Part shown: positions 1-64,000 of the stretch, in pieces
Layout: each line of letters starts with the position of its first letter
How positions within the stretch are numbered: the first letter of the stretch is position 1
NCBI RefSeq assembly: GCF_021233435.1
Contig: NZ_CP089468.1
Location: forward strand, 2,294,001-2,358,000
Reading direction: 5' to 3'
From: Halobacterium noricense
Lineage (GTDB): Archaea > Halobacteriota > Halobacteria > Halobacteriales > Halobacteriaceae
DNA: 64,000 nt
Program-made: the position numbers and the translations under genes
Notes under the pieces: generated by a model
Databases searched by the model: none
The model's input: the letters and a program-made list of their open reading frames with translations, nothing else
What the model was told of the DNA's origin: nothing

Positions 1-210
1 CTGACAGACTCTGACGTGGACCACGCCGGTGGGGGGAATCGCGTGGCCCGACCGCGTCGCCGGCGGCGAGAGGGGGATGTGGGGGAGTGCGGCCGGCGAC
101 GCACCGTGACGCTCAGTGTGCCCTGACCGGCGGCGAACGTCCGCCGCCACTCGACTCGTACACCGCCGGGGTATTCAACGATGCAGTCGCTCGCCCCGGA
201 TTAGCGACGG

Positions 211-225
211 TTAAGCCGAATTAAG
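211..225. repeat. 15-bp repeat TTAAGCCGAATTAAG, copy 1
   Basis: An exact 15-bp string also found at 61557-61571. It is two TTAAG units 5 bp apart. Each copy lies upstream of a + strand gene at some distance. Function is unknown; a protein-binding site is possible. Confidence 0.4.
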
Positions 226-550
226 TGGGGTTTTCCGGCTGTTGGGTGGGTTGGTGGGATGGTTCGGTTGTTGGGGTGGGTGCGCTAGGGTGTTCGCGGG
301 TCGGTCGCGTCTGTCGTGGTGGTCGTCGCTCACGATAACGTGGCTTCCCTGCGGTCCGCCGCGCTGCTCGCGGGTCGCTCAGAGTGCTCGCGGTTCCCGA
401 TGGTCGCCGCTCTCCATTCCGCGCTCTCCTCCGCCGAGCACGCGCGCCCACGCTGCTCACGGCTCACTTCGTTCGCCGCTCGCAATAACGTGGGCTCGCT
501 TCGCTCGCCCAAACTGCTCACGCATCGCTGCGCTCCGCGTTCGCATTAAC

Positions 551-573
551 GCGGCGCGCCGGCGGCGCGCCGC
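551..573. repeat. Perfect palindrome, 10-bp stem and 3-nt loop
   Basis: Arms GCGGCGCGCC and GGCGCGCCGC are separated by GGC. It lies 36 bp before moeA1. It has the same short-loop design as the other palindromes in this window. It could be a terminator for leftward transcription or an inserted palindromic element. Confidence 0.6.
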
Positions 574-609
574 GCAGCCTTTACCCCTACCCCAACCCAA
601 CAGACGCTC

Positions 610-1809
610 ATGACCGAACACGACCGGCACGACGCCGGCTTCAAGGAACGAACACGCGTCGAGGCCGCGCGCGAGCGGCTCCTCGACCGGGTCGCGGTCC
701 ACGACCGCACCGAGCGCGTCGCGCTCGAAGACGCGGACGGGCGGACGGTCGCGACCGCCGTCACCGCCGAGCGGGACGTTCCGCACTACCGGCGCGCGGC
801 GATGGACGGGTTCGCGGTGCGCGCCGAGGACACGTTCGGCGCGAGCGACCGGTCGCCGGCCATCCTCCGCGAAGACGAGGCCAAGCGCGTGCACACGGGA
901 AGCGCGGTCCCGGAGTGGGCGGACGCGGTCGTGATGATCGAGCAGACCGACACCGCCGACGGCGAAGTCGAAGTGTTCTCCGCGGTCGGCGAGGGCGAGA
1001 ACGTCGCGCCCGTCGGCGAGGACGTCGAAGCGGGCGACCGGCTCTACGAGCCCGGCCACCGCCTCCGGCCCTCCGACCTCGGGCTGTTGAAGTCCGTCGG
1101 CCTGCGGAATGTCGAAGTGTACGAGCGCCCGGACGTCGCCGTCGTCCCGACCGGCGAGGAACTCGTGCAGGACGACCCCGAACCCGGCGAGGTCGTGGAG
1201 ACGAACGGGCTCACGGTCTCGCGGCTCGTGAAGCGCTGGGGTGCGAGCGCGCGCTACGAGGACGTCGTGACCGACGACGAGACGGCGCTCGCGGACGCCA
1301 TCGAGGCGAACGTCGACGCGGACGTCATCGTGACCACCGGCGGGTCCTCGGTCGGCGAGCGCGACCTCATCCCGGAAGTCGTCGACGACCTCGGCGAAGT
1401 GTTCGTCCACGGGGTCGCGCTGCGGCCCGGCCACCCGGTCGCGCTCGGCGAGGTCGCGGGGACGCCGGTCGTGATGCTCCCCGGCTACCCCGTCGCCTGC
1501 ATCGTGAACGCCGTGCAGTTCCTGCGGCCCGCGGTGAAGCGCGTCGGCGGAATGCCGCTGGACGACCTGCCGAGCGTGCAGGCGCGGCTGGACGGGAAGA
1601 TTCGCTCCGAGCCGGGCGTGCGGACGTTCGCACGGGTTCGTCTCCGAGAAGCCGACGGCGAGCGCGTCGCGGAGCCGGTGAGCGCGAGCGGGAGCGGCGT
1701 GCTCTCCAGCGTCGCGCTCGCGGACGGCTGGGTCGTCGTGCCCGAGCAGACGGAGGGCATCGACGCCGGCGAGACAGTCGCCGTCCAGAACTGGGAGGCG
1801 CACCGATGA
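610..1809 (+). CDS. moeA1: Molybdopterin molybdenumtransferase MoeA (first paralogue)
   Basis: This cytoplasmic enzyme inserts molybdate (or tungstate) into adenylated molybdopterin, the last step of cofactor synthesis. The protein has 399 residues, normal for MoeA. Visible motifs are MDGFAVRAEDT near residue 65, VVPTGEELV near 177, TTGGSSVGERD near 242 in the MoCF-binding domain, and LPGYPVACIV near 290. The stop overlaps the start of the second moeA by ATGA, so the two genes form a translationally coupled pair. Two MoeA paralogues side by side are common in haloarchaea and may serve Mo and W separately; that split is an inference. Confidence 0.95.
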   Translation: MTEHDRHDAGFKERTRVEAARERLLDRVAVHDRTERVALEDADGRTVATAVTAERDVPHYRRAAMDGFAVRAEDTFGASDRSPAILREDEAKRVHTGSAVPEWADAVVMIEQTDTADGEVEVFSAVGEGENVAPVGEDVEAGDRLYEPGHRLRPSDLGLLKSVGLRNVEVYERPDVAVVPTGEELVQDDPEPGEVVETNGLTVSRLVKRWGASARYEDVVTDDETALADAIEANVDADVIVTTGGSSVGERDLIPEVVDDLGEVFVHGVALRPGHPVALGEVAGTPVVMLPGYPVACIVNAVQFLRPAVKRVGGMPLDDLPSVQARLDGKIRSEPGVRTFARVRLREADGERVAEPVSASGSGVLSSVALADGWVVVPEQTEGIDAGETVAVQNWEAHR

Positions 1810-3785
1810 GCGACCGCAAACAGTTCCGTGACCTCGCCAGCCCCGAGGAAGCACGCGAAGTCATCGCCGGCCTCGACCTTTCGCCGGGCGTCGAGCGCGT
1901 GGACTTGGACGACGCGGACGGCCGCGTGCTCGCGGACCGCATCGACGCCCGCCTCGACGTGCCGGGGTTCGACCGCGCGAAAGTCGACGGCTACGCGCTC
2001 CGGGCGGCGGACACGTTCGGCGCGAGCGAGACCGACCCCGTCGAAGTGGAGTGCGTCGGCGACATCCACGCGGGCAGCGAACCCGACGTCAGCGTCGACG
2101 AAGGGACGTGCGCGGAGATTTCGACTGGCGCGCCCGTCCCGCCCGGCGCGGACGCGGTCGTGATGGTCGAACGTACTGCGCGCGACGGAGACACAGTCAC
2201 AGTCAGAACATCGCTCGCGCCCGGCGACGGCGTGATGGTCGCGGGCGCGGACGTGGCGGCGGGCGACCGCGTGCTTGGCCCGGGAACGCTTCTGACGTCC
2301 CGGGAAATCGGGCTGCTCGCGGCGCTCGGCGTTGAGAGCCTGTCGGTGCGCGCGAAGCCGCGCGTCGGCATCGTCTCCACGGGCGACGAACTCGTCCGGC
2401 CGGGCGGCGAGGTGAGCCACCGCGCGGGCCAGATTTACGACGTGAACAGCTACTCGATTGCCGCCGCGGTGCGGGACGCGGGCGGCGAGCCCGTGCTCTA
2501 CCCGCACGCGGGCGACGACTACGAGGAACTGGAGCGCGTGCTCCGCGACGCCGCCGACGACTGCGACCTCGTGCTCTCCTCGGGGTCGACCTCCGCGAGC
2601 GCGGTCGACGTCGTCTACCAGGTCGTCGAGGAGCGCGGCGAACTCCGCCTGCACGGCGTCAGCGTCAAACCCGGGAAGCCGATGCTCGTCGGCGAGATGG
2701 GTGGGTCCGCGTACGTCGGCCTCCCCGGCTACCCAGTGTCTGCACTCACCATCTTCCGGACGTTCGTCGCGCCGAAGATTCGAGCTGCCGCTGGGCTCCC
2801 CGAGCCGCGCTCGGCGACCGTGGAGGGGCAGATGGCGGTGCGCGAGCGCTACAGCGAAGGGCGCACGCGCCTGATGCCCGCGGGCCTCGTGGAGTCCGGG
2901 GACGGCGAAACGCTCGTCTACCCCGTGGACAAGGGCTCGGGCGCGACCACGAGCCTCGTGGAGGCCGACGGCACCGTGACTGTCGATGCGGACACGGAGT
3001 ACCTCGACGAGGGCGAAACCGTCGAAGTCGAGTTGTTCTCGCCGGACGTCCGCCCGCCGTCGGTGTTCGCCGTCGGCGAGCGCGACCCCGGGTTCGACCG
3101 CGTGCTCGACCGCCTCTCGAACCCGCGGTTCCTCGGGCTGGGCTCCCGCGAGGGCGCGAGACGCCTCCGGAACGGCGTGCCGGACGTCGCCGTAACGACC
3201 GATGGACGGGGCGAGGGCGCTGCGCCGGAGGGGCAGCGAGATGGAGGCGGCGATAGCGAGGCGCGACGCGCCTCGGACCATTCGAGCGGGCAAAGCCCGC
3301 GAGAAGAAGCCGCCGGAGTGCGTGAGGAACTCGCGTCGTGGACGCGCAAATGGGGACTCGTCGTCCCCGCGGGCAACCCGCTCGCCGTCTCCGGCATCGC
3401 GGACCTCCTGGACGCGGACGTGACGCTGTCGAACCGCACCGGCGCGAGCGGGCTCCGCGACGCGCTCGACGACGCGCTCGCGGCGTTGGCCGACGAGCGC
3501 GACAGCGACCGCCGCACGCTCGCCGAGGACATCGACGGCTACGAGCGCGAGACGAAAGGCACGGAGAGCCCCGCACGAGCGGTGCTTGAGGGCGACGCGG
3601 ACGCCGGGCTCGCGTTGCGCGCGACGGCGGACCGCCTCGGCCTCGAATTCGTGCCGGTCGGCGAGCAGACGGTGCGTGCGCTGGCGAACCCCGAGCGCGT
3701 CGAGAAAGCGGGCGTGCGGGAACTTGCGGACGTCCTCGACGATTTGGAATCCGTGTTCGCTGACCTCGCGGGCTACGCGGCTTAG
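1806..3785 (+). CDS. moeA2: MoeA fused to a C-terminal periplasmic-binding-like domain
   Basis: This is a 659-residue second MoeA. Residues 1 to about 400 are MoeA: GYALRAADT near 60, VSTGDELV near 188, SSGSTSASAVDVV near 257 and LPGYPVSAL near 305. The C-terminal 230 residues resemble the substrate-binding (LysR or PBP type) domain fused to MoeA in many archaea, with VVPAGNPLAVSGIADL near 517 and a final ARAVLEGDADAGLAL stretch; it may sense molybdate or tungstate. Between residues about 467 and 505, inside that domain, sits a low-complexity stretch encoded by three palindromes (see repeat at 3216-3300). The start is fixed by the ATGA overlap with moeA1. Confidence 0.92.
   Translation: MSDRKQFRDLASPEEAREVIAGLDLSPGVERVDLDDADGRVLADRIDARLDVPGFDRAKVDGYALRAADTFGASETDPVEVECVGDIHAGSEPDVSVDEGTCAEISTGAPVPPGADAVVMVERTARDGDTVTVRTSLAPGDGVMVAGADVAAGDRVLGPGTLLTSREIGLLAALGVESLSVRAKPRVGIVSTGDELVRPGGEVSHRAGQIYDVNSYSIAAAVRDAGGEPVLYPHAGDDYEELERVLRDAADDCDLVLSSGSTSASAVDVVYQVVEERGELRLHGVSVKPGKPMLVGEMGGSAYVGLPGYPVSALTIFRTFVAPKIRAAAGLPEPRSATVEGQMAVRERYSEGRTRLMPAGLVESGDGETLVYPVDKGSGATTSLVEADGTVTVDADTEYLDEGETVEVELFSPDVRPPSVFAVGERDPGFDRVLDRLSNPRFLGLGSREGARRLRNGVPDVAVTTDGRGEGAAPEGQRDGGGDSEARRASDHSSGQSPREEAAGVREELASWTRKWGLVVPAGNPLAVSGIADLLDADVTLSNRTGASGLRDALDDALAALADERDSDRRTLAEDIDGYERETKGTESPARAVLEGDADAGLALRATADRLGLEFVPVGEQTVRALANPERVEKAGVRELADVLDDLESVFADLAGYAA
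3216..3300. repeat. Cluster of three palindromes inserted in frame in moeA2
   Basis: Three perfect palindromes lie in a row: GGCGC-T-GCGCC (3216-3226), a 9-bp stem CGAGGCGCG with 1-nt loop (3257-3275), and GCGGGC-AAA-GCCCGC (3286-3300). The reading frame stays open through them and encodes a Gly/Ser/Arg/Glu-rich stretch that has no obvious place in the fold. Confidence 0.7.
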
Positions 3786-4432
3786 TCCGCGCTCCGGGGC
3801 GCGAGGAAGAGGTCGTCGAAGGACTCGACGCGGTGGTCGCCGAGCACGCAGTGCCCGCGCTTGTGCGGGTCGTGGCGCTCGACGTGGACGCCGTCGAGGC
3901 CAGCGTTGCGGGCGGCCCCAACGTCGCTCTCGGCGTCGCCGACGTAGACGCCGTCGTGGTCCGGGCCAGCGTCGAGGTCGCTGAGTGCGAGCTCGATGGG
4001 GCGCGGGTCGGGCTTCCAGCCGGTGTCGTCGTCACAGCAGACCACGACGTCGAACCAGTCGCCGATGTCGAGGCTGTCCATCACGGGCTCGGTGAGGAAC
4101 TCCGCACAGTGCGTGACGACGCCGACCGGGCCGTCGAGGTCCGCGACCTGTGCGGCGTCGTCGTAGAGGTACGTCGCCTCCGCACGTGCCACCGGATCCT
4201 CGACGTCGTGGAATGCATCCCAGAACGCCGACGGCTCGAACCCCCACTCGCGGAGTTGGGCGTCCCGCGACCCGCCCAATCCGTGCCACAGCACTTCCGC
4301 CTGGTAGTCCGAGAACTCGTGGCCGACCCGGTCGCCGACGCGGTCGAACACCTCTCTGGTGTACGACCACTCGGTGTCCACGAGCGTGCCGTCGAGGTCG
4401 AACAGCCAGACGTCGTAGTCGGCGGGCTGCAT
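3782..4432 (-). CDS. HAD-superfamily hydrolase (phosphatase-like)
   Basis: A 216-residue haloacid dehalogenase-type hydrolase. Motif I FDLDGTLVD (nucleophile Asp12, Asp14) is at the N terminus, motif II is GVVTHC, motif III lysine is in GWKPDPRP, and motif IV is VYVGDAESD. A helical cap lies between motifs I and II. These show a Mg-dependent phosphatase of the phosphoglycolate phosphatase or PPase type; the substrate cannot be told. The start at MQPADYDVW is preferred because homology begins there. It converges with moeA2 and their stop codons overlap by 4 bp. Confidence 0.85.
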   Translation of the reverse strand: MQPADYDVWLFDLDGTLVDTEWSYTREVFDRVGDRVGHEFSDYQAEVLWHGLGGSRDAQLREWGFEPSAFWDAFHDVEDPVARAEATYLYDDAAQVADLDGPVGVVTHCAEFLTEPVMDSLDIGDWFDVVVCCDDDTGWKPDPRPIELALSDLDAGPDHDGVYVGDAESDVGAARNAGLDGVHVERHDPHKRGHCVLGDHRVESFDDLFLAPRSAD

Positions 4433-4479
4433 CAGACCAGAGCGTAGGGGATTCGCCGCCAAGTGTTTTGCCCCGGTGG

Positions 4480-4848
4480 TCAGTCCTCGACTTCCACCGA
4501 ACTGCCGAGGTACTTGTTGAGCACCTCGGGTGTGCTGTCGGCCTTGAACAGGTCGAGGTGCGCGCTAATCTCCGCTTTGAGTGCGTCGTAGTACTCGCGG
4601 TCGGTTTCGAGCGCGCGGTACTCCACGGAGTCGACGGGGATGCCGAGCGCGTCCTTCGTCAACTCCCGGAAGTGGTCGTGGTCGCCGATGTCGCCACGCC
4701 AGAGGTCGTCCCGAAAGAATAGCCAGCCGGGCTCGCCGGGGTCGGCGGCGATGCGCTCCATGCGCGTCTCGAAGACCTGGGGGTCGACGCGCACCTCGTA
4801 GTCGGGGTCGAGGCGGAACCGCACCGCGAACACGTACTGCGCGTCCAT
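4480..4848 (-). CDS. LWR-salt-type small haloarchaeal protein
   Basis: A 122-residue acidic protein of unknown function. It carries the sequence LFFRDDLWRGDIGD, the signature I associate with the haloarchaeal LWR-salt family (name from memory). There is no signal peptide or membrane segment. It follows the pterin dehydratase gene by one base in the same direction, so the two are probably cotranscribed. Confidence 0.7.
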   Translation of the reverse strand: MDAQYVFAVRFRLDPDYEVRVDPQVFETRMERIAADPGEPGWLFFRDDLWRGDIGDHDHFRELTKDALGIPVDSVEYRALETDREYYDALKAEISAHLDLFKADSTPEVLNKYLGSSVEVED

Positions 4849-4849
4849 C

Positions 4850-5125
4850 CTACCGGAGGTCGTTGCAGAGCTCCGCGAGCTCGATGTCCTGCGTCGTGAT
4901 GCCGCCCGCCTCGTGGCTCGTGAACCGCACCTCGACCTCCTCGTAGCGAATCCGAATCTCGGGGTGGTGGAACTGCTCCTCGGCGAGTTCGCCGACCTCG
5001 GAGGCGAACGCCACGCCCTTCAGGTAGTCGTCGAACTCGTAGATGCGCACGATTTCGTCGCCGTCGCGCTCCCAGCCCTCGGGGAGCCGTTCCTCGACTT
5101 GGTCGTCGGAGAGGAGTTCTGCCAT
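4850..5125 (-). CDS. phhB: 4a-hydroxytetrahydrobiopterin dehydratase (PCD/DCoH)
   Basis: A 91-residue pterin-4a-carbinolamine dehydratase, the usual length. It dehydrates the 4a-hydroxypterin produced by pterin-dependent hydroxylases; in archaea without such hydroxylases it may act in molybdopterin or folate-related pterin recycling. The catalytic histidine pair and proline are seen in EQFHHPEI, with a third histidine in RFTSHEAGGIT. No aromatic amino acid hydroxylase gene is nearby, but two moeA genes are within 2 kb, which fits a molybdopterin role (inference). Confidence 0.9.
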   Translation of the reverse strand: MAELLSDDQVEERLPEGWERDGDEIVRIYEFDDYLKGVAFASEVGELAEEQFHHPEIRIRYEEVEVRFTSHEAGGITTQDIELAELCNDLR

Positions 5126-5184
5126 GGTCGTGGCGTCGCACGCCAGTCACATAATCGTACCCGCCGACAACCAGGCAGCACTCG

Positions 5185-6330
5185 TTACAGTGACTGGCTG
5201 ATAATCTCGAAGATGTCCACAGCTTTGTACTCGCGGTAGCGCTGTTTCCCGGTCGTTTCTTCGAGCACTCCGTTCGCTTCGAGTTCTCGAATCGCATTCC
5301 GTGCCGTCTGGTCGGTCACTTGCAGGAGGTCAGCGACATCGTTGGCGGTCACGTACGGTTTCCGGAATAGACGCATGGCGAGTCGGTCGGTAGCAGTTTT
5401 TTCGTGTCCATACTCACGTTCGTAGGTTCGCCGAAGGTCACGAAGCTTCTCGGTACGTTCGACGGCGTCAGCAGCCTGTTGACGAATTCCATCGAGGAAG
5501 AATTCCAACCACGGAACCCATGCGCCTTCCTCGCTAACTGCGCGCATCTTCCGAACGTACTCCAGTTTGTGTTCGTTGAAGTACGCACTCGGATAGAGAT
5601 ACGGTTCGACGAGATATCCGTCCTTGATGAGTTGTAGTGTGACGAGGAGACGACCGAGGCGACCGTTTCCGTCCCCGAATGGATGAATCGTTTCGAACTG
5701 ATAGTGGACGATGCCGAGGTCGACGAGGTCTCGGTACGTACCACCCGTCGCGAGGTATCCCGTGAGGTTCTCCATCAACTCGGGCACCTGCTCGTGGGTT
5801 GGCGGATAGAATGGCTCCTCTTCGGGGGTGGGTGCAGGGATATGCATGGGTTTCTCTCGGAACGTTCCCGAGTGGTCAGCGTTGTCACGGACCCCGTCGA
5901 GTAGAATTGCGTGGAGATCTTTCAGCAGTTCGAGCGTGATTGCGCCCGTATCAGCCACTTCTGCAGCGCCCTTTCGAATCGCTTTCTCGTAGTTCAGGGC
6001 TTCCTGAACATCTTTAGTCGTAGTTCGGTCACCATCGATCTCTGCCGGACGAAACATCTCCTCGATGTCGATGTCTGCGCCCTCGATGAGAACGGACTCG
6101 ACTGCTTCCCGACGAACCATCGTCGTATAGATGACGGGGCTCGTATCCGTCTCCTCGCCGATCCCTTCGAGGCGTCCGAGTTGATACACTGTATCTTGAA
6201 GCGTATCCTGAAAGTCCCCCGTCCGCGGGATGCCGATGTCGGGCGGGAGCTTGTTTGGGATGTAGTTGGGGTGTTTCCCGTAGAATTTGTACTCGCCGGG
6301 GGCGGAGTCCGGGAGGTGGCGTGTCGGCAT
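5185..6330 (-). CDS. Fic-family AMPylase with inhibitory motif and C-terminal winged helix
   Basis: A 381-residue Fic protein. The core motif HPFGDGNGRLGRL is near residue 215, matching HPFx(D/E)GNGR of enzymes that transfer AMP to hydroxyl side chains. About 135 residues earlier SVLIEG matches the (S/T)xxxE(G/N) inhibitory helix, so this is a class II, self-inhibited Fic. The last 80 residues read as a winged helix (VTANDVADLLQVTDQTARNAI), suggesting DNA binding. The gene is visibly less GC-rich than its neighbours and uses codons rare elsewhere, so transfer is likely. No antitoxin-like partner is adjacent. Confidence 0.9.
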   Translation of the reverse strand: MPTRHLPDSAPGEYKFYGKHPNYIPNKLPPDIGIPRTGDFQDTLQDTVYQLGRLEGIGEETDTSPVIYTTMVRREAVESVLIEGADIDIEEMFRPAEIDGDRTTTKDVQEALNYEKAIRKGAAEVADTGAITLELLKDLHAILLDGVRDNADHSGTFREKPMHIPAPTPEEEPFYPPTHEQVPELMENLTGYLATGGTYRDLVDLGIVHYQFETIHPFGDGNGRLGRLLVTLQLIKDGYLVEPYLYPSAYFNEHKLEYVRKMRAVSEEGAWVPWLEFFLDGIRQQAADAVERTEKLRDLRRTYEREYGHEKTATDRLAMRLFRKPYVTANDVADLLQVTDQTARNAIRELEANGVLEETTGKQRYREYKAVDIFEIISQSL

Positions 6331-6559
6331 TATGGTTACACCCCTAATAGGACGGGTTAATACAAAAATCCACCCTAGAATTTTGGTTAAAACAGTCGGG
6401 AATGGATAGACATATATTCTACGTCAGGTGAGGGTAGCCCGCTAACCAAATTTCGAGTCATGCAACTACCATGAGTACCCTAGCCAGGAAAGCGGTCGAC
6501 ATGCACGGGTAGGGGACACCAGTTGTGTGGCTACGCAGCCTCAGTGGAGCATCCAGCGG
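6331..6559. other. AT-rich spacer between fic and hemA
   Basis: This 229-bp stretch holds no gene I can support. Its left half is the upstream region of the fic gene, with TTAATACAAAAA-type AT-rich boxes near 6358-6368 that could serve its promoter. The right half reaches the hemA stop. Its base composition matches the fic gene rather than the host, so it is probably part of the same transferred segment. Confidence 0.5.
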
Positions 6560-7867
6560 TCAGTCCTCGGACTCGGCGGGCGTCGCCTCGCCGGCGGGCG
6601 CGTCGAACGGCATCCCGTCCTCGAAGTCCGGGTCGAACAGCTCCAGCGCGGTCGCAATGGTCGACCAGTCGTCCTCCTCGGCGGCGTCTCGCAGGCTCTT
6701 CGTCGGTGCCGCCAGGAGTTGGCTGACCAGCGCGTCCGCCATCGATTCGAGGACTTCGCGTTCCTCCTCGGAGACCTCGCCCTCCGCGGCCTCCAGTTTC
6801 GAGACCGCCGTCGAAACTTCGCGGGCCTGCAGGCGGTCGGCGCTCTCGTACATGCGCGCGATGACCTCGTCGGCGCGCTTGCGCTTGTACTGGGCGAGCA
6901 GGCGCTGGAACTCCGCTTCCAGCATCGCCTCGACCTCGCGGGCGGCGTCCTCGCGCTGCTCGCGCGTGGACTCCCTGACCGCGTGGAGGTCGTCGAGGTC
7001 GTGGACGGACACCGCGTCGAGAGCAGACGCGGCCGGCGCGACGTCCCGCGGCTGCGCGAGGTCCACGACCACTGTCTCGCCGGCGTCGGCGAGTTCGGCT
7101 TCGTCGAGCACGTGGTCGGGGCTGCTGGTCGCGGTGACGACGACGTCCGCAGCCTCGGCGTACTCGGCAGCGTCGTCCAGCGACGTGGTGTCGGTGTCGG
7201 CGTCGACCGCTTCGGCGACGCGGTCCGCGCGGGCGGTCGTCCGGTTGGCGACGACGACGCGGTCGACGCCCGAACTCGCGAACGCCTTCGCCGCGAGCGC
7301 GCCCATCTCGCCGGCCCCGACGACGAGCGCAGTCGTGCCGTCGACGTCCACCTCGTCCTCGACGAGGCGGACGGCCGCGCTCCCCAGCGACGTGACGCCC
7401 TCGTTGATTGCGGTCTCGGTGCGCGCACGCTCGCCGACGTGGATGGCCTTCGTCACCGCCTGCCGGAGCACGTGCCCGATTGCACCGGCGTCCTGAGCGG
7501 TGTCGTATGCGTCGCGCACCTGCCCGAGAATCTGGTCCTCGCCCACCACGAGGGATTCGAGGCCGGCGGCGACCCGGAGGAGGTGACGCAGACTCTCCTC
7601 GTGCCCCATCGCGACCGCGCCCTCGGCGGCCGGGTCGAAGCCGGCGACGGCGAGCGCGCGGCGGCCGTCCCGCGGTTCGTCCGCGACGACGTACGCTTCC
7701 GAGCGGTGGCACGTCTGAATCACGAACGCTTCCTCGACGGCGGGCTCGACGAGCAGCGCGTCGAGGGCGTCCGCTTCGCTGTCCGCACTCGCGGCCTCCA
7801 ACTCCGAGAGGGAGGCCGACTCGTGGGAGACGCGCACGCCTGAGACGACACCTGTGTTTCCGTTCAC
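6560..7867 (-). CDS. hemA: Glutamyl-tRNA reductase
   Basis: This enzyme makes glutamate-1-semialdehyde from Glu-tRNA with NADPH, the first committed step of tetrapyrrole synthesis by the C5 route. The nucleophilic cysteine is in TCHRSEAY (Cys53), and the NADPH-binding loop is VVGAGEMGALAAKAF near residue 180. I chose the GTG at 7867 because it overlaps the stop of the upstream dehydrogenase gene as GTGA and gives 435 residues starting close to the conserved GVRVSHESAS block; a longer frame upstream is Arg-rich and unlikely. The C terminus is long and acidic after the dimerisation helix. Confidence 0.95.
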   Translation of the reverse strand: MNGNTGVVSGVRVSHESASLSELEAASADSEADALDALLVEPAVEEAFVIQTCHRSEAYVVADEPRDGRRALAVAGFDPAAEGAVAMGHEESLRHLLRVAAGLESLVVGEDQILGQVRDAYDTAQDAGAIGHVLRQAVTKAIHVGERARTETAINEGVTSLGSAAVRLVEDEVDVDGTTALVVGAGEMGALAAKAFASSGVDRVVVANRTTARADRVAEAVDADTDTTSLDDAAEYAEAADVVVTATSSPDHVLDEAELADAGETVVVDLAQPRDVAPAASALDAVSVHDLDDLHAVRESTREQREDAAREVEAMLEAEFQRLLAQYKRKRADEVIARMYESADRLQAREVSTAVSKLEAAEGEVSEEEREVLESMADALVSQLLAAPTKSLRDAAEEDDWSTIATALELFDPDFEDGMPFDAPAGEATPAESED

Positions 7868-8520
7868 GTGGACCACTCTGAGTTTCCCACGACGTCGGCG
7901 ACGACGTCGTCGGCTGTTTGCCGGGCGTTTGTCCCACCAGTACGTAAAGCCTTCCAAACCGGCCCCGACCGAACCACCGCCCGGACCGCGTTCCGGCGGG
8001 TTTCGGGGTCGACGTCTGCGGCTTGCAACTCCGTTCGGAGGTCAGCCGTCAACTCGGCTATCGCGCCCGCGCCGGCGAGTTCGTTCTCCAGTTGCTCGCG
8101 GAGGTACTTCGAGAGCGCGGGGCTCGCGCCGCCCGTCGCGACGGCGACCGCTACCGGGTCGTCACGAACCGTCGCGGGGACGACGACGCTGTCGGCGTCC
8201 CTGCCGCCGGATTCGTCCGCGCGGTTCACGAGCGCGCCGGCGTCCCGCGCCGCGGCCACGAACGCGTCGTTCACGTCGCCGTCGTCGGTCGCCGCCACCA
8301 CGAGCGCCGGGTTCGTTCGCGCCACCCAGTCGGCGGCGTCTTCGGGTGCCGGCATGGTCTGCACGCGCTCGGCGTCACCGAAGTCCGCGTCCGCGAAGTC
8401 GGGACTCAACACGAGCACGTCCGCCTCGCGGGCGAACTTCCGGGCCTTCCGCGCGCCGACCGGGCCGCCGCCGACGACGAGCACGGTCTCGTCCGCGAAG
8501 TCGTGGAACAGCGGAATCAC
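7864..8520 (-). CDS. Precorrin-2 dehydrogenase / sirohydrochlorin ferrochelatase-type protein
   Basis: A 218-residue NAD-dependent enzyme of the CysG N-domain/Met8/SirC family, which oxidises precorrin-2 to sirohydrochlorin. The Rossmann motif VVGGGPVGARKARKF starts near residue 14, followed by the family helix VATGGASPALSKYLREQLE. It overlaps hemA by 4 bp and follows the siroheme decarboxylase gene by 31 bp, so the three form one tetrapyrrole operon. No methyltransferase domain is attached. Confidence 0.9.
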   Translation of the reverse strand: MIPLFHDFADETVLVVGGGPVGARKARKFAREADVLVLSPDFADADFGDAERVQTMPAPEDAADWVARTNPALVVAATDDGDVNDAFVAAARDAGALVNRADESGGRDADSVVVPATVRDDPVAVAVATGGASPALSKYLREQLENELAGAGAIAELTADLRTELQAADVDPETRRNAVRAVVRSGPVWKALRTGGTNARQTADDVVADVVGNSEWST

Positions 8521-8551
8521 GCTATCGGCCTCCGGACTCGTCCGTCGCCGC

Positions 8552-9607
8552 TCATGCAGTGTTCGCGTCCGCGCGCTCGGCGAGCCGGATGCCCGTCTTC
8601 TTCAGGATGCGCGTCGAGAACAGCGTGTCCCAGTCGTCGTCGCCGACGTCCCAGTAGTCGGCAATCACGTCCCGGACTTGCTCGATGCGCTGCTGGCTCT
8701 CGTCCTCGCTACGCCCGTGAGTCATCGCGAAGAAGTTGTACTCCCAGACGCCGTCGTGGCGCGGGCGCTCGTAGCAGTGCGTCACGAAGTCCAGACTCGC
8801 CACGGCGGGCCCGACCTCCTCGACGAGGTCGTCGGGCACGTCCCAGACGGTCATCCCGTTCTCCGTGTACCCAAGCGAGTAGTGGTTCGGGATGACGCCG
8901 ACGCGCCGGACCTTCCCCTCCTCGTTGAACCGCCGCAGCGTCTCCACGACCCAGTCGGTCTCCTGGCCGATTTCTTCGGCGACAGCCTGGTACGGCGTCT
9001 CCGCGATCGGGAGGCCGTCCTGGACTTCCAGCACGAGGTCGCGTTCCGCCGGCGTGAGCGTGTCGCGGTCGGTCGGGTCCGGCGTCGGCCCGAGGTGCGA
9101 GAGGTCCACGTCGCCGTCCGAAATCGGGCCGTCCACGAGGAACTTCGCCTCCACGCGGAACTCCTGTTGCTTCGGGAGGTTGTACGTCGGCTGGCCGGTC
9201 TCCTCCTCGATATCCGCCAACACGTCCGCGACGCGCTCGTCGTCGGCGACCGACACGACGAACCACATGTTCAGGTGTGGGTGTTCGCGCTCGTAGTTGT
9301 GCGCGACCTCCCGGTAGCTGTTGACCGCCTCTGCAATCTCCTCGAAGTCGGCCTCGGGTGCGTGCATCGCGACCAGCGACGCGTTCCCGCCGATTTCCTC
9401 GGCGTTGATGAGCGCGCCGAACCGCGTCAGCACGTCCTCGTCGTCGAGGCGGCGGACGCGGTCGAGCAGGCCCGCCGGGTCGACGTCCACGCCCCGCGAC
9501 CGGAGCGCGTGCGCCGCCGGCTCGAAGGGCCGGTGCACGACCGGGAACCCCCCCTGAAACGCGTTCAGTACCGCGCGGTCCCGGTCGTCGAGGTCCGCGA
9601 TATCCAT
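8552..9607 (-). CDS. ahbAB: Siroheme decarboxylase, fused AhbA-AhbB type
   Basis: A 351-residue protein made of two tandem Lrp/AsnC-like halves. Members of this family decarboxylate siroheme to 12,18-didecarboxysiroheme in the alternative (Ahb) heme pathway of archaea. The first half has HNYEREHPHLNMWFVV and the second has CYERPRHDGVWEYNFFAMTHG, the paired active-site segments of AhbA and AhbB. In many organisms these are two separate subunits; here they are one chain. The start at MDIADLDDRDRAV (9607) removes a short upstream extension. It heads the operon with the siroheme dehydrogenase and hemA. Confidence 0.9.
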   Translation of the reverse strand: MDIADLDDRDRAVLNAFQGGFPVVHRPFEPAAHALRSRGVDVDPAGLLDRVRRLDDEDVLTRFGALINAEEIGGNASLVAMHAPEADFEEIAEAVNSYREVAHNYEREHPHLNMWFVVSVADDERVADVLADIEEETGQPTYNLPKQQEFRVEAKFLVDGPISDGDVDLSHLGPTPDPTDRDTLTPAERDLVLEVQDGLPIAETPYQAVAEEIGQETDWVVETLRRFNEEGKVRRVGVIPNHYSLGYTENGMTVWDVPDDLVEEVGPAVASLDFVTHCYERPRHDGVWEYNFFAMTHGRSEDESQQRIEQVRDVIADYWDVGDDDWDTLFSTRILKKTGIRLAERADANTA

Positions 9608-9739
9608 AGCCAGAACTGAGGGGGCGCGAACCATAAACGACCCGACTCACGCCGCGGCCTGGGAATCGTCGAGAGGCGGTACAGCCCGTGAGTCGGCAAC
9701 GAACAGAATCAGTACGGGCGGCTCGCAGCCGTCCCGGAG

Positions 9740-10156
9740 TTAGCTGTCGAAGCCGTCCTCGGTGATGCCGACCACGCGTTCGACGCCGTCGAGGGCGCGA
9801 ATGTCGTCGATGACGGCGTCGTGCTCGCCGGTCGCTTCCCAGTACAGCACGAGGTCGAACGTGCCCTCGCGGAGCAGCTGCTGGCACTCCCAGACGAAGT
9901 CGTCGCCGTCGAGGGTGAGCCCCTGATGTTGGTTCACACCGAACTCGTCGCTGTCGTTGCCCGAATAGACGTACGTGTCGCCGACGTCGGCGTGCTCGGC
10001 GACCGCGCTACCGGCGTCGAGGGTGAGCTGGTGGAGCAGGCTCTCCGCGCTGGAGTCGTAGGTGGTGTGGACGATCGCGCCCGCGAGCTCGATGTCGCCG
10101 GGCTGCAGGAGTTCGACCGTCTCCCGGTAGAGGTCCTCGTTGACCGTCTCGCTCAT
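9740..10156 (-). CDS. Haloarchaeal conserved protein (DUF5778-like)
   Basis: A 138-residue acidic protein with no signal peptide or membrane segment. The N-terminal half reads as a helix followed by a mixed alpha/beta domain (DIELAGAIVHTTYDSS, HQGLTLDGDDFVWECQQLL). I recall it as a haloarchaeal-only family of unknown function, possibly DUF5778. The ATG at 10156 is preferred over an Arg-rich upstream extension. It is divergent from uppS. Confidence 0.65.
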   Translation of the reverse strand: MSETVNEDLYRETVELLQPGDIELAGAIVHTTYDSSAESLLHQLTLDAGSAVAEHADVGDTYVYSGNDSDEFGVNQHQGLTLDGDDFVWECQQLLREGTFDLVLYWEATGEHDAVIDDIRALDGVERVVGITEDGFDS

Positions 10157-10263
10157 GGCTGAGACGACACACCTGCGGGCCATACGTGTGGCGGTTCGCC
10201 GCCGCAGCCCTCGTTCGCGCGCGAGCAGAAGGCTGATACGTGCGACCGTCGTCAACTCGCGTG

Positions 10264-11172
10264 ATGCGAGACTGGCTCCGTTCGGTCCTGAACGCCGGCT
10301 ACGAGCGCGTCCTCCGCCACGAGGTCGACGGCGCGCCCGCGCACGTCGCCGTCATCCAGGACGGCAATCGGCGCTACGCCCGCGAACGGGGCAAGGACGC
10401 CACCGAGGGCCACAGCGAGGGCGCCGAGACCACCGAGAACGTCCTCGACTGGTGCGCCGAACTCGGTGTCGAGGAACTCACGCTGTACGCGTTCTCCACG
10501 GAGAACTTCGACCGCCCTGACGAAGAACGCCAACACCTCTTCGACCTCCTGACGGAGAAATTCCGGGAGTTCGCGGACGCCGACCGCGTCCACGACCAGG
10601 GCGTCCGGATTCGCGCCATCGGCGAGACCGACATGCTCCCCGAGCGCGTGCGGGACGCCATCGAGTACGCCGACCGCCGCACTGCGGGCTACGACGACTT
10701 CACGCTGAACATCGCGGTCGCGTACGGCGGCCGCGCGGAACTGCTGGGCGCCGCACGCGGCGTCGCCGAGGCGGTCGCCGACGGCGACCTCGACCCCGGG
10801 GACGTGGACGTCGCGGAAATCGAGGACCGTCTAGAGACGAGTCCGGTCCGCGACGTCGACCTTATCGTGCGCACGGGCGGCGACGAGCGCACGTCGAACT
10901 TCCTCCCGTGGCACGCCAACGGCAGCGAGGCCGCCGCGTTCTTCTGCACGCCGTACTGGCCGGAGTTCTCGAAGACGGACTTCCTGCGCGCCGTCCGCAC
11001 GTACGAATCTCGGGAGGCGTCGTGGCGGCGGACGCGAGCCGAGCGCGCACTCGCGCTCGTTCGCGCGCTCGGCAGCGAAGTCGGGGAAGCGCGACGCATC
11101 CTCGACCGCCTCCGCGACCAGCTCCCCGACCCGCCCGAGGACGTCGAGGCGGACGGGCAGTCCGCGGACTGA
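10264..11172 (+). CDS. uppS: cis-Prenyltransferase (polyprenyl diphosphate synthase)
   Basis: A 302-residue Z-type prenyltransferase that condenses isopentenyl diphosphate onto an allylic primer to give the long polyprenyl (dolichol-type) carrier used for N-glycans and cell-surface sugars. The catalytic Asp33 lies in IQDGNRRYARERG, the hydrophobic tunnel motif is LTLYAFSTENF, and the IPP-binding motif is RTGGDERTSNFLPW followed by EAAAFFCTPYWPEF. All catalytic positions are present. ATG at 10264 is chosen; a GTG lies immediately before it. Confidence 0.95.
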   Translation: MRDWLRSVLNAGYERVLRHEVDGAPAHVAVIQDGNRRYARERGKDATEGHSEGAETTENVLDWCAELGVEELTLYAFSTENFDRPDEERQHLFDLLTEKFREFADADRVHDQGVRIRAIGETDMLPERVRDAIEYADRRTAGYDDFTLNIAVAYGGRAELLGAARGVAEAVADGDLDPGDVDVAEIEDRLETSPVRDVDLIVRTGGDERTSNFLPWHANGSEAAAFFCTPYWPEFSKTDFLRAVRTYESREASWRRTRAERALALVRALGSEVGEARRILDRLRDQLPDPPEDVEADGQSAD

Positions 11173-11174
11173 GC

Positions 11175-11348
11175 TTACTCCTCCCGTCCGCCGTCCGGAG
11201 CCGTGTCGTCCGTGCCACCAGTCGCACGCTCGGCACGGAGGTCTGCCGCGATACGGCGCTCCACCTCCTCGGCAGAGTCCACGAACTCGGTCTCTAGGTC
11301 GTCGGAGAGCATCTCTCGTGGCGTCTCGCAGGGGTCTCCGTCAGACAT
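11175..11348 (-). CDS. Small acidic protein, 57 residues, unknown
   Basis: An ATG-started frame on the - strand converging with uppS (2 bp between stops). It encodes a charged, helix-rich peptide with MLSDDLETEFVDSAEEVE in the first half and a Gly/Asp/Thr-rich tail. Third codon positions are mostly G or C, as in real genes here. I do not recognise a family. It is too short to be sure it is expressed. Confidence 0.5.
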   Translation of the reverse strand: MSDGDPCETPREMLSDDLETEFVDSAEEVERRIAADLRAERATGGTDDTAPDGGREE

Positions 11349-11474
11349 CGTGATTCCTCTCGAATCGGGCTACGTACCTCGCCACATTAGTCCTTGTGTG
11401 CCGAATCGCGGTCGAGAGCGCGTCTTCGGCCGAGTACACCGGCGGGAACTCCGTTACGACGTTGGCCGAACAGC

Positions 11475-11493
11475 CGGAAATCGGAGATTTCCG
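11475..11493. repeat. Palindrome CGGAAATC-GGA-GATTTCCG, copy 1
   Basis: An 8-bp perfect stem with a GGA loop, 9 bp past the stop of the second cis-prenyltransferase gene. The same 19 bp occur at 18952-18970. It could end transcription, but its recurrence suggests a dispersed palindromic element. Confidence 0.6.
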
Positions 11494-11502
11494 TGCTTCG
11501 GT

Positions 11503-12111
11503 CTAGCGACCGAACCGCCGCTGCCGGTTCTCGTAGTCCAGCACCGCGCGCAGGTAGTCGCGCTTGCGGAAGTCCCGCCAGTTGACGTCCGTGAAGTAGA
11601 GTTCCGAGTAGACGGACTGCCAAATCATGAAATCGGAGAGGCGCTCGGCGCCGGTCTTGATGACGAGGTCGGGCTCCTCGGGAAAGACGAGTTCGGACTC
11701 GACGACGTCCTCGTCGACGTCCTCGGGGTCCATCTCGCCGCTGTCGACGGCTTCCGCGACGTTCCGGACGGCGGTCGCGAACTCCTGTTTGCCGCCGTGG
11801 CCGACGCTCACCTGAATCGGGGCGTCCGCGCGCTGGTCGTCGTCCGGCCCGCGAGCGGCGACTTCTCGGGGGGCGGAGACGCGCGCGAGTTCGCGTTCGA
11901 GCGTCGGGACGGCGGCCTCGTCGAGGACGCTCACGTAGACGGTGACGCGGTCGGCACCGTAGTCGAACGCCCACCCGAAGAAGTCCGCAAGCGTGTCGTA
12001 CGCGCCGGCTTCGAGGAGGTCGCGCTCCGTGATGACGAGCGCGACGTGGTCGGGCGCGTCGGCGTCGTGGCGACGCACGCGGAGCGCGAGGTAGCGGTCG
12101 TAGAGGCCCAC
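11503..12111 (-). CDS. cis-Prenyltransferase paralogue lacking the catalytic DGN motif
   Basis: A 202-residue member of the UPP synthase fold. The C-terminal part is well kept (KTGAERLSDFMIWQSVYSELYF then WRDFRKRDYLRAVLDY), matching the IPP-binding region, but the N-terminal motif that should carry the catalytic Asp reads ALVITERDLLEAG instead of DGNxR. It may therefore be inactive alone, or act as a partner of the neighbouring complete enzyme, as NgBR/Nus1 proteins do in eukaryotes (inference). The GTG at 12111 is the likely start. The complete uppS is 330 bp away on the opposite strand. Confidence 0.8.
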   Translation of the reverse strand: MGLYDRYLALRVRRHDADAPDHVALVITERDLLEAGAYDTLADFFGWAFDYGADRVTVYVSVLDEAAVPTLERELARVSAPREVAARGPDDDQRADAPIQVSVGHGGKQEFATAVRNVAEAVDSGEMDPEDVDEDVVESELVFPEEPDLVIKTGAERLSDFMIWQSVYSELYFTDVNWRDFRKRDYLRAVLDYENRQRRFGR

Positions 12112-12245
12112 ACCGTCGCATCCGCCGTCGCGGCCCAAAACCTTGCGGGTCTGTGGGCGTGGCGACCCTTTTCCCGGCGGGTAGCGGGTGTCGCGGTTCC
12201 CGGTTCGGGGAAGTTAAGTACGGTCCCGGGTAACCCACGACGGAC

Positions 12246-13568
12246 GTGAACTGGAGTCTCCGGCGCGCCGCGGCGTTCGCGCTCGTGGCGTCGCTCTCGC
12301 TGCTCGCGCCGTTGCTCGGCCGGGCAGCGGCCGCCCCGTTCGTGCTCGTCGCCGCGGCAGCCGCCGTCGTCCCCGAGGGCTGGCTATTCGAGGTGTTCTC
12401 GACGCCGCGCGACCGCCGCGAGGGACGGCTGTGGACGCTCGTCGGCTTCTCGCTCGCAGCCGCCGGTCTCGGCCTGCTCGTGCCGCTGTTCGAGGTGCCG
12501 GTGGGCGTGTTCGTCGCGAGCGTGCTCGTCGTCGGCTACGGCGACCTCGGGCGACGGCTCGTACTCGCTGCCCGGGAGAGCCGCGCGATCTCGATGGTCG
12601 GCTTCGTCGTGCTGGGCGCGCTCGCTGCGCTGGCCGGACAGGGCGTCGTCGCGGCGCTCGCCGGCCAGCCGGTCGTCACCCCGACGCACGTGTTCCTCGC
12701 GGCGAGCGGCGCGCTCGCCGCCGGGATTCTGCGGTCGGTGTTTATCGGCCGTGACGACCCGGTCGTGCTCGTGACGGTCGCGCTCCTCCTGTGGCTGTTC
12801 GCCGTACTCGCACCGTTCGCCGACGTCTCGGCGGCGACCGCGTGGGAGCGCGTCGTCGTCGCGCTCGTCGTCACCTCCGCGTTCGGCTACGTCTCCTACG
12901 CGCTGGACGCGACGTCGGTCGCCGGGATGCTGACGGGCGTGCTCCTCGGCCTGTTGGCGGTCGTGCTCGGCGACTACGGCTGGTTCGTGGTGCTCATCGC
13001 GTTCTTCGCCATCGGCAGCCTCACGACGAAGTTCCGCTACGACCAGAAGCTCGAACGCGGCGTCGCCGAGGACAACGAGGGTGCTCGCGGCACCGGGAAC
13101 GTGCTCGGAAACTCCGCGGCCGCGCTAGTCGCGCTCCTGTTGTACGCCGCGCACGCCCACGTGCCGCTGTCGGACCTCGCGTACCAGTTCGCCTACGCGG
13201 GTGCCGTCGCCACCGCGCTGGCGGACACGCTCTCCAGCGAGGTCGGCGGGCTCTTCGATACGCCGCGGCTCGTGACGACGTTCGAACGCGTCGAACCCGG
13301 GACCGACGGCGCGGTGACGTGGCAGGGCGAACTCGCGGGGCTCGCAGGCGCGGGCCTCATCGCCGCCATCTGCGTCGCCGTCTTCGGGTTCGGGCTCGTC
13401 GGCGCTGGCGTCGTCGTCACCGCAGGGTTCGTCGGGATGACTGCGGACAGCGTCGCCGGCGCGGTCATCGAGGGCGACGTCGTGGGGAACCAGGGTGTGA
13501 ACTTCCTCGCGACGCTCTCCGGTGGCATCGCTGGCGGCGCCCTCGCGCTGCTGGTCGGTCTCGCCTAA
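12246..13568 (+). CDS. DUF92 (TMEM19/VTE6-like) integral membrane protein
   Basis: A 440-residue protein with about ten membrane segments. The C-terminal 250 residues match DUF92, with the polar loop FRYDQKLERGVAEDNEGARGTGNVLGNS and the later ADTLSSEVG and TADSVAGAVIEG segments. The plant and cyanobacterial member VTE6 phosphorylates phytyl phosphate, so an isoprenoid-phosphate kinase role is plausible. The position directly divergent from a cis-prenyltransferase gene supports a link to polyprenyl recycling (inference). It starts with GTG. Confidence 0.85.
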   Translation: MNWSLRRAAAFALVASLSLLAPLLGRAAAAPFVLVAAAAAVVPEGWLFEVFSTPRDRREGRLWTLVGFSLAAAGLGLLVPLFEVPVGVFVASVLVVGYGDLGRRLVLAARESRAISMVGFVVLGALAALAGQGVVAALAGQPVVTPTHVFLAASGALAAGILRSVFIGRDDPVVLVTVALLLWLFAVLAPFADVSAATAWERVVVALVVTSAFGYVSYALDATSVAGMLTGVLLGLLAVVLGDYGWFVVLIAFFAIGSLTTKFRYDQKLERGVAEDNEGARGTGNVLGNSAAALVALLLYAAHAHVPLSDLAYQFAYAGAVATALADTLSSEVGGLFDTPRLVTTFERVEPGTDGAVTWQGELAGLAGAGLIAAICVAVFGFGLVGAGVVVTAGFVGMTADSVAGAVIEGDVVGNQGVNFLATLSGGIAGGALALLVGLA

Positions 13569-13579
13569 TTACTGCAGAA

Positions 13580-14917
13580 TCAGTAGTCGTCGGCGGTGTG
13601 GACGCGCACGCCGGCGGGCTGTTTGACGAACTCGCCAGCGCTGGTGCCGACGAGCTTCGCGACGCCGCGCTGGGCGGCGACGTCGAGGAGCCGCTGCGTG
13701 ACGGGGCCGTCGAGCACGACGACCCGCGGGACGGTCGTCGCGGCATCGAGCGTCTCCATCGCCTCGTCGGCGTCGGCTTCCACGAGGACGTCGAGGTCGT
13801 CATCCAGCAACCGGACGGTCCCGGAGCCGACGACCTCGTCGACGTGGTCGCCGACGGTCTTCGAGACGGGTTCGGGTGGCTCCGCGGCGGACTCGGGTTC
13901 GGTCTGCACCGTGCTCGCCGTCGACGAGGCCGAGGCGGGCGCGGGCGTCGCGCTGCCGTCGGTTGCCGCGGTCGCCTCGTCGGGCGTGACGGATTCGACG
14001 GCGGCCGCCGGTGTTCCGCCGACGACGTCGTCGTTGGGCGTCGCGTTCGCGACTGTGGGCTCGTCCTGTTGCGTCTCCTCGGACTCGTCCGCATCGCCCT
14101 CGGGGGCGCTCACCAGCGTCGCGGAGTCAGCGGGGGTCTTCTCGCGGAGCGCGACGTCGACGGCTTCCCGAGAGAGGTCTTCGACGGATTCCCCGTCGGG
14201 CGGCCGCGCGACGTAGTCGAGGTCGGCGACCTGCCGGAGTTCCCGGAGGATGAGGTCGCCGCCGCGGTCGGCGTCGAGGAACGCGGTCGCGGTGCGCTCG
14301 CGCGTGAGGTCGGCGACGGCGTCGGGGACATTCGTCCCCTCCACGGCGATGGCGTTCTTGATGCCGTACTGGAGGAGGTTAACGACGTCAGCGCGGCCCT
14401 CCACGACGAGGACGGCGTCGCTGGTGGCGACGTGTGGGCCCGCGGGCAGGCCCTCGTACTCGGTGACGTCCTCGACGCGGACGCTCTCGCGGACCTCGCG
14501 GAGAATGTCCTCGGAGTCGATAGCGCCCTCGTCGAACGCCGACGCGAGGAGCTCCTTCGCACGGTCGACGATTTCCCGGCGCTTGGCGGCGCGCACGTCC
14601 TCGATGCGCTCGACTTCGACCTGCGCGCGACACGGACCGATGCGCTCGACGGCCTCCAGGGCCGCCGCGAGCGTCGCCGTCTCGACGCGGTCGAGACTCG
14701 ACGCGATGGTGATGGTACCGAAGGACTGGCCGCCCTCGCTGTCGACGGAGACGTCGATGCGGCCGAGTTTCGCGGAGTCCTGCAGGTCACGGATGTCGAG
14801 GTCGTCGCCCAGCAGGCCCTCGGTCTGCCCGAAGGCGGCACCGACTACGTCGGTGCGCTCGACGACCCCGTCGGCGACGAAGTCCGCGTGGATGAGGTAC
14901 TTCGCGGTGTCCTCCAT
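13580..14917 (-). CDS. dnaG: Archaeal DnaG-type primase
   Basis: A 445-residue archaeal DnaG. The TOPRIM domain is clear: VVEGRADVVNLL with the catalytic Glu near residue 175 and the DxD-type ATAFLDADRGGDLIL near 218. The N-terminal 160 residues carry the archaeal DnaG fold, and a low-complexity Ala/Thr/Glu linker (about 280-360) joins the C-terminal domain. Archaeal DnaG can make RNA primers and is also part of the RNA exosome. It converges with the DUF92 gene. Confidence 0.95.
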   Translation of the reverse strand: MEDTAKYLIHADFVADGVVERTDVVGAAFGQTEGLLGDDLDIRDLQDSAKLGRIDVSVDSEGGQSFGTITIASSLDRVETATLAAALEAVERIGPCRAQVEVERIEDVRAAKRREIVDRAKELLASAFDEGAIDSEDILREVRESVRVEDVTEYEGLPAGPHVATSDAVLVVEGRADVVNLLQYGIKNAIAVEGTNVPDAVADLTRERTATAFLDADRGGDLILRELRQVADLDYVARPPDGESVEDLSREAVDVALREKTPADSATLVSAPEGDADESEETQQDEPTVANATPNDDVVGGTPAAAVESVTPDEATAATDGSATPAPASASSTASTVQTEPESAAEPPEPVSKTVGDHVDEVVGSGTVRLLDDDLDVLVEADADEAMETLDAATTVPRVVVLDGPVTQRLLDVAAQRGVAKLVGTSAGEFVKQPAGVRVHTADDY

Positions 14918-15164
14918 CAGTATTGTGCTCTCTTAGAAGTATGGCGGCGTGCGGGAAATAGCTGTCGCGACGGCGACCAACGCCCGCTGTCCGTCGGCGA
15001 ATGACTGGGTTTCGACGACGGAGGTGGCCCGTTCGGCCGGGCGAACCGCCCTCGTCGAGAGTATGACGAGACACGTGCACTGATAGGAGAAAAATTTTCT
15101 ATGGAATGATGTTCAGAGGGTTTTAGCAACATTTAACCCGGATAGGTAGACACATAGCAGTAAC

Positions 15165-15374
15165 ATGCCCGCACGTTCGGCACTCGGTTGGGGAACCGTC
15201 TTCGTCGTCCTCGTCGCACTCGCCATTCCGTGGTTCCTGTGGAACGACGCCTCGATGGTCGCCGGGCTGCCCGTCTGGGTGTGGTGGCACGTCGGCTGGA
15301 TGGTCGTCACCGCGGCGGCGTTCGCCGCGTTCGCGCGCCGCGACTGGGGGACGTTCGCGGGGGTGGCGAAATGA
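15165..15374 (+). CDS. DUF3311 small membrane protein
   Basis: A 69-residue protein with two membrane helices (residues about 9-27 and 36-57) and a conserved ALAIPWFLWND turn, typical of DUF3311. This family almost always precedes an SSS-type symporter and is thought to be an accessory subunit. Its stop overlaps the symporter start by ATGA. Confidence 0.9.
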   Translation: MPARSALGWGTVFVVLVALAIPWFLWNDASMVAGLPVWVWWHVGWMVVTAAAFAAFARRDWGTFAGVAK

Positions 15375-16852
15375 GCGCACTGCTCGAAATCAGCATCGTC
15401 GTGGCGTACATGCTGGTCGCGCTCGCGGTCGGCGCGGTCGCGTACCGCGTCACCGACCGCACCGCCGAGGACTACTACCTCGCGGGCCGCGGGCTCGGCA
15501 CCGGCGTGTTGCTGTTCACGACGTTCGCCACCCTCCTCTCGGCGTTCACGTTCTTCGGCGGCCCGAACACCGCGTTCTCCGCGGGGCCGGAGTGGATTCT
15601 CGTGATGGGGCTGATGGACGGCGTCCTCTTCGGCCTCCTGTGGTACCTGCTGGGCTACCGCCAGTGGCTGCTCGGCCGCGCGCACGGCTACGTCACGCTC
15701 GGCGAGATGCTCGGCGACCGCTTCGGCTCGAAGACCCTCCGGGGGCTGGTCGCGGGCGTCAGCATCTTCTGGCTGTTCCCGTACGTGATGCTCCAGCAGG
15801 TCGGTGCCGGCACCGCGCTCGAAGCGCTCACGAACGGGACGGTTCCGTACTGGGCGGGCGCGGGCTTCATCACGCTGTTCATGATTGCGTACGTCGTACT
15901 CTCGGGGATGCGCGGCGTCGCGTGGACGGACACCCTGCAGGGCGTGTTCATGCTGTCGATGGTGTGGCTGGCGTTCGCGTGGATTGCGAGCGCGCTCGCC
16001 GCCGAACCCGGTGGCATCGGCGCCGCGATGCCGACGGAGTTCCGCGCGCTCGGCGGCGGCGTCTACTCGCCGCAGTGGATGCTCTCCCAGGCCGTCGGCA
16101 TCGCGTTCGGCGTGACGATGTTCCCGCAGGTGAACCAGCGCTTCTTCGTCGGGAAGTCCGAGAAAGTGCTCAAGCGCACGTTCGCGCTGTGGCCCGTGCT
16201 GGTCGTGCTCCTGTTCGTCCCGGCGTTCCTGCTCGGGTCGTGGGCCCAGGGCGTCGGCCTCGCGATGCCCGACGGCGGGAACATCCTCCCGGTGCTGCTC
16301 GCCGAATACACGCCGAGCTGGTTCGCCGCGCTCGTCGTCGCTGGTGCGCTCGCCGCGATGATGAGTTCCTCGGACTCGATGCTGCTCTCGGGGGCGTCGT
16401 ACTTCACGCGCGACCTCTACCGGCCGTTCGTGAACGCCGACGCCAGCGAGGGCTACGAGAACAAGCTGGGGCGAATCGGCGTCGTGGTCTTCGCGTCGGC
16501 GACGTTCGTCGCGAGCCTGTTCACGCCCGGCACGCTCGTCTCCATCGGGGAGACCGCGTTCGGCGGATTCGCCCAGCTCGCGCTCCCGGTCGGCGTCGCG
16601 CTCTACTGGCGCAACACGACCCGCTCGGGGATGCTCGCGGGCATCGGCGGTAGCCAGTTGTTCTACCTCGTGACGGTGTTCGGCCCAACGGTGTACGTCG
16701 CCGGCGTCCCCGTGTTCGCGGACGCCTACTGGGGCTGGCTCCCTTCGGTCGTCGGCATGGCTATCGGGCTCGTGCTCACGGTCGGTGTCTCCGCGGTGAC
16801 CGCGCAGGCCACCAGCGAGGACACGAGCGTCTACTTCGAAGCGGCGGACTGA
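15371..16852 (+). CDS. Sodium:solute symporter (SSS family)
   Basis: A 493-residue transporter with about 13 membrane helices. It shows the family features TFATLLSAFTFFGGPNT in the first helices and the sodium-site segment MMSSSDSMLLSGASYFTRDLY near residue 340. It imports a solute with Na+, which suits a halophile; pantothenate, proline and carboxylates are all possible and the sequence does not decide. It is coupled to the DUF3311 gene by a 4-bp overlap. A winged-helix gene converges on it with no gap. Confidence 0.92.
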   Translation: MSALLEISIVVAYMLVALAVGAVAYRVTDRTAEDYYLAGRGLGTGVLLFTTFATLLSAFTFFGGPNTAFSAGPEWILVMGLMDGVLFGLLWYLLGYRQWLLGRAHGYVTLGEMLGDRFGSKTLRGLVAGVSIFWLFPYVMLQQVGAGTALEALTNGTVPYWAGAGFITLFMIAYVVLSGMRGVAWTDTLQGVFMLSMVWLAFAWIASALAAEPGGIGAAMPTEFRALGGGVYSPQWMLSQAVGIAFGVTMFPQVNQRFFVGKSEKVLKRTFALWPVLVVLLFVPAFLLGSWAQGVGLAMPDGGNILPVLLAEYTPSWFAALVVAGALAAMMSSSDSMLLSGASYFTRDLYRPFVNADASEGYENKLGRIGVVVFASATFVASLFTPGTLVSIGETAFGGFAQLALPVGVALYWRNTTRSGMLAGIGGSQLFYLVTVFGPTVYVAGVPVFADAYWGWLPSVVGMAIGLVLTVGVSAVTAQATSEDTSVYFEAAD

Positions 16853-17134
16853 CTACCAGTCCGCGAGGCGCTCGGCGACCCACTCGCGGTGCTCGCGAAA
16901 GCGTCGCTCGCCCGCCTCGGTCAGCAGGAGGCGGTCGTGGACGCCGTCGCGCTCGCGCTCGACGAATCCCGCGTCTTCGAGCTTGTTGACCGCGCCGTTG
17001 AACCGCTTCGGCCGGATGCGCTCGTCGTTCTTCCGCTCGATTGCGCGCTTGACCGACTGCTGGGTGGGGTCGCCCTCGCTGGCGACGACCACGCAGACGT
17101 CGCGGCGCAGCCCCGACGACAACCACTTGCTCAT
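16853..17134 (-). CDS. Winged-helix transcription regulator (PadR/MarR-like)
   Basis: A 93-residue single-domain DNA-binding protein. The pattern RPKRFNGAVNKLEDAGFVERERDGVHDRLLLTEAGERRF is recognition helix plus wing of a PadR or MarR-like fold. It has no ligand domain. Its stop abuts the symporter stop, so it may regulate neighbours, but the target is not visible. Confidence 0.75.
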   Translation of the reverse strand: MSKWLSSGLRRDVCVVVASEGDPTQQSVKRAIERKNDERIRPKRFNGAVNKLEDAGFVERERDGVHDRLLLTEAGERRFREHREWVAERLADW

Positions 17135-17188
17135 GGCCGCGTGTTGGCGCGAGCCGAAGAAACCGCTGACGGTCGCCCAACGAGCGCG

Positions 17189-17773
17189 CTATCGGGAGTC
17201 GAGGCCGCCGAGCAGGTAGCCGCCGAACGCGAGCACCCACGCCAGCCCGAGGTACGCGACCCAGCGCTCTAACCCACCAATTCCGAGCGGCGTCCCGCCG
17301 CCCAGCGACACGAACGCGACGAACGCGACCAACTCCGCGACGCCGAGCACGATGGAGACGTACCGCAGCGGTCCACGAACAGTCGCTGCGCCCGCGAGCG
17401 CGCTGAGGCCGAGGCCGGCGAACGCGACGGTCGCGGCGACGAAGTGAGGGGCACCAGTCTGAGACGGAAACACGCCGACCCCAACGACGCCGACGCCCGC
17501 GACCGCGAAGATGCCCGGGAACAGCGGTCGGTCGTATACTTCGCGGAGCGCGAACGTGGCGAACACTACCAGCAGGCCAGCGACGACCATCGTCGCGTTG
17601 AACACCGCCTGCGACGCCGGCGGCGCGCCCGCCGCGCCGAGCGCGCTTATCGTCTGGTCGGCCGCACTGTATCCGGGGTAGAACACTTCCGCGGTGACGA
17701 AGCCCAGCACCGTGAGCACGCCGCCACCGACGAGTGCCGTGCCAGCGACGGCGCGAGCGCGACCGGATTCCAT
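17189..17773 (-). CDS. DUF998 family membrane protein
   Basis: A 194-residue protein with six predicted membrane helices. The N-terminal helix followed by FYPGYSAADQTISALGA is the DUF998 signature. The family's function is unknown. The start at MESGRARAVAG is chosen because the frame further upstream runs antisense to the next gene. It lies divergent from the regulator at 17879. Confidence 0.85.
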   Translation of the reverse strand: MESGRARAVAGTALVGGGVLTVLGFVTAEVFYPGYSAADQTISALGAAGAPPASQAVFNATMVVAGLLVVFATFALREVYDRPLFPGIFAVAGVGVVGVGVFPSQTGAPHFVAATVAFAGLGLSALAGAATVRGPLRYVSIVLGVAELVAFVAFVSLGGGTPLGIGGLERWVAYLGLAWVLAFGGYLLGGLDSR

Positions 17774-17878
17774 GCTCGTCGCATCGGCGTCGTCCGGGAA
17801 GTAAGTACACCCCGCCGTGGACGTGCCTGCGGAGGCCGCCACGGTAGCCTTTTCAGCGGGATTCCCCAAGACTCGTGC

Positions 17879-18775
17879 ATGCAGACGCACGTCGTCCCGG
17901 TCGGCTTCGACTACGACCGGCTCATCGCGCCGCTCGTGCGCGAACAGCTCTCCGTCGACCGCGTCGTCCTCCTGGAGGGTGCGGTCGGCAGCGAGGCGAA
18001 CGTCGAGTACAGCCAGCGCATCTCCCAGAAACTCGAAGACGACTTCCGGAACCTCCTCGGTGCCGAGACCGAGCGCGTCTCCGTCGTGGACGTCTACGAC
18101 TACGACGCCGCCTTCGAGCAGGCGTTCGACCTCATCGAGGACGAACTCGACGCCGACCCCGAGGGCGAAGTCTGGGTGAACATCGCGTCGATGCCCCGCA
18201 CCGTCTCGTTCGCGTTCGCCATCGCCGCCCACTCCATCATGGTCGAGCGCCCCGAGGACCGTGAACGCATCCACACCTACTACACCGCCCCCGAGAAGTA
18301 CCTCGAAACCGAACTCGCGGAGGAACTGCGCGCGAGCGCGGACCTCCTCGAAGCCGTCGCGGACGGCGACGTCGACGAGAGCGACGTCCGCGACCAACTC
18401 GACGACGCCCGCGACCTGCTCGCGGAGTTCGACGAACGCGGCACCACCATCGGCGCGAAGGAAATCGACGGCAGCCACGTCGTCGAACTCCCCGTGGCCT
18501 CCTTCTCGAACGTCAAACCCTTCGAGGAGCTCATCCTGTTCACGCTCGGCGAACACGGCGAGTTCGACTCCGTCAGCGACCTCGCGAAGACCCTCGCCGC
18601 CGAACTCAACGAGGAGTACACCGACAGCTTCCGGTCGAAAGTCACCTACACCGTCGACAAACTCGGCCCCGGCGGCAAGGGCTATGTTGAACGTGAGGAA
18701 CACGGGAAGTCGTATCGGACGCGGCTCTCGCGCATCGGCGAACTCTGGGTTCGCGCTCACCAAAACGACGACTAG
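17879..18775 (+). CDS. HFX_2341-type regulator: nucleotide-sensor-like domain plus winged helix
   Basis: A 298-residue protein. Residues 1-150 form a Rossmann-like domain (MQTHVVPVGFDYDRLIAPL, then VWVNIASMPRTVSFAFAIAA), similar in layout to CARF-type sensor domains. Residues 210-298 form a winged helix (FDSVSDLAKTLAAELNEEYTD). The family is widespread in haloarchaea and annotated as a transcription regulator; its ligand is not known. A box A near 17848-17856 is 27 bp before the ATG, consistent with a leaderless transcript. No CRISPR array is nearby. Confidence 0.8.
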   Translation: MQTHVVPVGFDYDRLIAPLVREQLSVDRVVLLEGAVGSEANVEYSQRISQKLEDDFRNLLGAETERVSVVDVYDYDAAFEQAFDLIEDELDADPEGEVWVNIASMPRTVSFAFAIAAHSIMVERPEDRERIHTYYTAPEKYLETELAEELRASADLLEAVADGDVDESDVRDQLDDARDLLAEFDERGTTIGAKEIDGSHVVELPVASFSNVKPFEELILFTLGEHGEFDSVSDLAKTLAAELNEEYTDSFRSKVTYTVDKLGPGGKGYVEREEHGKSYRTRLSRIGELWVRAHQNDD

Positions 18776-18829
18776 GTCGAACGGTGCGTCTGGTTGAGCA
18801 CGCTGCTAACTGCTTCTTCGCTACTCACT

Positions 18830-18944
18830 GAAAGCCCTCGGCCCGCTCGCGGTCGTTCGCTCGCCGCGCGCTTCGTTCGCTGCGCTCACTGCAGTGCTTA
18901 CGTCGCGAGACGACCAGGCAAGCGCGAGCGCGCCTCGCCCTTTC
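18830..18944 (-). repeat. Degenerate copy of the 119-bp structured element
   Basis: Read on the - strand this region shares the core GCAGTGCTTACGTCG complement and the GAAAG...CTTTC ends with the elements at 23854 and 48824. Its arms still pair partly (GCTCGCG with CGCGAGC). It lies past the 17879 regulator gene. The similarity was judged by eye and is weaker than between the other two copies. Confidence 0.45.
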
Positions 18945-18951
18945 GATCCGC

Positions 18952-18970
18952 CGGAAATCGGAGATTTCCG
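18952..18970. repeat. Palindrome CGGAAATC-GGA-GATTTCCG, copy 2
   Basis: Identical to 11475-11493. It sits between the degenerate 119-bp element and the next palindrome, in the 252-bp gap between two convergent genes. Confidence 0.65.
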
Positions 18971-18976
18971 AGGGCT

Positions 18977-18997
18977 CGGGAGAGCTGTGCTCTCCCG
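18977..18997. repeat. Palindrome CGGGAGAGC-TGT-GCTCTCCCG, copy 1
   Basis: A perfect 9-bp stem with TGT loop; the same 21 bp occur at 38375-38395. Next to it lies a block containing CCAGGCTACCGG, whose complement CCGGTAGCCTGG stands on the other side of the second copy. The repeated unit is therefore about 40 bp, with the palindrome in one orientation relative to an inverted flank. Confidence 0.65.
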
Positions 18998-19027
18998 GCG
19001 ACCGCCAGGCTACCGGCGACTCGGCTG

Positions 19028-20083
19028 CTACAGTCCGAATCCAGTGTGGTCCTCTGGCGGGGCAATCGGGCTCTTCGGTGGTTCTTCGGGGAGTTCGGGG
19101 TCGTTGTAGGCGCCGGGCGCGACGTCGTTCGGGCCGGCGGGGTAGAAGAGGCCGGCGAGTTCCTGAATCTGGCCGCGGCCGACCGAGAGTTCGAACTGGC
19201 CGCCGCCGTAGAGCGCAACGTCGTGCTCGAACGCCCAGTCGAGCGTCTCGAAGAGGGATTCGAGCGTGCCGAACCGGGAGGGTTTGACGTTCAGCCAGCG
19301 CACGTCGAACGGCGTGTCGAGCACGTCGTCGAGGCCGTGAATCGGGGCATCCCACGCGACGCGGTCGGCGTGGTCGGCGACGACCTCGCGCGTGGCGTCC
19401 GTGACCGCGGGGTCCTCGACGGTGGCGTCGGGGAACGTCTCGAAGACGCGCTCGTAGAGGTCGGGGTCCGGGGCTTGGTCGACGTCGGTGCCCTCGTAGT
19501 GGCCCTTCAGGTCGAGCACGCGGACGGCGGCGGTGTCGGCGAGGTACTCGAACGTCTCGTCGGGCCACTCGCCCGTCGGGTCGAGTTTGAGTTCGGCGTC
19601 CGGGTAGCGGTCGAACAGCGCCGCCACGCGCGACGTGTCGCCTTCGGGGAGGCGGCTGCTGACGACGAATCGAACCGGGTCGAGCGTCCGATCGAGGCGG
19701 TCGGCGAGCGTCTCGCCCGCCTGCCGGAGCGCGAGGTCGAGCGCGGCGGCCTCGAATCCCCAGCGACGGTAGTGCTGGAAGGCCTCGCGTGCCGGGTCGT
19801 CGACGGGCCAGAGGTCGGTCTCGTCGAGGACTGTGGAGAACTCCGCGAGTGTGTACTCGCCCGCGAGGTCGAACGCTTCGCCCTCGGGTGTTTCCGTCTC
19901 GTGTTTCTGGAGCGCGTCGTGGTGGACGGCTTCGTAGGTGACGTCCTCGCCGCGGCCGGTCTCGCCGGCCCCGGAGAGCGAGACAACCGTAGTGGCGCGC
20001 GTGAACGCGGGCGTCTCGCGCTCCACGCGGTCGAGGGTGACGGCCTCGACTGTCAGGGGGAGGTCGGCAATCGCGTCGTACAT
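19028..20083 (-). CDS. Enolase-superfamily-like protein, haloarchaeal
   Basis: A 351-residue protein with the enolase-superfamily layout: a capping N-terminal domain, then a barrel with successive acidic strands AELKLDPTGEW, ATVEDPAV and the late lysine strand RWLNVKPSRFG. These resemble the metal-binding and Lys positions of muconate-cycloisomerase-like enzymes, but the motifs are not canonical, so catalysis is unsure. The C terminus is Pro-rich. No menaquinone gene is adjacent that would make it an o-succinylbenzoate synthase. Confidence 0.6.
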   Translation of the reverse strand: MYDAIADLPLTVEAVTLDRVERETPAFTRATTVVSLSGAGETGRGEDVTYEAVHHDALQKHETETPEGEAFDLAGEYTLAEFSTVLDETDLWPVDDPAREAFQHYRRWGFEAAALDLALRQAGETLADRLDRTLDPVRFVVSSRLPEGDTSRVAALFDRYPDAELKLDPTGEWPDETFEYLADTAAVRVLDLKGHYEGTDVDQAPDPDLYERVFETFPDATVEDPAVTDATREVVADHADRVAWDAPIHGLDDVLDTPFDVRWLNVKPSRFGTLESLFETLDWAFEHDVALYGGGQFELSVGRGQIQELAGLFYPAGPNDVAPGAYNDPELPEEPPKSPIAPPEDHTGFGL

Positions 20084-20125
20084 GGCCGGACAGACGACGG
20101 CGAGCGGGAAAAAGCCGGCAGGAAC

Positions 20126-20824
20126 TCAGTCCGCGAGCCGGGCTTCGAGTGTCTTCACGCGCGTGGCGAGCGCGAGGAACGTCGCGAGGAGCGTGAGCGC
20201 GACCGCGGCGGCCGCGGCGAGGTCGTGGGCGGGAATCGCGTGGCCGAGTCCCGCGACGACCTCCGCGCGCAGGAGCGTGTGGTGGGGGCCGCCCGCGACG
20301 GTGACGAAGTAGTCTACGACGTCGTTGAAGCCGTGCCACGCCGCGGCGACGGCAACCGCGCCCACGGAGAACTTGGCGTAGCGGTGAATCACGAACGCCT
20401 CGACGGCCATCCCGAGGTGGCTGAGGACGAGGAACCAGTACATGATCCACCAGAGGTCGCCCTGGCCGTTCACGACGAGCTGGACGAACGGCGTCCACAG
20501 CCCGAGTTTGATGCAGCCGAAGAAGGCTAGCGCGTGCAGCCAGTCGGCGTCGACGTCGAGCTTGTACGCGGCCAGCGACAGCCCGATGAACAGCGTCGCG
20601 ACGGGGCTGTCCGGGACGACCGGCCACGCCAGCATCGGCGTGGCTTCGAACTGGACGCGGTAGTACCAGAACCCGAACGCGGTGCCCGCGAGGTTGATAG
20701 CGACGATGACCCACGCCAGCCGAAGCGCGACGTCCTCCAGCCAGCCGGGCAGCGGCGCGAGATACCACGGGAGGTCCGACCGGGACGGCAGCGACATGTC
20801 CGGGGCGTCGCGGGACCGCCGCAT
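20126..20824 (-). CDS. DUF1405 family membrane protein
   Basis: A 232-residue integral membrane protein with about six helices. The segments RLAWVIVAINLAGTAFGFWYY and IMYWFLVLSHLGMAVEA are typical of DUF1405, whose function is unknown. An internal ATG at 20797 (MSLPSRSDLPWYL) is an equally good start. It follows the FNT transporter gene by 24 bp and may share its transcript. Confidence 0.8.
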   Translation of the reverse strand: MRRSRDAPDMSLPSRSDLPWYLAPLPGWLEDVALRLAWVIVAINLAGTAFGFWYYRVQFEATPMLAWPVVPDSPVATLFIGLSLAAYKLDVDADWLHALAFFGCIKLGLWTPFVQLVVNGQGDLWWIMYWFLVLSHLGMAVEAFVIHRYAKFSVGAVAVAAAWHGFNDVVDYFVTVAGGPHHTLLRAEVVAGLGHAIPAHDLAAAAAVALTLLATFLALATRVKTLEARLAD

Positions 20825-20848
20825 AGCTCTGACGGAAACCGGACCCGG

Positions 20849-22741
20849 CTACCGGCCGAACAGCCGTTCGAGGATGCTGCGGTCGGTCGCGCGCTCCGCG
20901 AGAATCATCGACGTGTCGACGTCCTGGACGATGTCGTAGTGGAGGGCGTTCTGGGCGAGGCGCGCGAGCAAGCCCTGGGAGGTCGCGCCAATCAACAGCA
21001 GCGTGTGGTCGCCGCACCCGTTGGCGATGGCGGACTCGACGTCGCCGGAGTCGTCGACGCGGAACGTCGCGTCTTCGAGGCCGTGGTCGGCCGCCCAGTC
21101 GGCGAGGAACTGTTCGCCGGCCTCGTGGTCGTCGGGGCTGTCGACGACCCGGAGGAGCGTGACCTCCGAGCCGGCAGTCTGGCGGAGGATTCGTGCGACC
21201 TCCGCGTTCAGGTCGGCGTGGGGGTTGTCCGCGACCGGGAGCAGGATGCGCGAGGCGTCGAGCCCGCGGTCCCTGAACACGAGAACGTCCGAGGGGAGTC
21301 GGTTCGTGAGTTCGTCAAGCGGGCGTTCGGCGCGGCCGTTCGACCAGAGGCGGTCGTCGCCCCACCCCATCACCATGAGGTCGGCGCGCTTGCGCTTCGC
21401 GACGTCGAAGAGTTCCTCGAACGAGCGGTGCGAGACCACGGTCGACGTCTCGCAGGGGACGTCGTAGCCCGCCGCGCGCTCGCGGATGTCGGCCATCAGT
21501 TCGTCGGAGTCCTCGACGATGCGCTCGTGCTGGTCGACTCGGTAGCCCCGCGGCGTGCGGTCGGGCATCTGGACGATGTGGACGACGTGGACGCTCGCGC
21601 CGGGCTTCCGACTGGCGAGCGTGCACGCGAGGTCCACGAGGTTGGTCTCCGTGCGGGGGTTCGATATCGGGACGACGATGCGGTACTCGTCGGCTTCCGC
21701 GAGCGCTTCCTCGCTGGTGTGGTCGATGAGGGGAACGTACGACCGGCCGACGAACCCGCCGAACAGCCACTCGCGGATGGAGAGCTGGCGGTCGGAGCCC
21801 TCGAAGCGCGCGGACGCGAGCCGGTGTTCGGTCGTCTGGAAGTAGTTGACTACGGTGACGAGCACAACGCCGCCGATGGTGTTCCCGAGCAACACGGGGA
21901 GCACGAACTCCCAGAGGCCCGTCGTGACGGACAGCGACCCCTGGAAGACCAGGTACGTCATCTCCGTGAACGAGACGACGGAGTGGTAGAGGCCGCCGAG
22001 CGGAATTGCGAGGAACGCGATGTAGACGACGACCATCCGGGAGATGGTGTCGCGGGCGGCGTACTCCACCCAGACGACGCCGGCGACGACGAGGCCAGCG
22101 AACGCGGCCTTCGAGAAGAGGCTCCACCACGGCGTCGAGACGCCCTTCTCGCCGAGGTACACCGCGACTTCGGCGGCCTCCGGGGAGATGACGCCGCCGA
22201 ACGCGAGCGCGGCCGCGCCGAGCGCGCCGCCGAGGAAGTTCCCCGCGAGCACGACCGACCAGTTGCGCAACAGCGCGGGAATGCTGGCGAGGCGTTCCAG
22301 CGTCAGCGCGACCGGCGGGAGCGTGTTCTCGGTGTAGAGCTGGTAGCCGCCGATGATGATGTAGATGAAGCCAAGCGGGTACAGCAGCGCGCTCAGGATG
22401 GGGTCGCCGTCCGTCGTCGCGGTCAGCGAGACGTACAGCATGAACGTAATCGTAATCGCGAAGCCGGCCGCGAGCGCGCTGAAGAACAGTTCGCGGCTGC
22501 CCGAGGTGATTTCCTCGTCGGCGGCCGCGATGATGCGCTGGAAGATTTCGTTCGACGTGAAGCGGTCGCGGACGACCGAGCCGACCGCGGGCGCGCCGCT
22601 GCGCGAGCGCTCGATCGCCTCGCGGACCGACTCCTCGGGGTCGGGTGCGTCCGGCGACGCCAGGTCCACGTCCGTGTCCCCCTCCGGGGGGTGCTGGGCG
22701 TCGGGCGCGGGTGGCGCGTCCGAATCGTCTCCGTCAGCCAT
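20849..22741 (-). CDS. Formate/nitrite (FNT) channel fused to two UspA domains
   Basis: A 630-residue fusion. After an acidic 50-residue N terminus, residues about 65-330 form an FNT-type six-helix channel with the inverted repeat hints LAGNFLGGALGAAAL and LLGNTIGGVVLVTVVNYF. Residues about 360-490 and 495-630 are universal-stress-protein-like domains (YRIVVPISNPRTETNLVDLA; SRILLPVADNPHADL). The second carries GATSQGLLARL, close to the ATP-binding glycine loop. FNT proteins carry formate, nitrite, acetate or similar small anions; the cytosolic USP pair may gate it according to nucleotide or stress state (inference). Confidence 0.9.
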   Translation of the reverse strand: MADGDDSDAPPAPDAQHPPEGDTDVDLASPDAPDPEESVREAIERSRSGAPAVGSVVRDRFTSNEIFQRIIAAADEEITSGSRELFFSALAAGFAITITFMLYVSLTATTDGDPILSALLYPLGFIYIIIGGYQLYTENTLPPVALTLERLASIPALLRNWSVVLAGNFLGGALGAAALAFGGVISPEAAEVAVYLGEKGVSTPWWSLFSKAAFAGLVVAGVVWVEYAARDTISRMVVVYIAFLAIPLGGLYHSVVSFTEMTYLVFQGSLSVTTGLWEFVLPVLLGNTIGGVVLVTVVNYFQTTEHRLASARFEGSDRQLSIREWLFGGFVGRSYVPLIDHTSEEALAEADEYRIVVPISNPRTETNLVDLACTLASRKPGASVHVVHIVQMPDRTPRGYRVDQHERIVEDSDELMADIRERAAGYDVPCETSTVVSHRSFEELFDVAKRKRADLMVMGWGDDRLWSNGRAERPLDELTNRLPSDVLVFRDRGLDASRILLPVADNPHADLNAEVARILRQTAGSEVTLLRVVDSPDDHEAGEQFLADWAADHGLEDATFRVDDSGDVESAIANGCGDHTLLLIGATSQGLLARLAQNALHYDIVQDVDTSMILAERATDRSILERLFGR

Positions 22742-22862
22742 TACCGGGGCGTCGGCGGGGTCGCCCTAATCGTTTGCCATCGCAGCGGCCGCCACGGACC
22801 GAGCCCGCGGCGGGCGTTCCGCAACCAACCCAATTAAGCGGCGGCGCACGCAACACCCTCGT

Positions 22863-23771
22863 ATGGCTACCGAGACCGACCTGGAGGACTTGCGGCGCGG
22901 CAGCGACCTCGTGAAACGCGGGTTCGCGAAGATGCAGAAGGGCGGCGTCATCATGGACGTGGTGAACGCCGAGCAGGCGAAAATCGCCGAGGAAGCCGGC
23001 GCAGTCGCCGTGATGTCCCTGGAAGCGGTGCCGGCGGACATCCGCAAGCGCGGTGGCGTCGCGCGGATGGCCGACCCCGCCGACGTCCAGGAGATTATCG
23101 ACGCGGTCTCCATCCCGGTGATGGGGAAGTCCCGCATCGGCCACACGAAGGAGGCCGAGATTCTGGAGGCCGTCGGCGTGGACATGATCGACGAGTCCGA
23201 GGTGCTGACGCCCGCCGACGACAAGTACCACATCGACAAGCGCGAGTTCACGTCGCCGTTCGTCTGCGGCGCGCGCAACCTCGGCGAGGCGCTCCGGCGC
23301 ATCGACGAGGGCGCGGCGATGATTCGCACGAAGGGCGAGGCCGGCACCGGCGACGTGAACCAGGCCGTCCACCACCAGCGCACCATCAAGAGCGCCATCC
23401 GCGAACTCGAAGGGCTGACCTACGAGGAGCGCGAGCACTACGCCCGCGACATCGAGGCGCCCGCGGAACTCGTCCACGAGACCGCCGAGATGGGGCGGCT
23501 CCCGGTCGTGAACTTCGCGGCGGGCGGCATCGCGACGCCCGCGGACGCCGCCTTGATGATGCACCACGAGTGCGACGGCATCTTCGTGGGTTCGGGCATC
23601 TTCGGCGCAGAGGACCCCGAGTCGATGGGCCGCGCCATCGTCGACGCCGTGAACAACTGGGACGACCCGCAGCGCCTCGCCGAGATTTCGGCGAACATCG
23701 GTTCCGGCATGAAGGGCGAGGCGAACGTCGATCTCCCCGAAGAAGAGAAGTTGCAGGGCCGCGGGAACTGA
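22863..23771 (+). CDS. pdxS: Pyridoxal 5'-phosphate synthase subunit PdxS
   Basis: A 302-residue PLP synthase barrel that builds vitamin B6 from ribose 5-phosphate, glyceraldehyde 3-phosphate and ammonia. Key segments are [28 protein letters not shown] with an active-site lysine, the phosphate-binding [15 protein letters not shown], and [16 protein letters not shown]. The glutaminase partner PdxT is not in this window. An AATTAAG box A 28 bp before ATG suggests a leaderless transcript. Confidence 0.97.
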
Positions 23772-23853
23772 CGGCGTCGCCGCTCAGCGTTTTGGGTTCT
23801 TCTCATTTCTCTCTCGGCGGCCGACAGCGACAGCAATCCATCAACCGCAGGGT

Positions 23854-23972
23854 GGGACTGAAAGGGGCGGCTGGCTTCGGGAAGCACGGCGACGTAAGCA
23901 CTACAGCGACCGAACGAAGTGAGGGAGCGAAGCGCACAGCGAGCCGCGCGACCGAAGCCAGCCGGGGCTTTC
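23854..23972 (+). repeat. 119-bp structured intergenic element, copy A
   Basis: It begins GGGACTGAAAGGGGC and ends GGGGCTTTC. A 13-bp perfect stem pairs CGGCTGGCTTCGG (23868-23880) with CCGAAGCCAGCCG (23952-23964). Copy B at 48824-48942 is the same length and has the same stem with two swapped base pairs. The interior shares AAGCACT, GACCGAACGA, GTGAGGGA and CAGCGAG. It stands between pdxS and a convergent membrane-protein gene. Confidence 0.75.
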
Positions 23973-24018
23973 GAGAAAGCGTCGTTCGCTGGTGTCGCTG
24001 CAGTGCCGTCGACGAAGC

Positions 24019-24765
24019 CTAGAAGCCGCCGTAGCGGATGTACACCATCGTGGCGACGACGGCGAGCTGGAAGACGCCCTGGATGCCGCCGAGTTTGGCG
24101 TTGCGCATGCCGATGTCGGCGATGACCTGGGTGTCGGGGTGCTCGGAGGTCATCTGCTGGTACATCCGGACTTCGCCGGGCATCAGCACGCCGAACCCGA
24201 GCACGTTGAGGACGGCGACGATGGCGAGCGCGACGACGAAGACGGGTTCGGTCCACCCGAAATCCGGGAGGGTAGTGGCGAGGAACGCGAGGGAGCCGAC
24301 GAGGACGACGCCGAACCACGCCTGCCAGCGCCAGTCGCCGAACGCGTCGAACTCCCAGCCGACGAGCAGCAGCGTCGGGACGAGCGCGACGAACGTGAAG
24401 ATGGCGAGCCAGGCGTAGGCGTGCGAGAAGAGCCCGGGCAGGCGGAGCGCGAGCGTGATGCCGCCGGCGATGGTCACGGCCGACAGCGACGGGAGGAGGA
24501 ACGACGTCTTCGGGGTGAGTCGCTGGAAGACGCTCGCGCGCTGTTCGACGTCGAGGCCGCCGAGGACGGGGCCGAGCACGAGCGCGATGAAGACGTCGAT
24601 GCCGGTCCAGAGGATGCCGGCCATGACGTGGACGTACGTGTGATGGACGACGTTTGCGAACGTCGTTGCGTAGACGAGCGCGAATAGCGGGATGCCGACG
24701 ACGGCGACGGCGAACGCCGGGTTCGCGCGCTCGGCGAGCCCGCGAATGGTGCCGCGGATGCTCAT
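24019..24765 (-). CDS. Multi-pass membrane protein (CopD/DUF2269-like), unknown role
   Basis: A 248-residue protein with about seven membrane helices. Conserved-looking polar residues within helices are seen in HHTYVHVMAGILWTGIDVFIAL, in SVFQRLTPKTSFLLPSLSAV and in EVRMYQQM. The pattern (His and Trp-Thr-Gly in a helix, then a cytosolic basic loop) resembles the heme- or copper-handling CopD/DUF2269 group, but this is a weak match. The start at MSIRGTIRGL (24765) removes an unlikely Cys/His-rich leader. It is divergent from leuA. Confidence 0.65.
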   Translation of the reverse strand: MSIRGTIRGLAERANPAFAVAVVGIPLFALVYATTFANVVHHTYVHVMAGILWTGIDVFIALVLGPVLGGLDVEQRASVFQRLTPKTSFLLPSLSAVTIAGGITLALRLPGLFSHAYAWLAIFTFVALVPTLLLVGWEFDAFGDWRWQAWFGVVLVGSLAFLATTLPDFGWTEPVFVVALAIVAVLNVLGFGVLMPGEVRMYQQMTSEHPDTQVIADIGMRNAKLGGIQGVFQLAVVATMVYIRYGGF

Positions 24766-24919
24766 CTGACCACCGCAGGGGTGCCGCAAGTCCGGAGTCG
24801 ATGCGTTCTGGGTGTGGCCTGTCGGTGTTGCACACTGACCACGTTTCAATCACGTATCATAATCGTTACGCAGGCCGCGAAGGGGTGTGGTGAGCGCGCG
24901 CACGCCGCGGCCCCTCCAC

Positions 24920-24973
24920 GAATGTCCGGTTTCCACCCCCGAAGCAGGGGGCGACTCGGACGTTCGGACATTC
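24920..24973. repeat. Compound inverted repeat upstream of leuA
   Basis: Outer arms GAATGTCCG (24920-24928) and CGGACATTC (24965-24973) enclose an inner hairpin CCCCC-GAAGCA-GGGGG (24936-24951). It lies about 125 bp before the box A of leuA. It could be a double operator or an inserted palindromic element. Confidence 0.55.
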
Positions 24974-25098
24974 AGGCGTATGTAGTGGGTAATGTACCTA
25001 ATATCACCTTTGACGTACTGCAGTCGTGCGGTTCTCGTGTTTTCGGCGGAACGATGATGCAGAATTCTCGCGGGCAAGTATCTGTCGAGGGAAAACAC

Positions 25099-25105
25099 GT
25101 AAATA
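25099..25105 (+). promoter_or_regulatory. Box A of leuA (leaderless type)
   Basis: GTAAATA is centred 29 bp before the ATG at 25131, the spacing seen for the other leaderless genes in this window. It points to transcription starting at that ATG, which is out of frame with the LeuA body. Confidence 0.5.
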
Positions 25106-25152
25106 GTCGGGGCTCCGCGAGACTGGTACGATGTCTCACAACGAGGCGCCCG

Positions 25153-26352
25153 GTGCAAGTCCGGGGGAACGAGTTCTTCCAGGGCACGTTAGCCCAGCGT
25201 AACGAATTCGAGACGGTACGAATCTTCGACACCACGCTGCGTGACGGCGAGCAGACGCCACGGACCTCATTCAGCTACGACGACAAGCGCGCCATAGCGG
25301 CCGCGCTCGACGACGCGAACGTCGACGTCATCGAGGCCGGGTTCCCGGCCAACAGCGAGCAGGAGGCCGAGGCGGTCGCCGACATCGCGGCTTCGACAGA
25401 GGCTACCACGTGCGGGCTGGCCCGCGTCGTGGAGTCCGACGTCGAAGCAGCCGTGGATGCGGGCGTGGACATGATCCACGTCTTCGCGTCCACGAGCGAC
25501 GTGCAGATCGAAGACTCGATGCATAGCACGCGCGAGGACGTCGTCGCACGCTCGGTCGCGGCCGTCGAGCAGGCCGCCGCGGCCGACGTCGAAGTGATGT
25601 TCTCGCCGATGGACGCCACGCGCACGGACCCCCAGTTCCTCGCCGAAATCGTCGAAGCGGTCGACGACGTCGGCGTCGACTGGATCAACATCCCGGACAC
25701 CTGCGGCGTCGGGACGCCCAAGCGGTTCGGCGAGCTCGTCGAGTACGTCGGCCAGCACACCGACGCACACATCGACGTGCACACGCACGACGACTTCGGG
25801 CTGGCCACCGCGAACGCCCTGACGGGCGTGGAGTACGGTGCCCACCAGATGCAGGTGTCGGTGAACGGTATCGGCGAACGCGCCGGCAACGCCGCCTTCG
25901 AGGAAGTCGTGATGGCCGCCGAGAGCCTCTACGGGGCGGACACCGGCATCGACACGACCGCCATCACGGAGCTCTCGAAGCTGGTCTCCGAGCGGTCGTC
26001 GGTCCCGGTCCCGGTGAACAAGCCCGTGGTCGGCGCGCACGCGTTCGCCCACGAGTCGGGCATCCACGCCGCTGGCGTCATCGAGAACAGCGAGACGTTC
26101 GAGCCGGGTGTGATGACCCCCCAGATGGTGGGGGCCGAACGCGAAGTCGTGCTCGGGAAGCACACGGGCACACACGCCGTCCGCGACCACCTCGAAGACG
26201 CCGGGTACGACCCGACCGACGAGGAGGTACGCGAGGTCACGAAGAAGGTGAAAGCTCACGCCGGCGATGACGAAGTCGTCACCGACGCTGTCCTCCGCGC
26301 GTTCGCGGGTGAGGTCGGTATCGAACGCGCCACGGAGGAGGTGACGGCGTAA
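25153..26352 (+). CDS. leuA: 2-Isopropylmalate / citramalate synthase family (LeuA), N terminus disturbed
   Basis: A roughly 399-residue DRE-TIM metallolyase that condenses acetyl-CoA with a 2-oxoacid: 2-isopropylmalate synthase for leucine or citramalate synthase for isoleucine. The core IFDTTLRDGEQTPRTSF is at the N terminus, the metal-binding HTHDDFGLATAN near 200 and ERAGNAAFEEVVMA near 235. It lacks the large C-terminal regulatory domain of classical LeuA, so feedback control would need another route. The GTG at 25153 is the only in-frame start close to the conserved NEFFQGTLA. However, a better-placed leaderless ATG at 25131 reads into a different frame and stops at 25202; one base less in the G5 run at 25163-25167, or a 5-bp loss nearby, would join the two. 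It heads the ilv-leu cluster. Confidence 0.8.
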   Translation: MQVRGNEFFQGTLAQRNEFETVRIFDTTLRDGEQTPRTSFSYDDKRAIAAALDDANVDVIEAGFPANSEQEAEAVADIAASTEATTCGLARVVESDVEAAVDAGVDMIHVFASTSDVQIEDSMHSTREDVVARSVAAVEQAAAADVEVMFSPMDATRTDPQFLAEIVEAVDDVGVDWINIPDTCGVGTPKRFGELVEYVGQHTDAHIDVHTHDDFGLATANALTGVEYGAHQMQVSVNGIGERAGNAAFEEVVMAAESLYGADTGIDTTAITELSKLVSERSSVPVPVNKPVVGAHAFAHESGIHAAGVIENSETFEPGVMTPQMVGAEREVVLGKHTGTHAVRDHLEDAGYDPTDEEVREVTKKVKAHAGDDEVVTDAVLRAFAGEVGIERATEEVTA

Positions 26353-26387
26353 TGCCGTCCGGCAGGTATTGCGCCCCCAGCAACGGC

Positions 26388-26393
26388 TTTATC
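26388..26393 (+). promoter_or_regulatory. Box A of the ilv leader
   Basis: TTTATC is centred about 28 bp before the ATG of the leader peptide at 26419, the spacing expected for a leaderless transcript. It implies a promoter for ilvB onward, separate from that of leuA. Confidence 0.5.
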
Positions 26394-26418
26394 ACCCGGG
26401 CCCGCTTATCGGAGCACG

Positions 26419-26490
26419 ATGCTGCCGCAGGCCGCACACACGGGTCTTCTCGCGGGCAGCGGTGCGATTGTCGGTATCGTAGGGGCGTAA
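26419..26490 (+). CDS. Candidate leader peptide of the ilv-leu operon
   Basis: A 23-residue ATG-to-TAA frame between leuA and ilvB. It is rich in the products of the operon: Leu2, Leu10, Leu11, Ile17, Val18, Ile20 and Val21, with the run AIVGIVGA at its end. A box A lies 28 bp upstream. The Ile/Val codons run up to and into the 5' arm of a hairpin (26479-26500) whose loop contains the stop codon. This is the layout of bacterial amino-acid attenuators. Translation is inferred, not shown; a chance ORF is possible. Confidence 0.55.
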   Translation: MLPQAAHTGLLAGSGAIVGIVGA

Positions 26491-26500
26491 GCTCCCCTAC
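26479..26500 (+). promoter_or_regulatory. Hairpin at the end of the ilv leader peptide
   Basis: GTAGGGG (26479-26485) pairs perfectly with CCCCTAC (26494-26500) across an 8-nt loop that contains the leader stop codon. A ribosome slowed at the preceding Ile-Val codons would cover the 5' arm. A pyrimidine-rich tract follows (TACCACTTCTCC), but there is no long T run, so termination strength is uncertain. Confidence 0.5.
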
Positions 26501-26605
26501 TACCACTTCTCCACGAACCCACCGGATTCACCGACAACCGACAGCCACCGCAGCATCCGCCATGACACAGTCCACACAGAACGCGACACCGCAGGAGGGG
26601 TATCG

Positions 26606-28384
26606 ATGACAGACCACGGCGCAGTGACCGAACCCGGCGACGCCGACGACGCGACCGCCGACGAGCCGGCCGAGGACGGAGAGCCGACCGAATCCACGGC
26701 ACAGACGGGCGCGGAGTCCGTCATCGCGTCGCTGGAGACGGCGGGCGTCGAGACGGTGTTCGGCGTGCAGGGCGGGGCCATCATGCCCGTCTACGACGCG
26801 CTCTACGACTCCGAGCTCGACCACGTCACGATGGCCCACGAACAGGCCGCCGCGCACGCGGCCGACGCCTACGGTGCCGTCAGCGGCGACCCCGGCATCT
26901 GTATGGCGACGTCCGGGCCGGGCGCGACGAACCTCGTGACGGGGCTCGCAGACGCGGACATGGACTCCGAGCCCGTCGTCGCACTCACCGGGCAGGTGCC
27001 GACCGACCTCGTCGGAAACGACGCGTTCCAGGAGACGGACACGGTCGGCGTCACGACCCCCATCACGAAGTCGAACTACTTCGCGTCCAGCCCCGACACG
27101 GTCGGCGAGGACGTGAGCACGGCGTTCGCGCTCGCCAACCACGGCCGACAGGGGCCGACGGTCGTCGACCTGCCGAAGGACGTCACGACCGGCGAGACCG
27201 ACGTCGACCCCGTCGAGCCCGCGGTGCCGGACACCGTCGACGTGCAGACGCACGCCGACGACGAGGGCGTCGCGGCCGCCGCGCAGACCATCGTGGACGC
27301 CGACGAGCCCGTGATTCTGGCGGGCGGCGGCGTCGTCAAAGGTGACGCCACCGAGGAGCTGTACGCGTTCGCGACCGAGCACGAGATTCCCGTCGTGACG
27401 ACGATGCCGGGCATCGGCGCGTTCCCCGAGAACCACGACCTCGCCATGGAGATGGCGGGGATGCACGGCACCGGCTACGCGAACATGGCCGTCACGCTGA
27501 CCGACTGCCTGCTGGCGGTCGGCACGCGCTTCGACGACCGCCTCACGGGCGGCGTCGACTCGTTCGCGCCGGACGCGGAGGTCGTCCACGTCGACATCGA
27601 CCCCGCCGAGATTTCGAAGAACATCGAAGCCGACCACCCACTGATCGGCGACGCCGGCACCGTCCTCGACCAGTTGGACGAGGCGATGCCGGGCTCGCCC
27701 GAGACCGGCGAGTGGGTCGAGCAGTGCCGCGAGTGGCAACAGGAGTACCGCCTCGACTACGCGGCACCCGAGGACGAGCCGCTGAAACCCCAGTACGTCG
27801 TCGAGGCCGTCGACGAGGCGACCGCCGACGACACCGTCGTCACGACCGGCGTCGGCCAGCACCAGATGTGGGCCTGCCAGTTCTGGACGTACACGGAGCC
27901 GCGGACGTGGGTGTCCTCCCACGGCCTCGGCGCGATGGGGTACGGGCTGCCGTCGGCCATCGGCGCGCGCGTCGCCGCTGACGACGACCAGTCCGTCGTC
28001 TGCTTCGACGGCGACGGCTCGTTCCTGATGACGTGTCAGGAACTCATCGTCGCGGTGCGCGAGCAGATGGACATCACCGTCTTCGTGTTGAACAACGAGG
28101 CCATCGGGATGGTCCGCCAGTGGCAGGACGCGTTCTTCGAAGGCCGCCGGATGGCCTCGGAGTACCCGTGGGTGCCGAAGTTCGACACGTTCGCGGAGGC
28201 GTTCGGTGCGGACGGCTTCCGCATCGAGGGGTACGACGACGCCCCCGACGTCATCGAGGAAGCGCTCGCCACCGACGGTCCCGCCGTGGTCGACGTCTAC
28301 ATCGACCCGACCGAGGACGTCTACCCGATGGTTCCCTCGGGCGGCGACAACGGCCAGTTCGCGCTCTCGGAGGAGCACCTATGA
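26606..28384 (+). CDS. ilvB: Acetolactate synthase, large (catalytic) subunit
   Basis: A 592-residue thiamine-diphosphate enzyme that joins two pyruvates, or pyruvate and 2-oxobutyrate, in valine/leucine and isoleucine synthesis. The catalytic Glu is in MAHEQAAAHAADAYG near residue 80, the central FAD/Rossmann domain holds GTRFDDRLTGG, and the ThDP-Mg motif GDGSFLM...NNEAIG is near 471-497. The N-terminal 30 residues are an acidic extension. A clear Shine-Dalgarno (GGAGGGG at 26593) precedes the ATG, unlike leaderless neighbours, which supports a leadered transcript. Its stop overlaps ilvN. Confidence 0.97.
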   Translation: MTDHGAVTEPGDADDATADEPAEDGEPTESTAQTGAESVIASLETAGVETVFGVQGGAIMPVYDALYDSELDHVTMAHEQAAAHAADAYGAVSGDPGICMATSGPGATNLVTGLADADMDSEPVVALTGQVPTDLVGNDAFQETDTVGVTTPITKSNYFASSPDTVGEDVSTAFALANHGRQGPTVVDLPKDVTTGETDVDPVEPAVPDTVDVQTHADDEGVAAAAQTIVDADEPVILAGGGVVKGDATEELYAFATEHEIPVVTTMPGIGAFPENHDLAMEMAGMHGTGYANMAVTLTDCLLAVGTRFDDRLTGGVDSFAPDAEVVHVDIDPAEISKNIEADHPLIGDAGTVLDQLDEAMPGSPETGEWVEQCREWQQEYRLDYAAPEDEPLKPQYVVEAVDEATADDTVVTTGVGQHQMWACQFWTYTEPRTWVSSHGLGAMGYGLPSAIGARVAADDDQSVVCFDGDGSFLMTCQELIVAVREQMDITVFVLNNEAIGMVRQWQDAFFEGRRMASEYPWVPKFDTFAEAFGADGFRIEGYDDAPDVIEEALATDGPAVVDVYIDPTEDVYPMVPSGGDNGQFALSEEHL

Positions 28385-29010
28385 GTGAACGAAACACCGA
28401 ACGAGACGGACTGCCGGGACCAGCGCCCGAAGACCGCCGTCGGCCGAAGGGACGGCGGAGCTCACAGGGCATCCGCATCGACCCCGAAGCGGAGGCCGAG
28501 CACCCACCGCGGCGCACCGTCATCTCCGCGCTCGTCGAACACGAGCCGGGCGTGCTCGCGCGCGTCTCCGGGCTGTTCAGCCGGCGGCAGTTCAACATCG
28601 AATCGCTGACCGTCGCGGACACCCAGAACGACGACTGGGCGCGCATCACAGTCGTCGTCGAGGAGCCCGACCCCGGCATCGACCAGGTCGAGAAGCAGTT
28701 AGAGAAGGTCGTCCCGGTTATCCACGTCCGCGAACTCGAAACCGACGCGGTGACCCGCGAGCTCGTGGTGGTGAAAGTCGACGCCGACCGCCCCCACGAG
28801 GTCCACGCCATCACGGAGATGTACAACGGGAAGACTCTCGACGCCGGCCCGCGGACGATTACCGTCGAGTTGACCGGCGACGAACAGAAGATAAACGACG
28901 CCATCGACGCCTACCGGCAGTTCGGCATCCGGGAGATCGCCCGGACCGGGCAGACGGCGCTGGCGCGTGGCGAGACCAAGACAGCAGTCGTTCCAGACCA
29001 CCTCAAATGA
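28381..29010 (+). CDS. ilvN: Acetolactate synthase, small regulatory subunit
   Basis: A 209-residue subunit that activates IlvB and gives feedback inhibition by valine. The ACT domain begins at [26 protein letters not shown]-type sequence near residue 44 and is followed by [12 protein letters not shown]. The second domain spans residues about 120-200 ([19 protein letters not shown]). The N-terminal 40 residues are a haloarchaeal Arg/Glu-rich extension. It overlaps ilvB and ilvC by 4 bp each, so the three are translationally coupled. Confidence 0.96.
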
Positions 29011-30062
29011 CAGCAGAAGACGCAGACTTCACGCAGCCAGTGTACCACGAATCGGACGTCGACCGCCGCTACGTCGACGACAAGACCGTCGCCGTACTCG
29101 GGTACGGCAGCCAGGGCCACGCGCACGCCCAGAACCTGGACGACAGCGGGGTCGACGTCGTCGTCGGCCTCCGCGAGGACTCGTCGTCGCGGTCCGCGGC
29201 GAAAGCCGACGGCCTGCGCGTCGAGACCCCGAAGCAGGCCGCACGCGAGGCGGACGTCGTCTCCGTGCTCGTCCCCGACACCGTGCAGCCGTCCGTGTTC
29301 GAGGCCATCGAGCCGGAACTGGACGCCGGCGACACGCTCCAGTTCGCGCACGGGTTCAACATCCACTACGGCCAGATCGAACCGCCGGAGGACGTCGACG
29401 TGACGATGATTGCACCGAAGTCCCCCGGCCACCTCGTGCGTCGGAACTACGAAGCTGGCCAGGGCACCCCGGCGCTGCTGGCCGTCTACCAGGACGCCAC
29501 GGGCGACGCCCAGCAGGAGGCGCTGGCGTACGCCGACGGCATCGGCTGCGCTCGCGCGGGCGTCGTGGAGACGACGTTCCGCGAGGAGACCGAGACCGAC
29601 CTGTTCGGCGAGCAGGCCGTCCTCTGTGGCGGCGTCACGAGCCTCGTCAAGACCGGTTACGAGACGCTCGTGGACGCCGGCTACAGCCCCGAGATGGCGT
29701 ACTTCGAAGTGCTGAACGAGCTCAAACTCATCGTGGACCTGATGTACGAGGGCGGGAACTCCGAGATGTGGGATTCGGTTTCGGACACTGCGGAGTTCGG
29801 CGGCCTCACGCGCGGCGACGAAATCATCGACGAGCACGTCCGCGAGAACATGGAGGACGCCCTCGAAGCGGTCCAGAACGGCGAGTTCGCTCGCGAGTGG
29901 ATCGCGGAGAACCAGGCGGGCCGGCCGTCGTACCGCCAGCGCCGGCAGGCCGAGCAGAACCACGAAATCGAGGCGGTCGGCGAACGCCTCCGCGAACTGT
30001 TCTCGTGGGCCGACGACGAAGCCGACATCGGGCAGGAGCCGGAGGTGTCCGCGGATGACTGA
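29007..30062 (+). CDS. ilvC: Ketol-acid reductoisomerase
   Basis: A 351-residue class I enzyme that isomerises and reduces acetolactate to dihydroxyvalerate. The Rossmann loop is [15 protein letters not shown] near residue 32, followed by the cofactor-selecting loop [12 protein letters not shown]. The C-terminal knotted domain carries the metal-binding [12 protein letters not shown] and [16 protein letters not shown]. The tail after residue 330 is acidic. Its stop lies 8 bp past the start of the next small gene. Confidence 0.97.
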
Positions 30063-30288
30063 GCAGACGCTCGCGGACGTCAGCCAGCGCAACCCCGAGG
30101 CGCCCGACGGCGTCGGCTCGGTGTTCCGACGTGGCCCCGTGGTTGCCGCAGACGGAGGGAAGCGCGCGGCCGAAGAACAGACGATGAAAGACGTCGACCA
30201 GACGCCGCCGGCCGAGGACGCGGGTGCCAACCCCGTCTGGGAGCGCGGCGGCGAGCCCGTAGCGGACGAGGACGGACGCGATGAGTGA
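30055..30288 (+). CDS. Small acidic protein encoded between ilvC and leuC
   Basis: A 77-residue protein with start 8 bp before the end of ilvC and stop 8 bp past the start of leuC, so it is firmly embedded in the operon. It is polar and probably disordered, with the more conserved-looking strings [14 protein letters not shown] and [17 protein letters not shown] recognise no domain. Its fixed place suggests a role in branched-chain synthesis, perhaps as a small subunit or stabiliser, but that is inference only. Confidence 0.7.
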
Positions 30289-31705
30289 GAACACGCTCTA
30301 CGACAAGGTCTGGGACCGACACGAAGTGACCGAACTGCCGACCGGACAGTCCCAGCTGTTCGTCGGCCTCCACCTCATCCACGAGGTGACGAGCCCGCAG
30401 GCGTTCGGGATGCTCAAAGAGCGCGACCTCGACGTCGCGTACCCCGAGCGCACGTACGCGACCGTCGACCACATCGTGCCGACGGCCGACCAGTCGCGCC
30501 CGTACAGCGACGACGCGGCCGAGGAGATGATGAGCGAACTCGAAGAGAACGTGCACGCGGCGAACATCGACTTCGCCGACCCGACGACCGGCCGGCAGGG
30601 CATCGTGCACGTGGTCGGCCCGGAGCAGGGGCTCACCCAGCCCGGGATGACCATCGTCTGTGGGGACTCCCACACGGCGACCCACGGCGCGTTCGGCGCG
30701 CTCGCGTTCGGCATCGGGACGTCCCAGATTCGGGACGTGCTGGCGACCGGCTGCGTCGCCATGGAGAAACAGCAGGTGCGTCGCATCGAGGTCACCGGCG
30801 AACTCGACGACGGCGTGACGCCGAAGGACGTCATCCTCCAGGTCATCCGGAAGCTGGGCACCGACGGCGGCGTCGGCTACGTCTACGAGTACGGCGGCGA
30901 GGCCATCCGCGACATGGACATGGCGGGCCGCATGAGCATCTGCAACATGTCCATCGAGGGCGGTGCTCGCGCGGGCTACGTCAACCCCGACGAGACCACC
31001 TACGAGTACCTGGAAGGCCGCGACCGCGTCCCCGACGGCGAGGAGTTCGCGGAGCTCAAACGCTACTGGGAGTCCATCGCGTCGGACGCGGACGCCGAGT
31101 ACGACGACGTCGTGGAAATCGACGGCGACGACCTCGAACCCACGGTCACGTGGGGGACGACGCCCGGCCAGGGCATCGGCATTTCCGAGGAAATTCCCGC
31201 GCCCGAGGACCTGCCCGCGGACAAGGAGGACAGCGCACGCGCCGCGCAGGAACACATGGACGTCGAGCCCGGCGACACGATGGCGGGCTACCCCATCGAC
31301 GTGGCGTTCCTGGGGAGCTGTACGAACGCGCGCCTGCCGGACCTCCGGGAGGCCGCGGAGGTCGTGAAGGGCCACGAGGTCCACGACTCCGTGCGCGCGA
31401 TGGTCGTCCCGGGCAGCCAGCGCGTCAAAGCCGCCGCCGAAGCCGAGGGCCTCGACGAAGTGTTCGAGGAAGCCGGCTTCGACTGGCGCAGCGCGGGCTG
31501 TTCGATGTGTCTGGGCATGAACGAGGACCAGTTGGTCGGCGACGAGCGGTGTGCGTCGTCGTCGAACCGGAACTTCGTCGGCCGGCAGGGCTCGAAGGAC
31601 GGCCGCACCGTCCTGATGAGCCCGCCGATGGTCGCCGCAGCCGCCGTGACCGGCGAGGTCACGGACGTGCGTGAACTGGAGCGCTTCGAGGAGGTGCGCG
31701 CATGA
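30281..31705 (+). CDS. leuC: 3-Isopropylmalate dehydratase, large subunit
   Basis: A 474-residue aconitase-family subunit that, with LeuD, converts 2- to 3-isopropylmalate (or citramalate to methylmalate). The three Fe-S cysteines are visible: [14 protein letters not shown] near residue 347 and [12 protein letters not shown] near residue 405. [14 protein letters not shown] near residue 125 belongs to the active site. The length is that of the bacterial-type LeuC. The gene overlaps leuD by 4 bp. Confidence 0.97.
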
Positions 31706-32364
31706 GCGGCGATTCCGGGCCTGCCGATACCGTCAAGCACGTCTCCGGGACGGGCGTTCCCGTTCGCGGGAACGACATCGACACGGACCAGATTATCCCC
31801 GCGCGCTTCATGAAGGTCGTCACGTTCGACGGCCTCGGCGAGTTCGCGTTCTTCGACGTCAGGTTCGACAGCGCGACTCCGGAGGAGTCGCGAGACGGAG
31901 ACGGCGGAGCCGTCGAAGCGGACAACCCCAAAGAGCACCCGTTCAACGAGGACCACTTCCAGGGCGCGTCCGTCCTGACGGTGAATTCGAACTTCGGCTG
32001 TGGCTCCTCCCGCGAGCACGCGCCGCAGGCGCTGATGCGCTGGGGCATCGACGCCATCGTCGGCGAGTCGTTCGCCGAGATTTTCGCGGGGAACTGCCTC
32101 GCGCTCGGCATCCCCACCGTCACCGCGTCTCAGGAGGACGTCGAAGCCCTCCAGGACTTCATCGACGAGCACCCCGACGAGGAAATCGAGGTCGACGTCG
32201 TGAACGAGGAAGTCCGGTACGGCGACACGGTCGTCGACGCGGAGGTCGACGACGCGCAGCGGCGCGCGCTCGTCGACGGCGTCTGGGACACGACCGCGCT
32301 GATGGGCGCGAACGCCGACACCGTGCGCGAAACCGCCGAAAGTCTCCCCTACACGGATGTCTGA
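31702..32364 (+). CDS. leuD: 3-Isopropylmalate dehydratase, small subunit, with an in-frame insert
   Basis: A 220-residue swivelling domain of isopropylmalate dehydratase. Conserved blocks are [16 protein letters not shown] near residue 25, NPKEHPFN, and [17 protein letters not shown] near 95. Between FFDVRFDS and DNPKEHPFN lie about 17 extra residues encoded by two palindromes (31872-31914); LeuD proteins normally pass straight from the FD strand to the NPKEHPF loop. The frame is intact and the insert falls at a surface turn, so the enzyme may still work. Confidence 0.95.
31872..31914. repeat. Two palindromes inserted in frame in leuD
   Basis: CGCGACTCC-GGA-GGAGTCGCG (31872-31892) and GACGGC-GGA-GCCGTC (31900-31914) are perfect and both have the loop GGA. 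This is the same loop as in the intergenic palindromes at 11475 and 18952. Confidence 0.75.
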
Positions 32365-33346
32365 GGAGATTGCGGTCATCCCCGGCGACGGTATCGGGCA
32401 GGAAGTCGTGCCCGTCGCCGTGGACGTCCTCGACGCAGTCGGGGACTTCGACTTCGTGCACGCCGACGCCGGCGACGCGGTGAAAGAGGAGACCGGGACC
32501 GCCCTCCCGGCGGAGACGCGAGCGGCCGTCGAAGCCGCGGACGCGACGCTGTTCGGCGCGGCCGGCGAGACGGCCGCGGACGTCATCCTGCCGCTGCGCT
32601 CGGCGGTCGAGTCGTTCGTCAACATCCGTCCCGCCCGCGCGTACCCCGGTGTGGACGCGCTCCGCCCGGAGACCGACGTGGTGTTCCTCCGGGAGAACAC
32701 GGAGGGCGTCTACGCGGGCCACGAGGACGACCTCAACGACGACCTCTCGACGCTCACGCGCGTCGTCACGTCGTCGGCGTCCCGGCGGCTCGCGGAGTTC
32801 GCCTGCGACTTCGTCGAGGCGGGCCGCGGCCCCGACGGGACTGACGGTTTCACGGTCGTCCACAAGGCGAACGTGATGCGGAAGACGGACAGCCGCTTCC
32901 GCGACGGCGTGCTCTCCGTGGCCGACGAGCAGGGCGTCGCGACCGACGAGGAGCTGATGGACGCGTTCGCGACGCGGCTGCCGCTGTACCCCGACGACTA
33001 CGACGTGGTCGTCTGTCCGAATCTCGCGGGCGACGTGCTCTCGGACCTCGCAGCCGGCCTCGTCGGCGGCCTCGGCCTGCTGCCCTCGGCGAACGTCGGC
33101 GAGGAGCGCGGGCTGTTCGAGCCCGTCCACGGCACCGCGCCGGACATCGCTGGCGAGGGCGTCGCCAACCCCGGCGCGACCGTGCTGTCGGCGGCGATGC
33201 TGCTGGAGTTCCTCGGCTACGACGCGGACGGCCAGCGCGTCCGCGACGCCGTCGAAGGCGTGCTCGCGGACGGTCCGCGGACGTCCGACCTCGGCGGCGA
33301 CGCTACCACAGAACAGGTCGGCGACGCGATTCTCGACCGGCTGTAG
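32357..33346 (+). CDS. leuB: 3-Isopropylmalate dehydrogenase
   Basis: A 329-residue NAD-dependent beta-decarboxylating dehydrogenase that completes the leucine pathway (or methylmalate oxidation for isoleucine). The NAD-loop [10 protein letters not shown] is at the start, substrate residues lie in [13 protein letters not shown], the lysine in [14 protein letters not shown] and the Asp cluster in [18 protein letters not shown]. The C terminus has [17 protein letters not shown]. It overlaps leuD by 8 bp and ends the operon, converging with a tungstate ABC gene. Confidence 0.96.
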
Positions 33347-33359
33347 CGGCTCCCTCTTT

Positions 33360-34130
33360 TCAGTAGACGAGTTCGCCGTCGATGAACTTCCGCGCGCGCT
33401 CGTCGCGGGGGTTCTCGAAGACGCGGTCGGTCGGCCCCGCCTCGATGACGCTGTCGTCGAGAAGGACGGCGACGCGGTCGGCGACGCGCTGGGCCTGATT
33501 CATGTCGTGCGTCGCCACGACGACGCCGATGTCGCGCTCGGCGGCCGCAGTCATGGCGTCCTCGATGACGGCAGTGTTCCGCGGGTCGAGGTCCGAGGTC
33601 GGCTCGTCGAGCAGCAGGAAGTCGGGGTCGTACGCCAGTGCGCGCGCGAACGCAACGCGCTGGGCCTCCCCGCCCGAGAGCGAGTCCACGTGCGTGTCCG
33701 CGTAGTCGGCGAGCCCGACCACGTCGAGCGCGTCGCGAACCGCGTCCGGCGGGTCGGTGGTGCCGACGAGCGCGCGGAGTTCGTCGCGGACGCGCTCGCG
33801 CCACGACCGCCGGACGCGCAGGCCGTACTCGACGTTGCGCGCGACCGAGGCGTCGAAGAGGCTCGCTTCCTGGAAGACGACGCCGACCCGTCGCCGGAGT
33901 GCGAGGCGCTCGTCGCCGGGCAGCGACCACGCGTCATCGCCGTCGACGGAGACGGTTCCCTCGTCGGGCGGCGTGAACAGCCCGAGCAGGCGCAGCAACG
34001 TCGACTTCCCGACGCCGGACGGTCCGATGACGGTGACGATGTCGCCCCGCGGGACGCGCAGGTCGACGTCCCGGAAGACCGCCGCGTCGTCCTCGTAGGC
34101 GTGCGTCACGCCGTCGGCGCGCAGCGTCAT
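33360..34130 (-). CDS. tupC: Tungstate/molybdate-type ABC transporter, ATPase
   Basis: A 256-residue ABC ATPase with Walker [10 protein letters not shown] near residue 37, signature [15 protein letters not shown] near 153, Walker [13 protein letters not shown] and switch histidine ATHDMNQ. It belongs with the permease and binding protein upstream, which it overlaps by 4 bp. The operon imports an oxyanion; the binding protein suggests tungstate. It supplies metal for cofactors such as those finished by MoeA. Confidence 0.9.
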
Positions 34131-34891
34131 CGCATCTGCCCTCCGTCACCGAAGCGGACGACGACGGCGTTCACGGCGAGCACGAGCACGAGCAACACCG
34201 CGCCGAGCACGAGCGCGGTCTCGTAGCGGCCCTGCCGGGCTTCCAGTTGGACGGCGGTCGTGAGCGTGCGCGTCTTCGAGACGCCGTCCGAGCCGGCGAT
34301 GTTCCCGCCGACGATGAGCACCGACCCGACCTCGCTGATGGCGCGCCCGAACCCCGCGAGCACGGCGGTGGCGATGCCGTAGCGGGCTTCCTTCACGACC
34401 GCGAGTGCGACGTCGACGCGCGTGCCGCCGAGCGCGAACGCGGCGTCCCGGACGTCCGCCTGGACGCCCGTGACGGCGGCGAGCGCGATGCCCGTGATGG
34501 GCGGCGTGGCGAGCACGAACTGCGACAGAATCATCGCTTCCTTGGTGAACACGAGTTCGAGTTCGCCGAGCGGCCCCTGGTTCGAGACCGCGAACAGCAC
34601 GACTAGGCCGACGACAACGCTCGGGAACCCCATGCCGGTGTTGATGGCTGCCTTGACGAGGCGCTCGCCGGGGAAGTCGGTGAAGCCGACGACGAGCGCG
34701 ACGGGGACGCTGAACAAAGTGCTGAGCGCGACTGCGGAGAGGCTGACGTACAGCGAGACGTAGATGATGCTGGTGACGTACTGGGATTCGAACGGGAACT
34801 CCACGAACAGCGGCCCGGCGGCCGCGTGCACGAACACGGAGAGGACGTCAGCCAGCGGCACGAGTCCAGCCAGCACCGCGACCATCTTCAC
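34127..34891 (-). CDS. tupB: Tungstate-type ABC transporter, permease
   Basis: A 254-residue inner membrane permease with about six helices. The cytosolic coupling loop is [23 protein letters not shown], matching the EAA loop of Mo/W permeases, and [20 protein letters not shown] follows. The latter is typical of TupB. It sits between the binding-protein gene and the ATPase with 4-bp overlaps on both sides. Confidence 0.9.
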
Positions 34892-35814
34892 TCGTTCGAC
34901 TCGTCAGCGCTCCAGCCGTCGGGGACGTACTGCTGGAAGTTCGGGTCCTCGGAGAGCGCGCGCGGGAAGAACAGCTGTTCGCCGTTCGCGGTGTAGTCCG
35001 CGATGACTTGCTGGCCCTGCGGGCTCGTGATGTAGCCGATGTACGCCATCGCGAGGTCGTAGTTGGCGTCCTCGTGGCGCGCGGGGTTGGCGGCGAGCAC
35101 GCCGTAGGGGTTCGCGAGCAGTTCCGGGCCGCCCTCGATGGGACCCTGGACGAGAATCGTGAGGTCGATTTCGGACTGCTGGGAGAGGTAGGTGCCGCGG
35201 TCAGCGAGCGTGTAGCCGCCCTGCTCGTTGGCGATGTTGAGCACCGCGCCCATCCCCTGGCCGGTCTCCTGATACCAGTCGCCGCCGGGCTCGACGCCCG
35301 CCGCCGACCAGATTGAGAGCTCTTTCGTGTGCGTCCCGGAGTTGTCCCCGCGGGAGACGAACTGGGCTTCGGATTCGGCGATGGTGGCGAACGCCTCGGT
35401 CGCGGAACTCATACCCTCGATGCCGGCGGGGTCCTCGGACGGGCCGACGATGACGAAGTCGTTGAACATCAGGTCGCGGCGGTTGACGCCGTGGCCCTGC
35501 CGCATGAACTCGTCTTCGAGCGAGCGCGCGTGGACCATGATGACGTCGGAGTTGCCGTTGCGCGCGGTCTCCAGCGCCGCCCCCGTCCCCTGCGCGACGG
35601 AGTCGACGGTGACGCCGTACATGTCCTCGAAGGGCGCGTTCAGCGCGTCCAGCAAGCCGGTGTCGTACGTGCTCGTGGTCGTGGTGAGCGTGAGCGTCTC
35701 GCCGACGACGCCCGCGCCGCCTTCGTCGCTGCCGAGCACGCTCGAACAGCCCGCGAGGCCGACTGTCGCCGCTGTGCCCACTGTCGCGAGGAACTTCCGT
35801 CGTTGTATTGGCAT
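34888..35814 (-). CDS. tupA: Tungstate-type ABC transporter, solute-binding lipoprotein
   Basis: A 308-residue exported binding protein. The N terminus has a Tat-like start RRKFLATVG and the lipobox LAGCSS, so it is a lipid-anchored protein outside the cell. The mature part begins with [18 protein letters not shown], the oxyanion-binding motif of TupA, and has [17 protein letters not shown] and [15 protein letters not shown] later. Start at 35814 places the Arg pair correctly. Tungstate is favoured over molybdate or phosphate by the TTTSTxDTGLL motif. Confidence 0.9.
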
Positions 35815-35925
35815 AGATACATCGCTGGACGCCACCCTCAAAAGTGTTGTCCGAACGGCGTGACGACTATTGGTTACGCTTCCGGACGAAGGTGAGTAGA
35901 AGTGAACGAGAGTCGGTACGCCAGC

Positions 35926-36801
35926 TCAGAAGATGGTCGCGCCGTCGCCGACGCGCGACCGGTACGCGGTCGCGTCGACGCCGTCGCGCTCGAAGCCGTC
36001 GACGAGCGCGCTGGCGACCTGTCGCTGGTCGTCGTCGCGGCAGACGGCGAGAATCGCCGGCCCCGCTCCACTGACCGTGACGCCCGTCGCGCCGGCCTCG
36101 CGGGCGGCCTCGCAGGCGGTGTCGTAGCCGTCGATGAGGTCCGCGCGAGCGGGCGTGACGAGGTGTTCTTCGAGGCCGCGGCCGACGCGCTCGGGGTCGT
36201 TGCGGCACATACCGATAGAGAGCGTCGCCGCCGACCCGACGGTGTCGACGAGGTCCTCGATGGCCGCCGACTCGGGGACGACGGCGCGGGCGTCCCGCGT
36301 CGAGACGACGATGTCCGGGAGGCAGACGACCAGCGAGAGGTCCGCGACGACGCGCTCGATGCCGTCGTCGCGGACGACCGTGAACCCGCCGAGGATGGCG
36401 GGGGCGACGTTGTCCGCGTGCGCGTCCCCGGAGACCGCAGCCTCCCCCTCCGCGGCGACCCGGACGAGTTCGCGCTGGCTGAGGTCGCGGTCGTACAGTT
36501 CCGCGAGCGCGACCGCGGCGCCCGCGGCGCTGGCGGCCGACGACCCGAGGCCCGACGACGGCCGGACGCCCTTGTCGATGGTGATGTGGGCGGGCGCGCC
36601 GAGCTCCGCGGCGACCACGCCGGCCGTGTTGTCCATCGGCTCCTCGGGGATGAAGTCCGCGCCCATTCCAGTCATCTCGATTGTCGTCTCCGATGCGCGC
36701 TCGACGTGGACGACGTCCGCGGGTCGGTCGAGCGCCACCCCGAAGACGTCGAAGCCGCTGCCGAGGTTCGCACTCGTCGCCGGCGCGCGGACGGTAACCA
36801 T
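35926..36801 (-). CDS. thrB: Homoserine kinase
   Basis: A 291-residue GHMP-family kinase that phosphorylates homoserine for threonine synthesis, the source of 2-oxobutyrate for isoleucine. The N-terminal VRAPATSANLGSGFDVFG, the phosphate loop RPSSGLGSSAASAAGAA near residue 80 and the late GATGVTVSGAGPAILAV are all GHMP motifs. It stands alone between the tup operon and an oxidoreductase gene. Confidence 0.95.
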   Translation of the reverse strand: MVTVRAPATSANLGSGFDVFGVALDRPADVVHVERASETTIEMTGMGADFIPEEPMDNTAGVVAAELGAPAHITIDKGVRPSSGLGSSAASAAGAAVALAELYDRDLSQRELVRVAAEGEAAVSGDAHADNVAPAILGGFTVVRDDGIERVVADLSLVVCLPDIVVSTRDARAVVPESAAIEDLVDTVGSAATLSIGMCRNDPERVGRGLEEHLVTPARADLIDGYDTACEAAREAGATGVTVSGAGPAILAVCRDDDQRQVASALVDGFERDGVDATAYRSRVGDGATIF

Positions 36802-36897
36802 GCCCGTCCGTTACCGGGGGCCGCGCAAAAGCGTAGCGGACTCCGCACCCGGCGGGCGACCACAACGTTAACCCGGAGTCGCGCCCGACCTGCGTGC

Positions 36898-38346
36898 ATG
36901 ATTGCCATCGTTGGGGGCGGCATCGCGGGACTGGCGGCCGCGCGCCGACTCCAGGCCCACGGCCGCGACGTGCGCGTCTTCGAGGCGTCCGGGCAGGTCG
37001 GCGGCCTCGCGGCGACCACCGAGACGGCCGGCGACCCCATCGAGACGTTCTACCACCACCTCTCCGCCAGCGAGGAGACCATCGTCGAGTTGCTCGACGA
37101 CCTCGGCCTTCGCGAGGACCTCCAGTGGCCCATCGGGAAGAACGCCTACTACGTCGACGGCACCGTCCACCCGATGGACAAGCCGTGGGAGATTCTGGCG
37201 TTCCCGCACTGGAGCCTCTACGACAAGTTCCGGCTCGGGATGCTCACGCTCGACGTCGACGTGCGCGGCGGCATCCCGTCCTTCGACACCTACGACGACC
37301 TCGAAGACTTCGAGGATATTCCGGTCAAGGAGTTTTGCATCGAGCACACCACCCGCAACGTCTACGAGACGTTCTTCGAACCCCTCCTCGAAGCGAAGTT
37401 CGGCGAGCGCATGGAGGACGTCTCGGCGGCGTGGCTACTCGGCCGCATCAAGTTCCGCGGCGAGCGCGACCTCCTCCGCGGGGAACCGCTGGGCTACCTC
37501 GACGGCGGCTTCGGCCGGCTGAACGACGCGCTCGTCGAGGACGTCGGCCGCGAGCACATCGACACGAACGCGCGCGTCACGAACGTCGGCACCGCCGACG
37601 GCGAACTCCAGACGGTGACCGTCGAGCACAGCGACCCCGCCGAGGACGGCTTCACGAACGTCGAGACCGTCGACGCGGACGCCGTCGTGGTCGCCGCGAT
37701 GCCGAACGTCCTCGAAGCGCTCACCGGCTACGAGTGCGACATCACGTTCCAGGGGACGGTTTGCTCCATTATCAGCATGGACCGCCAGCTCACGGACACG
37801 TACTGGCTGAACATCGCCGACGACGCGCCGTTTGGTGCGCTCATCGAGCACACGAACTTCGTGCCGCCCGAGCGCTACGGCGGTCGCGAATCGGACGATT
37901 CGCGAGCACAGCAGAACAGTTCGGATTCTGCGGACGTTCACGGGACTCCTGGGGCGTCTCGTGCAGCCCATCAGGAATCTTCGATTCCTGAGGACGGCGA
38001 ACACCTGCTGTACGTCCCGAAGTACATCCAGAGCCCCGACGACCCCGTCTGGCAGATGAGCGACGACGAGGTCGCCGACCACTGGCTCGACGGCATCGAG
38101 GCCCTCTTCCCCGAGTTCGACCGCGCGCACGTCAACTGGATTTCCACCGCGCGCAACCCCCGGACGGCACCCGTCTACGAGCGCGGCTACCTCGACATGG
38201 TGATTCCTTACCACCTCGACACCGAGGTCGCTGACGGCGTCTACTACGCGGGAATGGCCTCCCGCGCCCAGTACCCGGAGCGCTCGCTCAACGGCGGCAT
38301 CGTCGCCGGATACGAGTGTGCCGACCGCATCGCCGGCGAGAAGTGA
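36898..38346 (+). CDS. FAD-dependent oxidoreductase (protoporphyrinogen oxidase-like), with in-frame insert
   Basis: A 482-residue flavoprotein. The FAD loop IVGGGIAGLAAARRL is at the start, and GGLAATTETAG follows. The C-terminal FAD segment GVYYAGMASRAQYPERSLNGGIVAGYECA is intact. It resembles amine-oxidase-type enzymes such as protoporphyrinogen oxidase or desaturases, and UDP-sugar handling is possible; the substrate is open. Between PERYGG near residue 331 and EHLLYVPKY near 370 lie about 38 Ser/Asp-rich residues encoded by palindromes (37884-37991), which look like an insertion. A GTTAAC box A is 28 bp before the ATG. Confidence 0.85.
   Translation: MIAIVGGGIAGLAAARRLQAHGRDVRVFEASGQVGGLAATTETAGDPIETFYHHLSASEETIVELLDDLGLREDLQWPIGKNAYYVDGTVHPMDKPWEILAFPHWSLYDKFRLGMLTLDVDVRGGIPSFDTYDDLEDFEDIPVKEFCIEHTTRNVYETFFEPLLEAKFGERMEDVSAAWLLGRIKFRGERDLLRGEPLGYLDGGFGRLNDALVEDVGREHIDTNARVTNVGTADGELQTVTVEHSDPAEDGFTNVETVDADAVVVAAMPNVLEALTGYECDITFQGTVCSIISMDRQLTDTYWLNIADDAPFGALIEHTNFVPPERYGGRESDDSRAQQNSSDSADVHGTPGASRAAHQESSIPEDGEHLLYVPKYIQSPDDPVWQMSDDEVADHWLDGIEALFPEFDRAHVNWISTARNPRTAPVYERGYLDMVIPYHLDTEVADGVYYAGMASRAQYPERSLNGGIVAGYECADRIAGEK
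37884..37991. repeat. Palindrome-bounded in-frame insert in the oxidoreductase gene
   Basis: TCGCGAATCG-GA-CGATTCGCGA (37884-37905) and TCAGGAATC-TTC-GATTCCTGA (37971-37991) are perfect palindromes at the two ends of a 108-bp block. A weaker inverted pair GCAGAA/TTCTGC lies between them at 37911-37931. The frame stays open throughout. Confidence 0.7.
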
Positions 38347-38374
38347 GTGCCACACCCGGTAGCCTGGTGGGCGC

Positions 38375-38395
38375 CGGGAGAGCTGTGCTCTCCCG
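38375..38395. repeat. Palindrome CGGGAGAGC-TGT-GCTCTCCCG, copy 2
   Basis: Identical 21 bp to 18977-18997, 29 bp past the oxidoreductase stop. CCGGTAGCCTGG at 38357-38368 matches the complement of the block beside copy 1. The rest of the gap up to 38530 contains further repeat-like sequence. Confidence 0.65.
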
Positions 38396-38530
38396 AGACG
38401 CCGAACTCGCGGAGCGATTTTTCGGAAGAATCTCCGGGGGCGACGAGCGAGCGGAGCGAATTTCTACGGAATTGCCGGGAGAGACGAGCGGGCAAGAAGG
38501 TTTGTAGTCGGGGTCTACCCGCACCCGATT

Positions 38531-38547
38531 GTTTCACAGAGCGGAAC
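38531..38547. promoter_or_regulatory. Predicted IclR operator 1
   Basis: GTTTCACAGAGCGGAAC is a pseudo-palindrome (GTTTC-N7-GGAAC). It lies just upstream of the likely box A of the iclR gene. A related half (AGAACGGAAC, 38568-38577) stands 30 bp further on at the start point. An inverted near-copy follows the gene at 39364. Confidence 0.6.
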
Positions 38548-38580
38548 AGTATTGGGTGTGTAGTGTTAGAACGGAACACG

Positions 38581-39360
38581 ATGGACGAGCACGAGGCGGC
38601 CCAAGGGGACAGTCCGGTCGTCGACGCGACTGCGAAGTCGATGACAATCCTTCGGTCGTTAAAGACGGACGGGCCGGCGACGCTGACAGACCTGGCATCC
38701 CGGCTCGGGTACTCGAAGAGCACGGTCCACCGGCATCTGGCGACGCTGCAACGCGAGGGGTACGTCGCGGAGACCGACGGCGAGTACCGCGTGGGGTTGC
38801 TGTTTCTGGATTACGGGATTCACGCCAGAGAAGAGAGCGACCTCTTCCGGACCGCGAGAGAGCGCGTCGACGACCTATCCGACCGCCTCGACGAGAACGT
38901 CTGGCTGATGGTCGAGGAGAACGGGCACGGAGTGTTCATCTATCAGGGCGCGGGGAAGTCTCCGGTGCGGACGTTCACCCGGGAGGGGTACCGTGCGCAC
39001 TTGCACACGTTCGCCGCTGGGAAGGTTGTACTGGCGCACATGGACGAGGAGCGCCGGGAGCAAGTGCTCGACCGCCACGGCCTCCCTGACCAGGCGCCGG
39101 AGTCGATTACGGACCGCGAGGAGCTGGCCGCGGAACTCGTGGATATTCGCGATCGGGGCGTCGGATTCAACCGCCAGGAATCGATTCGCGGCATCAACGC
39201 CGTCGCCGCGCCGGTGTTGGATGTCGACGGGCGACCGCTCGGTTCGATTTCGGTTGCGGGGCCAGCGAGCAGGCTCAAAGGCCAGTACCTCGAAGCAGAA
39301 CTCCCCGAGCTGTTGTTGGGTGTGACGAACGAGATCGAAGTGAACCTGAGCTACGGATGA
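38581..39360 (+). CDS. IclR-family transcription regulator
   Basis: A 259-residue regulator. The N-terminal winged helix (TLTDLASRLGYSKSTVHRHLATLQREGYV, residues about 34-62) is followed by the IclR effector domain with AHLHTFAAGKVVLAHMDEE and a C-terminal SIRGINAVAAPVLDVDGRPLGSISVAG ligand region. It sits between two near-identical inverted operators and in front of an ABC transporter operon, so it probably controls itself and that operon. The effector is presumably the transported compound or its product. Confidence 0.92.
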   Translation: MDEHEAAQGDSPVVDATAKSMTILRSLKTDGPATLTDLASRLGYSKSTVHRHLATLQREGYVAETDGEYRVGLLFLDYGIHAREESDLFRTARERVDDLSDRLDENVWLMVEENGHGVFIYQGAGKSPVRTFTREGYRAHLHTFAAGKVVLAHMDEERREQVLDRHGLPDQAPESITDREELAAELVDIRDRGVGFNRQESIRGINAVAAPVLDVDGRPLGSISVAGPASRLKGQYLEAELPELLLGVTNEIEVNLSYG

Positions 39361-39363
39361 CTA

Positions 39364-39380
39364 GTTCCGTTCTGTGAAAC
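39364..39380. promoter_or_regulatory. Predicted IclR operator 2 (inverted near-copy)
   Basis: GTTCCGTTCTGTGAAAC is the reverse complement of operator 1 with one base changed. It begins 3 bp after the iclR stop, at the head of the 249-bp region before the transporter operon. Confidence 0.6.
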
Positions 39381-39609
39381 ACGTCGCGAGCAGAGGCGGA
39401 CCGGCAGACATCGATATTTTGATATGACCACATTTGGCCTAACGCCGCTCAGAGAGGTTCACGCGGCCCCTTGGAAGATATACGTGGTTCAACACGCAAA
39501 CTGTTAATTATTTTGTGGGTTCTAAAGTCGGAGGCTTCCCCCCTTTCACTGATTAGAACATAACTTTTCCGATAGTTTAATTGTGGAGGATTTCTTGTGT
39601 AAGTCTGCC
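39381..39609. other. AT-rich upstream region of the transporter operon
   Basis: No gene is seen. The stretch is much richer in A and T than its surroundings. An AGTTTAATT box A near 39574-39582 lies about 30 bp before the chosen ATG of the binding-protein gene. A GTG start at 39583 is also possible. Confidence 0.5.
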
Positions 39610-40608
39610 ATGACACACGGTAGCAATCAAGTGTCCCGTCGGGGCGTGTTGAAAGCCAGCGGGGCGGCCGGACTGTTCGGGCTCGCTGGCTGCATCGATA
39701 GCGGGAGTAGCTCGGGAACAACGGTCGTCCACGGAACAACTCAGGGTGGAACGACCGGCGTCATCACGTCGGTGGTCGAGAACCAAGGATTCGACGCCGA
39801 CCACGGCATCGACCTCGACCTCAAGCAGTTCACGGACCCACCACAGGTCCAGAATCAGCTCGCGTTGAGCGACGACGTCCCGACCGGCTACATGGGGTCG
39901 ATTATCGCGACCCGGATGCACGCCGAGAACAACCCAATGAAACTCGTGGGGCCGTACATGTACTACCACGCGTACGTGCTCGCTCGCTCGGACAGCGACA
40001 TCGACGGCCCGAGCGACCTCGCGGGCAAGAGAATCAGCTACGGGAACGAAGCCGCCGACGCGTGGCTGAAGTTCGCCGTGCTCCTCGCGGAGACGCACGG
40101 CATCACGCCCGACCAGTACGAGTTCGTCCAGTCGGCCCCACCCGCGGCACTCCCCCTGCTCGACCGCGGCGAGGTCGACGCAATCCTCTCCTTCGAGCCG
40201 ATTCTCACCAAGGGCCTCACCCAGTACGACTTCGACGTCGTGTTCTCGCCGCGCGATGCATGGCGGGAGACCGAAGACCTCCCGTTGACTACCGTCGACC
40301 TCGCAGTCACGCAGTCCTGGTACGAGAACAACGCCGACACCACGTCCGACCTCGCGGCGACCCTACTGGACGCCCAGCGACACCTCTCCGAGAACATCGA
40401 CTCCGTCATCGAGAACAACCCCAGCACCTTCGGCTTCGAGAGTGACGCCGCTATCAACCTCGGGAAGGAACGAATGGACCAAATCTACCCGACGGAGTGG
40501 AATGAAGATTCCTTCGTCGAATCGGAGCTACGGATGGTCGAGAAGGCCAACGAACTCGGGATGATAGACGCCGCACCGACCGAAGACATCTTCGAGTGGG
40601 TGATGTGA
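39610..40608 (+). CDS. ABC transporter solute-binding lipoprotein (SsuA/NrtA/ThiY type)
   Basis: A 332-residue exported binding protein. It begins with a Tat motif SRRGVLKASG and lipobox GLAGCID, so it is lipid-anchored outside the cell. The body has the NMT1/SsuA-like layout: GIDLDLKQFTDPPQVQNQLA, then DLAGKRISYGNEAADAW and APPAALPLLDRGEVDAILSF. Members bind taurine, sulfonates, nitrate, aromatic acids or thiamine precursors. It leads an operon with permease, ATPase and metallohydrolase. Codon use is less GC-rich at the start, fitting a transferred module. Confidence 0.88.
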   Translation: MTHGSNQVSRRGVLKASGAAGLFGLAGCIDSGSSSGTTVVHGTTQGGTTGVITSVVENQGFDADHGIDLDLKQFTDPPQVQNQLALSDDVPTGYMGSIIATRMHAENNPMKLVGPYMYYHAYVLARSDSDIDGPSDLAGKRISYGNEAADAWLKFAVLLAETHGITPDQYEFVQSAPPAALPLLDRGEVDAILSFEPILTKGLTQYDFDVVFSPRDAWRETEDLPLTTVDLAVTQSWYENNADTTSDLAATLLDAQRHLSENIDSVIENNPSTFGFESDAAINLGKERMDQIYPTEWNEDSFVESELRMVEKANELGMIDAAPTEDIFEWVM

Positions 40609-40609
40609 C

Positions 40610-41446
40610 GTGGCGGAGAATGTGAGCGGTTCACGACTCGAACTGTCGGGTCGACTCTCCGGGCTCCTTCGGGAGTACCGACGATACGGATACTACACAG
40701 TTTCTCTGCTGTTGTTCCTGCTGGCGTGGGAGGTAGGGTCGCAGCTAATCCTTCAATCACTACTTCCCGGGGTGGTTCCTGTCGGCGAACGGATGGTCGC
40801 AATCGTCGCCAGCGGCGCGTTCTTCTCGCACCTCCTCGACACGCTCCGACGGGTCGCAGTTGGATTCCTGCTCGCGTACGGTGTCAGCGTTCCACTCGGT
40901 ATCGCCATGGGTTTCGACGAGCGTTTCGAGTACTTCTTCGACATCCCCATCCTCATCGGCATCTCCGTTCCCGGGCTTGCAGTCGCCGTTATCGCTATCA
41001 TCTGGTTCGGTCTCTCCGAGATGGCGGCGTTCGTCTCCGTGTTCATCCTCGCGACGCCGATGATCGTCTTCAACTTCTGGCAGGGCGCAAAGTCGATCGA
41101 CGAGAACCTACTGCGGATGGGCGATTCCTTTGAGCTGTCGCGGACGGCGAAAGTCCGTCACATCGTCCTCCCGTCGCTGCTCCCGCAGTTGCTGGCGGCG
41201 GCGCGATTCGGGCTCGCGATGAGCTGGAAAATCGTCGTCATCGTGGAGCTACTTGGCTTGACCAGCGGCATCGGCTACATGATTAACAATCAGTTCCAGC
41301 TGTACTCCATCACGGGCGTACTGGCGTGGACGCTGACCTTCACGCTCGTGATGATGACTATTGAATTCGGCGTGCTGAAGAACGTTGAGCGCCGCGTCAC
41401 GCAGTGGCGTGGCACCGGCAGTGTGAATGGAGGTCCAAGAGAATGA
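40610..41446 (+). CDS. ABC transporter permease (SsuC/TauC type)
   Basis: A 278-residue permease with six helices. The EAA-like loop MGDSFELSRTAKVRHIVLPSLLPQLLAAAR is typical of the nitrate/sulfonate/bicarbonate group. It starts with GTG one base after the binding-protein stop, and overlaps the ATPase gene by 4 bp. Confidence 0.9.
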   Translation: MAENVSGSRLELSGRLSGLLREYRRYGYYTVSLLLFLLAWEVGSQLILQSLLPGVVPVGERMVAIVASGAFFSHLLDTLRRVAVGFLLAYGVSVPLGIAMGFDERFEYFFDIPILIGISVPGLAVAVIAIIWFGLSEMAAFVSVFILATPMIVFNFWQGAKSIDENLLRMGDSFELSRTAKVRHIVLPSLLPQLLAAARFGLAMSWKIVVIVELLGLTSGIGYMINNQFQLYSITGVLAWTLTFTLVMMTIEFGVLKNVERRVTQWRGTGSVNGGPRE

Positions 41447-42198
41447 CTCGAATAGACGTTAGCGGCGTCGAAAAGCAGTATCAACAGACGGACGCGGCGG
41501 CGCTCCGCGTGCTTGACGGCGTCCAATTCACGACCGACGAGAACGACTTCGTCTGCATCCTTGGGCCGTCCGGCTGTGGGAAGTCGACGCTGATGAACAT
41601 CATCGCTGGATTGGAAACGCCGACGACGGGCGCCGTCACGGTCGGCGACGAAACCGAGAACACCGACGTCTGCTTCGTCTTTCAGGAGCCGCGGTTGCTC
41701 GACTGGCGCACCGTCAGGAAGAACGTCGAAATCGCCCTTGCCGGCAAGGGTGTCCCAGAGTCGGAGTGGGACGACCGCATCCAGCAGTACCTCGAACTCG
41801 TCGGCCTCGGCTCGTTCGCCGACGAGTACCCGCGTTCGCTATCCGGCGGGATGCAGCAGCGCGTGTCCATCGCTCGCGCGATGGCGGTCGAACCGGACGT
41901 CATCCTCATGGACGAACCGTTCTCCAGTGTGGACGAAATCACAGCGCGGCAGCTTCGGAGCGACCTCGTAGACATCTGGGAGGACCAGCAGCGGACCATC
42001 GTGTTCGTCACGCACGACGCGACCGAAGCGACGTACCTCGCAAACCGCGTGCTCGTGATGTCACACCGACCCTCGGAAGTGTTGGTGGACGAGAAGATCG
42101 ATATCGACCGCCCACGGAGCGTCGACGACCCGACCCTCGTCGAACTCGCGGAGACGTTCGTCGGCGAACTCGAGACGCGAGCGGGTGCCCAGCACTGA
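41443..42198 (+). CDS. ABC transporter ATPase (SsuB/TauB type)
   Basis: A 251-residue ATPase with Walker A GPSGCGKST near residue 36, Q-loop FQEPRLLDW, signature LSGGMQQRVSIARAM, Walker B VILMDEPFSSVD and VTHDATEA. The Q-loop and D-loop are as in SsuB/TauB proteins. It couples with the permease upstream and is followed by the hydrolase gene after 2 bp. Confidence 0.9.
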   Translation: MTRIDVSGVEKQYQQTDAAALRVLDGVQFTTDENDFVCILGPSGCGKSTLMNIIAGLETPTTGAVTVGDETENTDVCFVFQEPRLLDWRTVRKNVEIALAGKGVPESEWDDRIQQYLELVGLGSFADEYPRSLSGGMQQRVSIARAMAVEPDVILMDEPFSSVDEITARQLRSDLVDIWEDQQRTIVFVTHDATEATYLANRVLVMSHRPSEVLVDEKIDIDRPRSVDDPTLVELAETFVGELETRAGAQH

Positions 42199-42200
42199 CC

Positions 42201-43073
42201 ATGGAGGTGACGCTCCTCGGGACGGGCAGCCCCGTCCCAAACCTCGACCGTGCGGGGACCGCGTACACCGTCTCGGTGGATGGAACGACGTACATGATAG
42301 ATTGTGGGCCGCGCGCGGTGTACGAGCTCATGGAGAACGGCATCGACCCGGCGTCGATTACGGACCTCCTGTTCACCCATCACCACGTCGACCACAACGC
42401 CGCATTCCCGCACTTCGCTATCGCGGGCTGGACGTCGGGACGCGAGTCGTTGACGGTCTACGGTCCAGATGGGACCGACAACCTCCTCGAAGCTCTCTAC
42501 ACAGTCTACGAGGACGACATCGCGTACCGGAAGGAGGTTGGGTATTCGGGGGAGGGAATCGAGGACATCGACTGCGTTCGCGTCGACGCCGGCTTCGAGC
42601 TCGAACGCGACGACCTGACCGTGACGGCAATGCCGGTCGACCACTCCATCGAGACGTACGCGTACCGGTTCGAACACGACGACTGCGCGGTCGTATTCTC
42701 GGGCGACACTCAACCGCTTGACCGCCTCGGAGAGTTTGCGAGCGGCGCGGACGTCCTGGTCCACGACGCACATCTCGCACCAGTCGGCGAACCGCCCGGA
42801 GACGGGTTCGTCTGGGAGCGGTACACGACCGCATACTCGGAGCAACTCAAGGACGGACTCCAGAAGACACACAGCACGCCGGAGCAAGCAGGGGAGGTCG
42901 CTGCAGCCGCCGGCGTCGAGGCGCTCGTCCTAACACACTTCCCGCCGTACCGCGATGAAGCGGAAGTCCGTGGAGCAGCGGCGGCGGAGTTCGACGGCAC
43001 AGTCCACGTCGGTCGCGACGGACTGGCGCTCTCAATCGAGAAGTCGGCCGTTCGACACCGAGCGAACGTCTGA
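42201..43073 (+). CDS. Metallo-beta-lactamase-fold hydrolase (RNase Z/AtsA type)
   Basis: A 290-residue hydrolase. The zinc motif FTHHHVDHNAAF (HxHxDH) is near residue 57, further ligands are in VDHSIETYAYRF and VFSGDTQPL, and the final His is in LTHFPPYRD near 240. It belongs to the COG1234 group that includes RNase Z and the AtsA-type arylsulfatase. Being the last gene of an uptake operon, it is more likely to act on the imported small molecule than on tRNA; a sulfate or phosphate ester is possible (inference). Confidence 0.88.
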   Translation: MEVTLLGTGSPVPNLDRAGTAYTVSVDGTTYMIDCGPRAVYELMENGIDPASITDLLFTHHHVDHNAAFPHFAIAGWTSGRESLTVYGPDGTDNLLEALYTVYEDDIAYRKEVGYSGEGIEDIDCVRVDAGFELERDDLTVTAMPVDHSIETYAYRFEHDDCAVVFSGDTQPLDRLGEFASGADVLVHDAHLAPVGEPPGDGFVWERYTTAYSEQLKDGLQKTHSTPEQAGEVAAAAGVEALVLTHFPPYRDEAEVRGAAAAEFDGTVHVGRDGLALSIEKSAVRHRANV

Positions 43074-43075
43074 GT

Positions 43076-43952
43076 CTGGTCGCGCCGGGAGACAGCGTGG
43101 TCACGAACCCGTCAGACGGACCAGCGGGGACCACGTCGACGACGAGCAGGCCGCGGGGGTCGCTGAGGTCGTTCGCAGTGGCAATCTGCGGGGTGGCGTT
43201 CGCGAACGACGCGCCCACGCACGCGTGGTCGTAGTCACCGGACTGGACGAGTTCGGGGACGATGCGCTGGGTGAGCGCGGCGGAGGTGGCGAACGCGATG
43301 TTCTCGCCGCCGCCGAAGTTGCTGACCGCGAGCACCGACCCGGCGGGAGACATCAGCGGGCCGCCGCTGTTCCCGGGGTTGACGGCGGCGTCGGTCTGAA
43401 TCGCGTCGGGAATCCGATACCCCGTCGGGAAGGGGATGAGACGGGCGACGCCGGTGGTCGCGGACCCGTTCAAGTTGTAGGGGTTGCCGATGGCGACGAT
43501 CTCCTGCCCGACGACGGGGTTGGCGTCGGCGAACGGGAGCGGCGTCGCGGGGTCGGGGAGCGAGTCGATTTCGACGACAGCGAGGTCGCTGTGCGGGTCC
43601 GTACCGACGACGTCCCCGGTGCTCCAGTCGCCCTCGTTGAAGCGGATGGACGCCTCGCTCGCTCGGCCGACGACGTGGGCGTTCGTGACGACGTGCGAGG
43701 CGTCGTACACGAACCCGGTGCCCTGACTGTTACCCGCCCGCACCAGCACCACGGAGTCGATGGTCTCCCGGTAGATTTCCGCGTACGGGCTGTCTAGTCG
43801 GCTTCGGTCTGTTCGACTGTCGGCTGAGGCGCGTCGGTGGTCGTCGTAGCCCCGTCCTGTGGCGCGGACGACGAACAACCGGCGAGCGCTGCGAGTGTGC
43901 TCACGCCACACAGTTCGAGAAACCGACGGCGACCCACTGACGAGTCAGCCAT
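43076..43952 (-). pseudogene. HtrA-like (S1C) serine protease, frameshifted and lacking its PDZ end
   Basis: From ATG at 43952 the frame encodes a Tat-lipoprotein leader (RRRFLELCG, lipobox LAGCSS) and a Thr/Gln-rich linker, then stops at 43794. In another frame, from just before that stop, runs a good trypsin-like domain: TNAHVVG (His), SDLAVVEI (Asp), TDAAVNPGNSGGPL (Ser). One missing base in the GACTAGAC string near 43795 would join the two. After LVVDVVPAGPSDG (about 43110) the PDZ domain is gone and the sequence meets the stop of the metallohydrolase gene. The protease would need both leader and PDZ to work normally. Confidence 0.75.
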
Positions 43953-43996
43953 GGCGTCCGAGAGAAGGGATTAGCAGCCTGTATGTTTGGTGGAGG

Positions 43997-44569
43997 CTAC
44001 GTCCCGGGGCGCTTCGAAGGGTCGACGTCGTCGGGTTCCTCGACGTCGCCGCGCTGCACCTCGCCGTCCTCGGTCTCGACGTAGACGTCGTCGGCGTAGC
44101 CGCCTTCGGCGTGCTCGAAGTCGGCCTCGTCGAGGCGTTCCGGGGTCGCGGGGGCCTCCGCGACGCCGTCGGCGGGCCGGAACTCGCCGAGTGGGTCGTC
44201 GACGCTGATTCCGTGGGCGTCGAAGAACTCCGCGTAGCGCTCGTAGTGGTCGGTCAGCTCGCTCGGCGGGAACTCCATCATCTCCGCCCAGCCGTGGTTG
44301 TAGAAGTCGAAGTTCGCGACGATGTGCGTGGTCTCGCGGGCCTCGGCCTCCGAGTAGCCTTCCTGGAGGGCAGCGAGGTACATGTCCATCGTCGCGTCGA
44401 AGAAGTCTTCGAGGTGGTCGCGGCGCTCCTCGCGGCGGGCCTCGTCGGCTTTCCCCGAGAAGATGCGGACGTGGAGGTCGACCAAGCCCCTCTTGGCGAC
44501 CGAGCGCACGCCGGGCAGTTCCAGCGCCTTCCGGGACGCGAAGTGCTTGGCGTTCTGGTGGAGTTTCAC
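43997..44569 (-). CDS. DUF6149-like haloarchaeal protein
   Basis: A 190-residue soluble protein. The N terminus KLHQNAKHFASRKALELPGVRSVAKRGLVDLH is the conserved part of a haloarchaeal family I recall as DUF6149; the central helices (HLEDFFDATMDMYLAALQEG) are followed by an acidic tail. Function is unknown. The GTG at 44569 is chosen, since the longer frame upstream is unlike the family and runs into the promoter of the next gene. Confidence 0.65.
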   Translation of the reverse strand: MKLHQNAKHFASRKALELPGVRSVAKRGLVDLHVRIFSGKADEARREERRDHLEDFFDATMDMYLAALQEGYSEAEARETTHIVANFDFYNHGWAEMMEFPPSELTDHYERYAEFFDAHGISVDDPLGEFRPADGVAEAPATPERLDEADFEHAEGGYADDVYVETEDGEVQRGDVEEPDDVDPSKRPGT

Positions 44570-44729
44570 GTTCGCGGGTACGGACGCGGGCCTAAAGAAC
44601 ATCCCGACGCGGCACTGTCCGCGCTCGCTACGAATTCGGAAATCGCCTGCGTGCGCCGCGTTCGCGCGATGTTCTCGTCGCGCCGGAGAGATAGCAATCC
44701 ACTTTAACCCGGAATGCCACAGTCCGACC

Positions 44730-45983
44730 ATGAGCGAGTCCTACGTGATAATCGGCGACGGCATCGCGGGCAGCTCCGCCGCCGAAGCTATCCGCGAGGA
44801 GGCTCCCGACGCCGACGTCACCGTCGTCACAGACGAGGGCGAGGCCCTCTACAATCGAATTCTCATCAAGGAATTCGCGAAGGGGAAGCTCCCGGAAGCC
44901 CCCATCAGCATCCACGAACCGGACTGGTACGACGAGCGCGACATCGACCTCCAGTTGAACACGCTCGTCACGGGCGTCAACCCCGACGCCCACACCGTCG
45001 AAACCCACGAGGGCGAGGAAATTAGCTACGACAAGCTGCTGGTCGCGGCGGGCGGCACGCCCAACCAGCTCCCCGTCGAGAACTCCGACGCCGACGGCGT
45101 CCACCACTTCTGGACGTTCCAGGACGCGCGGAAGATTCGCGAGCACGCCGACGAAGCCGACACAGGCGTCGTCGTCGGCGCAGGCCTGCTCGGCATCGAC
45201 CTCGCGGCCATCTGCGGCGGGCAGGGCGTCGACGCGAAGTACCTGATGCGCGGCGACCGCTGGTGGCGGTACGCGCTCAGCGCGGAGGGAGCCGAAATCA
45301 TCCACGAGGGGCTCCGCGAGAAGGGCGTCGAGCCCGTCTTCGAGTCCGGCACGGACCACTTCGAGACGAACGACGACGGCGAAGTCGTCGCGACCATCGA
45401 CGGGAACGGCGACCGCCACGACTCGGACTTCGTCGGGGTTGCCATCGGCCTCGACTTCAACGTCGAAATCCTCCAGGACACCGAAGCCACCATCGAGAAC
45501 GGCGTCCACGTCGACGAGTACATGCGCACCGACGTCGAGGATGTCTACGCCGCCGGCGACATCACCCAGTACTGGGACACCATCATGGACGAGCGCGCGC
45601 AGAACGGCTCGTGGGGCTCCGCGAAACAGCAGGGCGCCCTCGCCGGGAAGACGATGCTCGCGGACGAAGGCTACGACGTCGACATCGAGCCGTTCCGCTG
45701 GGTGTCCTCGTACTCGATTACGCACTTCGACTTCCCGTTCCTCTCCTTCGGCTTCCCGACGATGGGCGACGAGTCCTGCGAGCGCAAGTACAGCGACACG
45801 GAGTGGCGTCGCCTGACGTTCAAGGACGGCAAGCTCATCGGCGGCGTGCTCATCGGGAACCTCGCGCCGCAGTCGAAGTACAAGAAGCTCATCAAGGACG
45901 AGGCCATCGTCGCCGACCAGCAGGACGTCCTCCTCCAGGACAACTTCGAAATCGACGAGCTCGCCATCCCGCAGGAACAGTAG
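44730..45983 (+). CDS. NAD(P)/FAD-dependent oxidoreductase
   Basis: A 417-residue pyridine-nucleotide-disulfide-type reductase without redox cysteines. The FAD loop YVIIGDGIAGSSAAEAI is at the start, the NAD loop VVVGAGLLGIDLAAI near residue 147, and the second FAD segment VYAAGDITQYWD near 270. The C-terminal 100 residues resemble NirB or rubredoxin-reductase-like enzymes. A CTTTAAC box A 26 bp upstream of ATG suggests a leaderless transcript. The electron partner is not evident nearby. Confidence 0.88.
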   Translation: MSESYVIIGDGIAGSSAAEAIREEAPDADVTVVTDEGEALYNRILIKEFAKGKLPEAPISIHEPDWYDERDIDLQLNTLVTGVNPDAHTVETHEGEEISYDKLLVAAGGTPNQLPVENSDADGVHHFWTFQDARKIREHADEADTGVVVGAGLLGIDLAAICGGQGVDAKYLMRGDRWWRYALSAEGAEIIHEGLREKGVEPVFESGTDHFETNDDGEVVATIDGNGDRHDSDFVGVAIGLDFNVEILQDTEATIENGVHVDEYMRTDVEDVYAAGDITQYWDTIMDERAQNGSWGSAKQQGALAGKTMLADEGYDVDIEPFRWVSSYSITHFDFPFLSFGFPTMGDESCERKYSDTEWRRLTFKDGKLIGGVLIGNLAPQSKYKKLIKDEAIVADQQDVLLQDNFEIDELAIPQEQ

Positions 45984-46116
45984 CGCTCGCCTCTCGCTCT
46001 CGTTCGCCGCTCGTTTTAGATTCGTCACGTATCGCCCGTTCCCAGCCGACCTGCCGGTATCCTTATACCCCTTTGCGCCATACGTTGTCACGGCACACGG
46101 AACTGCCGGTGAGCAC

Positions 46117-46329
46117 ATGAACCCGATTCTGGAAGCAACCGAGACCGCGCCGACGACCGTCGAGGAGACCGTCCGCGACTACGACGAACTCCACGACCGA
46201 GCACAGGCCGCCCTCCCGGATGCCGTCGACGGCAACGGCGTAACAATCCCCGAGGAGGTCGCCGACGACCTCGCCGACGGCGAAGTCGTCCGCTTCACCG
46301 GCTACTATCGCCTCGACATCGCTCAGTAG
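46117..46329 (+). CDS. Small acidic protein, 70 residues, unknown
   Basis: A short soluble acidic protein with a helical N-terminal half (TVEETVRDYDELHDRAQAAL) and a beta-like C terminus (EVVRFTGYYRLDIAQ). I recognise no family. Third codon positions are almost all G or C. It starts 134 bp after the oxidoreductase gene, with a TTATACC box near 46063. Confidence 0.6.
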   Translation: MNPILEATETAPTTVEETVRDYDELHDRAQAALPDAVDGNGVTIPEEVADDLADGEVVRFTGYYRLDIAQ

Positions 46330-46379
46330 CGCGGCCCGCGACCGAAGCCGTTTTTCCCGTTCGCGCCCGACGTTCCGCC

Positions 46380-46799
46380 ATGAGCCAATCCGGCGGCAGC
46401 ACGGACATGACCCTCGCGTTCGAGCTGTCCGCGCTCCAGGAACTCGCGAAACCCGGGACCGCGTTCGCGGGCGCGCGCCAGTGGACCGAGTACGTCGGCG
46501 TCGTCTCCGACGAACCCACGTACGTCGTCACCAACTTCACGCGCAAACGCCGCATCCGCCAGGACTTCTTCTCCGGCCCCAAGGGCCGCAAGGAGAGCCT
46601 CGAATCCGTCAAACGCCAGTTCGACACCGAACGCCACGTCTTCGTCGGCATCGACGACGACGACCGCGAGCTCGCCGAGGAAGTCGGCTGGGAGTACCTC
46701 CCGCTCGAAGACGCCGCCGAAAAGGCAGACTGGGAGCTCGCCAGCGAAACCGACGACGAACCCGACGAGGAAGCCGAAGTTCGCGACGACTGGCCCTAA
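46380..46799 (+). CDS. Haloarchaeal conserved protein (DUF7124-like)
   Basis: A 139-residue soluble protein. The core TLAFELSALQELAKPGTAFAGAR and YVVTNFTRKRRIRQDFFSGPKGR, and the HVFVGIDDDDRELAEEVGWEYLPLEDAAEKA end, look like a family restricted to haloarchaea, which I tentatively recall as DUF7124. The basic loop followed by GPKGR could bind nucleic acid, but this is a guess. A strong palindrome follows the stop. Confidence 0.65.
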   Translation: MSQSGGSTDMTLAFELSALQELAKPGTAFAGARQWTEYVGVVSDEPTYVVTNFTRKRRIRQDFFSGPKGRKESLESVKRQFDTERHVFVGIDDDDRELAEEVGWEYLPLEDAAEKADWELASETDDEPDEEAEVRDDWP

Positions 46800-46819
46800 G
46801 CAAGCACTTTTTGCGCTGC

Positions 46820-46844
46820 GTGAGGCGCGCTTCGCGCGCCTCAC
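46820..46844 (+). terminator. Strong hairpin after the 46380 gene
   Basis: GTGAGGCGCGC and GCGCGCCTCAC pair perfectly over 11 bp with a TTC loop, 20 bp past the stop. It may end transcription, although no clear T run follows. It has the same short-loop design as the palindromic repeats. Confidence 0.5.
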
Positions 46845-46904
46845 TCGGCAAAAACTTGCGGAAAAAGCACTCCTCCTTCGGTCCGTTCCGTCCCTCAGTC
46901 GTCG

Positions 46905-46952
46905 GCCCGAGCGCTCACTGCGTTCGCGCTCGGTGAACCGCGTCGCTCGGGC
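46905..46952. repeat. Inverted repeat ending in TTTT, between convergent genes
   Basis: GCCCGAGCG (46905-46913) pairs with CGCTCGGGC (46944-46952), followed by TTTT. The flank GGGCTTTT recalls the GGGGCTTTC end of the 119-bp elements, so it may be a distant relative, or a terminator read on the + strand. Confidence 0.45.
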
Positions 46953-47006
46953 TTTTCAAGCCGCTCGCTCGCGGATGCTCGTCGGCGGTTGGTCGGTCTG
47001 CTGTCG

Positions 47007-47795
47007 TTAGTTCACGTCCTTCCGCCGGAAGTACAGTTGACTGCCAGCGACGAGCAGCAGTGTCGCGGCCACGAGGATGGCTGCACCGGCGACATCGTAG
47101 GTGCCGTCGACGAGAATCGCGGTCGGATCGAAGTACCGCATCGGCGCGACTGCGCCGGCCCACGCGTAGTCCGTACTCGTGAGCAGCGATTCGAGCAGGA
47201 ACAACCCGAACACCGTCGCCATCGCCGCGCGCTGGGCGACGCTCTCGCGGTCCGCGAGGACGCTGAACGCCAGCCCGATTGCCGCGCACGCGAAGAGGTA
47301 CGGGAGCGAGAGGAGGTGAACCGCGACGAGGTCGACGGTGCCGATTGGGTAGCCGATGGCGCGCGTCGCCACCCACGTCACCGCGGCGACGACGACGTTG
47401 ATGAGGAGGACGCCGGGGACGAGGGAGAGGAATCGCTCGGCGACGAGGCGGGCGCGCGAGACGGGCAGCGAGAGCAACACGTCCATGCGGCCGCTTTCGA
47501 CGTCGCCGGAGACGAGGGAGGCGGCGCTGTACGCGAGGTAGAGGCCGAGGAGGATGACCCACGCGAACTGGTAGAGTTCGGTCGCGAGGAACCCCTCGAT
47601 GGTGTTGAACGCGCGCAGGCCGAACGCCTCCACGAACACCGGCGGGAGCGCCTCGATGTACTCCTCGAGGTCGAGGTTCCCGGTGAGCGACGGGAAGAAC
47701 GCGGCGTACATCGCGCTGAATGCGGAGAGGCCGACCGAGAGCGCGAGCGCGCCCTTCACGCGCTTTCGAGCGCCGTAGGCAGCAATCTCAAACAT
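47007..47795 (-). CDS. ABC-2 type exporter, membrane subunit
   Basis: A 262-residue membrane protein with six helices and the ABC-2 features: an N-terminal amphipathic MFEIAAYGARKRVKGALAL, SGRMDVLLSLPVSRARLVAERFL in the middle loop and a C-terminal helix ending in YFRRKDV. It pairs with the ATPase upstream, overlapping by 8 bp. The substrate (lipid, drug, peptide) is not evident. Confidence 0.88.
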   Translation of the reverse strand: MFEIAAYGARKRVKGALALSVGLSAFSAMYAAFFPSLTGNLDLEEYIEALPPVFVEAFGLRAFNTIEGFLATELYQFAWVILLGLYLAYSAASLVSGDVESGRMDVLLSLPVSRARLVAERFLSLVPGVLLINVVVAAVTWVATRAIGYPIGTVDLVAVHLLSLPYLFACAAIGLAFSVLADRESVAQRAAMATVFGLFLLESLLTSTDYAWAGAVAPMRYFDPTAILVDGTYDVAGAAILVAATLLLVAGSQLYFRRKDVN

Positions 47796-48687
47796 CGTCG
47801 TCACCCCCGTAGAAGTCGAGGAAGACGTCTTCCAGTGGTGCCTCCTCGACGTCGAGTTCCTGCAGCGGATAACGGTCGAGTTCGTCCACGAGCGCGTCCA
47901 CGTCGCCCGTGAACGTGAACGAGACGCGCGTCGCGCCAGCGAGAGGCCGGCGCGCGAGGTCCGAGACGCCGGGAATGTCGAAGGCCTCGGACGGCACGTC
48001 GCCGGCGACCCGAGTGCGGACGAGTTTGCCGCTGCGGTCGAGCAAGGTCTCGACGTCCTCGACGGCGACGAGTTCCCCGTCCCGGAGGACGGCCACGCGG
48101 TCACAGATGCGTCGCACCTCGCTGAGGACGTGACTGGAGAACAGGACGGTGACGCCGCGCTCGCGCTCGTCGCGCACGAGCTCGTTGAAGCGGTCCTGCA
48201 GGAGCGGGTCCAGTCCGGACGTCGGCTCGTCGAGGACGACGACGTCGGGGTCGTGCATGAACGCCTGTACGATGCCGAGCTTCTGGACGTTCCCCGTGGA
48301 GTACTCGCGCACGGGACGGTCCAGCGGCGGTTCGAACCGGTCGCGGAGGTCGGCGCGGCGGGAGCCTCCTTTCAGCGACTCGTGGAGGTCCAGCACTTCG
48401 CGTCCGGTCGCTTGCTCGTCGAATTGGGGGTTGCTCGGGAGGAAGCCCGTGTCCGCGAGCGCGTCGAGGCGCTGGCTCTCGACGGTGGTGTCGTGCCCGA
48501 GAATCGAGACGGTCCCCGAGGTGGGTGCCTGCATCCCGAGGAGCGTGCGGAGGGTCGTCGTCTTGCCGGCGCCGTTCGGCCCGAGGAAGCCGAACACTTC
48601 GCCGGCTTCGACCTCGAAGGAGACGTCGTCGACGGCGACGAGGTCCCCGTAGCGCTTGGTGAGGTCGCGGAGTTCGATGGCGGCCAT
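47788..48687 (-). CDS. ABC-2 type exporter, ATPase subunit
   Basis: A 299-residue ATPase with Walker A GPNGAGKTTTLRTLLG near residue 38, Walker B VVVLDEPTSGLDP and switch HVLSEVRRI. The signature reads YSTGNVQKLGIVQAF rather than LSGGQ, a variant common in archaeal ABC-2 exporters. The last 75 residues are an extra C-terminal domain found in this group. It leads the two-gene operon. Confidence 0.9.
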   Translation of the reverse strand: MAAIELRDLTKRYGDLVAVDDVSFEVEAGEVFGFLGPNGAGKTTTLRTLLGMQAPTSGTVSILGHDTTVESQRLDALADTGFLPSNPQFDEQATGREVLDLHESLKGGSRRADLRDRFEPPLDRPVREYSTGNVQKLGIVQAFMHDPDVVVLDEPTSGLDPLLQDRFNELVRDERERGVTVLFSSHVLSEVRRICDRVAVLRDGELVAVEDVETLLDRSGKLVRTRVAGDVPSEAFDIPGVSDLARRPLAGATRVSFTFTGDVDALVDELDRYPLQELDVEEAPLEDVFLDFYGGDDDV

Positions 48688-49040
48688 AGCGGACAGACGC
48701 ACACCCCGACCAAGAAGATTCGGCCCGAGAACAGCCAACAGCGACCCGACCAGCCGGCAACGGGTGGACTGAGCGAACGCTGCGCGTTCGCGAGGGTCGG
48801 AAGACGAACGCAGTGAGTCTTCCGGGACTGAAAGGGGCGGCTGGCTACGCGAACCCCGACGACGCAAGCACTGGACCGAACGAGTGTAGCGAGTGAGGGA
48901 AGCGCGCAGCGAGGCGCGGGAGCGTAGCCAGCCGGGGCTTTCTGGACGTTCCCGACGTGGAGCTCCGAGGAACGAACACGACGCCAATCCCCAGGCGGCG
49001 TTCGCGGGGCTTAACCGGTCGGCGGGCCAACCGCGTGGTA
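48688..49040. other. Repeat-bearing gap between exporter and DUF5815-like gene
   Basis: This 353-bp gap holds no gene. From 48798 to 48824 there is an 8-bp inverted repeat CGGAAGAC/GTCTTCCG, directly joined to the 119-bp element copy B. The last 100 bp are the upstream region of the next gene. Confidence 0.55.
48824..48942 (+). repeat. 119-bp structured intergenic element, copy B
   Basis: Same ends as copy A at 23854 (GGGACTGAAAGGGGC and GGGGCTTTC) and exactly the same length. The stem pairs CGGCTGGCTACGC (48838-48850) with GCGTAGCCAGCCG (48922-48934). Compared with copy A, two base pairs are changed on both sides, so pairing is kept. Confidence 0.75.
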
Positions 49041-49586
49041 ATGACCGAGCCGCGCGTACCGGGCGCCGAGGACGACGACGCGTGGGTGGACCTCCCGTGC
49101 GGGGAGCAGGCTCACGTGAAGGACTTCGACTTGGGGATGCGGGAGTACGAGTGCTCGTGCGGGGAGACGCACGCGGTCGTGATGGACATGCATCCGCCGT
49201 CGCGGTTCGTGCCCGAAGACATCGTCGCGGTGTTGAAGGAGGCAGTGACGCCCGCGCCCGACGACGAGTTCGAGGAGTTCGGCACGGCGCACTTGATGGG
49301 CGCGGTGATGGAGCAGCTCCCCGAGGACATCGTCGCCGTGGACGAGAGCGAGAACGGGAGCGTCGGCTACGCGCTGCTGTGGGTGACGGACCTCGAAGCG
49401 CGAGAACTCCACGAGGTCGTCGTGGAACTGGTCGTGGAACTGATGGACCACGCGGTGAGCCACGCCGACGACAGCGGCACCGAGAGCGAGTTCGAGCAGC
49501 AGATGCAGGAGTTCGACGTCAGCGAGTTCGTGGACGCCTACCGCGCACAACGGGACTTCGAGGACGAGTACGACACGCCCGCGTAA
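49041..49586 (+). CDS. DUF5815-like haloarchaeal protein
   Basis: A 181-residue acidic protein. The first half carries DLPCGEQAHVKDFDLGMREYECSCGETHAVVMDMHPPSR-type sequence with three cysteines and a histidine that could hold a zinc (CGEQAH, CSCGETH). The second half is helical. I recall the family as DUF5815, found in haloarchaea, function unknown. The last 31 bp are repeated 105 bp downstream. Confidence 0.65.
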   Translation: MTEPRVPGAEDDDAWVDLPCGEQAHVKDFDLGMREYECSCGETHAVVMDMHPPSRFVPEDIVAVLKEAVTPAPDDEFEEFGTAHLMGAVMEQLPEDIVAVDESENGSVGYALLWVTDLEARELHEVVVELVVELMDHAVSHADDSGTESEFEQQMQEFDVSEFVDAYRAQRDFEDEYDTPA

Positions 49587-49690
49587 GTGTCGTCATCGAA
49601 GTCCCAGCGGGAGTCCCGCGAGTAACGCGAGCGGGACGTTGGCGGACTCGTCCGCCAGAACTTCGAGGACGAGTACGACACGCCCGCGTA
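49555..49690 (+). repeat. Direct repeat of the end of the DUF5815-like gene
   Basis: The 31 bp covering the last ten codons (49555-49585) recur exactly at 49660-49690. Between them lie two palindromes: GCGGG-AGT-CCCGC (49607-49619) and GGCGGAC-TC-GTCCGCC (49641-49656). The sequence just after each copy is also similar but decayed, suggesting a partial tandem duplication. Confidence 0.6.
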
Positions 49691-49885
49691 GACAGCCATC
49701 GTCGGAGTCTCAGCAGTGTTCGCGTAGCGGATGTGGGCGTCGGTTTTGCTCTGTGTGTCCCGTAGCGACGTTCAACCGGTCGTGTCGCCGATGCGCCCGC
49801 AACGCTTCGATTTTCGCAATTCGACTTCGAACTTCTGTCCATTCCGCGGGGCTTATTACGATGGGCGAACTCCGAACGAGTAGAA

Positions 49886-52800
49886 ATGAGCGAGCACGAC
49901 GACCGCACGGTACTGCTCATCGGGAGCGGCCCCATCCAGATCGGACAAGCGGCTGAGTTCGACTACTCCGGCGCGCAGGCGTGCCGGGCACTGCAGGAGG
50001 AGGGCGTGCGAGTCGTGCTCGTCAACTCCAACCCCGCGACCATCATGACGGACCCCGAGATGGCCGACGCGGTGTACATCGAGCCCATCACGACCGACGC
50101 CATCTCCGAGGTCATCGCCCAGGAGAACCCCGACGGCGTCATCGCCGGACTGGGCGGCCAGACCGGGCTGAACGTCACCGCGGAACTCGCCGAGGAGGGC
50201 GTCCTCGACGAGTACGACGTCGACATCATGGGGACGCCGCTGGACACCATCTACGCGACCGAGGACCGCGACCTGTTCCGCCAGCGCATGGAGGACCTCG
50301 GCGAGCCCGTCCCGGCGTCGACGACCATCACGCTCGACGAGGGCGAGTCCGTCGAGGACTTCGACGAGGACGCGCTGCGCGAGCGCGTCGAGGCCGCCGC
50401 CGACGAAGTCGGCGGGCTGCCGGTCATCGCGCGCACGACGTACACGCTCGGCGGGAGCGGCTCCGGCGTCGTCGACGACATGGACGAACTCGTCGCTCGC
50501 GCGCGGAAGGGCCTGCGCCTCTCCCGGAACGACGAAGTGCTCGTCACCGAGTCCATCGAGGGCTGGGTCGAACTGGAGTACGAAGTCATGCGGGACGCCG
50601 ACGATTCCTGCATCATCGTCTGCAACATGGAGAACATCGACCCGATGGGCATCCACACGGGCGAGTCCACCGTCGTCACGCCCAGCCAGGTCATCCCCGA
50701 CGACGGCCACCAGGCGATGCGCGACGTCGCGCTCGAAGTCATCCGCGACCTCGGCATCCAGGGCGGCTGTAACATCCAGTTCGCGTGGCGCGACGACGGC
50801 ACGCCCGGCGGCGAGTACCGCGTCGTCGAAGTGAACCCCCGCGTCTCGCGCTCGTCGGCGCTGGCGTCGAAGGCGACCGGCTACCCCATCGCGCGGGTCA
50901 CCGCGAAGGTCGCGCTCGGCAAGCGCCTCCACGAAATCGAGAACGAGATCACGGGCGAGACCACCGCCGCCTTCGAGCCCGCAATCGACTACATCGTCAC
51001 GAAGGTGCCGCGCTGGCCCAAGGACAAGTTCCCGGACGTGGACTTCGAACTCGGCACGGCGATGAAGTCCACGGGGGAGGCGATGGCCATCGGCCGGACG
51101 TTCGAGGAGAGCCTCCTGAAGGCGCTGCGCTCCTCGGAGTACGACCCCGACGTCGACTGGGGCGCGGTCAGCGACGAAGAGTTGGAAGCCGACTATCTGG
51201 AGACGCCGACACCCGACCGCCCGTACGCGGTGTTCGAGGCGTTCGACCGCGGCTACACCGTCGACGAGGTCAACGACTTCACGAATTTCCGCGAGTGGTA
51301 CTTGGAGCGCTTCCAGAACGTCGCGGAAGCCGCGGAAGCCGCCAGCGAGGGCGACTTCACGGCCGCCGCCTCCGCGGGCTTCACGAACCACGAAATCTCG
51401 GCGCTGGCGGGCGGCGACTTCGACGACGCGAACGCGTCGTGGCTGCCCGGCGCGACCGACGAGGATGGGGAGGGGGAACTCGCACCTGATGGCGCCGGCG
51501 CGACAGTGACGGACGTCGAAGAGGCCGTCCCCGGCCGCTCGTACAAGCAAGTGGACACGTGTGCCGGCGAGTTCGCCGCGCAGACGCCGTACTACTACTC
51601 GTCGCGCCGCCCCGAGTGGTTCAACGGTCCGCTCAAGGGTGACGCGGCCGCGGGCGAACTCCGCGTGGACACGGACGTCGACTCCGTGGTCGTCGTCGGC
51701 GGCGGCCCCATCCGCATCGGGCAGGGCGTGGAGTTCGACTACTGTTCGGTGCACGCGGTGCGCGCGCTCCGCGAGGCCGGCATCGAAGCCCACGTCGTGA
51801 ACAACAACCCCGAGACCGTCTCCACTGACTACGACACCAGCGACGGCCTGTTCTTCGAGCCGATTACGGCCGAGGAGGTCGCCGACGTGGTCGAGGCGAC
51901 CGACGCGGACGGCGTGATGGTGCAGTTCGGCGGGCAGACCTCCGTGAACGTCGCGGACCCGCTGGAGGCCGAACTGGAGCGCCGCGACGGCGTGGACGCC
52001 GATATTCTCGGGACGAGCGTGGACGCGATGGACCTCGCGGAGGACCGCGACCGGTTCAACGTGCTGATGGACGAACTCGGCATCAGTCAGCCCGACGGCG
52101 GCTCCGCGACCAGCGAAGAGGAGGCCCTCGACCTCGCCCACGACATCGGCTACCCCGTGCTCGTCCGCCCGAGCTACGTGCTCGGCGGGCGCGCGATGGA
52201 CGTCGTCCACGACGACGAGGAGCTCAAACACTACATGGAGGAGGCCGTCCGGGTGAGCCCGGACAAACCCATCCTCGTCGACGAGTTCCTCGCGGACGCG
52301 GTCGAACTCGACGTCGACGCCGTCGCTGACGGCGAGGACGTCCTCATCGGCGGCGTGATGGAGCACGTCGAGACCGCGGGTGTCCACTCCGGCGACTCGG
52401 CGTGTACGATTCCGCCGCGCTCGCTCGACGAGGAGACGCTCGGTCGCGTCCGCGAAGTCACCGAGGACATCGCCACCGCGCTGGACACGGTCGGCCTGCT
52501 GAACGTCCAGCTGGCGGTGCAGGACGACAAGGTGTACGTGCTCGAAGCGAACCCGCGCTCCTCGCGGACGGTGCCGTTCGTCTCGAAGGCGACCGGCGTC
52601 CCGATTGCGAAGCTCGCGGCGAAAGTGATGGCCGACTTCTCGCTCTCGGACCTCGACGTCAGCGAAGGCGTCCCCGAGCAGTACAGCGTCAAAGAGGTCG
52701 TGTTGCCGTTCGACCGGCTGCCGGGCTCGGACCCGCGCCTCGGCCCGGAGATGAAGTCCACGGGCGAAGTGATGGGTACCGCCGCGAAGCCGGGGCTGGC

Positions 52801-53122
52801 GTACTGGAAGGCCCAGCGCGCCGCGGGCAACGACCCCGAAATCGGCGGCACCGCGGTCGTGGATCTCCCGGTCAGCGGCTTCGAGGCGTACTTCGACGTG
52901 CAGACGTTCGACGACCTCTCGGAGGCGATTCGCCGCGGCGACGTCGACTTCGTGATTTCGGACGACCGCGACGCCCTCGAAACTGCCGTCGAGGAGGAAG
53001 TGCCGTACCTCTCGACGGTCGAGAGCGCGGAGGCGATGCTCGAAGGCGTCGCCCACCACGACGACGACCTCGACGTGTTGCCGGTCGGCGACCGTCCGAT
53101 TCGCGACGAGCAGTGGGGCTAA
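49886..53122 (+). CDS. carB: Carbamoyl-phosphate synthase, large subunit
   Basis: A 1078-residue enzyme of the usual length that makes carbamoyl phosphate for arginine and pyrimidines from bicarbonate, ammonia and 2 ATP. Two homologous halves are seen: GSGPIQIGQAAEFDYSGAQA near residue 12 and GGGPIRIGQGVEFDYCSVHA near 606, each followed by an ATP-grasp domain (ARTTYTLGGSGSG; RPSYVLGGRAMD). The allosteric domain is at the C terminus. A short acidic linker lies near 520-545. The small subunit gene lies 2.8 kb away in the opposite direction. Confidence 0.97.
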   Translation: MSEHDDRTVLLIGSGPIQIGQAAEFDYSGAQACRALQEEGVRVVLVNSNPATIMTDPEMADAVYIEPITTDAISEVIAQENPDGVIAGLGGQTGLNVTAELAEEGVLDEYDVDIMGTPLDTIYATEDRDLFRQRMEDLGEPVPASTTITLDEGESVEDFDEDALRERVEAAADEVGGLPVIARTTYTLGGSGSGVVDDMDELVARARKGLRLSRNDEVLVTESIEGWVELEYEVMRDADDSCIIVCNMENIDPMGIHTGESTVVTPSQVIPDDGHQAMRDVALEVIRDLGIQGGCNIQFAWRDDGTPGGEYRVVEVNPRVSRSSALASKATGYPIARVTAKVALGKRLHEIENEITGETTAAFEPAIDYIVTKVPRWPKDKFPDVDFELGTAMKSTGEAMAIGRTFEESLLKALRSSEYDPDVDWGAVSDEELEADYLETPTPDRPYAVFEAFDRGYTVDEVNDFTNFREWYLERFQNVAEAAEAASEGDFTAAASAGFTNHEISALAGGDFDDANASWLPGATDEDGEGELAPDGAGATVTDVEEAVPGRSYKQVDTCAGEFAAQTPYYYSSRRPEWFNGPLKGDAAAGELRVDTDVDSVVVVGGGPIRIGQGVEFDYCSVHAVRALREAGIEAHVVNNNPETVSTDYDTSDGLFFEPITAEEVADVVEATDADGVMVQFGGQTSVNVADPLEAELERRDGVDADILGTSVDAMDLAEDRDRFNVLMDELGISQPDGGSATSEEEALDLAHDIGYPVLVRPSYVLGGRAMDVVHDDEELKHYMEEAVRVSPDKPILVDEFLADAVELDVDAVADGEDVLIGGVMEHVETAGVHSGDSACTIPPRSLDEETLGRVREVTEDIATALDTVGLLNVQLAVQDDKVYVLEANPRSSRTVPFVSKATGVPIAKLAAKVMADFSLSDLDVSEGVPEQYSVKEVVLPFDRLPGSDPRLGPEMKSTGEVMGTAAKPGLAYWKAQRAAGNDPEIGGTAVVDLPVSGFEAYFDVQTFDDLSEAIRRGDVDFVISDDRDALETAVEEEVPYLSTVESAEAMLEGVAHHDDDLDVLPVGDRPIRDEQWG

Positions 53123-53123
53123 C

Positions 53124-53390
53124 TCAGGCGAGCGCGAACACGGCGGCCCCCGCGACGACGAACGCGGCGAGCGCGTACCACGGCTCCCGGCGGACGGTGC
53201 GGCCGGCGACGCTGCCGTAGCGCCGGAGGCCGAGCGCCGCCGCGACGAACACGACCGCGAGCGCGACGCCGAGGCTCGTGTAGTCGATGGCGTGGAGGTA
53301 GCTGGCGAACGCGCCGACGGCGGCACCGAGCACGCCGGCGTGCCACTCGCGGAACGTGAACGTGTTCCCGGAGAGGACCGAGTCGGACAT
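53124..53390 (-). CDS. Small membrane protein, 88 residues, unknown
   Basis: A small protein with an N-terminal polar region and about three membrane helices (WHAGVLGAAVGAFASYLHA; GVALAVVFVAAALGL; YALAAFVVAGAAVFALA). No family recognised. A CTATAAATC box A about 28 bp before the ATG at 53390 supports a leaderless start there. It converges with carB with one base between them. Confidence 0.65.
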   Translation of the reverse strand: MSDSVLSGNTFTFREWHAGVLGAAVGAFASYLHAIDYTSLGVALAVVFVAAALGLRRYGSVAGRTVRREPWYALAAFVVAGAAVFALA

Positions 53391-53500
53391 TAGTTTCGGA
53401 TTCGTCACTGGTGGATTTATAGTTTCGGTGCGCGGCACGCGTTCGTGTCAGCCCCTCGCCCAAACTGCTTAGTGACCGCGTCGAAAAGCGACGGACCAGC

Positions 53501-53818
53501 ATGGCGCTGCCGACGTGGGCGACGAACATCACCGTCGCGCTCAACATTCTGACGCTCGTCGCGACCACCGTGGCGTGCACGTTCTCGATCATCGCAGCGG
53601 CGGGCTTCCGGGGGACGGAGTGGGGGCGCGCGCTCGCTCCGCTGCCCGTCGTGTTCGGCGCGATGACAGTCTCGTCGGGCGCGACGCTACACCCCGCGAC
53701 GCCCGCGGACGGCGGCCAACTCGCGCTGGCGATGTGGGCGATAGCCATCGTCGCCATCACCATCTCGTGTTGGCGGTTCGTGACCCTGTTCACGGAACGG
53801 CGGGTGGTCGGCCGGTGA
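53501..53818 (+). CDS. Small membrane protein, first of a three-gene set
   Basis: A 105-residue protein with three membrane helices. Helix one (ATNITVALNILTLVATTVACTFS) starts right after the N terminus; the third has SCWRFVTLF. It overlaps the next gene by GTGA. The trio (two membrane proteins and a soluble RecA-like protein) recurs in haloarchaea near signalling genes, from memory; function is unknown. Confidence 0.65.
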   Translation: MALPTWATNITVALNILTLVATTVACTFSIIAAAGFRGTEWGRALAPLPVVFGAMTVSSGATLHPATPADGGQLALAMWAIAIVAITISCWRFVTLFTERRVVGR

Positions 53819-54162
53819 CGTGGCTGGTCTGGCTCGCGGAGGTCGCGGTGCTCGTGGTGCTGTGCGCGGGCTTCACGTACCCCGCCGTGGCGTACTCGCG
53901 GAACGTCCTCTACCGGGGCGGCGTCCTGTTGCTGGTGGCGGCGCTGGGCTGTCTGATGGTCGGGTCGGTGCTGGAACTGCTCGTCGACATCACCGGTGCC
54001 AGCGCGCTCGTCGAGGTGTCGGCGTACGTCGCGTACGCGGCCAGCGGAGTAGTGAGCGTCGCCGCGACGTGGCGGTTCGCCCGCGAATTCGTGTACCTCG
54101 GGCGCGAGGGCGTCGAAATCGACGCTGGCGAATTTAGTGGAGGGTTCGAGCGTGACTCCTGA
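53815..54162 (+). CDS. Small membrane protein, second of the set
   Basis: A 115-residue protein with about four membrane helices and a cytosolic tail ending in REFVYLGREGVEIDAGEFSGGF. It starts with GTG overlapping the previous stop, and overlaps the start of the next gene. It resembles the membrane histidine-kinase-like or DUF7521-type helper proteins of haloarchaea, but I cannot name it firmly. Confidence 0.6.
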   Translation: MTWLVWLAEVAVLVVLCAGFTYPAVAYSRNVLYRGGVLLLVAALGCLMVGSVLELLVDITGASALVEVSAYVAYAASGVVSVAATWRFAREFVYLGREGVEIDAGEFSGGFERDS

Positions 54163-54685
54163 GTTCGAGCGGCCGCTCGGCGACCTGGCGGCCGGCGAGG
54201 TCGCGCTCTGCGTGCAGCCCAGCGGCCAACGCATCGTCGACGCGCTCCCCGAGTCAGCGTTCCAGAATCTGCTCGTCGTGACCACCGACGGCCACCTGCG
54301 GCAGCTCGAAGCGCGCATCGAGGAACGGGGCGGCGACCCGCGCCGCGTCGGCGTCGTCCCCGTGACGGGGACGGAGGTCAGCTACGACGGGCCGCTGTGG
54401 GTGGCCGACCGCGTCGCGCCGAGCGACCTGACGGGCGTGAGCATCCAGTTCTCGAAGGCGTTCGAGCACGTGGAGCCCGAGACCGGCTGGGTGGTCGTCG
54501 ACGGCGTCGGCGTGCTCTCGATGTACGTCTCCGGCGAGCGGCTGTTCCGGCTGCTGGACACGCTCGTGAGCGCGATACGGGCGCGCAACGCCCACGGCGT
54601 CCTGACGACGGCAGAAGGCGTGCTCGGCGAACAGGCAGCGACGCAGCTCCGCGGACTCGCCGACGAAAAAGTACAGCTAGATTAG
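54152..54685 (+). CDS. RecA/KaiC-like soluble protein (DUF7504-like)
   Basis: A 177-residue protein with the outline of a degenerate P-loop fold: LLVVTTDGHLRQLEARI, then a Walker-B-like TGWVVVDGVGVLSMYVSGERLFRLLDTLV and AHGVLTTAEGVLG. No Walker A lysine is seen. This matches the HTR-like/DUF7504 group in haloarchaeal signalling clusters (name from memory). It overlaps the preceding membrane gene by 11 bp if the GTG at 54152 is used; GTG at 54137 is an alternative. Confidence 0.65.
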   Translation: MTPEFERPLGDLAAGEVALCVQPSGQRIVDALPESAFQNLLVVTTDGHLRQLEARIEERGGDPRRVGVVPVTGTEVSYDGPLWVADRVAPSDLTGVSIQFSKAFEHVEPETGWVVVDGVGVLSMYVSGERLFRLLDTLVSAIRARNAHGVLTTAEGVLGEQAATQLRGLADEKVQLD

Positions 54686-54703
54686 AGAAAATACAGGAGA
54701 AAC

Positions 54704-54723
54704 CCCACAGCTTTAGCCGTGGG
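54704..54723 (+). repeat. Left-end hairpin of the IS element
   Basis: CCCACAGC and GCCGTGGG pair with one mismatch around a TTTA loop. Its loop matches that of the right-end hairpin, typical of the structured ends of IS200/IS605 elements. Confidence 0.6.
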
Positions 54724-54813
54724 ATGAATCCGTAAGCTCCGTTCCACAGACCACCAGACGTAGTCACTCTGACTCCTCCAACGCTCATAAACAACCGGGG
54801 CCACATCTAAGGC

Positions 54814-55893
54814 ATGGAAGTGCGCCGTACTGTCCCCGTTACGCTTGACGTGGACAGTGGCGACGACGTACTTCTCGATACACCGTAGACGAGTTTCTGT
54901 TCGCGGCCCAATACGTGGTTGACTACGCCTTCCAAGGCGACTATGTCACCACAAGCAAGGGACAACTCCAAGACGAAACTTACGACGACGTGTGCGACCA
55001 GACACCTCTAAACACGGGACTGGTTCAGAACGCCCGGAACAAAGCTGCTGAAGCGTGTGAGAGCGTCGTTAAACGGTGGAAACAGGGCAAGAAAGCATCG
55101 AAGCCGCGTATGACTTCACCACACGTCGTCTACGACCATCGCACCGCCACGTTCTACGACGACTACGTATCCCTCGCTACTACTGACGGTCGTGTTGAAG
55201 CCGACTACGTGCTACCCGCTGAAGATAGTGATACACCTCACGCGCAATATATGTTCTCCGACGACTACGAGGTGACTGGAGCAGAGCTACATCGAAAGCA
55301 CGGCGAGTGGCAACTTCACGTCCACTGCAAGAAGGAAGTGGAGTCTGACACGTCGGAACAGACAACACCCGAGAACGGAACGGTTCTCGGGGTTGATCTC
55401 GGCGTGAACAGCCTTGCCGTCACCTCGACGGGTACGTTCTGGACGGGCGACGAATTCGACCACTGGCGGCGGGAATATGAGAACCGCCGTGGCGACCTAC
55501 AAGAGTGTGGGACGCGGTGGGCACACGAGAATATGCAGTCAGTTGGTCGGAAAGAGGAAGGCCGCAGAGTACGGTATCACGGTGGAACAGGTTGACTCGG
55601 AGAATACGTCACGTCGTTGCTCTACGTGTGGATTCACCCACCCGGATAACCGGGATAGTGAGGAGTTTGAGTGCCTGAAATGCGGCTACGAGAATCACGC
55701 CGACTACAATACCGCGAAGAACATCGGTTTGCGGTATCTTCGTCGTAACCAAACCGGGGACGACGAAGGCGCACCCTTGGGCGTGTGCTTGCACAGCGGG
55801 ACGTTGAACGTGAACGGTGAGTATGATTCACCTGCCGAGGATTCGGCCAGAGCGGGAGTCCATGCTGAATCTCACCGCTTTAGCGGTGGGTAG
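54814..55893 (+). pseudogene. tnpB: tnpB (RNA-guided nuclease family), frameshifted and internally deleted
   Basis: Three pieces read in three frames. Piece 1 (from ATG 54814) stops at 54888 after [15 protein letters not shown]. Piece 2 (about 54885 to 55596) carries [13 protein letters not shown], the basic [13 protein letters not shown] and the RuvC-I motif [16 protein letters not shown]. Piece 3 (about 55550-55893) has the zinc finger CSTCGF...CLKCGY and Ruv[20 protein letters not shown]. The stretch between pieces 2 and 3 that should hold the RuvC-II Glu is missing. The protein cannot be an active nuclease. The right-end RNA scaffold would overlap the 3' end. Confidence 0.85.
55873..55888 (+). 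repeat. Right-end hairpin of the IS element
   Basis: CACCGC-TTTA-GCGGTG, a perfect 6-bp stem next to the element's right edge. In active tnpB elements this region is part of the guide RNA scaffold, and the bases just beyond the end serve as guide; here those bases are the end of carA. Confidence 0.65.
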
Positions 55894-55894
55894 C

Positions 55895-56953
55895 TCAATC
55901 GGCCGAGACCGTCGTGCGGCTTGAGGGCAGCGCGAGCACGTCGTCGAAGAAGTCGAGGCTGTCGTGGGGGCCGGGGTTGGCTTCGGGGTGGTACTGGCGC
56001 GTGATGACGTCCAGTTCCTCGGAGTCCAGACCCTCCGGCGTATCGTCGTTGACGTTGATTTGCGTGACGTCGAGGTCGCCGGGCTCGGCGACCGTGTAGC
56101 CGTGGTTCTGCGTGGTCATCACGACGCGCCCGGAGTCGTAGTCCAGCACGGGCTGGTTGACGCCGCGGTGGCCGAAGTCCATCTTCTCGGTGGTGCCGCC
56201 GAGCGCGCGGGCGACGACCTGCTGACCCAGACAGATGCCCGCAACCGGGAGGTCGCCGACGAACTCGGAGACGAGCGTTTCGGCGGCCTCGAAGTTCGCG
56301 GGGTCGCCGGGGCCGTTCGAGATGAACAGCACGTCCGGGTCCACGGCCGCGAGTTCGGCGGGCGTGGTGTCGTAGGGGAGGACGTGGACGGTCGCGCCGC
56401 GCTCGACGAGCTCGGAGACGATGGAGCCCTTGGCCCCGCAGTCGACGAGCGCGACGTCGGTGTCGCCGTCGCCGTGGACCTCGGGTTCGTCGACGCTGAC
56501 GCGGCTGCCGATGTCCGTGAGGTCGCTCATGTGCGGGCAGTCCGCCAGTTGCGCGCGGGCGTCATCGGGAGTGGCGTCGGGGCCGGCGGCGATGCCGACC
56601 TTCATCGCGCCGCCCTCGCGGATGTCGAGGACGAGGTCGCGGGTGTCGAGGCCGTCGACGGCGGGGACGCCCTCCTCGGTGAGCCACTCGGCGACGTCGT
56701 CGGTGAGTTCGCGGGCGACGACGGCGCTGGGGTGGACGCGGTCCGACTCGAAGCGTTCCTCACGGACGCCGTAGTTCCCGATGAGGGGGTACGCGAAGGT
56801 GAGTACTTGGGCCTCGTAGGACGGGTCTGTGAGGCTCTCCTCGTATCCAGTGTAGGCGGTCGTGAACACGAGTTCGCCTCGCGCCTGGCCCGGGGAGCGG
56901 GCGTTGGCTTCGACCACGTCGCCGGTCTCTAACGCGAGGTAGGCGTCCGACAT
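55895..56953 (-). CDS. carA: Carbamoyl-phosphate synthase, small (glutaminase) subunit
   Basis: A 352-residue subunit that releases ammonia from glutamine for CarB. The N-terminal CPS-specific domain begins YLALETGDVVEANARSPG. The class I glutaminase follows with the nucleophile Cys in PVAGICLGQQVVARALGG near residue 240 and the later TQNHGYTV and EANPGPHDSLDFFD (His/Glu of the triad). ATG at 56953 is chosen: a box A (TTTATA in reverse, 56982-56987) fits a short-leader start. An upstream ATG at 56971 is possible. The stop abuts the IS element. Confidence 0.96.
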   Translation of the reverse strand: MSDAYLALETGDVVEANARSPGQARGELVFTTAYTGYEESLTDPSYEAQVLTFAYPLIGNYGVREERFESDRVHPSAVVARELTDDVAEWLTEEGVPAVDGLDTRDLVLDIREGGAMKVGIAAGPDATPDDARAQLADCPHMSDLTDIGSRVSVDEPEVHGDGDTDVALVDCGAKGSIVSELVERGATVHVLPYDTTPAELAAVDPDVLFISNGPGDPANFEAAETLVSEFVGDLPVAGICLGQQVVARALGGTTEKMDFGHRGVNQPVLDYDSGRVVMTTQNHGYTVAEPGDLDVTQINVNDDTPEGLDSEELDVITRQYHPEANPGPHDSLDFFDDVLALPSSRTTVSAD

Positions 56954-56979
56954 TACGAGATTCAAACGCATCCCCGGAG

Positions 56980-57025
56980 TATAAATCTTGCTTTCGTAGC
57001 GAAGTTGCGAAATTCGAAATTCTTT
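56980..57025. promoter_or_regulatory. Divergent promoter region of carA and lrp with repeated GAAATTC
   Basis: The TATAAAT at 56980-56986 is the box A of carA on the - strand. GAAATTC occurs twice in tandem at 57009-57022 (centre TTCGAA), preceded by two more GCGAA words. ATTCTTTTT near 57019-57025 is placed as box A for lrp, 28 bp before its ATG. The repeated AT-rich words are a candidate Lrp-binding site controlling both genes. Confidence 0.5.
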
Positions 57026-57050
57026 TTGTCCGGGGGACCAACGCTGGGAC

Positions 57051-57464
57051 ATGGACGACATCGACCGGCGCATCCTCGACGCGCTGCGACGGGACGCCCG
57101 CACCCCGTACACGGAAATCGCCGACGACATCGGCGTCAGCGAGGGCACCGTCCGCAACCGCGTCGACAGCCTCCTGGAGGAGGGCGTCATCGAGCGGTTC
57201 ACCGTCGCCACCTCCACGGGCAACGTGAAGGCGATGATAGAAATCGGGGTGGCGATGGACGTCGACACCCACGAGGTCGGCGACCGCATGGTCGACTGGG
57301 AGCCCGTCGACTTCGTCTGGCAGGTCTCGGGCGAGGACGACATCGTGCTCGTCGTCGACGCCACGGACACCGGCGGCGTCAACGACCTCGTCTCGAAGGC
57401 CCGTGAACAGGAGGAAGTCGTCTCCACGAAGACCCGACTCATCCTCGACGAGAAGCTCGGCTAA
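57051..57464 (+). CDS. Lrp/AsnC-family transcription regulator
   Basis: A 137-residue regulator. The N-terminal helix-turn-helix is DDIDRRILDALRRDARTPYTEIADDIGVSEGTVRNR-type (residues 1-45), followed by the RAM effector domain with FVWQVSGEDDIVLVVDATD. Proteins like this sense amino acids and act as octamers. Lying divergent from carA over a repeat-rich promoter, it may tune carbamoyl phosphate supply to an amino acid such as arginine or glutamine (inference). Confidence 0.93.
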   Translation: MDDIDRRILDALRRDARTPYTEIADDIGVSEGTVRNRVDSLLEEGVIERFTVATSTGNVKAMIEIGVAMDVDTHEVGDRMVDWEPVDFVWQVSGEDDIVLVVDATDTGGVNDLVSKAREQEEVVSTKTRLILDEKLG

Positions 57465-57512
57465 CCGTGGCGAGTCGAAGCGCTATTTACCCACGTGCCC
57501 GTCGGTGACGCC

Positions 57513-58136
57513 ATGAGCGATTCAGGGCCCGACGTTCCCGTCCAGTCCGCGCGCACCAGCGAGACCGCGGAGAACGCCGAACAGGACGTCGTTGCCGTCG
57601 ACGCCTACGACGAGAAGGAAGGCCTCGCGAACCGCCTCGACGCCCACACCGGCGACGGCATCCGCCACCGGGCGTTCACGTGCCTGCTGTTCGACGAGGA
57701 CGGCCGCGTGCTGCTCGCCCAGCGCGCCGCCCGCAAGCGCCTCTGGGACACCCACTGGGACGGCACCGTCGCCAGCCACCCCGTCGAGGGCCAGACCCAG
57801 AAGGAAGCCACCCGCGAGCGCCTCGAAGAGGAACTGGGCATCACGCCCGACCAGTACGACGACCTCGAAGTCACGGACCGCTTCGAGTACAAGCGCCACT
57901 ACCTCGACGAGGGCCTCGAATGGGAGGTTTGCGCGGTGCTGGTGGCGACGCTCTCGGACACGAGCCTCGACCCCGACCCCGACGAGGTCGGCGGCATTCT
58001 CTGGGCGGACTACGAGGACCTCTACGAGAACCCGCGCTACTACCGCCAGCTCCGCCTCTGCCCGTGGTTCGAAATCGCGATGCGCCGCGACTTCGAGGGC
58101 GACGCCGACTCGGTGCCGGACGGCACCCGCGAGTAG
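57513..58136 (+). CDS. idi: Isopentenyl-diphosphate isomerase, type 1
   Basis: A 207-residue Nudix-fold isomerase that interconverts IPP and DMAPP for archaeal lipids and carotenoids. After a variable acidic N terminus come HRAFTCLLFDEDGRVLLAQRA, the WDTHWDGTVASHP segment, the Nudix-like box KEATRERLEEELGI, and EWEVCAVLVA. The catalytic Cys of type 1 enzymes corresponds to TVASHPVEG, where a Ser stands instead of Cys; this is worth checking. A TATTTA box A is 28 bp before the ATG. Confidence 0.9.
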   Translation: MSDSGPDVPVQSARTSETAENAEQDVVAVDAYDEKEGLANRLDAHTGDGIRHRAFTCLLFDEDGRVLLAQRAARKRLWDTHWDGTVASHPVEGQTQKEATRERLEEELGITPDQYDDLEVTDRFEYKRHYLDEGLEWEVCAVLVATLSDTSLDPDPDEVGGILWADYEDLYENPRYYRQLRLCPWFEIAMRRDFEGDADSVPDGTRE

Positions 58137-58183
58137 CGCGAGCCGTCGGGCGGATTTTTCCGGCCACGTCACGAAGCACAGTT

Positions 58184-58600
58184 GTGCTCGAACTCGGCCG
58201 CGCGGCCTACGACGCGGTGCTCGACCACGCGCGAGCGGACGCACCGCGCGAGGCCTGCGGCGCGCTGCTCGGCCGCCGTGAGGACGACCGCGTAATCGCG
58301 GAGGCCGTCCGGCGCGTCCCGAACGTCGCGGACGCGCCCCGCGTCACCTACGAACTCGACCCGGAAGCGACGCTGGCGGTCTTCGACGAAGCCGAGGCGA
58401 CGGGCCGGGAGGTCGTCGGCTTCTACCACTCCCACCCCGCCGGGCCCGCGCACATGAGCGACACCGACCGCGAGCAGGCGTCGTGGCCGGGCTACGTCTA
58501 CGTGCTCGCGTCGCTGGCCGCGCGCCCACCAATTCTGGACGCGTGGACGTGGACGGGCGAGCGCTTCGAGCGCGCGGACGTCGCGCTCGCCGATAAGTAG
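58184..58600 (+). CDS. JAMM/MPN+ desampylase (HJAMP1-like)
   Basis: A 138-residue zinc isopeptidase. The JAMM motif is complete: Glu in the first strand region (DAPREACGALLG), then HSHPAGPAHMSDTD, that is HxHx7SxxD. Haloarchaeal relatives remove ubiquitin-like SAMP proteins from targets and so recycle SAMPs, which also serve sulfur transfer in molybdopterin synthesis. The GTG at 58184 is the likely start. It follows idi in the same direction. Confidence 0.9.
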   Translation: MLELGRAAYDAVLDHARADAPREACGALLGRREDDRVIAEAVRRVPNVADAPRVTYELDPEATLAVFDEAEATGREVVGFYHSHPAGPAHMSDTDREQASWPGYVYVLASLAARPPILDAWTWTGERFERADVALADK

Positions 58601-58645
58601 GTTGTACCACTAGATTATTTGTCGGTGGGCGACCCAGCCCTCGGC

Positions 58646-59338
58646 ATGGCGTTCAGCGACACCCTCCTCGCGGAAGCCGAACCCGTCTGGGCCGCTCAGT
58701 ACGACCACCCATTCGTCACCGAACTGGCGGCGGGCACGCTCGACGCCGACGCGTTCCGGCACTGGGTCGAACAGGACTACCGCTACCTGTTGGACTACGC
58801 GGACGTGTTCTCGCTGGCGGCCGCCAGCGCCGACGACGAGGAGACCGCTGCCCGACTCGCGGAGACCGCACACCGCATCCTCGCCGACGAGATGGACCTC
58901 CACCGGTCGTTCGCCGAGGAGTACGGGCTCACGCCCGCCGACCTCGAAGCCGTCGGGAAGGCGCCGACGTGTCAGGCGTACACCGACCACCTCGTCCGGA
59001 CCGCGCGCGAGGGCGACCTCCCGACCATCGCGGCCGCGGTCTACCCCTGCGGGCAGGGCTACCTCGACGTCGCTGACTACATGGCCGAGATTTCGGACGG
59101 CGAGCACCGATACACGCCGTTCGTGGAGAAGTACACCAGCGACGCGTTCCGCGAGACGGTCGCGTGGATGCGCGACCTCGTCGACGAGCTCGCCGACGAG
59201 CATCCGGGCGCTCACGACCGGATGCGCGCGGCGTTCCACCGGAGCGCACGACTGGAACACGACTTCTGGGAGATGGCGTACGCGCGAGAACAGTGGGCAG
59301 TCGGCCCGCGCAAGCAGGTCGCCGTGGACGCCGACTAG
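58646..59338 (+). CDS. tenA: TenA/THI-4 family protein (thiaminase II-like)
   Basis: A 230-residue helical protein. Conserved segments are FRHWVEQDYRYLLDYADVFSLA, the helix with the glutamate pair LADEMDLHRSFAEEYGL, and AAVYPCGQGYLDVADYMAE. TenA hydrolyses aminopyrimidine products of thiamine breakdown for salvage. The cysteine typical of TenA_C appears in PTCQAY and PCGQGY. The ATG at 58646 is chosen. It converges with a small membrane-protein gene by a 4-bp overlap. Confidence 0.85.
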   Translation: MAFSDTLLAEAEPVWAAQYDHPFVTELAAGTLDADAFRHWVEQDYRYLLDYADVFSLAAASADDEETAARLAETAHRILADEMDLHRSFAEEYGLTPADLEAVGKAPTCQAYTDHLVRTAREGDLPTIAAAVYPCGQGYLDVADYMAEISDGEHRYTPFVEKYTSDAFRETVAWMRDLVDELADEHPGAHDRMRAAFHRSARLEHDFWEMAYAREQWAVGPRKQVAVDAD

Positions 59339-59571
59339 CGGCCGCGGACGGCGGTCCAGACGCCGATTGCGCCGAGCAGTATCGCGGGCACCATCGGCAC
59401 CGCGAGGTAGGTGTCCCGGAAGCCGAGCCCGAAGCTGCCGGGCCCGACGACGTAGAGGTACAGCGGCGCGAGCACGCCGGCGACGACCAGCGCCGCGACG
59501 ACTAGCCACTGCGCTCGCTCGCTCATGCCGCCGGCGTCGTCGTGGTCCTCGCGGGGGTCGTGGGTCACCAT
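59335..59571 (-). CDS. Small membrane protein, 78 residues
   Basis: A protein with a charged N terminus rich in His/Asp and two membrane helices (WLVVAALVVAGVLAPLYLYVV; YLAVPMVPAILLGAIGVWTAV). The family is not recognised. Its ATG overlaps the stop of the deleted alcohol dehydrogenase as TAATG, indicating coupling; a shorter start at 59526 is possible. Confidence 0.6.
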   Translation of the reverse strand: MVTHDPREDHDDAGGMSERAQWLVVAALVVAGVLAPLYLYVVGPGSFGLGFRDTYLAVPMVPAILLGAIGVWTAVRGR

Positions 59572-60101
59572 TAGCGTTCGCTGTCGGGGATTACCACTAC
59601 CTTCCCAAAGCCTTCCCGGTTCTCCAGGAGTTCGTGGGCGCGCGCCGTCTCGCTCATCGGAAGCACGTCCCGAATCCGTACGTCGAAGGTGCCGTCCCAG
59701 ACCAGCGAGAGCGCGTCGTCTGCCTCCCCGAGCGTCGCCATCGTCGACCCGAGCACGGACAACTGGTTCCAGAACAGCCGCTGGACGTGGGTTTCGGGGC
59801 GGCCGCCCGTCGTCGCGCCGCAGGTCACGAGCCGACCGCCCTTCGCCAGCGAGCGCAGCGAGTCGCTCCACGTCGCCTCCCCGACGTGGTCGACGACCAC
59901 GCCCGCGGCGTCGCTGCCCGGTACGTGGGGCATGTCGAGGTCGAGTTGCGGCATCCCGCGGCGCGTCCACACGTCGAGGTGGTTGAGCGAGCCCGCCTTC
60001 ACGTCAACGAGCACCTCGTCGCGGCCGACCTCCGGGTCGGGGACCGCGCCGTACTCGACGACTTCGGTACCGCCGTGGCCCGCGAACTGGACTGCCTGCA
60101 T
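59571..60101 (-). pseudogene. Zinc-type alcohol dehydrogenase/quinone reductase with the middle deleted
   Basis: The N terminus (MQAVQFAGHGGTEVVEYGAVPDP, GSLNHLDVWTRRGMP, HVPGSDAAGVV) and the C terminus (SLRSLAKGGRLVTCGATTGG, FWNQLSVLGSTMATLGEADDAL, FGKVVVIPD) belong to the MDR family. Between GVVVD and HVGEATW about 150 residues are missing, including the structural zinc lobe and the NAD-binding GxGxxG. Only 176 residues remain of about 330. The frame is open, so a short protein could be made, but it cannot bind cofactor. Confidence 0.8.
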
Positions 60102-60174
60102 GCGCGGGGCGTCGCGGCCCCCGAGCAAAACTGTGTGGTCCACGCTTTTCCCGTCGGCGCGCGAACCCGCGCCC

Positions 60175-60828
60175 ATGGTCGATTTCCAATCCCGCGAGAC
60201 CCGACGGGACGACGAGGACGAAGCGCCAGCAGAGGACGCGGCCGAGGAACCGGCCGACGACCCGCTGACCGAGGAGAGCGAACCCCACCAGCACGACGAC
60301 GAGGCGGAGCACGACCACGACGAGCACGACCACCACCACCACGACGTCGAGCACGTCGGCGTCGCGATTCTCACGGTGTCGTCGTCGCGCTCGTTGGACG
60401 ACGACCCCGCGGGCGACGCCATCGCGGCGGCGTTCGAGGCCGACGGCCACGAGGTCGTCACGCGCGAACTCGTCCGCGACAGTTACGACCGCGTGCAGGG
60501 CGGCATCGACAACCTCGCGGGCCGCGGCGACGTCGACGTCGTCGTCACCACCGGCGGCACGGGCGTCACGCCCGACGACGTCACCGTCGAGGCAGCCGAA
60601 CCGCTGTTCGAGAAGACGCTGCCGGGGTTCGGCGAGCTGTTCCGGCGGCTCTCCTACGAGGAAATCGGCGAGAAGGTCGTCGCCACGCGCGCCACTGCGG
60701 GCGTTGCCGACGGCGTCCCCGTGTTCTGTCTGCCGGGCAGCGAGCACGCCGCCGAACTCGGCAGCGAGGCGGTCGTCGTCCCCGAAATCGGGCACCTCGT
60801 CGGGCTCGCGGGCCGCGAGGACGCGTAG
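60175..60828 (+). CDS. moaB: MoaB/Mog-family molybdopterin adenylyltransferase with His-rich N terminus
   Basis: A 217-residue protein. Residues about 60-217 form the MoaB/Mog fold: [23 protein letters not shown], then [23 protein letters not shown] and [16 protein letters not shown]. MoaB in archaea adenylates molybdopterin before MoeA acts. The first 60 residues are very acidic and contain a His/Asp run ([13 protein letters not shown]) that could hold zinc, copper or another metal. Two moeA genes and a tungstate importer are elsewhere in the window. Confidence 0.92.
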
Positions 60829-60885
60829 CCCGCAGCTACGCAGCGAATCAGCCGAAAAAGAACGGCACGACGGCGTCAGAAAGCG

Positions 60886-61470
60886 TTACACGACGGGCGC
60901 GACGTTCGCGGACGTGGTCGTCTCGTTGTCGACCGTTTCGTTGTCGGCGGTTTCGTCGTCAGCGGTCTCGTTCTCGGCCGTCTCCTCCTCGCTCGCGTCG
61001 CCGTCGTCACCGAGGAGGTCGCTCAGCGCGTTCCCGAGGTGGTCGACGTCACCGCCGAGGAACGACTGAATCTGCTCGTGGATGGCCGAGACGTGGTCCG
61101 GGACCTGCTCGGGGAGGGCCGTCGGCGGGCCGCGCTCGCCGGCCGCGTCGGACGCGTTCTCGTCAGCGTGCTCGGAAGCGTTCGTGGCGTGCTCCGAAGC
61201 GTTCGCCGCGGGGCCGACGTCGCTAGGCGGGCCGGCGGACTCGGTCTCGTCCGCGTCCGTCTCGTTCGCGTCGGCCTCGTCCGCGTCCTCGCCGTCGGAT
61301 TCAGCGTCGTCGGCGTCGGCGTCGCCGGCGTCGTCCGGCGCGTTCCCGTGCGCTTCGTCGGGTGCTTCGTCTGTCGGTGCGTTGCCGGGGGTCGCAGCGC
61401 CAGCCGCTGCGGCACCGCCGACGAGGACGGTCGCCGCGACGGCCAGCGTGAGCAGTTTGCGTGCGTTCAT
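60886..61470 (-). CDS. Secreted acidic low-complexity protein
   Basis: A 194-residue protein. A Sec-type signal peptide (RKLLTLAVAATVLVGGAAAAGAA) is followed by a long Asp/Glu/Ala region with repeats such as NASEHA and NETADDET-like units. There are several N-glycosylation sequons (NET, NAS). A short helical segment (PEQVPDHVSAIHEQIQSFLGG) is the only non-repetitive part. No family recognised; probably surface-exposed or released. Confidence 0.75.
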   Translation of the reverse strand: MNARKLLTLAVAATVLVGGAAAAGAATPGNAPTDEAPDEAHGNAPDDAGDADADDAESDGEDADEADANETDADETESAGPPSDVGPAANASEHATNASEHADENASDAAGERGPPTALPEQVPDHVSAIHEQIQSFLGGDVDHLGNALSDLLGDDGDASEEETAENETADDETADNETVDNETTTSANVAPVV

Positions 61471-61556
61471 CGCAGTCGTCCCTCCGAGCCCATCCCACTT
61501 GAACCGGGGTAGCCGTGAAGTCGGATTTCCGGTTCGATAGCCCGTCTCAACCCCGA

Positions 61557-61571
61557 TTAAGCCGAATTAAG
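61557..61571. repeat. 15-bp repeat TTAAGCCGAATTAAG, copy 2
   Basis: Exact match to 211-225. It lies in the gap between the secreted-protein gene and the folate enzyme gene, on the upstream side of both. Confidence 0.4.
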
Positions 61572-61676
61572 CGTCAGTTTCCGGGCGAGCGAACTCGGGA
61601 ACGGCTATCGCGAGGGCCGGGTCGGTTCGCGCGCGGCGAGCGACCGATTCACGTCCCACGGGCACCTCGTTCGCAC

Positions 61677-62381
61677 ATGGACAAGCAGGAGCTCCGCGAG
61701 CGCGTCTGGGACGACCTGGAGGCCAGCGGCGAAGCGCGCTTCCCGTTCCCGCCCCACGGCCGCATCCCGAACTTCGCGGGTGCCAGCGACGCCGCCGACC
61801 GACTCGCCGACACCGACGTGTGGGCGGACGCCGACGTGGTGAAGGCGAACCCGGACGCCCCACAGTTGCCGGTGCGCCGCGCGGCGCTGCACGCGGGGAA
61901 GACGGTGTACGTCGCCGTACCGCGGCTGCGCGACGAGGAGTGCTTCCTCCGGCTGGACCCCGCGGAAGTCGCGGACGTCGACGACGCCACGACGGTCAGC
62001 GGCATCAGCGAGCACGGCACACCAGTCGGCCCGGAGGACGTCGAGCCCGTCGATCTCATCGTCTCCGGGAGCGTCGCGGTCACGGAGCGCGGCGAGCGCG
62101 TCGGGAAGGGAGAGGGGTACAGCGACCTCGAATTCGCGCTGCTCCGGGAGTTCGACCGCGTCGACGACGACACGGCGACGGTGACGACGGTCCACGAGCG
62201 ACAGGTCGTCGACGAGGCGATTCCGACCGGCGACCACGACGTGCCGATGGATTACGTCGTCACGCCCGAGCGCGTCGTCGACACCGACGCACCTGCGGCG
62301 AAACCCGAGGGTATCGAGTGGGACGCGCTCAACGAGGAACGCCGCACGGAGATTCCCGTGCTGGAGCGCCTCGCCCCCTGA
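61677..62381 (+). CDS. 5-Formyltetrahydrofolate cyclo-ligase-like protein
   Basis: A 234-residue protein of the haloarchaeal 5-FTHF cyclo-ligase group. Visible features are REFDR-type helices, KANPDAPQLPVRRAAL, the strand-loop VDLIVSGSVAVTERGERVGKGEGYSDLEFALL with the phosphate-binding KGEGYSD, and TTVHERQVVDEAIPTGDHDVPMDYVVTPE. The family converts 5-formyl- to 5,10-methenyl-tetrahydrofolate with ATP; the archaeal group diverges and its substrate is not certain. Confidence 0.85.
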   Translation: MDKQELRERVWDDLEASGEARFPFPPHGRIPNFAGASDAADRLADTDVWADADVVKANPDAPQLPVRRAALHAGKTVYVAVPRLRDEECFLRLDPAEVADVDDATTVSGISEHGTPVGPEDVEPVDLIVSGSVAVTERGERVGKGEGYSDLEFALLREFDRVDDDTATVTTVHERQVVDEAIPTGDHDVPMDYVVTPERVVDTDAPAAKPEGIEWDALNEERRTEIPVLERLAP

Positions 62382-62423
62382 ACGGCCCACAGTTTAAACG
62401 GGAGAGTGCCGTACTCGACGCGT

Positions 62424-62660
62424 ATGCCGGCTTCGAGCGGCGACGACCCGGACGCGAGCGCGGAGGCGGCGCTGTCGGCAGCCATCGACGCGGCCGACGG
62501 CGACCCCGAGTGCGTGCTCTGCTCGAAGCCCGCGGACTACTTCCTCTACGAGCCCGGCAGCGTCGAGAAGTTCGTCTGCTGGGAGCACGTCAGCCCGCAC
62601 TCTGCGGCCGTCGACGGCGAAGGAGAGCGGCCGGGTCGGCCGGTCGCGCTCTCGCTATGA
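62424..62660 (+). CDS. Small zinc-binding-like protein, 78 residues
   Basis: An acidic helical N terminus is followed by ECVLCSKPADYFLYEPGSVEKFVCWEHVSPH, a probable zinc site made of CxxC and CxxH. No named family is recognised. TTTAAA at 62393-62398 is centred 28 bp before the ATG, a good leaderless promoter. It overlaps the stop of the cupin gene on the other strand. Confidence 0.65.
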   Translation: MPASSGDDPDASAEAALSAAIDAADGDPECVLCSKPADYFLYEPGSVEKFVCWEHVSPHSAAVDGEGERPGRPVALSL

Positions 62661-62972
62661 CTCCATCGGTGCCATCGTCGCCGTGAACACCGCCACGTCG
62701 TCGCTCTCGTTGCGCGCGCCGTGGGCGACGCCGCGCTCGTGGACGACCACGCCCGGCGCTGCCACGGTCTCCTCGCTGTCGCCCTGCACGACGACGAGTT
62801 CGCCCTCCAGAACGTGGAAGCTGTTCGTCTGGTCGCCGTGCCCGTGCGGCTCGACTTCCGCACCCGGACCGAGCGCGAACGCCTTCACGAGTTCGTCCGG
62901 CGAGTAGTACAGCTCCTCCGTGACGACCTCGCCCGTCTCGGGCGCGAGGTCGGGATAGCAGTCGAGTGACAC
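62655..62972 (-). CDS. Cupin-domain protein
   Basis: A 105-residue single-domain cupin. The two motifs are EPHGHGDQTNSFHVLEGE (two His and Glu-like metal ligands) and GVVVHERGVAHGARNES (final His). Such proteins are metal-dependent isomerases, dioxygenases or sensors; the substrate is not told by the sequence. Confidence 0.85.
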   Translation of the reverse strand: MSLDCYPDLAPETGEVVTEELYYSPDELVKAFALGPGAEVEPHGHGDQTNSFHVLEGELVVVQGDSEETVAAPGVVVHERGVAHGARNESDDVAVFTATMAPMES

Positions 62973-62997
62973 AGCAGAACGGAGACGGCGGAAGTCC

Positions 62998-63324
62998 TTA
63001 TCTGTCGGGTTCGACGAGTTCCTCGGCGACCGTCTCGGAGCCCAGCAGCGCGGGGTCGACGGCGAGGTCGAGGACGCCCTTCACGAACTCGGGCATCGAG
63101 TCGGGCGTGTACGCGACGGTTTTCAGGCCCTCGTTCTGCTCGCGGGCGACCGGGATGGCAGTGGCTTCGGCCGCGTCCGTGATGACGAGCAGGTCGGCGT
63201 CCGCGACGCCGGCATCTTCGAGGCGCTGGCCGGACGCGACGTCCTCGATGCTGGTGACTTCCACGCCCTCGTTCCGGAGGGCGTCGACGATGCCGCGGTC
63301 GGGGCCGACGACGATAGCCTTCAT
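62998..63324 (-). CDS. Haloarchaeal Rossmann-like protein (DUF7126-like)
   Basis: A 108-residue protein with a TrkA-N or HPr-like alpha/beta pattern: [22 protein letters not shown] at the start and [18 protein letters not shown] in the middle. It overlaps the 3' end of guaA by 4 bp and is likely in the same operon. I recall a haloarchaeal family (DUF7126) here, role unknown; a link to GMP synthesis is suggested only by position. Confidence 0.7.
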
Positions 63325-64000
63325 TCGTACTCGATGGTCGCAGGTGGTTTGTGCGTGACGTCGTAGACGACGCGGGAGACGTTGTCGATGGTGCCGGCGA
63401 TGCGGGACTGGAGGCGCTGGAGGGTCTCCCACTCCAGTTCCTGGGCGCGCGCGGTCATCCCGTCTCTCGATTCGACGGAGCGGACGGCGACGACGTAGCC
63501 GTGAACGCGGTTGTCGCCTTTCACGCCCGTCGCCTTCCCGAGGACGGCGGCGAACGCCTGCCACGGGTCGTACTCCTCCAGTTCCTCCTCGACGACTGCG
63601 GTCGCCTCGCGGCAGACCGCGACCTTCTCGGGGGTGACTTCGCCGAGCACGCGCACCGCGAGCCCGGGGCCGGGGAACGGCATGCGCTCGCTGATGATCT
63701 CTTCGAGGTCGAGGTGGCGGGCGACCTCCCGGACCTCGTCCTTGTAGAGGTCACGCATCGGCTCGACGATGCCCTCGAAGCCGACGCGCTCGGGGAGCCC
63801 GCCGACGTTGTGGTGGCTCTTGATGGTGCCCTCGCTCTCGATGCGGTCGGGGTAGATGGTGCCCTGCACGAGGTAGTCGGCGTCGACTTCCTCGGCGACC
63901 GTCTCGAACTCCCGGATGAACTGCTCGCCGATGACGTGGCGCTTCTCCTCGGGGTCCGTGACGCCCGCCAGTTCGTCGAAGAAGCGGTCCTGCGCTTCGA
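63321..64000 (-). CDS. guaAB: GMP synthase, subunit B (PP-loop ATP pyrophosphatase), 3' part
   Basis: The C-terminal 225 residues of the archaeal GMP synthase B subunit; the start lies beyond the right edge. The enzyme aminates XMP to GMP with ammonia from subunit A. Visible motifs are [28 protein letters not shown] and [23 protein letters not shown], and the end is [15 protein letters not shown]. The gene overlaps the following small gene by 4 bp. Confidence 0.95.

Follow-up and report, generated by a model that had tools for sequence, protein, structure and literature searches.

Hairpins exchanged at palindromic docks: a haloarchaeal repeat that probably represents a non-autonomous, SMR-A-like mobile insert

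Introduction

What kind of element is a 119-bp intergenic sequence that recurs in a haloarchaeal genome with its closing stem changed on both sides and paired in each copy? Two such sequences, copies A and B, lie in the window analyzed here (the whole 64,000-nucleotide stretch, part of a Halobacterium genome designated G000), and the initial annotation offered a dispersed structured RNA, a REP-like unit, or a small non-autonomous mobile element as explanations. Short repeats housed in palindromes have been described in Haloquadratum walsbyi, where the SMR-A repeats (HqIRS42, HqIRS43, and HqIRS55) are about 110 bp long, carry inverted terminal repeats, reach up to 54 copies, and are inserted within near-terminal palindromes of palindrome-associated transposable elements (PATEs) and of IS605-type transposons (Dyall-Smith et al., 2011; PMC3119063). 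PATEs are IS605-related and have variable ends of 20–50 bp; the three SMR-A families were reported to lack sequence similarity to one another; and identical positions carrying distinct or opposite-orientation repeats were named SwitchRepeats (PMC3119063). The mobilization of SMR-A was termed enigmatic (PMC3119063), and how these repeats move is a question that can now be tested in tractable haloarchaea.

A search of the open-access literature, by sequence and by terms, found no earlier description of the present repeat except in that paper. What is new here is its order-wide spread, its single conserved fold, the exchange of occupants between species, and, in the tail next to it, a three-base rhythm with CTAG. 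The behavior of the A/B element is that of a very small mobile DNA insert, not that of a conserved RNA gene.

Results

Copies A and B

Both copies are exactly 119 bp long with identical ends, at the positions originally reported (Table 1). The 13-bp closing stem, CGGCTGGCTTCGG/CCGAAGCCAGCCG in copy A and CGGCTGGCTACGC/GCGTAGCCAGCCG in copy B, was likewise found as described, with two compensated differences (T:A to A:T and G:C to C:G) that leave it paired in both. RNA folding gave z values against shuffled sequence of -6.2 (A) and -4.2 (B), and for both strands of either copy the predicted folding, whether RNA or DNA, is far superior to that of shuffles; the resemblance of A and B and their fold are not due to chance. 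A third, more divergent copy in the window was overlooked initially; small palindromes precede it and a tail follows, reaching a CTAG at the next gene.

Table 1. Coordinates of the repeat copies, their parts, and their surroundings, counted from the first nucleotide of the window.
Feature	Position	Strand	Remarks
Copy A, dock feet and hairpin occupant	23854–23972	+	113.1 bits, E 7.3e-24 (covariance model)
Copy A 5' foot	23854–23868	+	GGGACTGAAAGGGGC
Copy A 5' stem arm, 13 nt	23868–23880	+	folding
Copy A 3' stem arm, 13 nt	23952–23964	+	folding
Copy A 3' foot	23964–23972	+	GGGGCTTTC
Copy A tail	23973–24022	+	hypervariable, 3-nt rhythm, CTAG at its end (24019–24022)
Copy B, dock feet and hairpin occupant	48824–48942	+	106.2 bits, E 3.5e-22 (covariance model)
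Copy B 5' stem arm, 13 nt	48838–48850	+	folding
Copy B 3' stem arm, 13 nt	48922–48934	+	folding
Copy B tail	48943–48995	+	hypervariable between species, reaches conserved DUF5815 promoter region
Two small palindromes directly abutting copy B	48766–48823	+	GGACTGAGCGAACGCTGCGCGTTCGCGAGGGTCGG; GGAAGACGAACGCAGTGAGTCTTCC at 48799–48823
Third, more divergent copy	18830–18949	-	GGATCGAAAGGGC ... GAGGGCTTTC; G000:C1:2312817-2312950, 60 bits
pdxS (SOR_SNZ family), upstream neighbor of copy A	22863–23771	+	
276-aa membrane-protein-like ORF, convergent with pdxS	24019–24849	-	no Pfam match
ABC transporter ATP-binding protein, divergent neighbor of copy B	47788–48687	-	
DUF5815 protein, divergent neighbor of copy B	49041–49586	+	

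Family Size and Spread

Eight exact occurrences of the 15-base end were counted in the genome, and 21 with at most one mismatch (reversed control, zero). A covariance-model search for further copies, as envisaged in the initial annotation, found matches genome-wide and order-wide: a model built from 14 copies of G000 yielded 50 matches in that genome, 28 of 40 relatives had matches (range over all relatives, 0 to 81 copies per genome), and across the order 141 of 195 sampled genomes and 49 of 66 genera were represented in a survey whose filter capped the count per genome. A pattern scan placed the family in Haloarcula, Halonotius, Halorarius, Natrinema, Halorussus, Haloarchaeobius, and others. 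The viral and phage collections searched held no match, and plasmid matches were few (ten haloarchaeal plasmid records). Rfam, in which no family matches the 64-kb window at gathering score, apparently lacks this repeat, whose single conserved fold recurs in most sampled genera of an archaeal order. A match in Desulfobacteraceae (L083) failed the stem test and was discarded as chance.

Anatomy and Covariation

Each hairpin is enclosed by a palindrome, GAAAG-GGG...GGG-CTTTC, here called the dock. From the outside inward there is a GAAAG/CTTTC foot, which prolongs the helix beneath a GGG/GGG internal loop, then the stem, variable and about 13 bp long, followed by short helices carrying the conserved strings GACGYAAGCACYGCAG and GAGGAGCRCAGCGAG, and a variable tip. 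Element lengths are mostly 98–118, with 108 the commonest, and the foot palindrome surrounds nearly every hairpin. Several copies of one genome (L201-L208 in G027, where 81 family matches were counted) have the compensated foot CGAAG/CTTCG in its place, a lineage variant.

Over the 13-bp stem, 95.3% of pairs in 208 copies are Watson-Crick. Among 150 aligned copies from other genomes, in an alignment that was fitted to the model and leans toward structure, 93.5% of pair cells pair, and both sides have changed in 1050 cells as against 344 in shuffles (none of 500 shuffles as high); a MAFFT alignment of 14 copies gave the same picture (81 against 29). An impression from those 14 copies that wobble pairs are nearly absent from the stems was contradicted by 209 copies. 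On the plus strand G.T pairs exceed A.C pairs in the stem (57 against 17 in 208 copies). This excess suggests that it is the plus strand that folds, but a strand bias in C-to-T mutation could produce it too.

Head-to-head pairs about 31 bp apart account for 108 of the 192 copies with called neighbors, and the spacer between such docks is dyad-like (e.g., ACCGGTTGGTCAGCCGGT). Docks without a hairpin, GACTGAAAGGGGCCGGGGGCTTTC and similar, were found in other genera (L096, L105, L109, L136, and L165) and may be empty docks or deletion products; in Halobacterium, no clean empty dock (ACTGAAAGGGGCTTTC) was present within two mismatches. Target duplications at the copy borders, a possibility raised in the initial annotation, were looked for around A and B and none was found. 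GGGG(C) flanks the hairpin on both sides in nearly every copy, and a target duplication is indistinguishable from this part of the dock itself.

Placement Relative to Genes

With genes called by a simple caller trained on family loci, none of 192 copies overlaps a gene. For genes pointing away, the start codon follows the 3' end of the element at a distance of 80–119 nt in 92 of 133 cases, most often at 90–99; for facing genes, the 3' end lies mostly 40–60 nt past the stop codon. Copies thus face starts and stops, in convergent and divergent gene pairs alike. The interval to start codons is very tight, and the element comes to lie immediately outside the expected promoter. Such spacing is not what random insertion would give; purifying selection could produce it, as could a choice of target or trimming through deletions.

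Exchange of Hairpins at Orthologous Sites

The hairpin at site A (pdxS) is found in G000, G006, G008, G009, and G010 and is absent from several other Halobacterium species; that at site B (DUF5815) is found in G000, G001, G002, G004, G010, and G012, with a remnant in G011. Between the five species occupied at site A the hairpins are 0.64–0.80 identical and the flanking DNA 0.89–0.95; random pairs of copies from different places have a mean identity of 0.67 and reach 0.79 at the 95th percentile. The DUF5815 proteins encoded at site B are 100% identical in G000 and G010, which also share the adjoining palindromes, yet the hairpins of these two genomes are 0.72 identical there. Occupants can also be inherited, since G010 and G012 carry the same hairpin at this site (0.93).

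Two further comparisons caught hairpins in altered states. Site B of G004 holds the copy-B hairpin of G000 with unchanged arms and an inverted loop, and near C1:6200-6450, within a 3-kb orthologous block, the hairpin in the right dock of G000 is found in the left dock of G004, 99.2% identical over 119 bp. Several near-identical hairpins are joined to unrelated tails. Docks, in short, persist at orthologous sites while the hairpin is replaced.

These observations bear on the initial claim that covariation implies selection on the folded form. Because hairpins at the same site are swapped or inverted as units, covariation comes largely from whole-hairpin exchange, with different self-complementary inserts taking up one dock, and with occupants replaced whole, compensated differences are expected without point-by-point RNA selection. 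The claim was therefore too strong, but part of it stands, in that the G.T excess may reflect a strand-specific constraint and hints that one strand's folding remains relevant. Whole-hairpin exchange at fixed docks can produce covariation in a repeat, which is a caution for RNA discovery pipelines.

The Phased Tail

Past the 3' foot lies hypervariable, non-coding sequence in which one position of every three tends to be a pyrimidine (0.67, versus 0.45 and 0.43 at the other two), following a YRN pattern; none of 2000 random-phase controls was as strong. CTAG is enriched 16-fold at 25–65 nt from the foot, with 52 of 57 occurrences in one phase, and an in-phase CTAG is present in 51 of 209 tails and so is not universal. 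At copy A the motif also includes the stop codon of the minus-strand gene facing the element. Haloarchaea generally avoid this tetranucleotide, and a widespread orphan methylase targets it (PMC6471742). The phased tail that contains it is a second concrete puzzle. Tails differ between orthologues. The dock's near-terminal position is judged from this variable tail.

Where tails occur in tandem arrays, the unit length is a multiple of three in 14 of 17 arrays; exact or near-exact 45-bp arrays of foot plus tail were seen at L112, L108, and G040:C1:1916064-1916282 (Haloarcula rara and Haloarchaeobius). Three readings of the tail were set aside. No single frame is open across all tandem arrays, and among stop codons only TAG within CTAG is enriched, as would not fit coding sequence; a guide RNA was not borne out by a Haloarcula tail array, which matched only other tails of its own genome; and an upstream peptide fused to the next gene was inconsistent in frame.

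Discussion

A Probable Two-Layer Mobile System

At the level of sequence comparison, the family and its fold, the docks with and without hairpins, site-by-site replacement, inversion, and the dock swap are established. We consider it on balance probable that A and B belong to a non-autonomous mobile system with two layers, SMR-A-like in PATE-like hosts, each copy being a dock that holds a hairpin. The outer layer would be a short, PATE-like intergenic element in which a core/spacer is joined to one or two near-terminal palindromes and to a hypervariable tail, some 40–60 nt long and often ending in CTAG, its dock having the form GAAAG-GGG-(CCGG)-GGG-CTTTC. The inner layer would be an SMR-A-like short mobile repeat of about 85–100 nt, a long hairpin at the center of that palindrome. 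The dock would remain fixed at its genomic site, and the hairpin could be lost, inverted, moved to a neighboring dock, or replaced by another, with exchange perhaps proceeding via a folded single strand or by recombination between the conserved feet and an enzyme presumably acting in trans. The hairpin is most likely a non-autonomous insert exchanged at palindromic docks by enzymes supplied in trans, although we infer both the intermediate and the enzyme.

Mobility is supported by presence and absence between species at sites A and B, and by a dispersed, intergenic distribution with high and patchy copy number; among the three options first proposed, it is the small non-autonomous mobile element that the evidence supports. 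The stereotyped spacing to start codons and the lack of a clean empty dock in Halobacterium count against a mobile insert. Linkage to IS605 is weak: of 39 TnpB matches in the genome only one has a copy nearby (L001), the six Y1 transposase matches are all farther than about 5 kb from any copy, and G008, G009, and G012 have many copies and no Y1 match.

The best match among known systems is SMR-A, to which anatomy and behavior correspond closely in a comparison made by description, so that the element is termed SMR-A-like, a candidate member of that class. Both are about 110 bp, a length that leaves no room for a transposase gene, and have prominent inverted terminal repeats; both occur in tens of copies (50 in this genome, 0–81 in relatives) inside a palindrome; and the different or inverted hairpins found here at the same position recall SwitchRepeats. 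The present family differs in that one conserved fold and foot extend across 49 of 66 sampled genera and that exchange is seen between species. The outer layer resembles PATEs in being short and without a transposase, with seemingly near-terminal palindromes, a putative hypervariable end, and, in those tails that have an in-phase CTAG, a candidate for their short conserved terminal oligonucleotide, but its docks are often paired head-to-head, its tail has the 3-nt rhythm and CTAG, and IS605-type genes are not enriched beside copies in Halobacterium.

Alternative Explanations

The main rival is ectopic gene conversion, by which immobile repeats would have their hairpins overwritten through homologous recombination between the feet and core motifs of dispersed copies, arm-to-arm template switching keeping the arms complementary and flipping the loops. 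Haloarchaea are polyploid and recombine readily, exchange ends near the conserved feet, and loop inversion between identical arms is what such template switching would yield. Homology at the feet, however, amounts to only about 15 and 9 bp, no donor at least 88% identical to the A or B hairpin was found among the own-genome copies compared, and presence and absence between species together with dispersed spread still require an insertion mechanism. As a full account we regard gene conversion as possible though doubtful; it may be a route of exchange even if insertion occurs by transposition.

It is unlikely, in our estimate, that the docks are archaeal integron-like exchange sites at which a trans-acting recombinase or single-strand transposase reads the folded plus strand at the feet and swaps hairpins; the 3-base-phased tail with CTAG would then be a nucleoprotein-binding part of the site and not decay. 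Integron attC sites share conserved feet, a variable hairpin, and possible folded-single-strand exchange, a resemblance of principle only, and differ in that no cassette gene is present here.

A dispersed structured RNA or transcript-level regulator, transcribed from the plus strand, folding, and acting on the adjacent gene or in trans, would account for the strong conserved fold with its covariation, the plus-strand preference for G.T over A.C (57 against 17), and the stereotyped distance to neighboring genes. Such a role sits poorly with the exchange and inversion of hairpins at a given site, with copies that face starts and stops in convergent and divergent pairs alike, and with a distribution as patchy as 0 to 81 per genome. 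Inspection of the spacer revealed no obvious haloarchaeal TATA box, and the window has no Rfam match. We judge this explanation quite improbable.

Least probable, and by a reading that holds only for one sub-family, the hairpin would be cargo inside IS6 terminal repeats, spread as an IS6-family MITE by the IS6 transposase. The sub-family comprises eleven recently amplified copies of this genome (L038-L048) with common flanking sequence and, in most, IS6-related ends (GGYRGTGTTCAGATAAG ... CTTATCTGAACACTRCC); 8-bp target duplications mark L041, L042, and L047 (CCGGCGAG, GTTCGCGT, and CTTGCTGG), the same ends are carried by a 697-bp element encoding an IS6-family transposase, and similar ends occur in Halonotius duals. 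The ends, duplications, and 697-bp element indicate that IS6 picked up and spread some copies. The likeness to the haloarchaeal IS6-family MITE stops there: even by a loose pattern such ends are on only 31 of 209 copies, neither A nor B has terminal inverted repeats or target duplications of IS6 type, and hairpin exchange at fixed docks is not accounted for by IS6 ends. A REP/BIME unit served by a RAYT (Y1) enzyme, suggested by intergenic hairpins in high copy number and often in inverted pairs with a linker, fails the defining tests, for the hairpin is about three times longer, the foot is GGGACTGAAAG and not GTAG-type, and none of the six Y1 matches in this genome flanks a copy.

Other Repeats and Gene Fragments

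The 697-bp IS6-family element appears autonomous (L225 1501-2197; G000:C1:745438-746134) and is flanked by an 8-bp duplication, GCTATATT; its end sequence has about 77 matches in the genome, many of them as short MITE-like pairs. The pair of small palindromes abutting copy B looks like a separate, nested small repeat: it is present at site B in G010 and G012, absent from G002 and G004, and also precedes other copies in the genome (L001 and L012). Elsewhere in the window, positions 55552–55725 (plus strand) hold a TnpB (Cas12f1-like_TNB) gene fragment within a 161-aa open frame.
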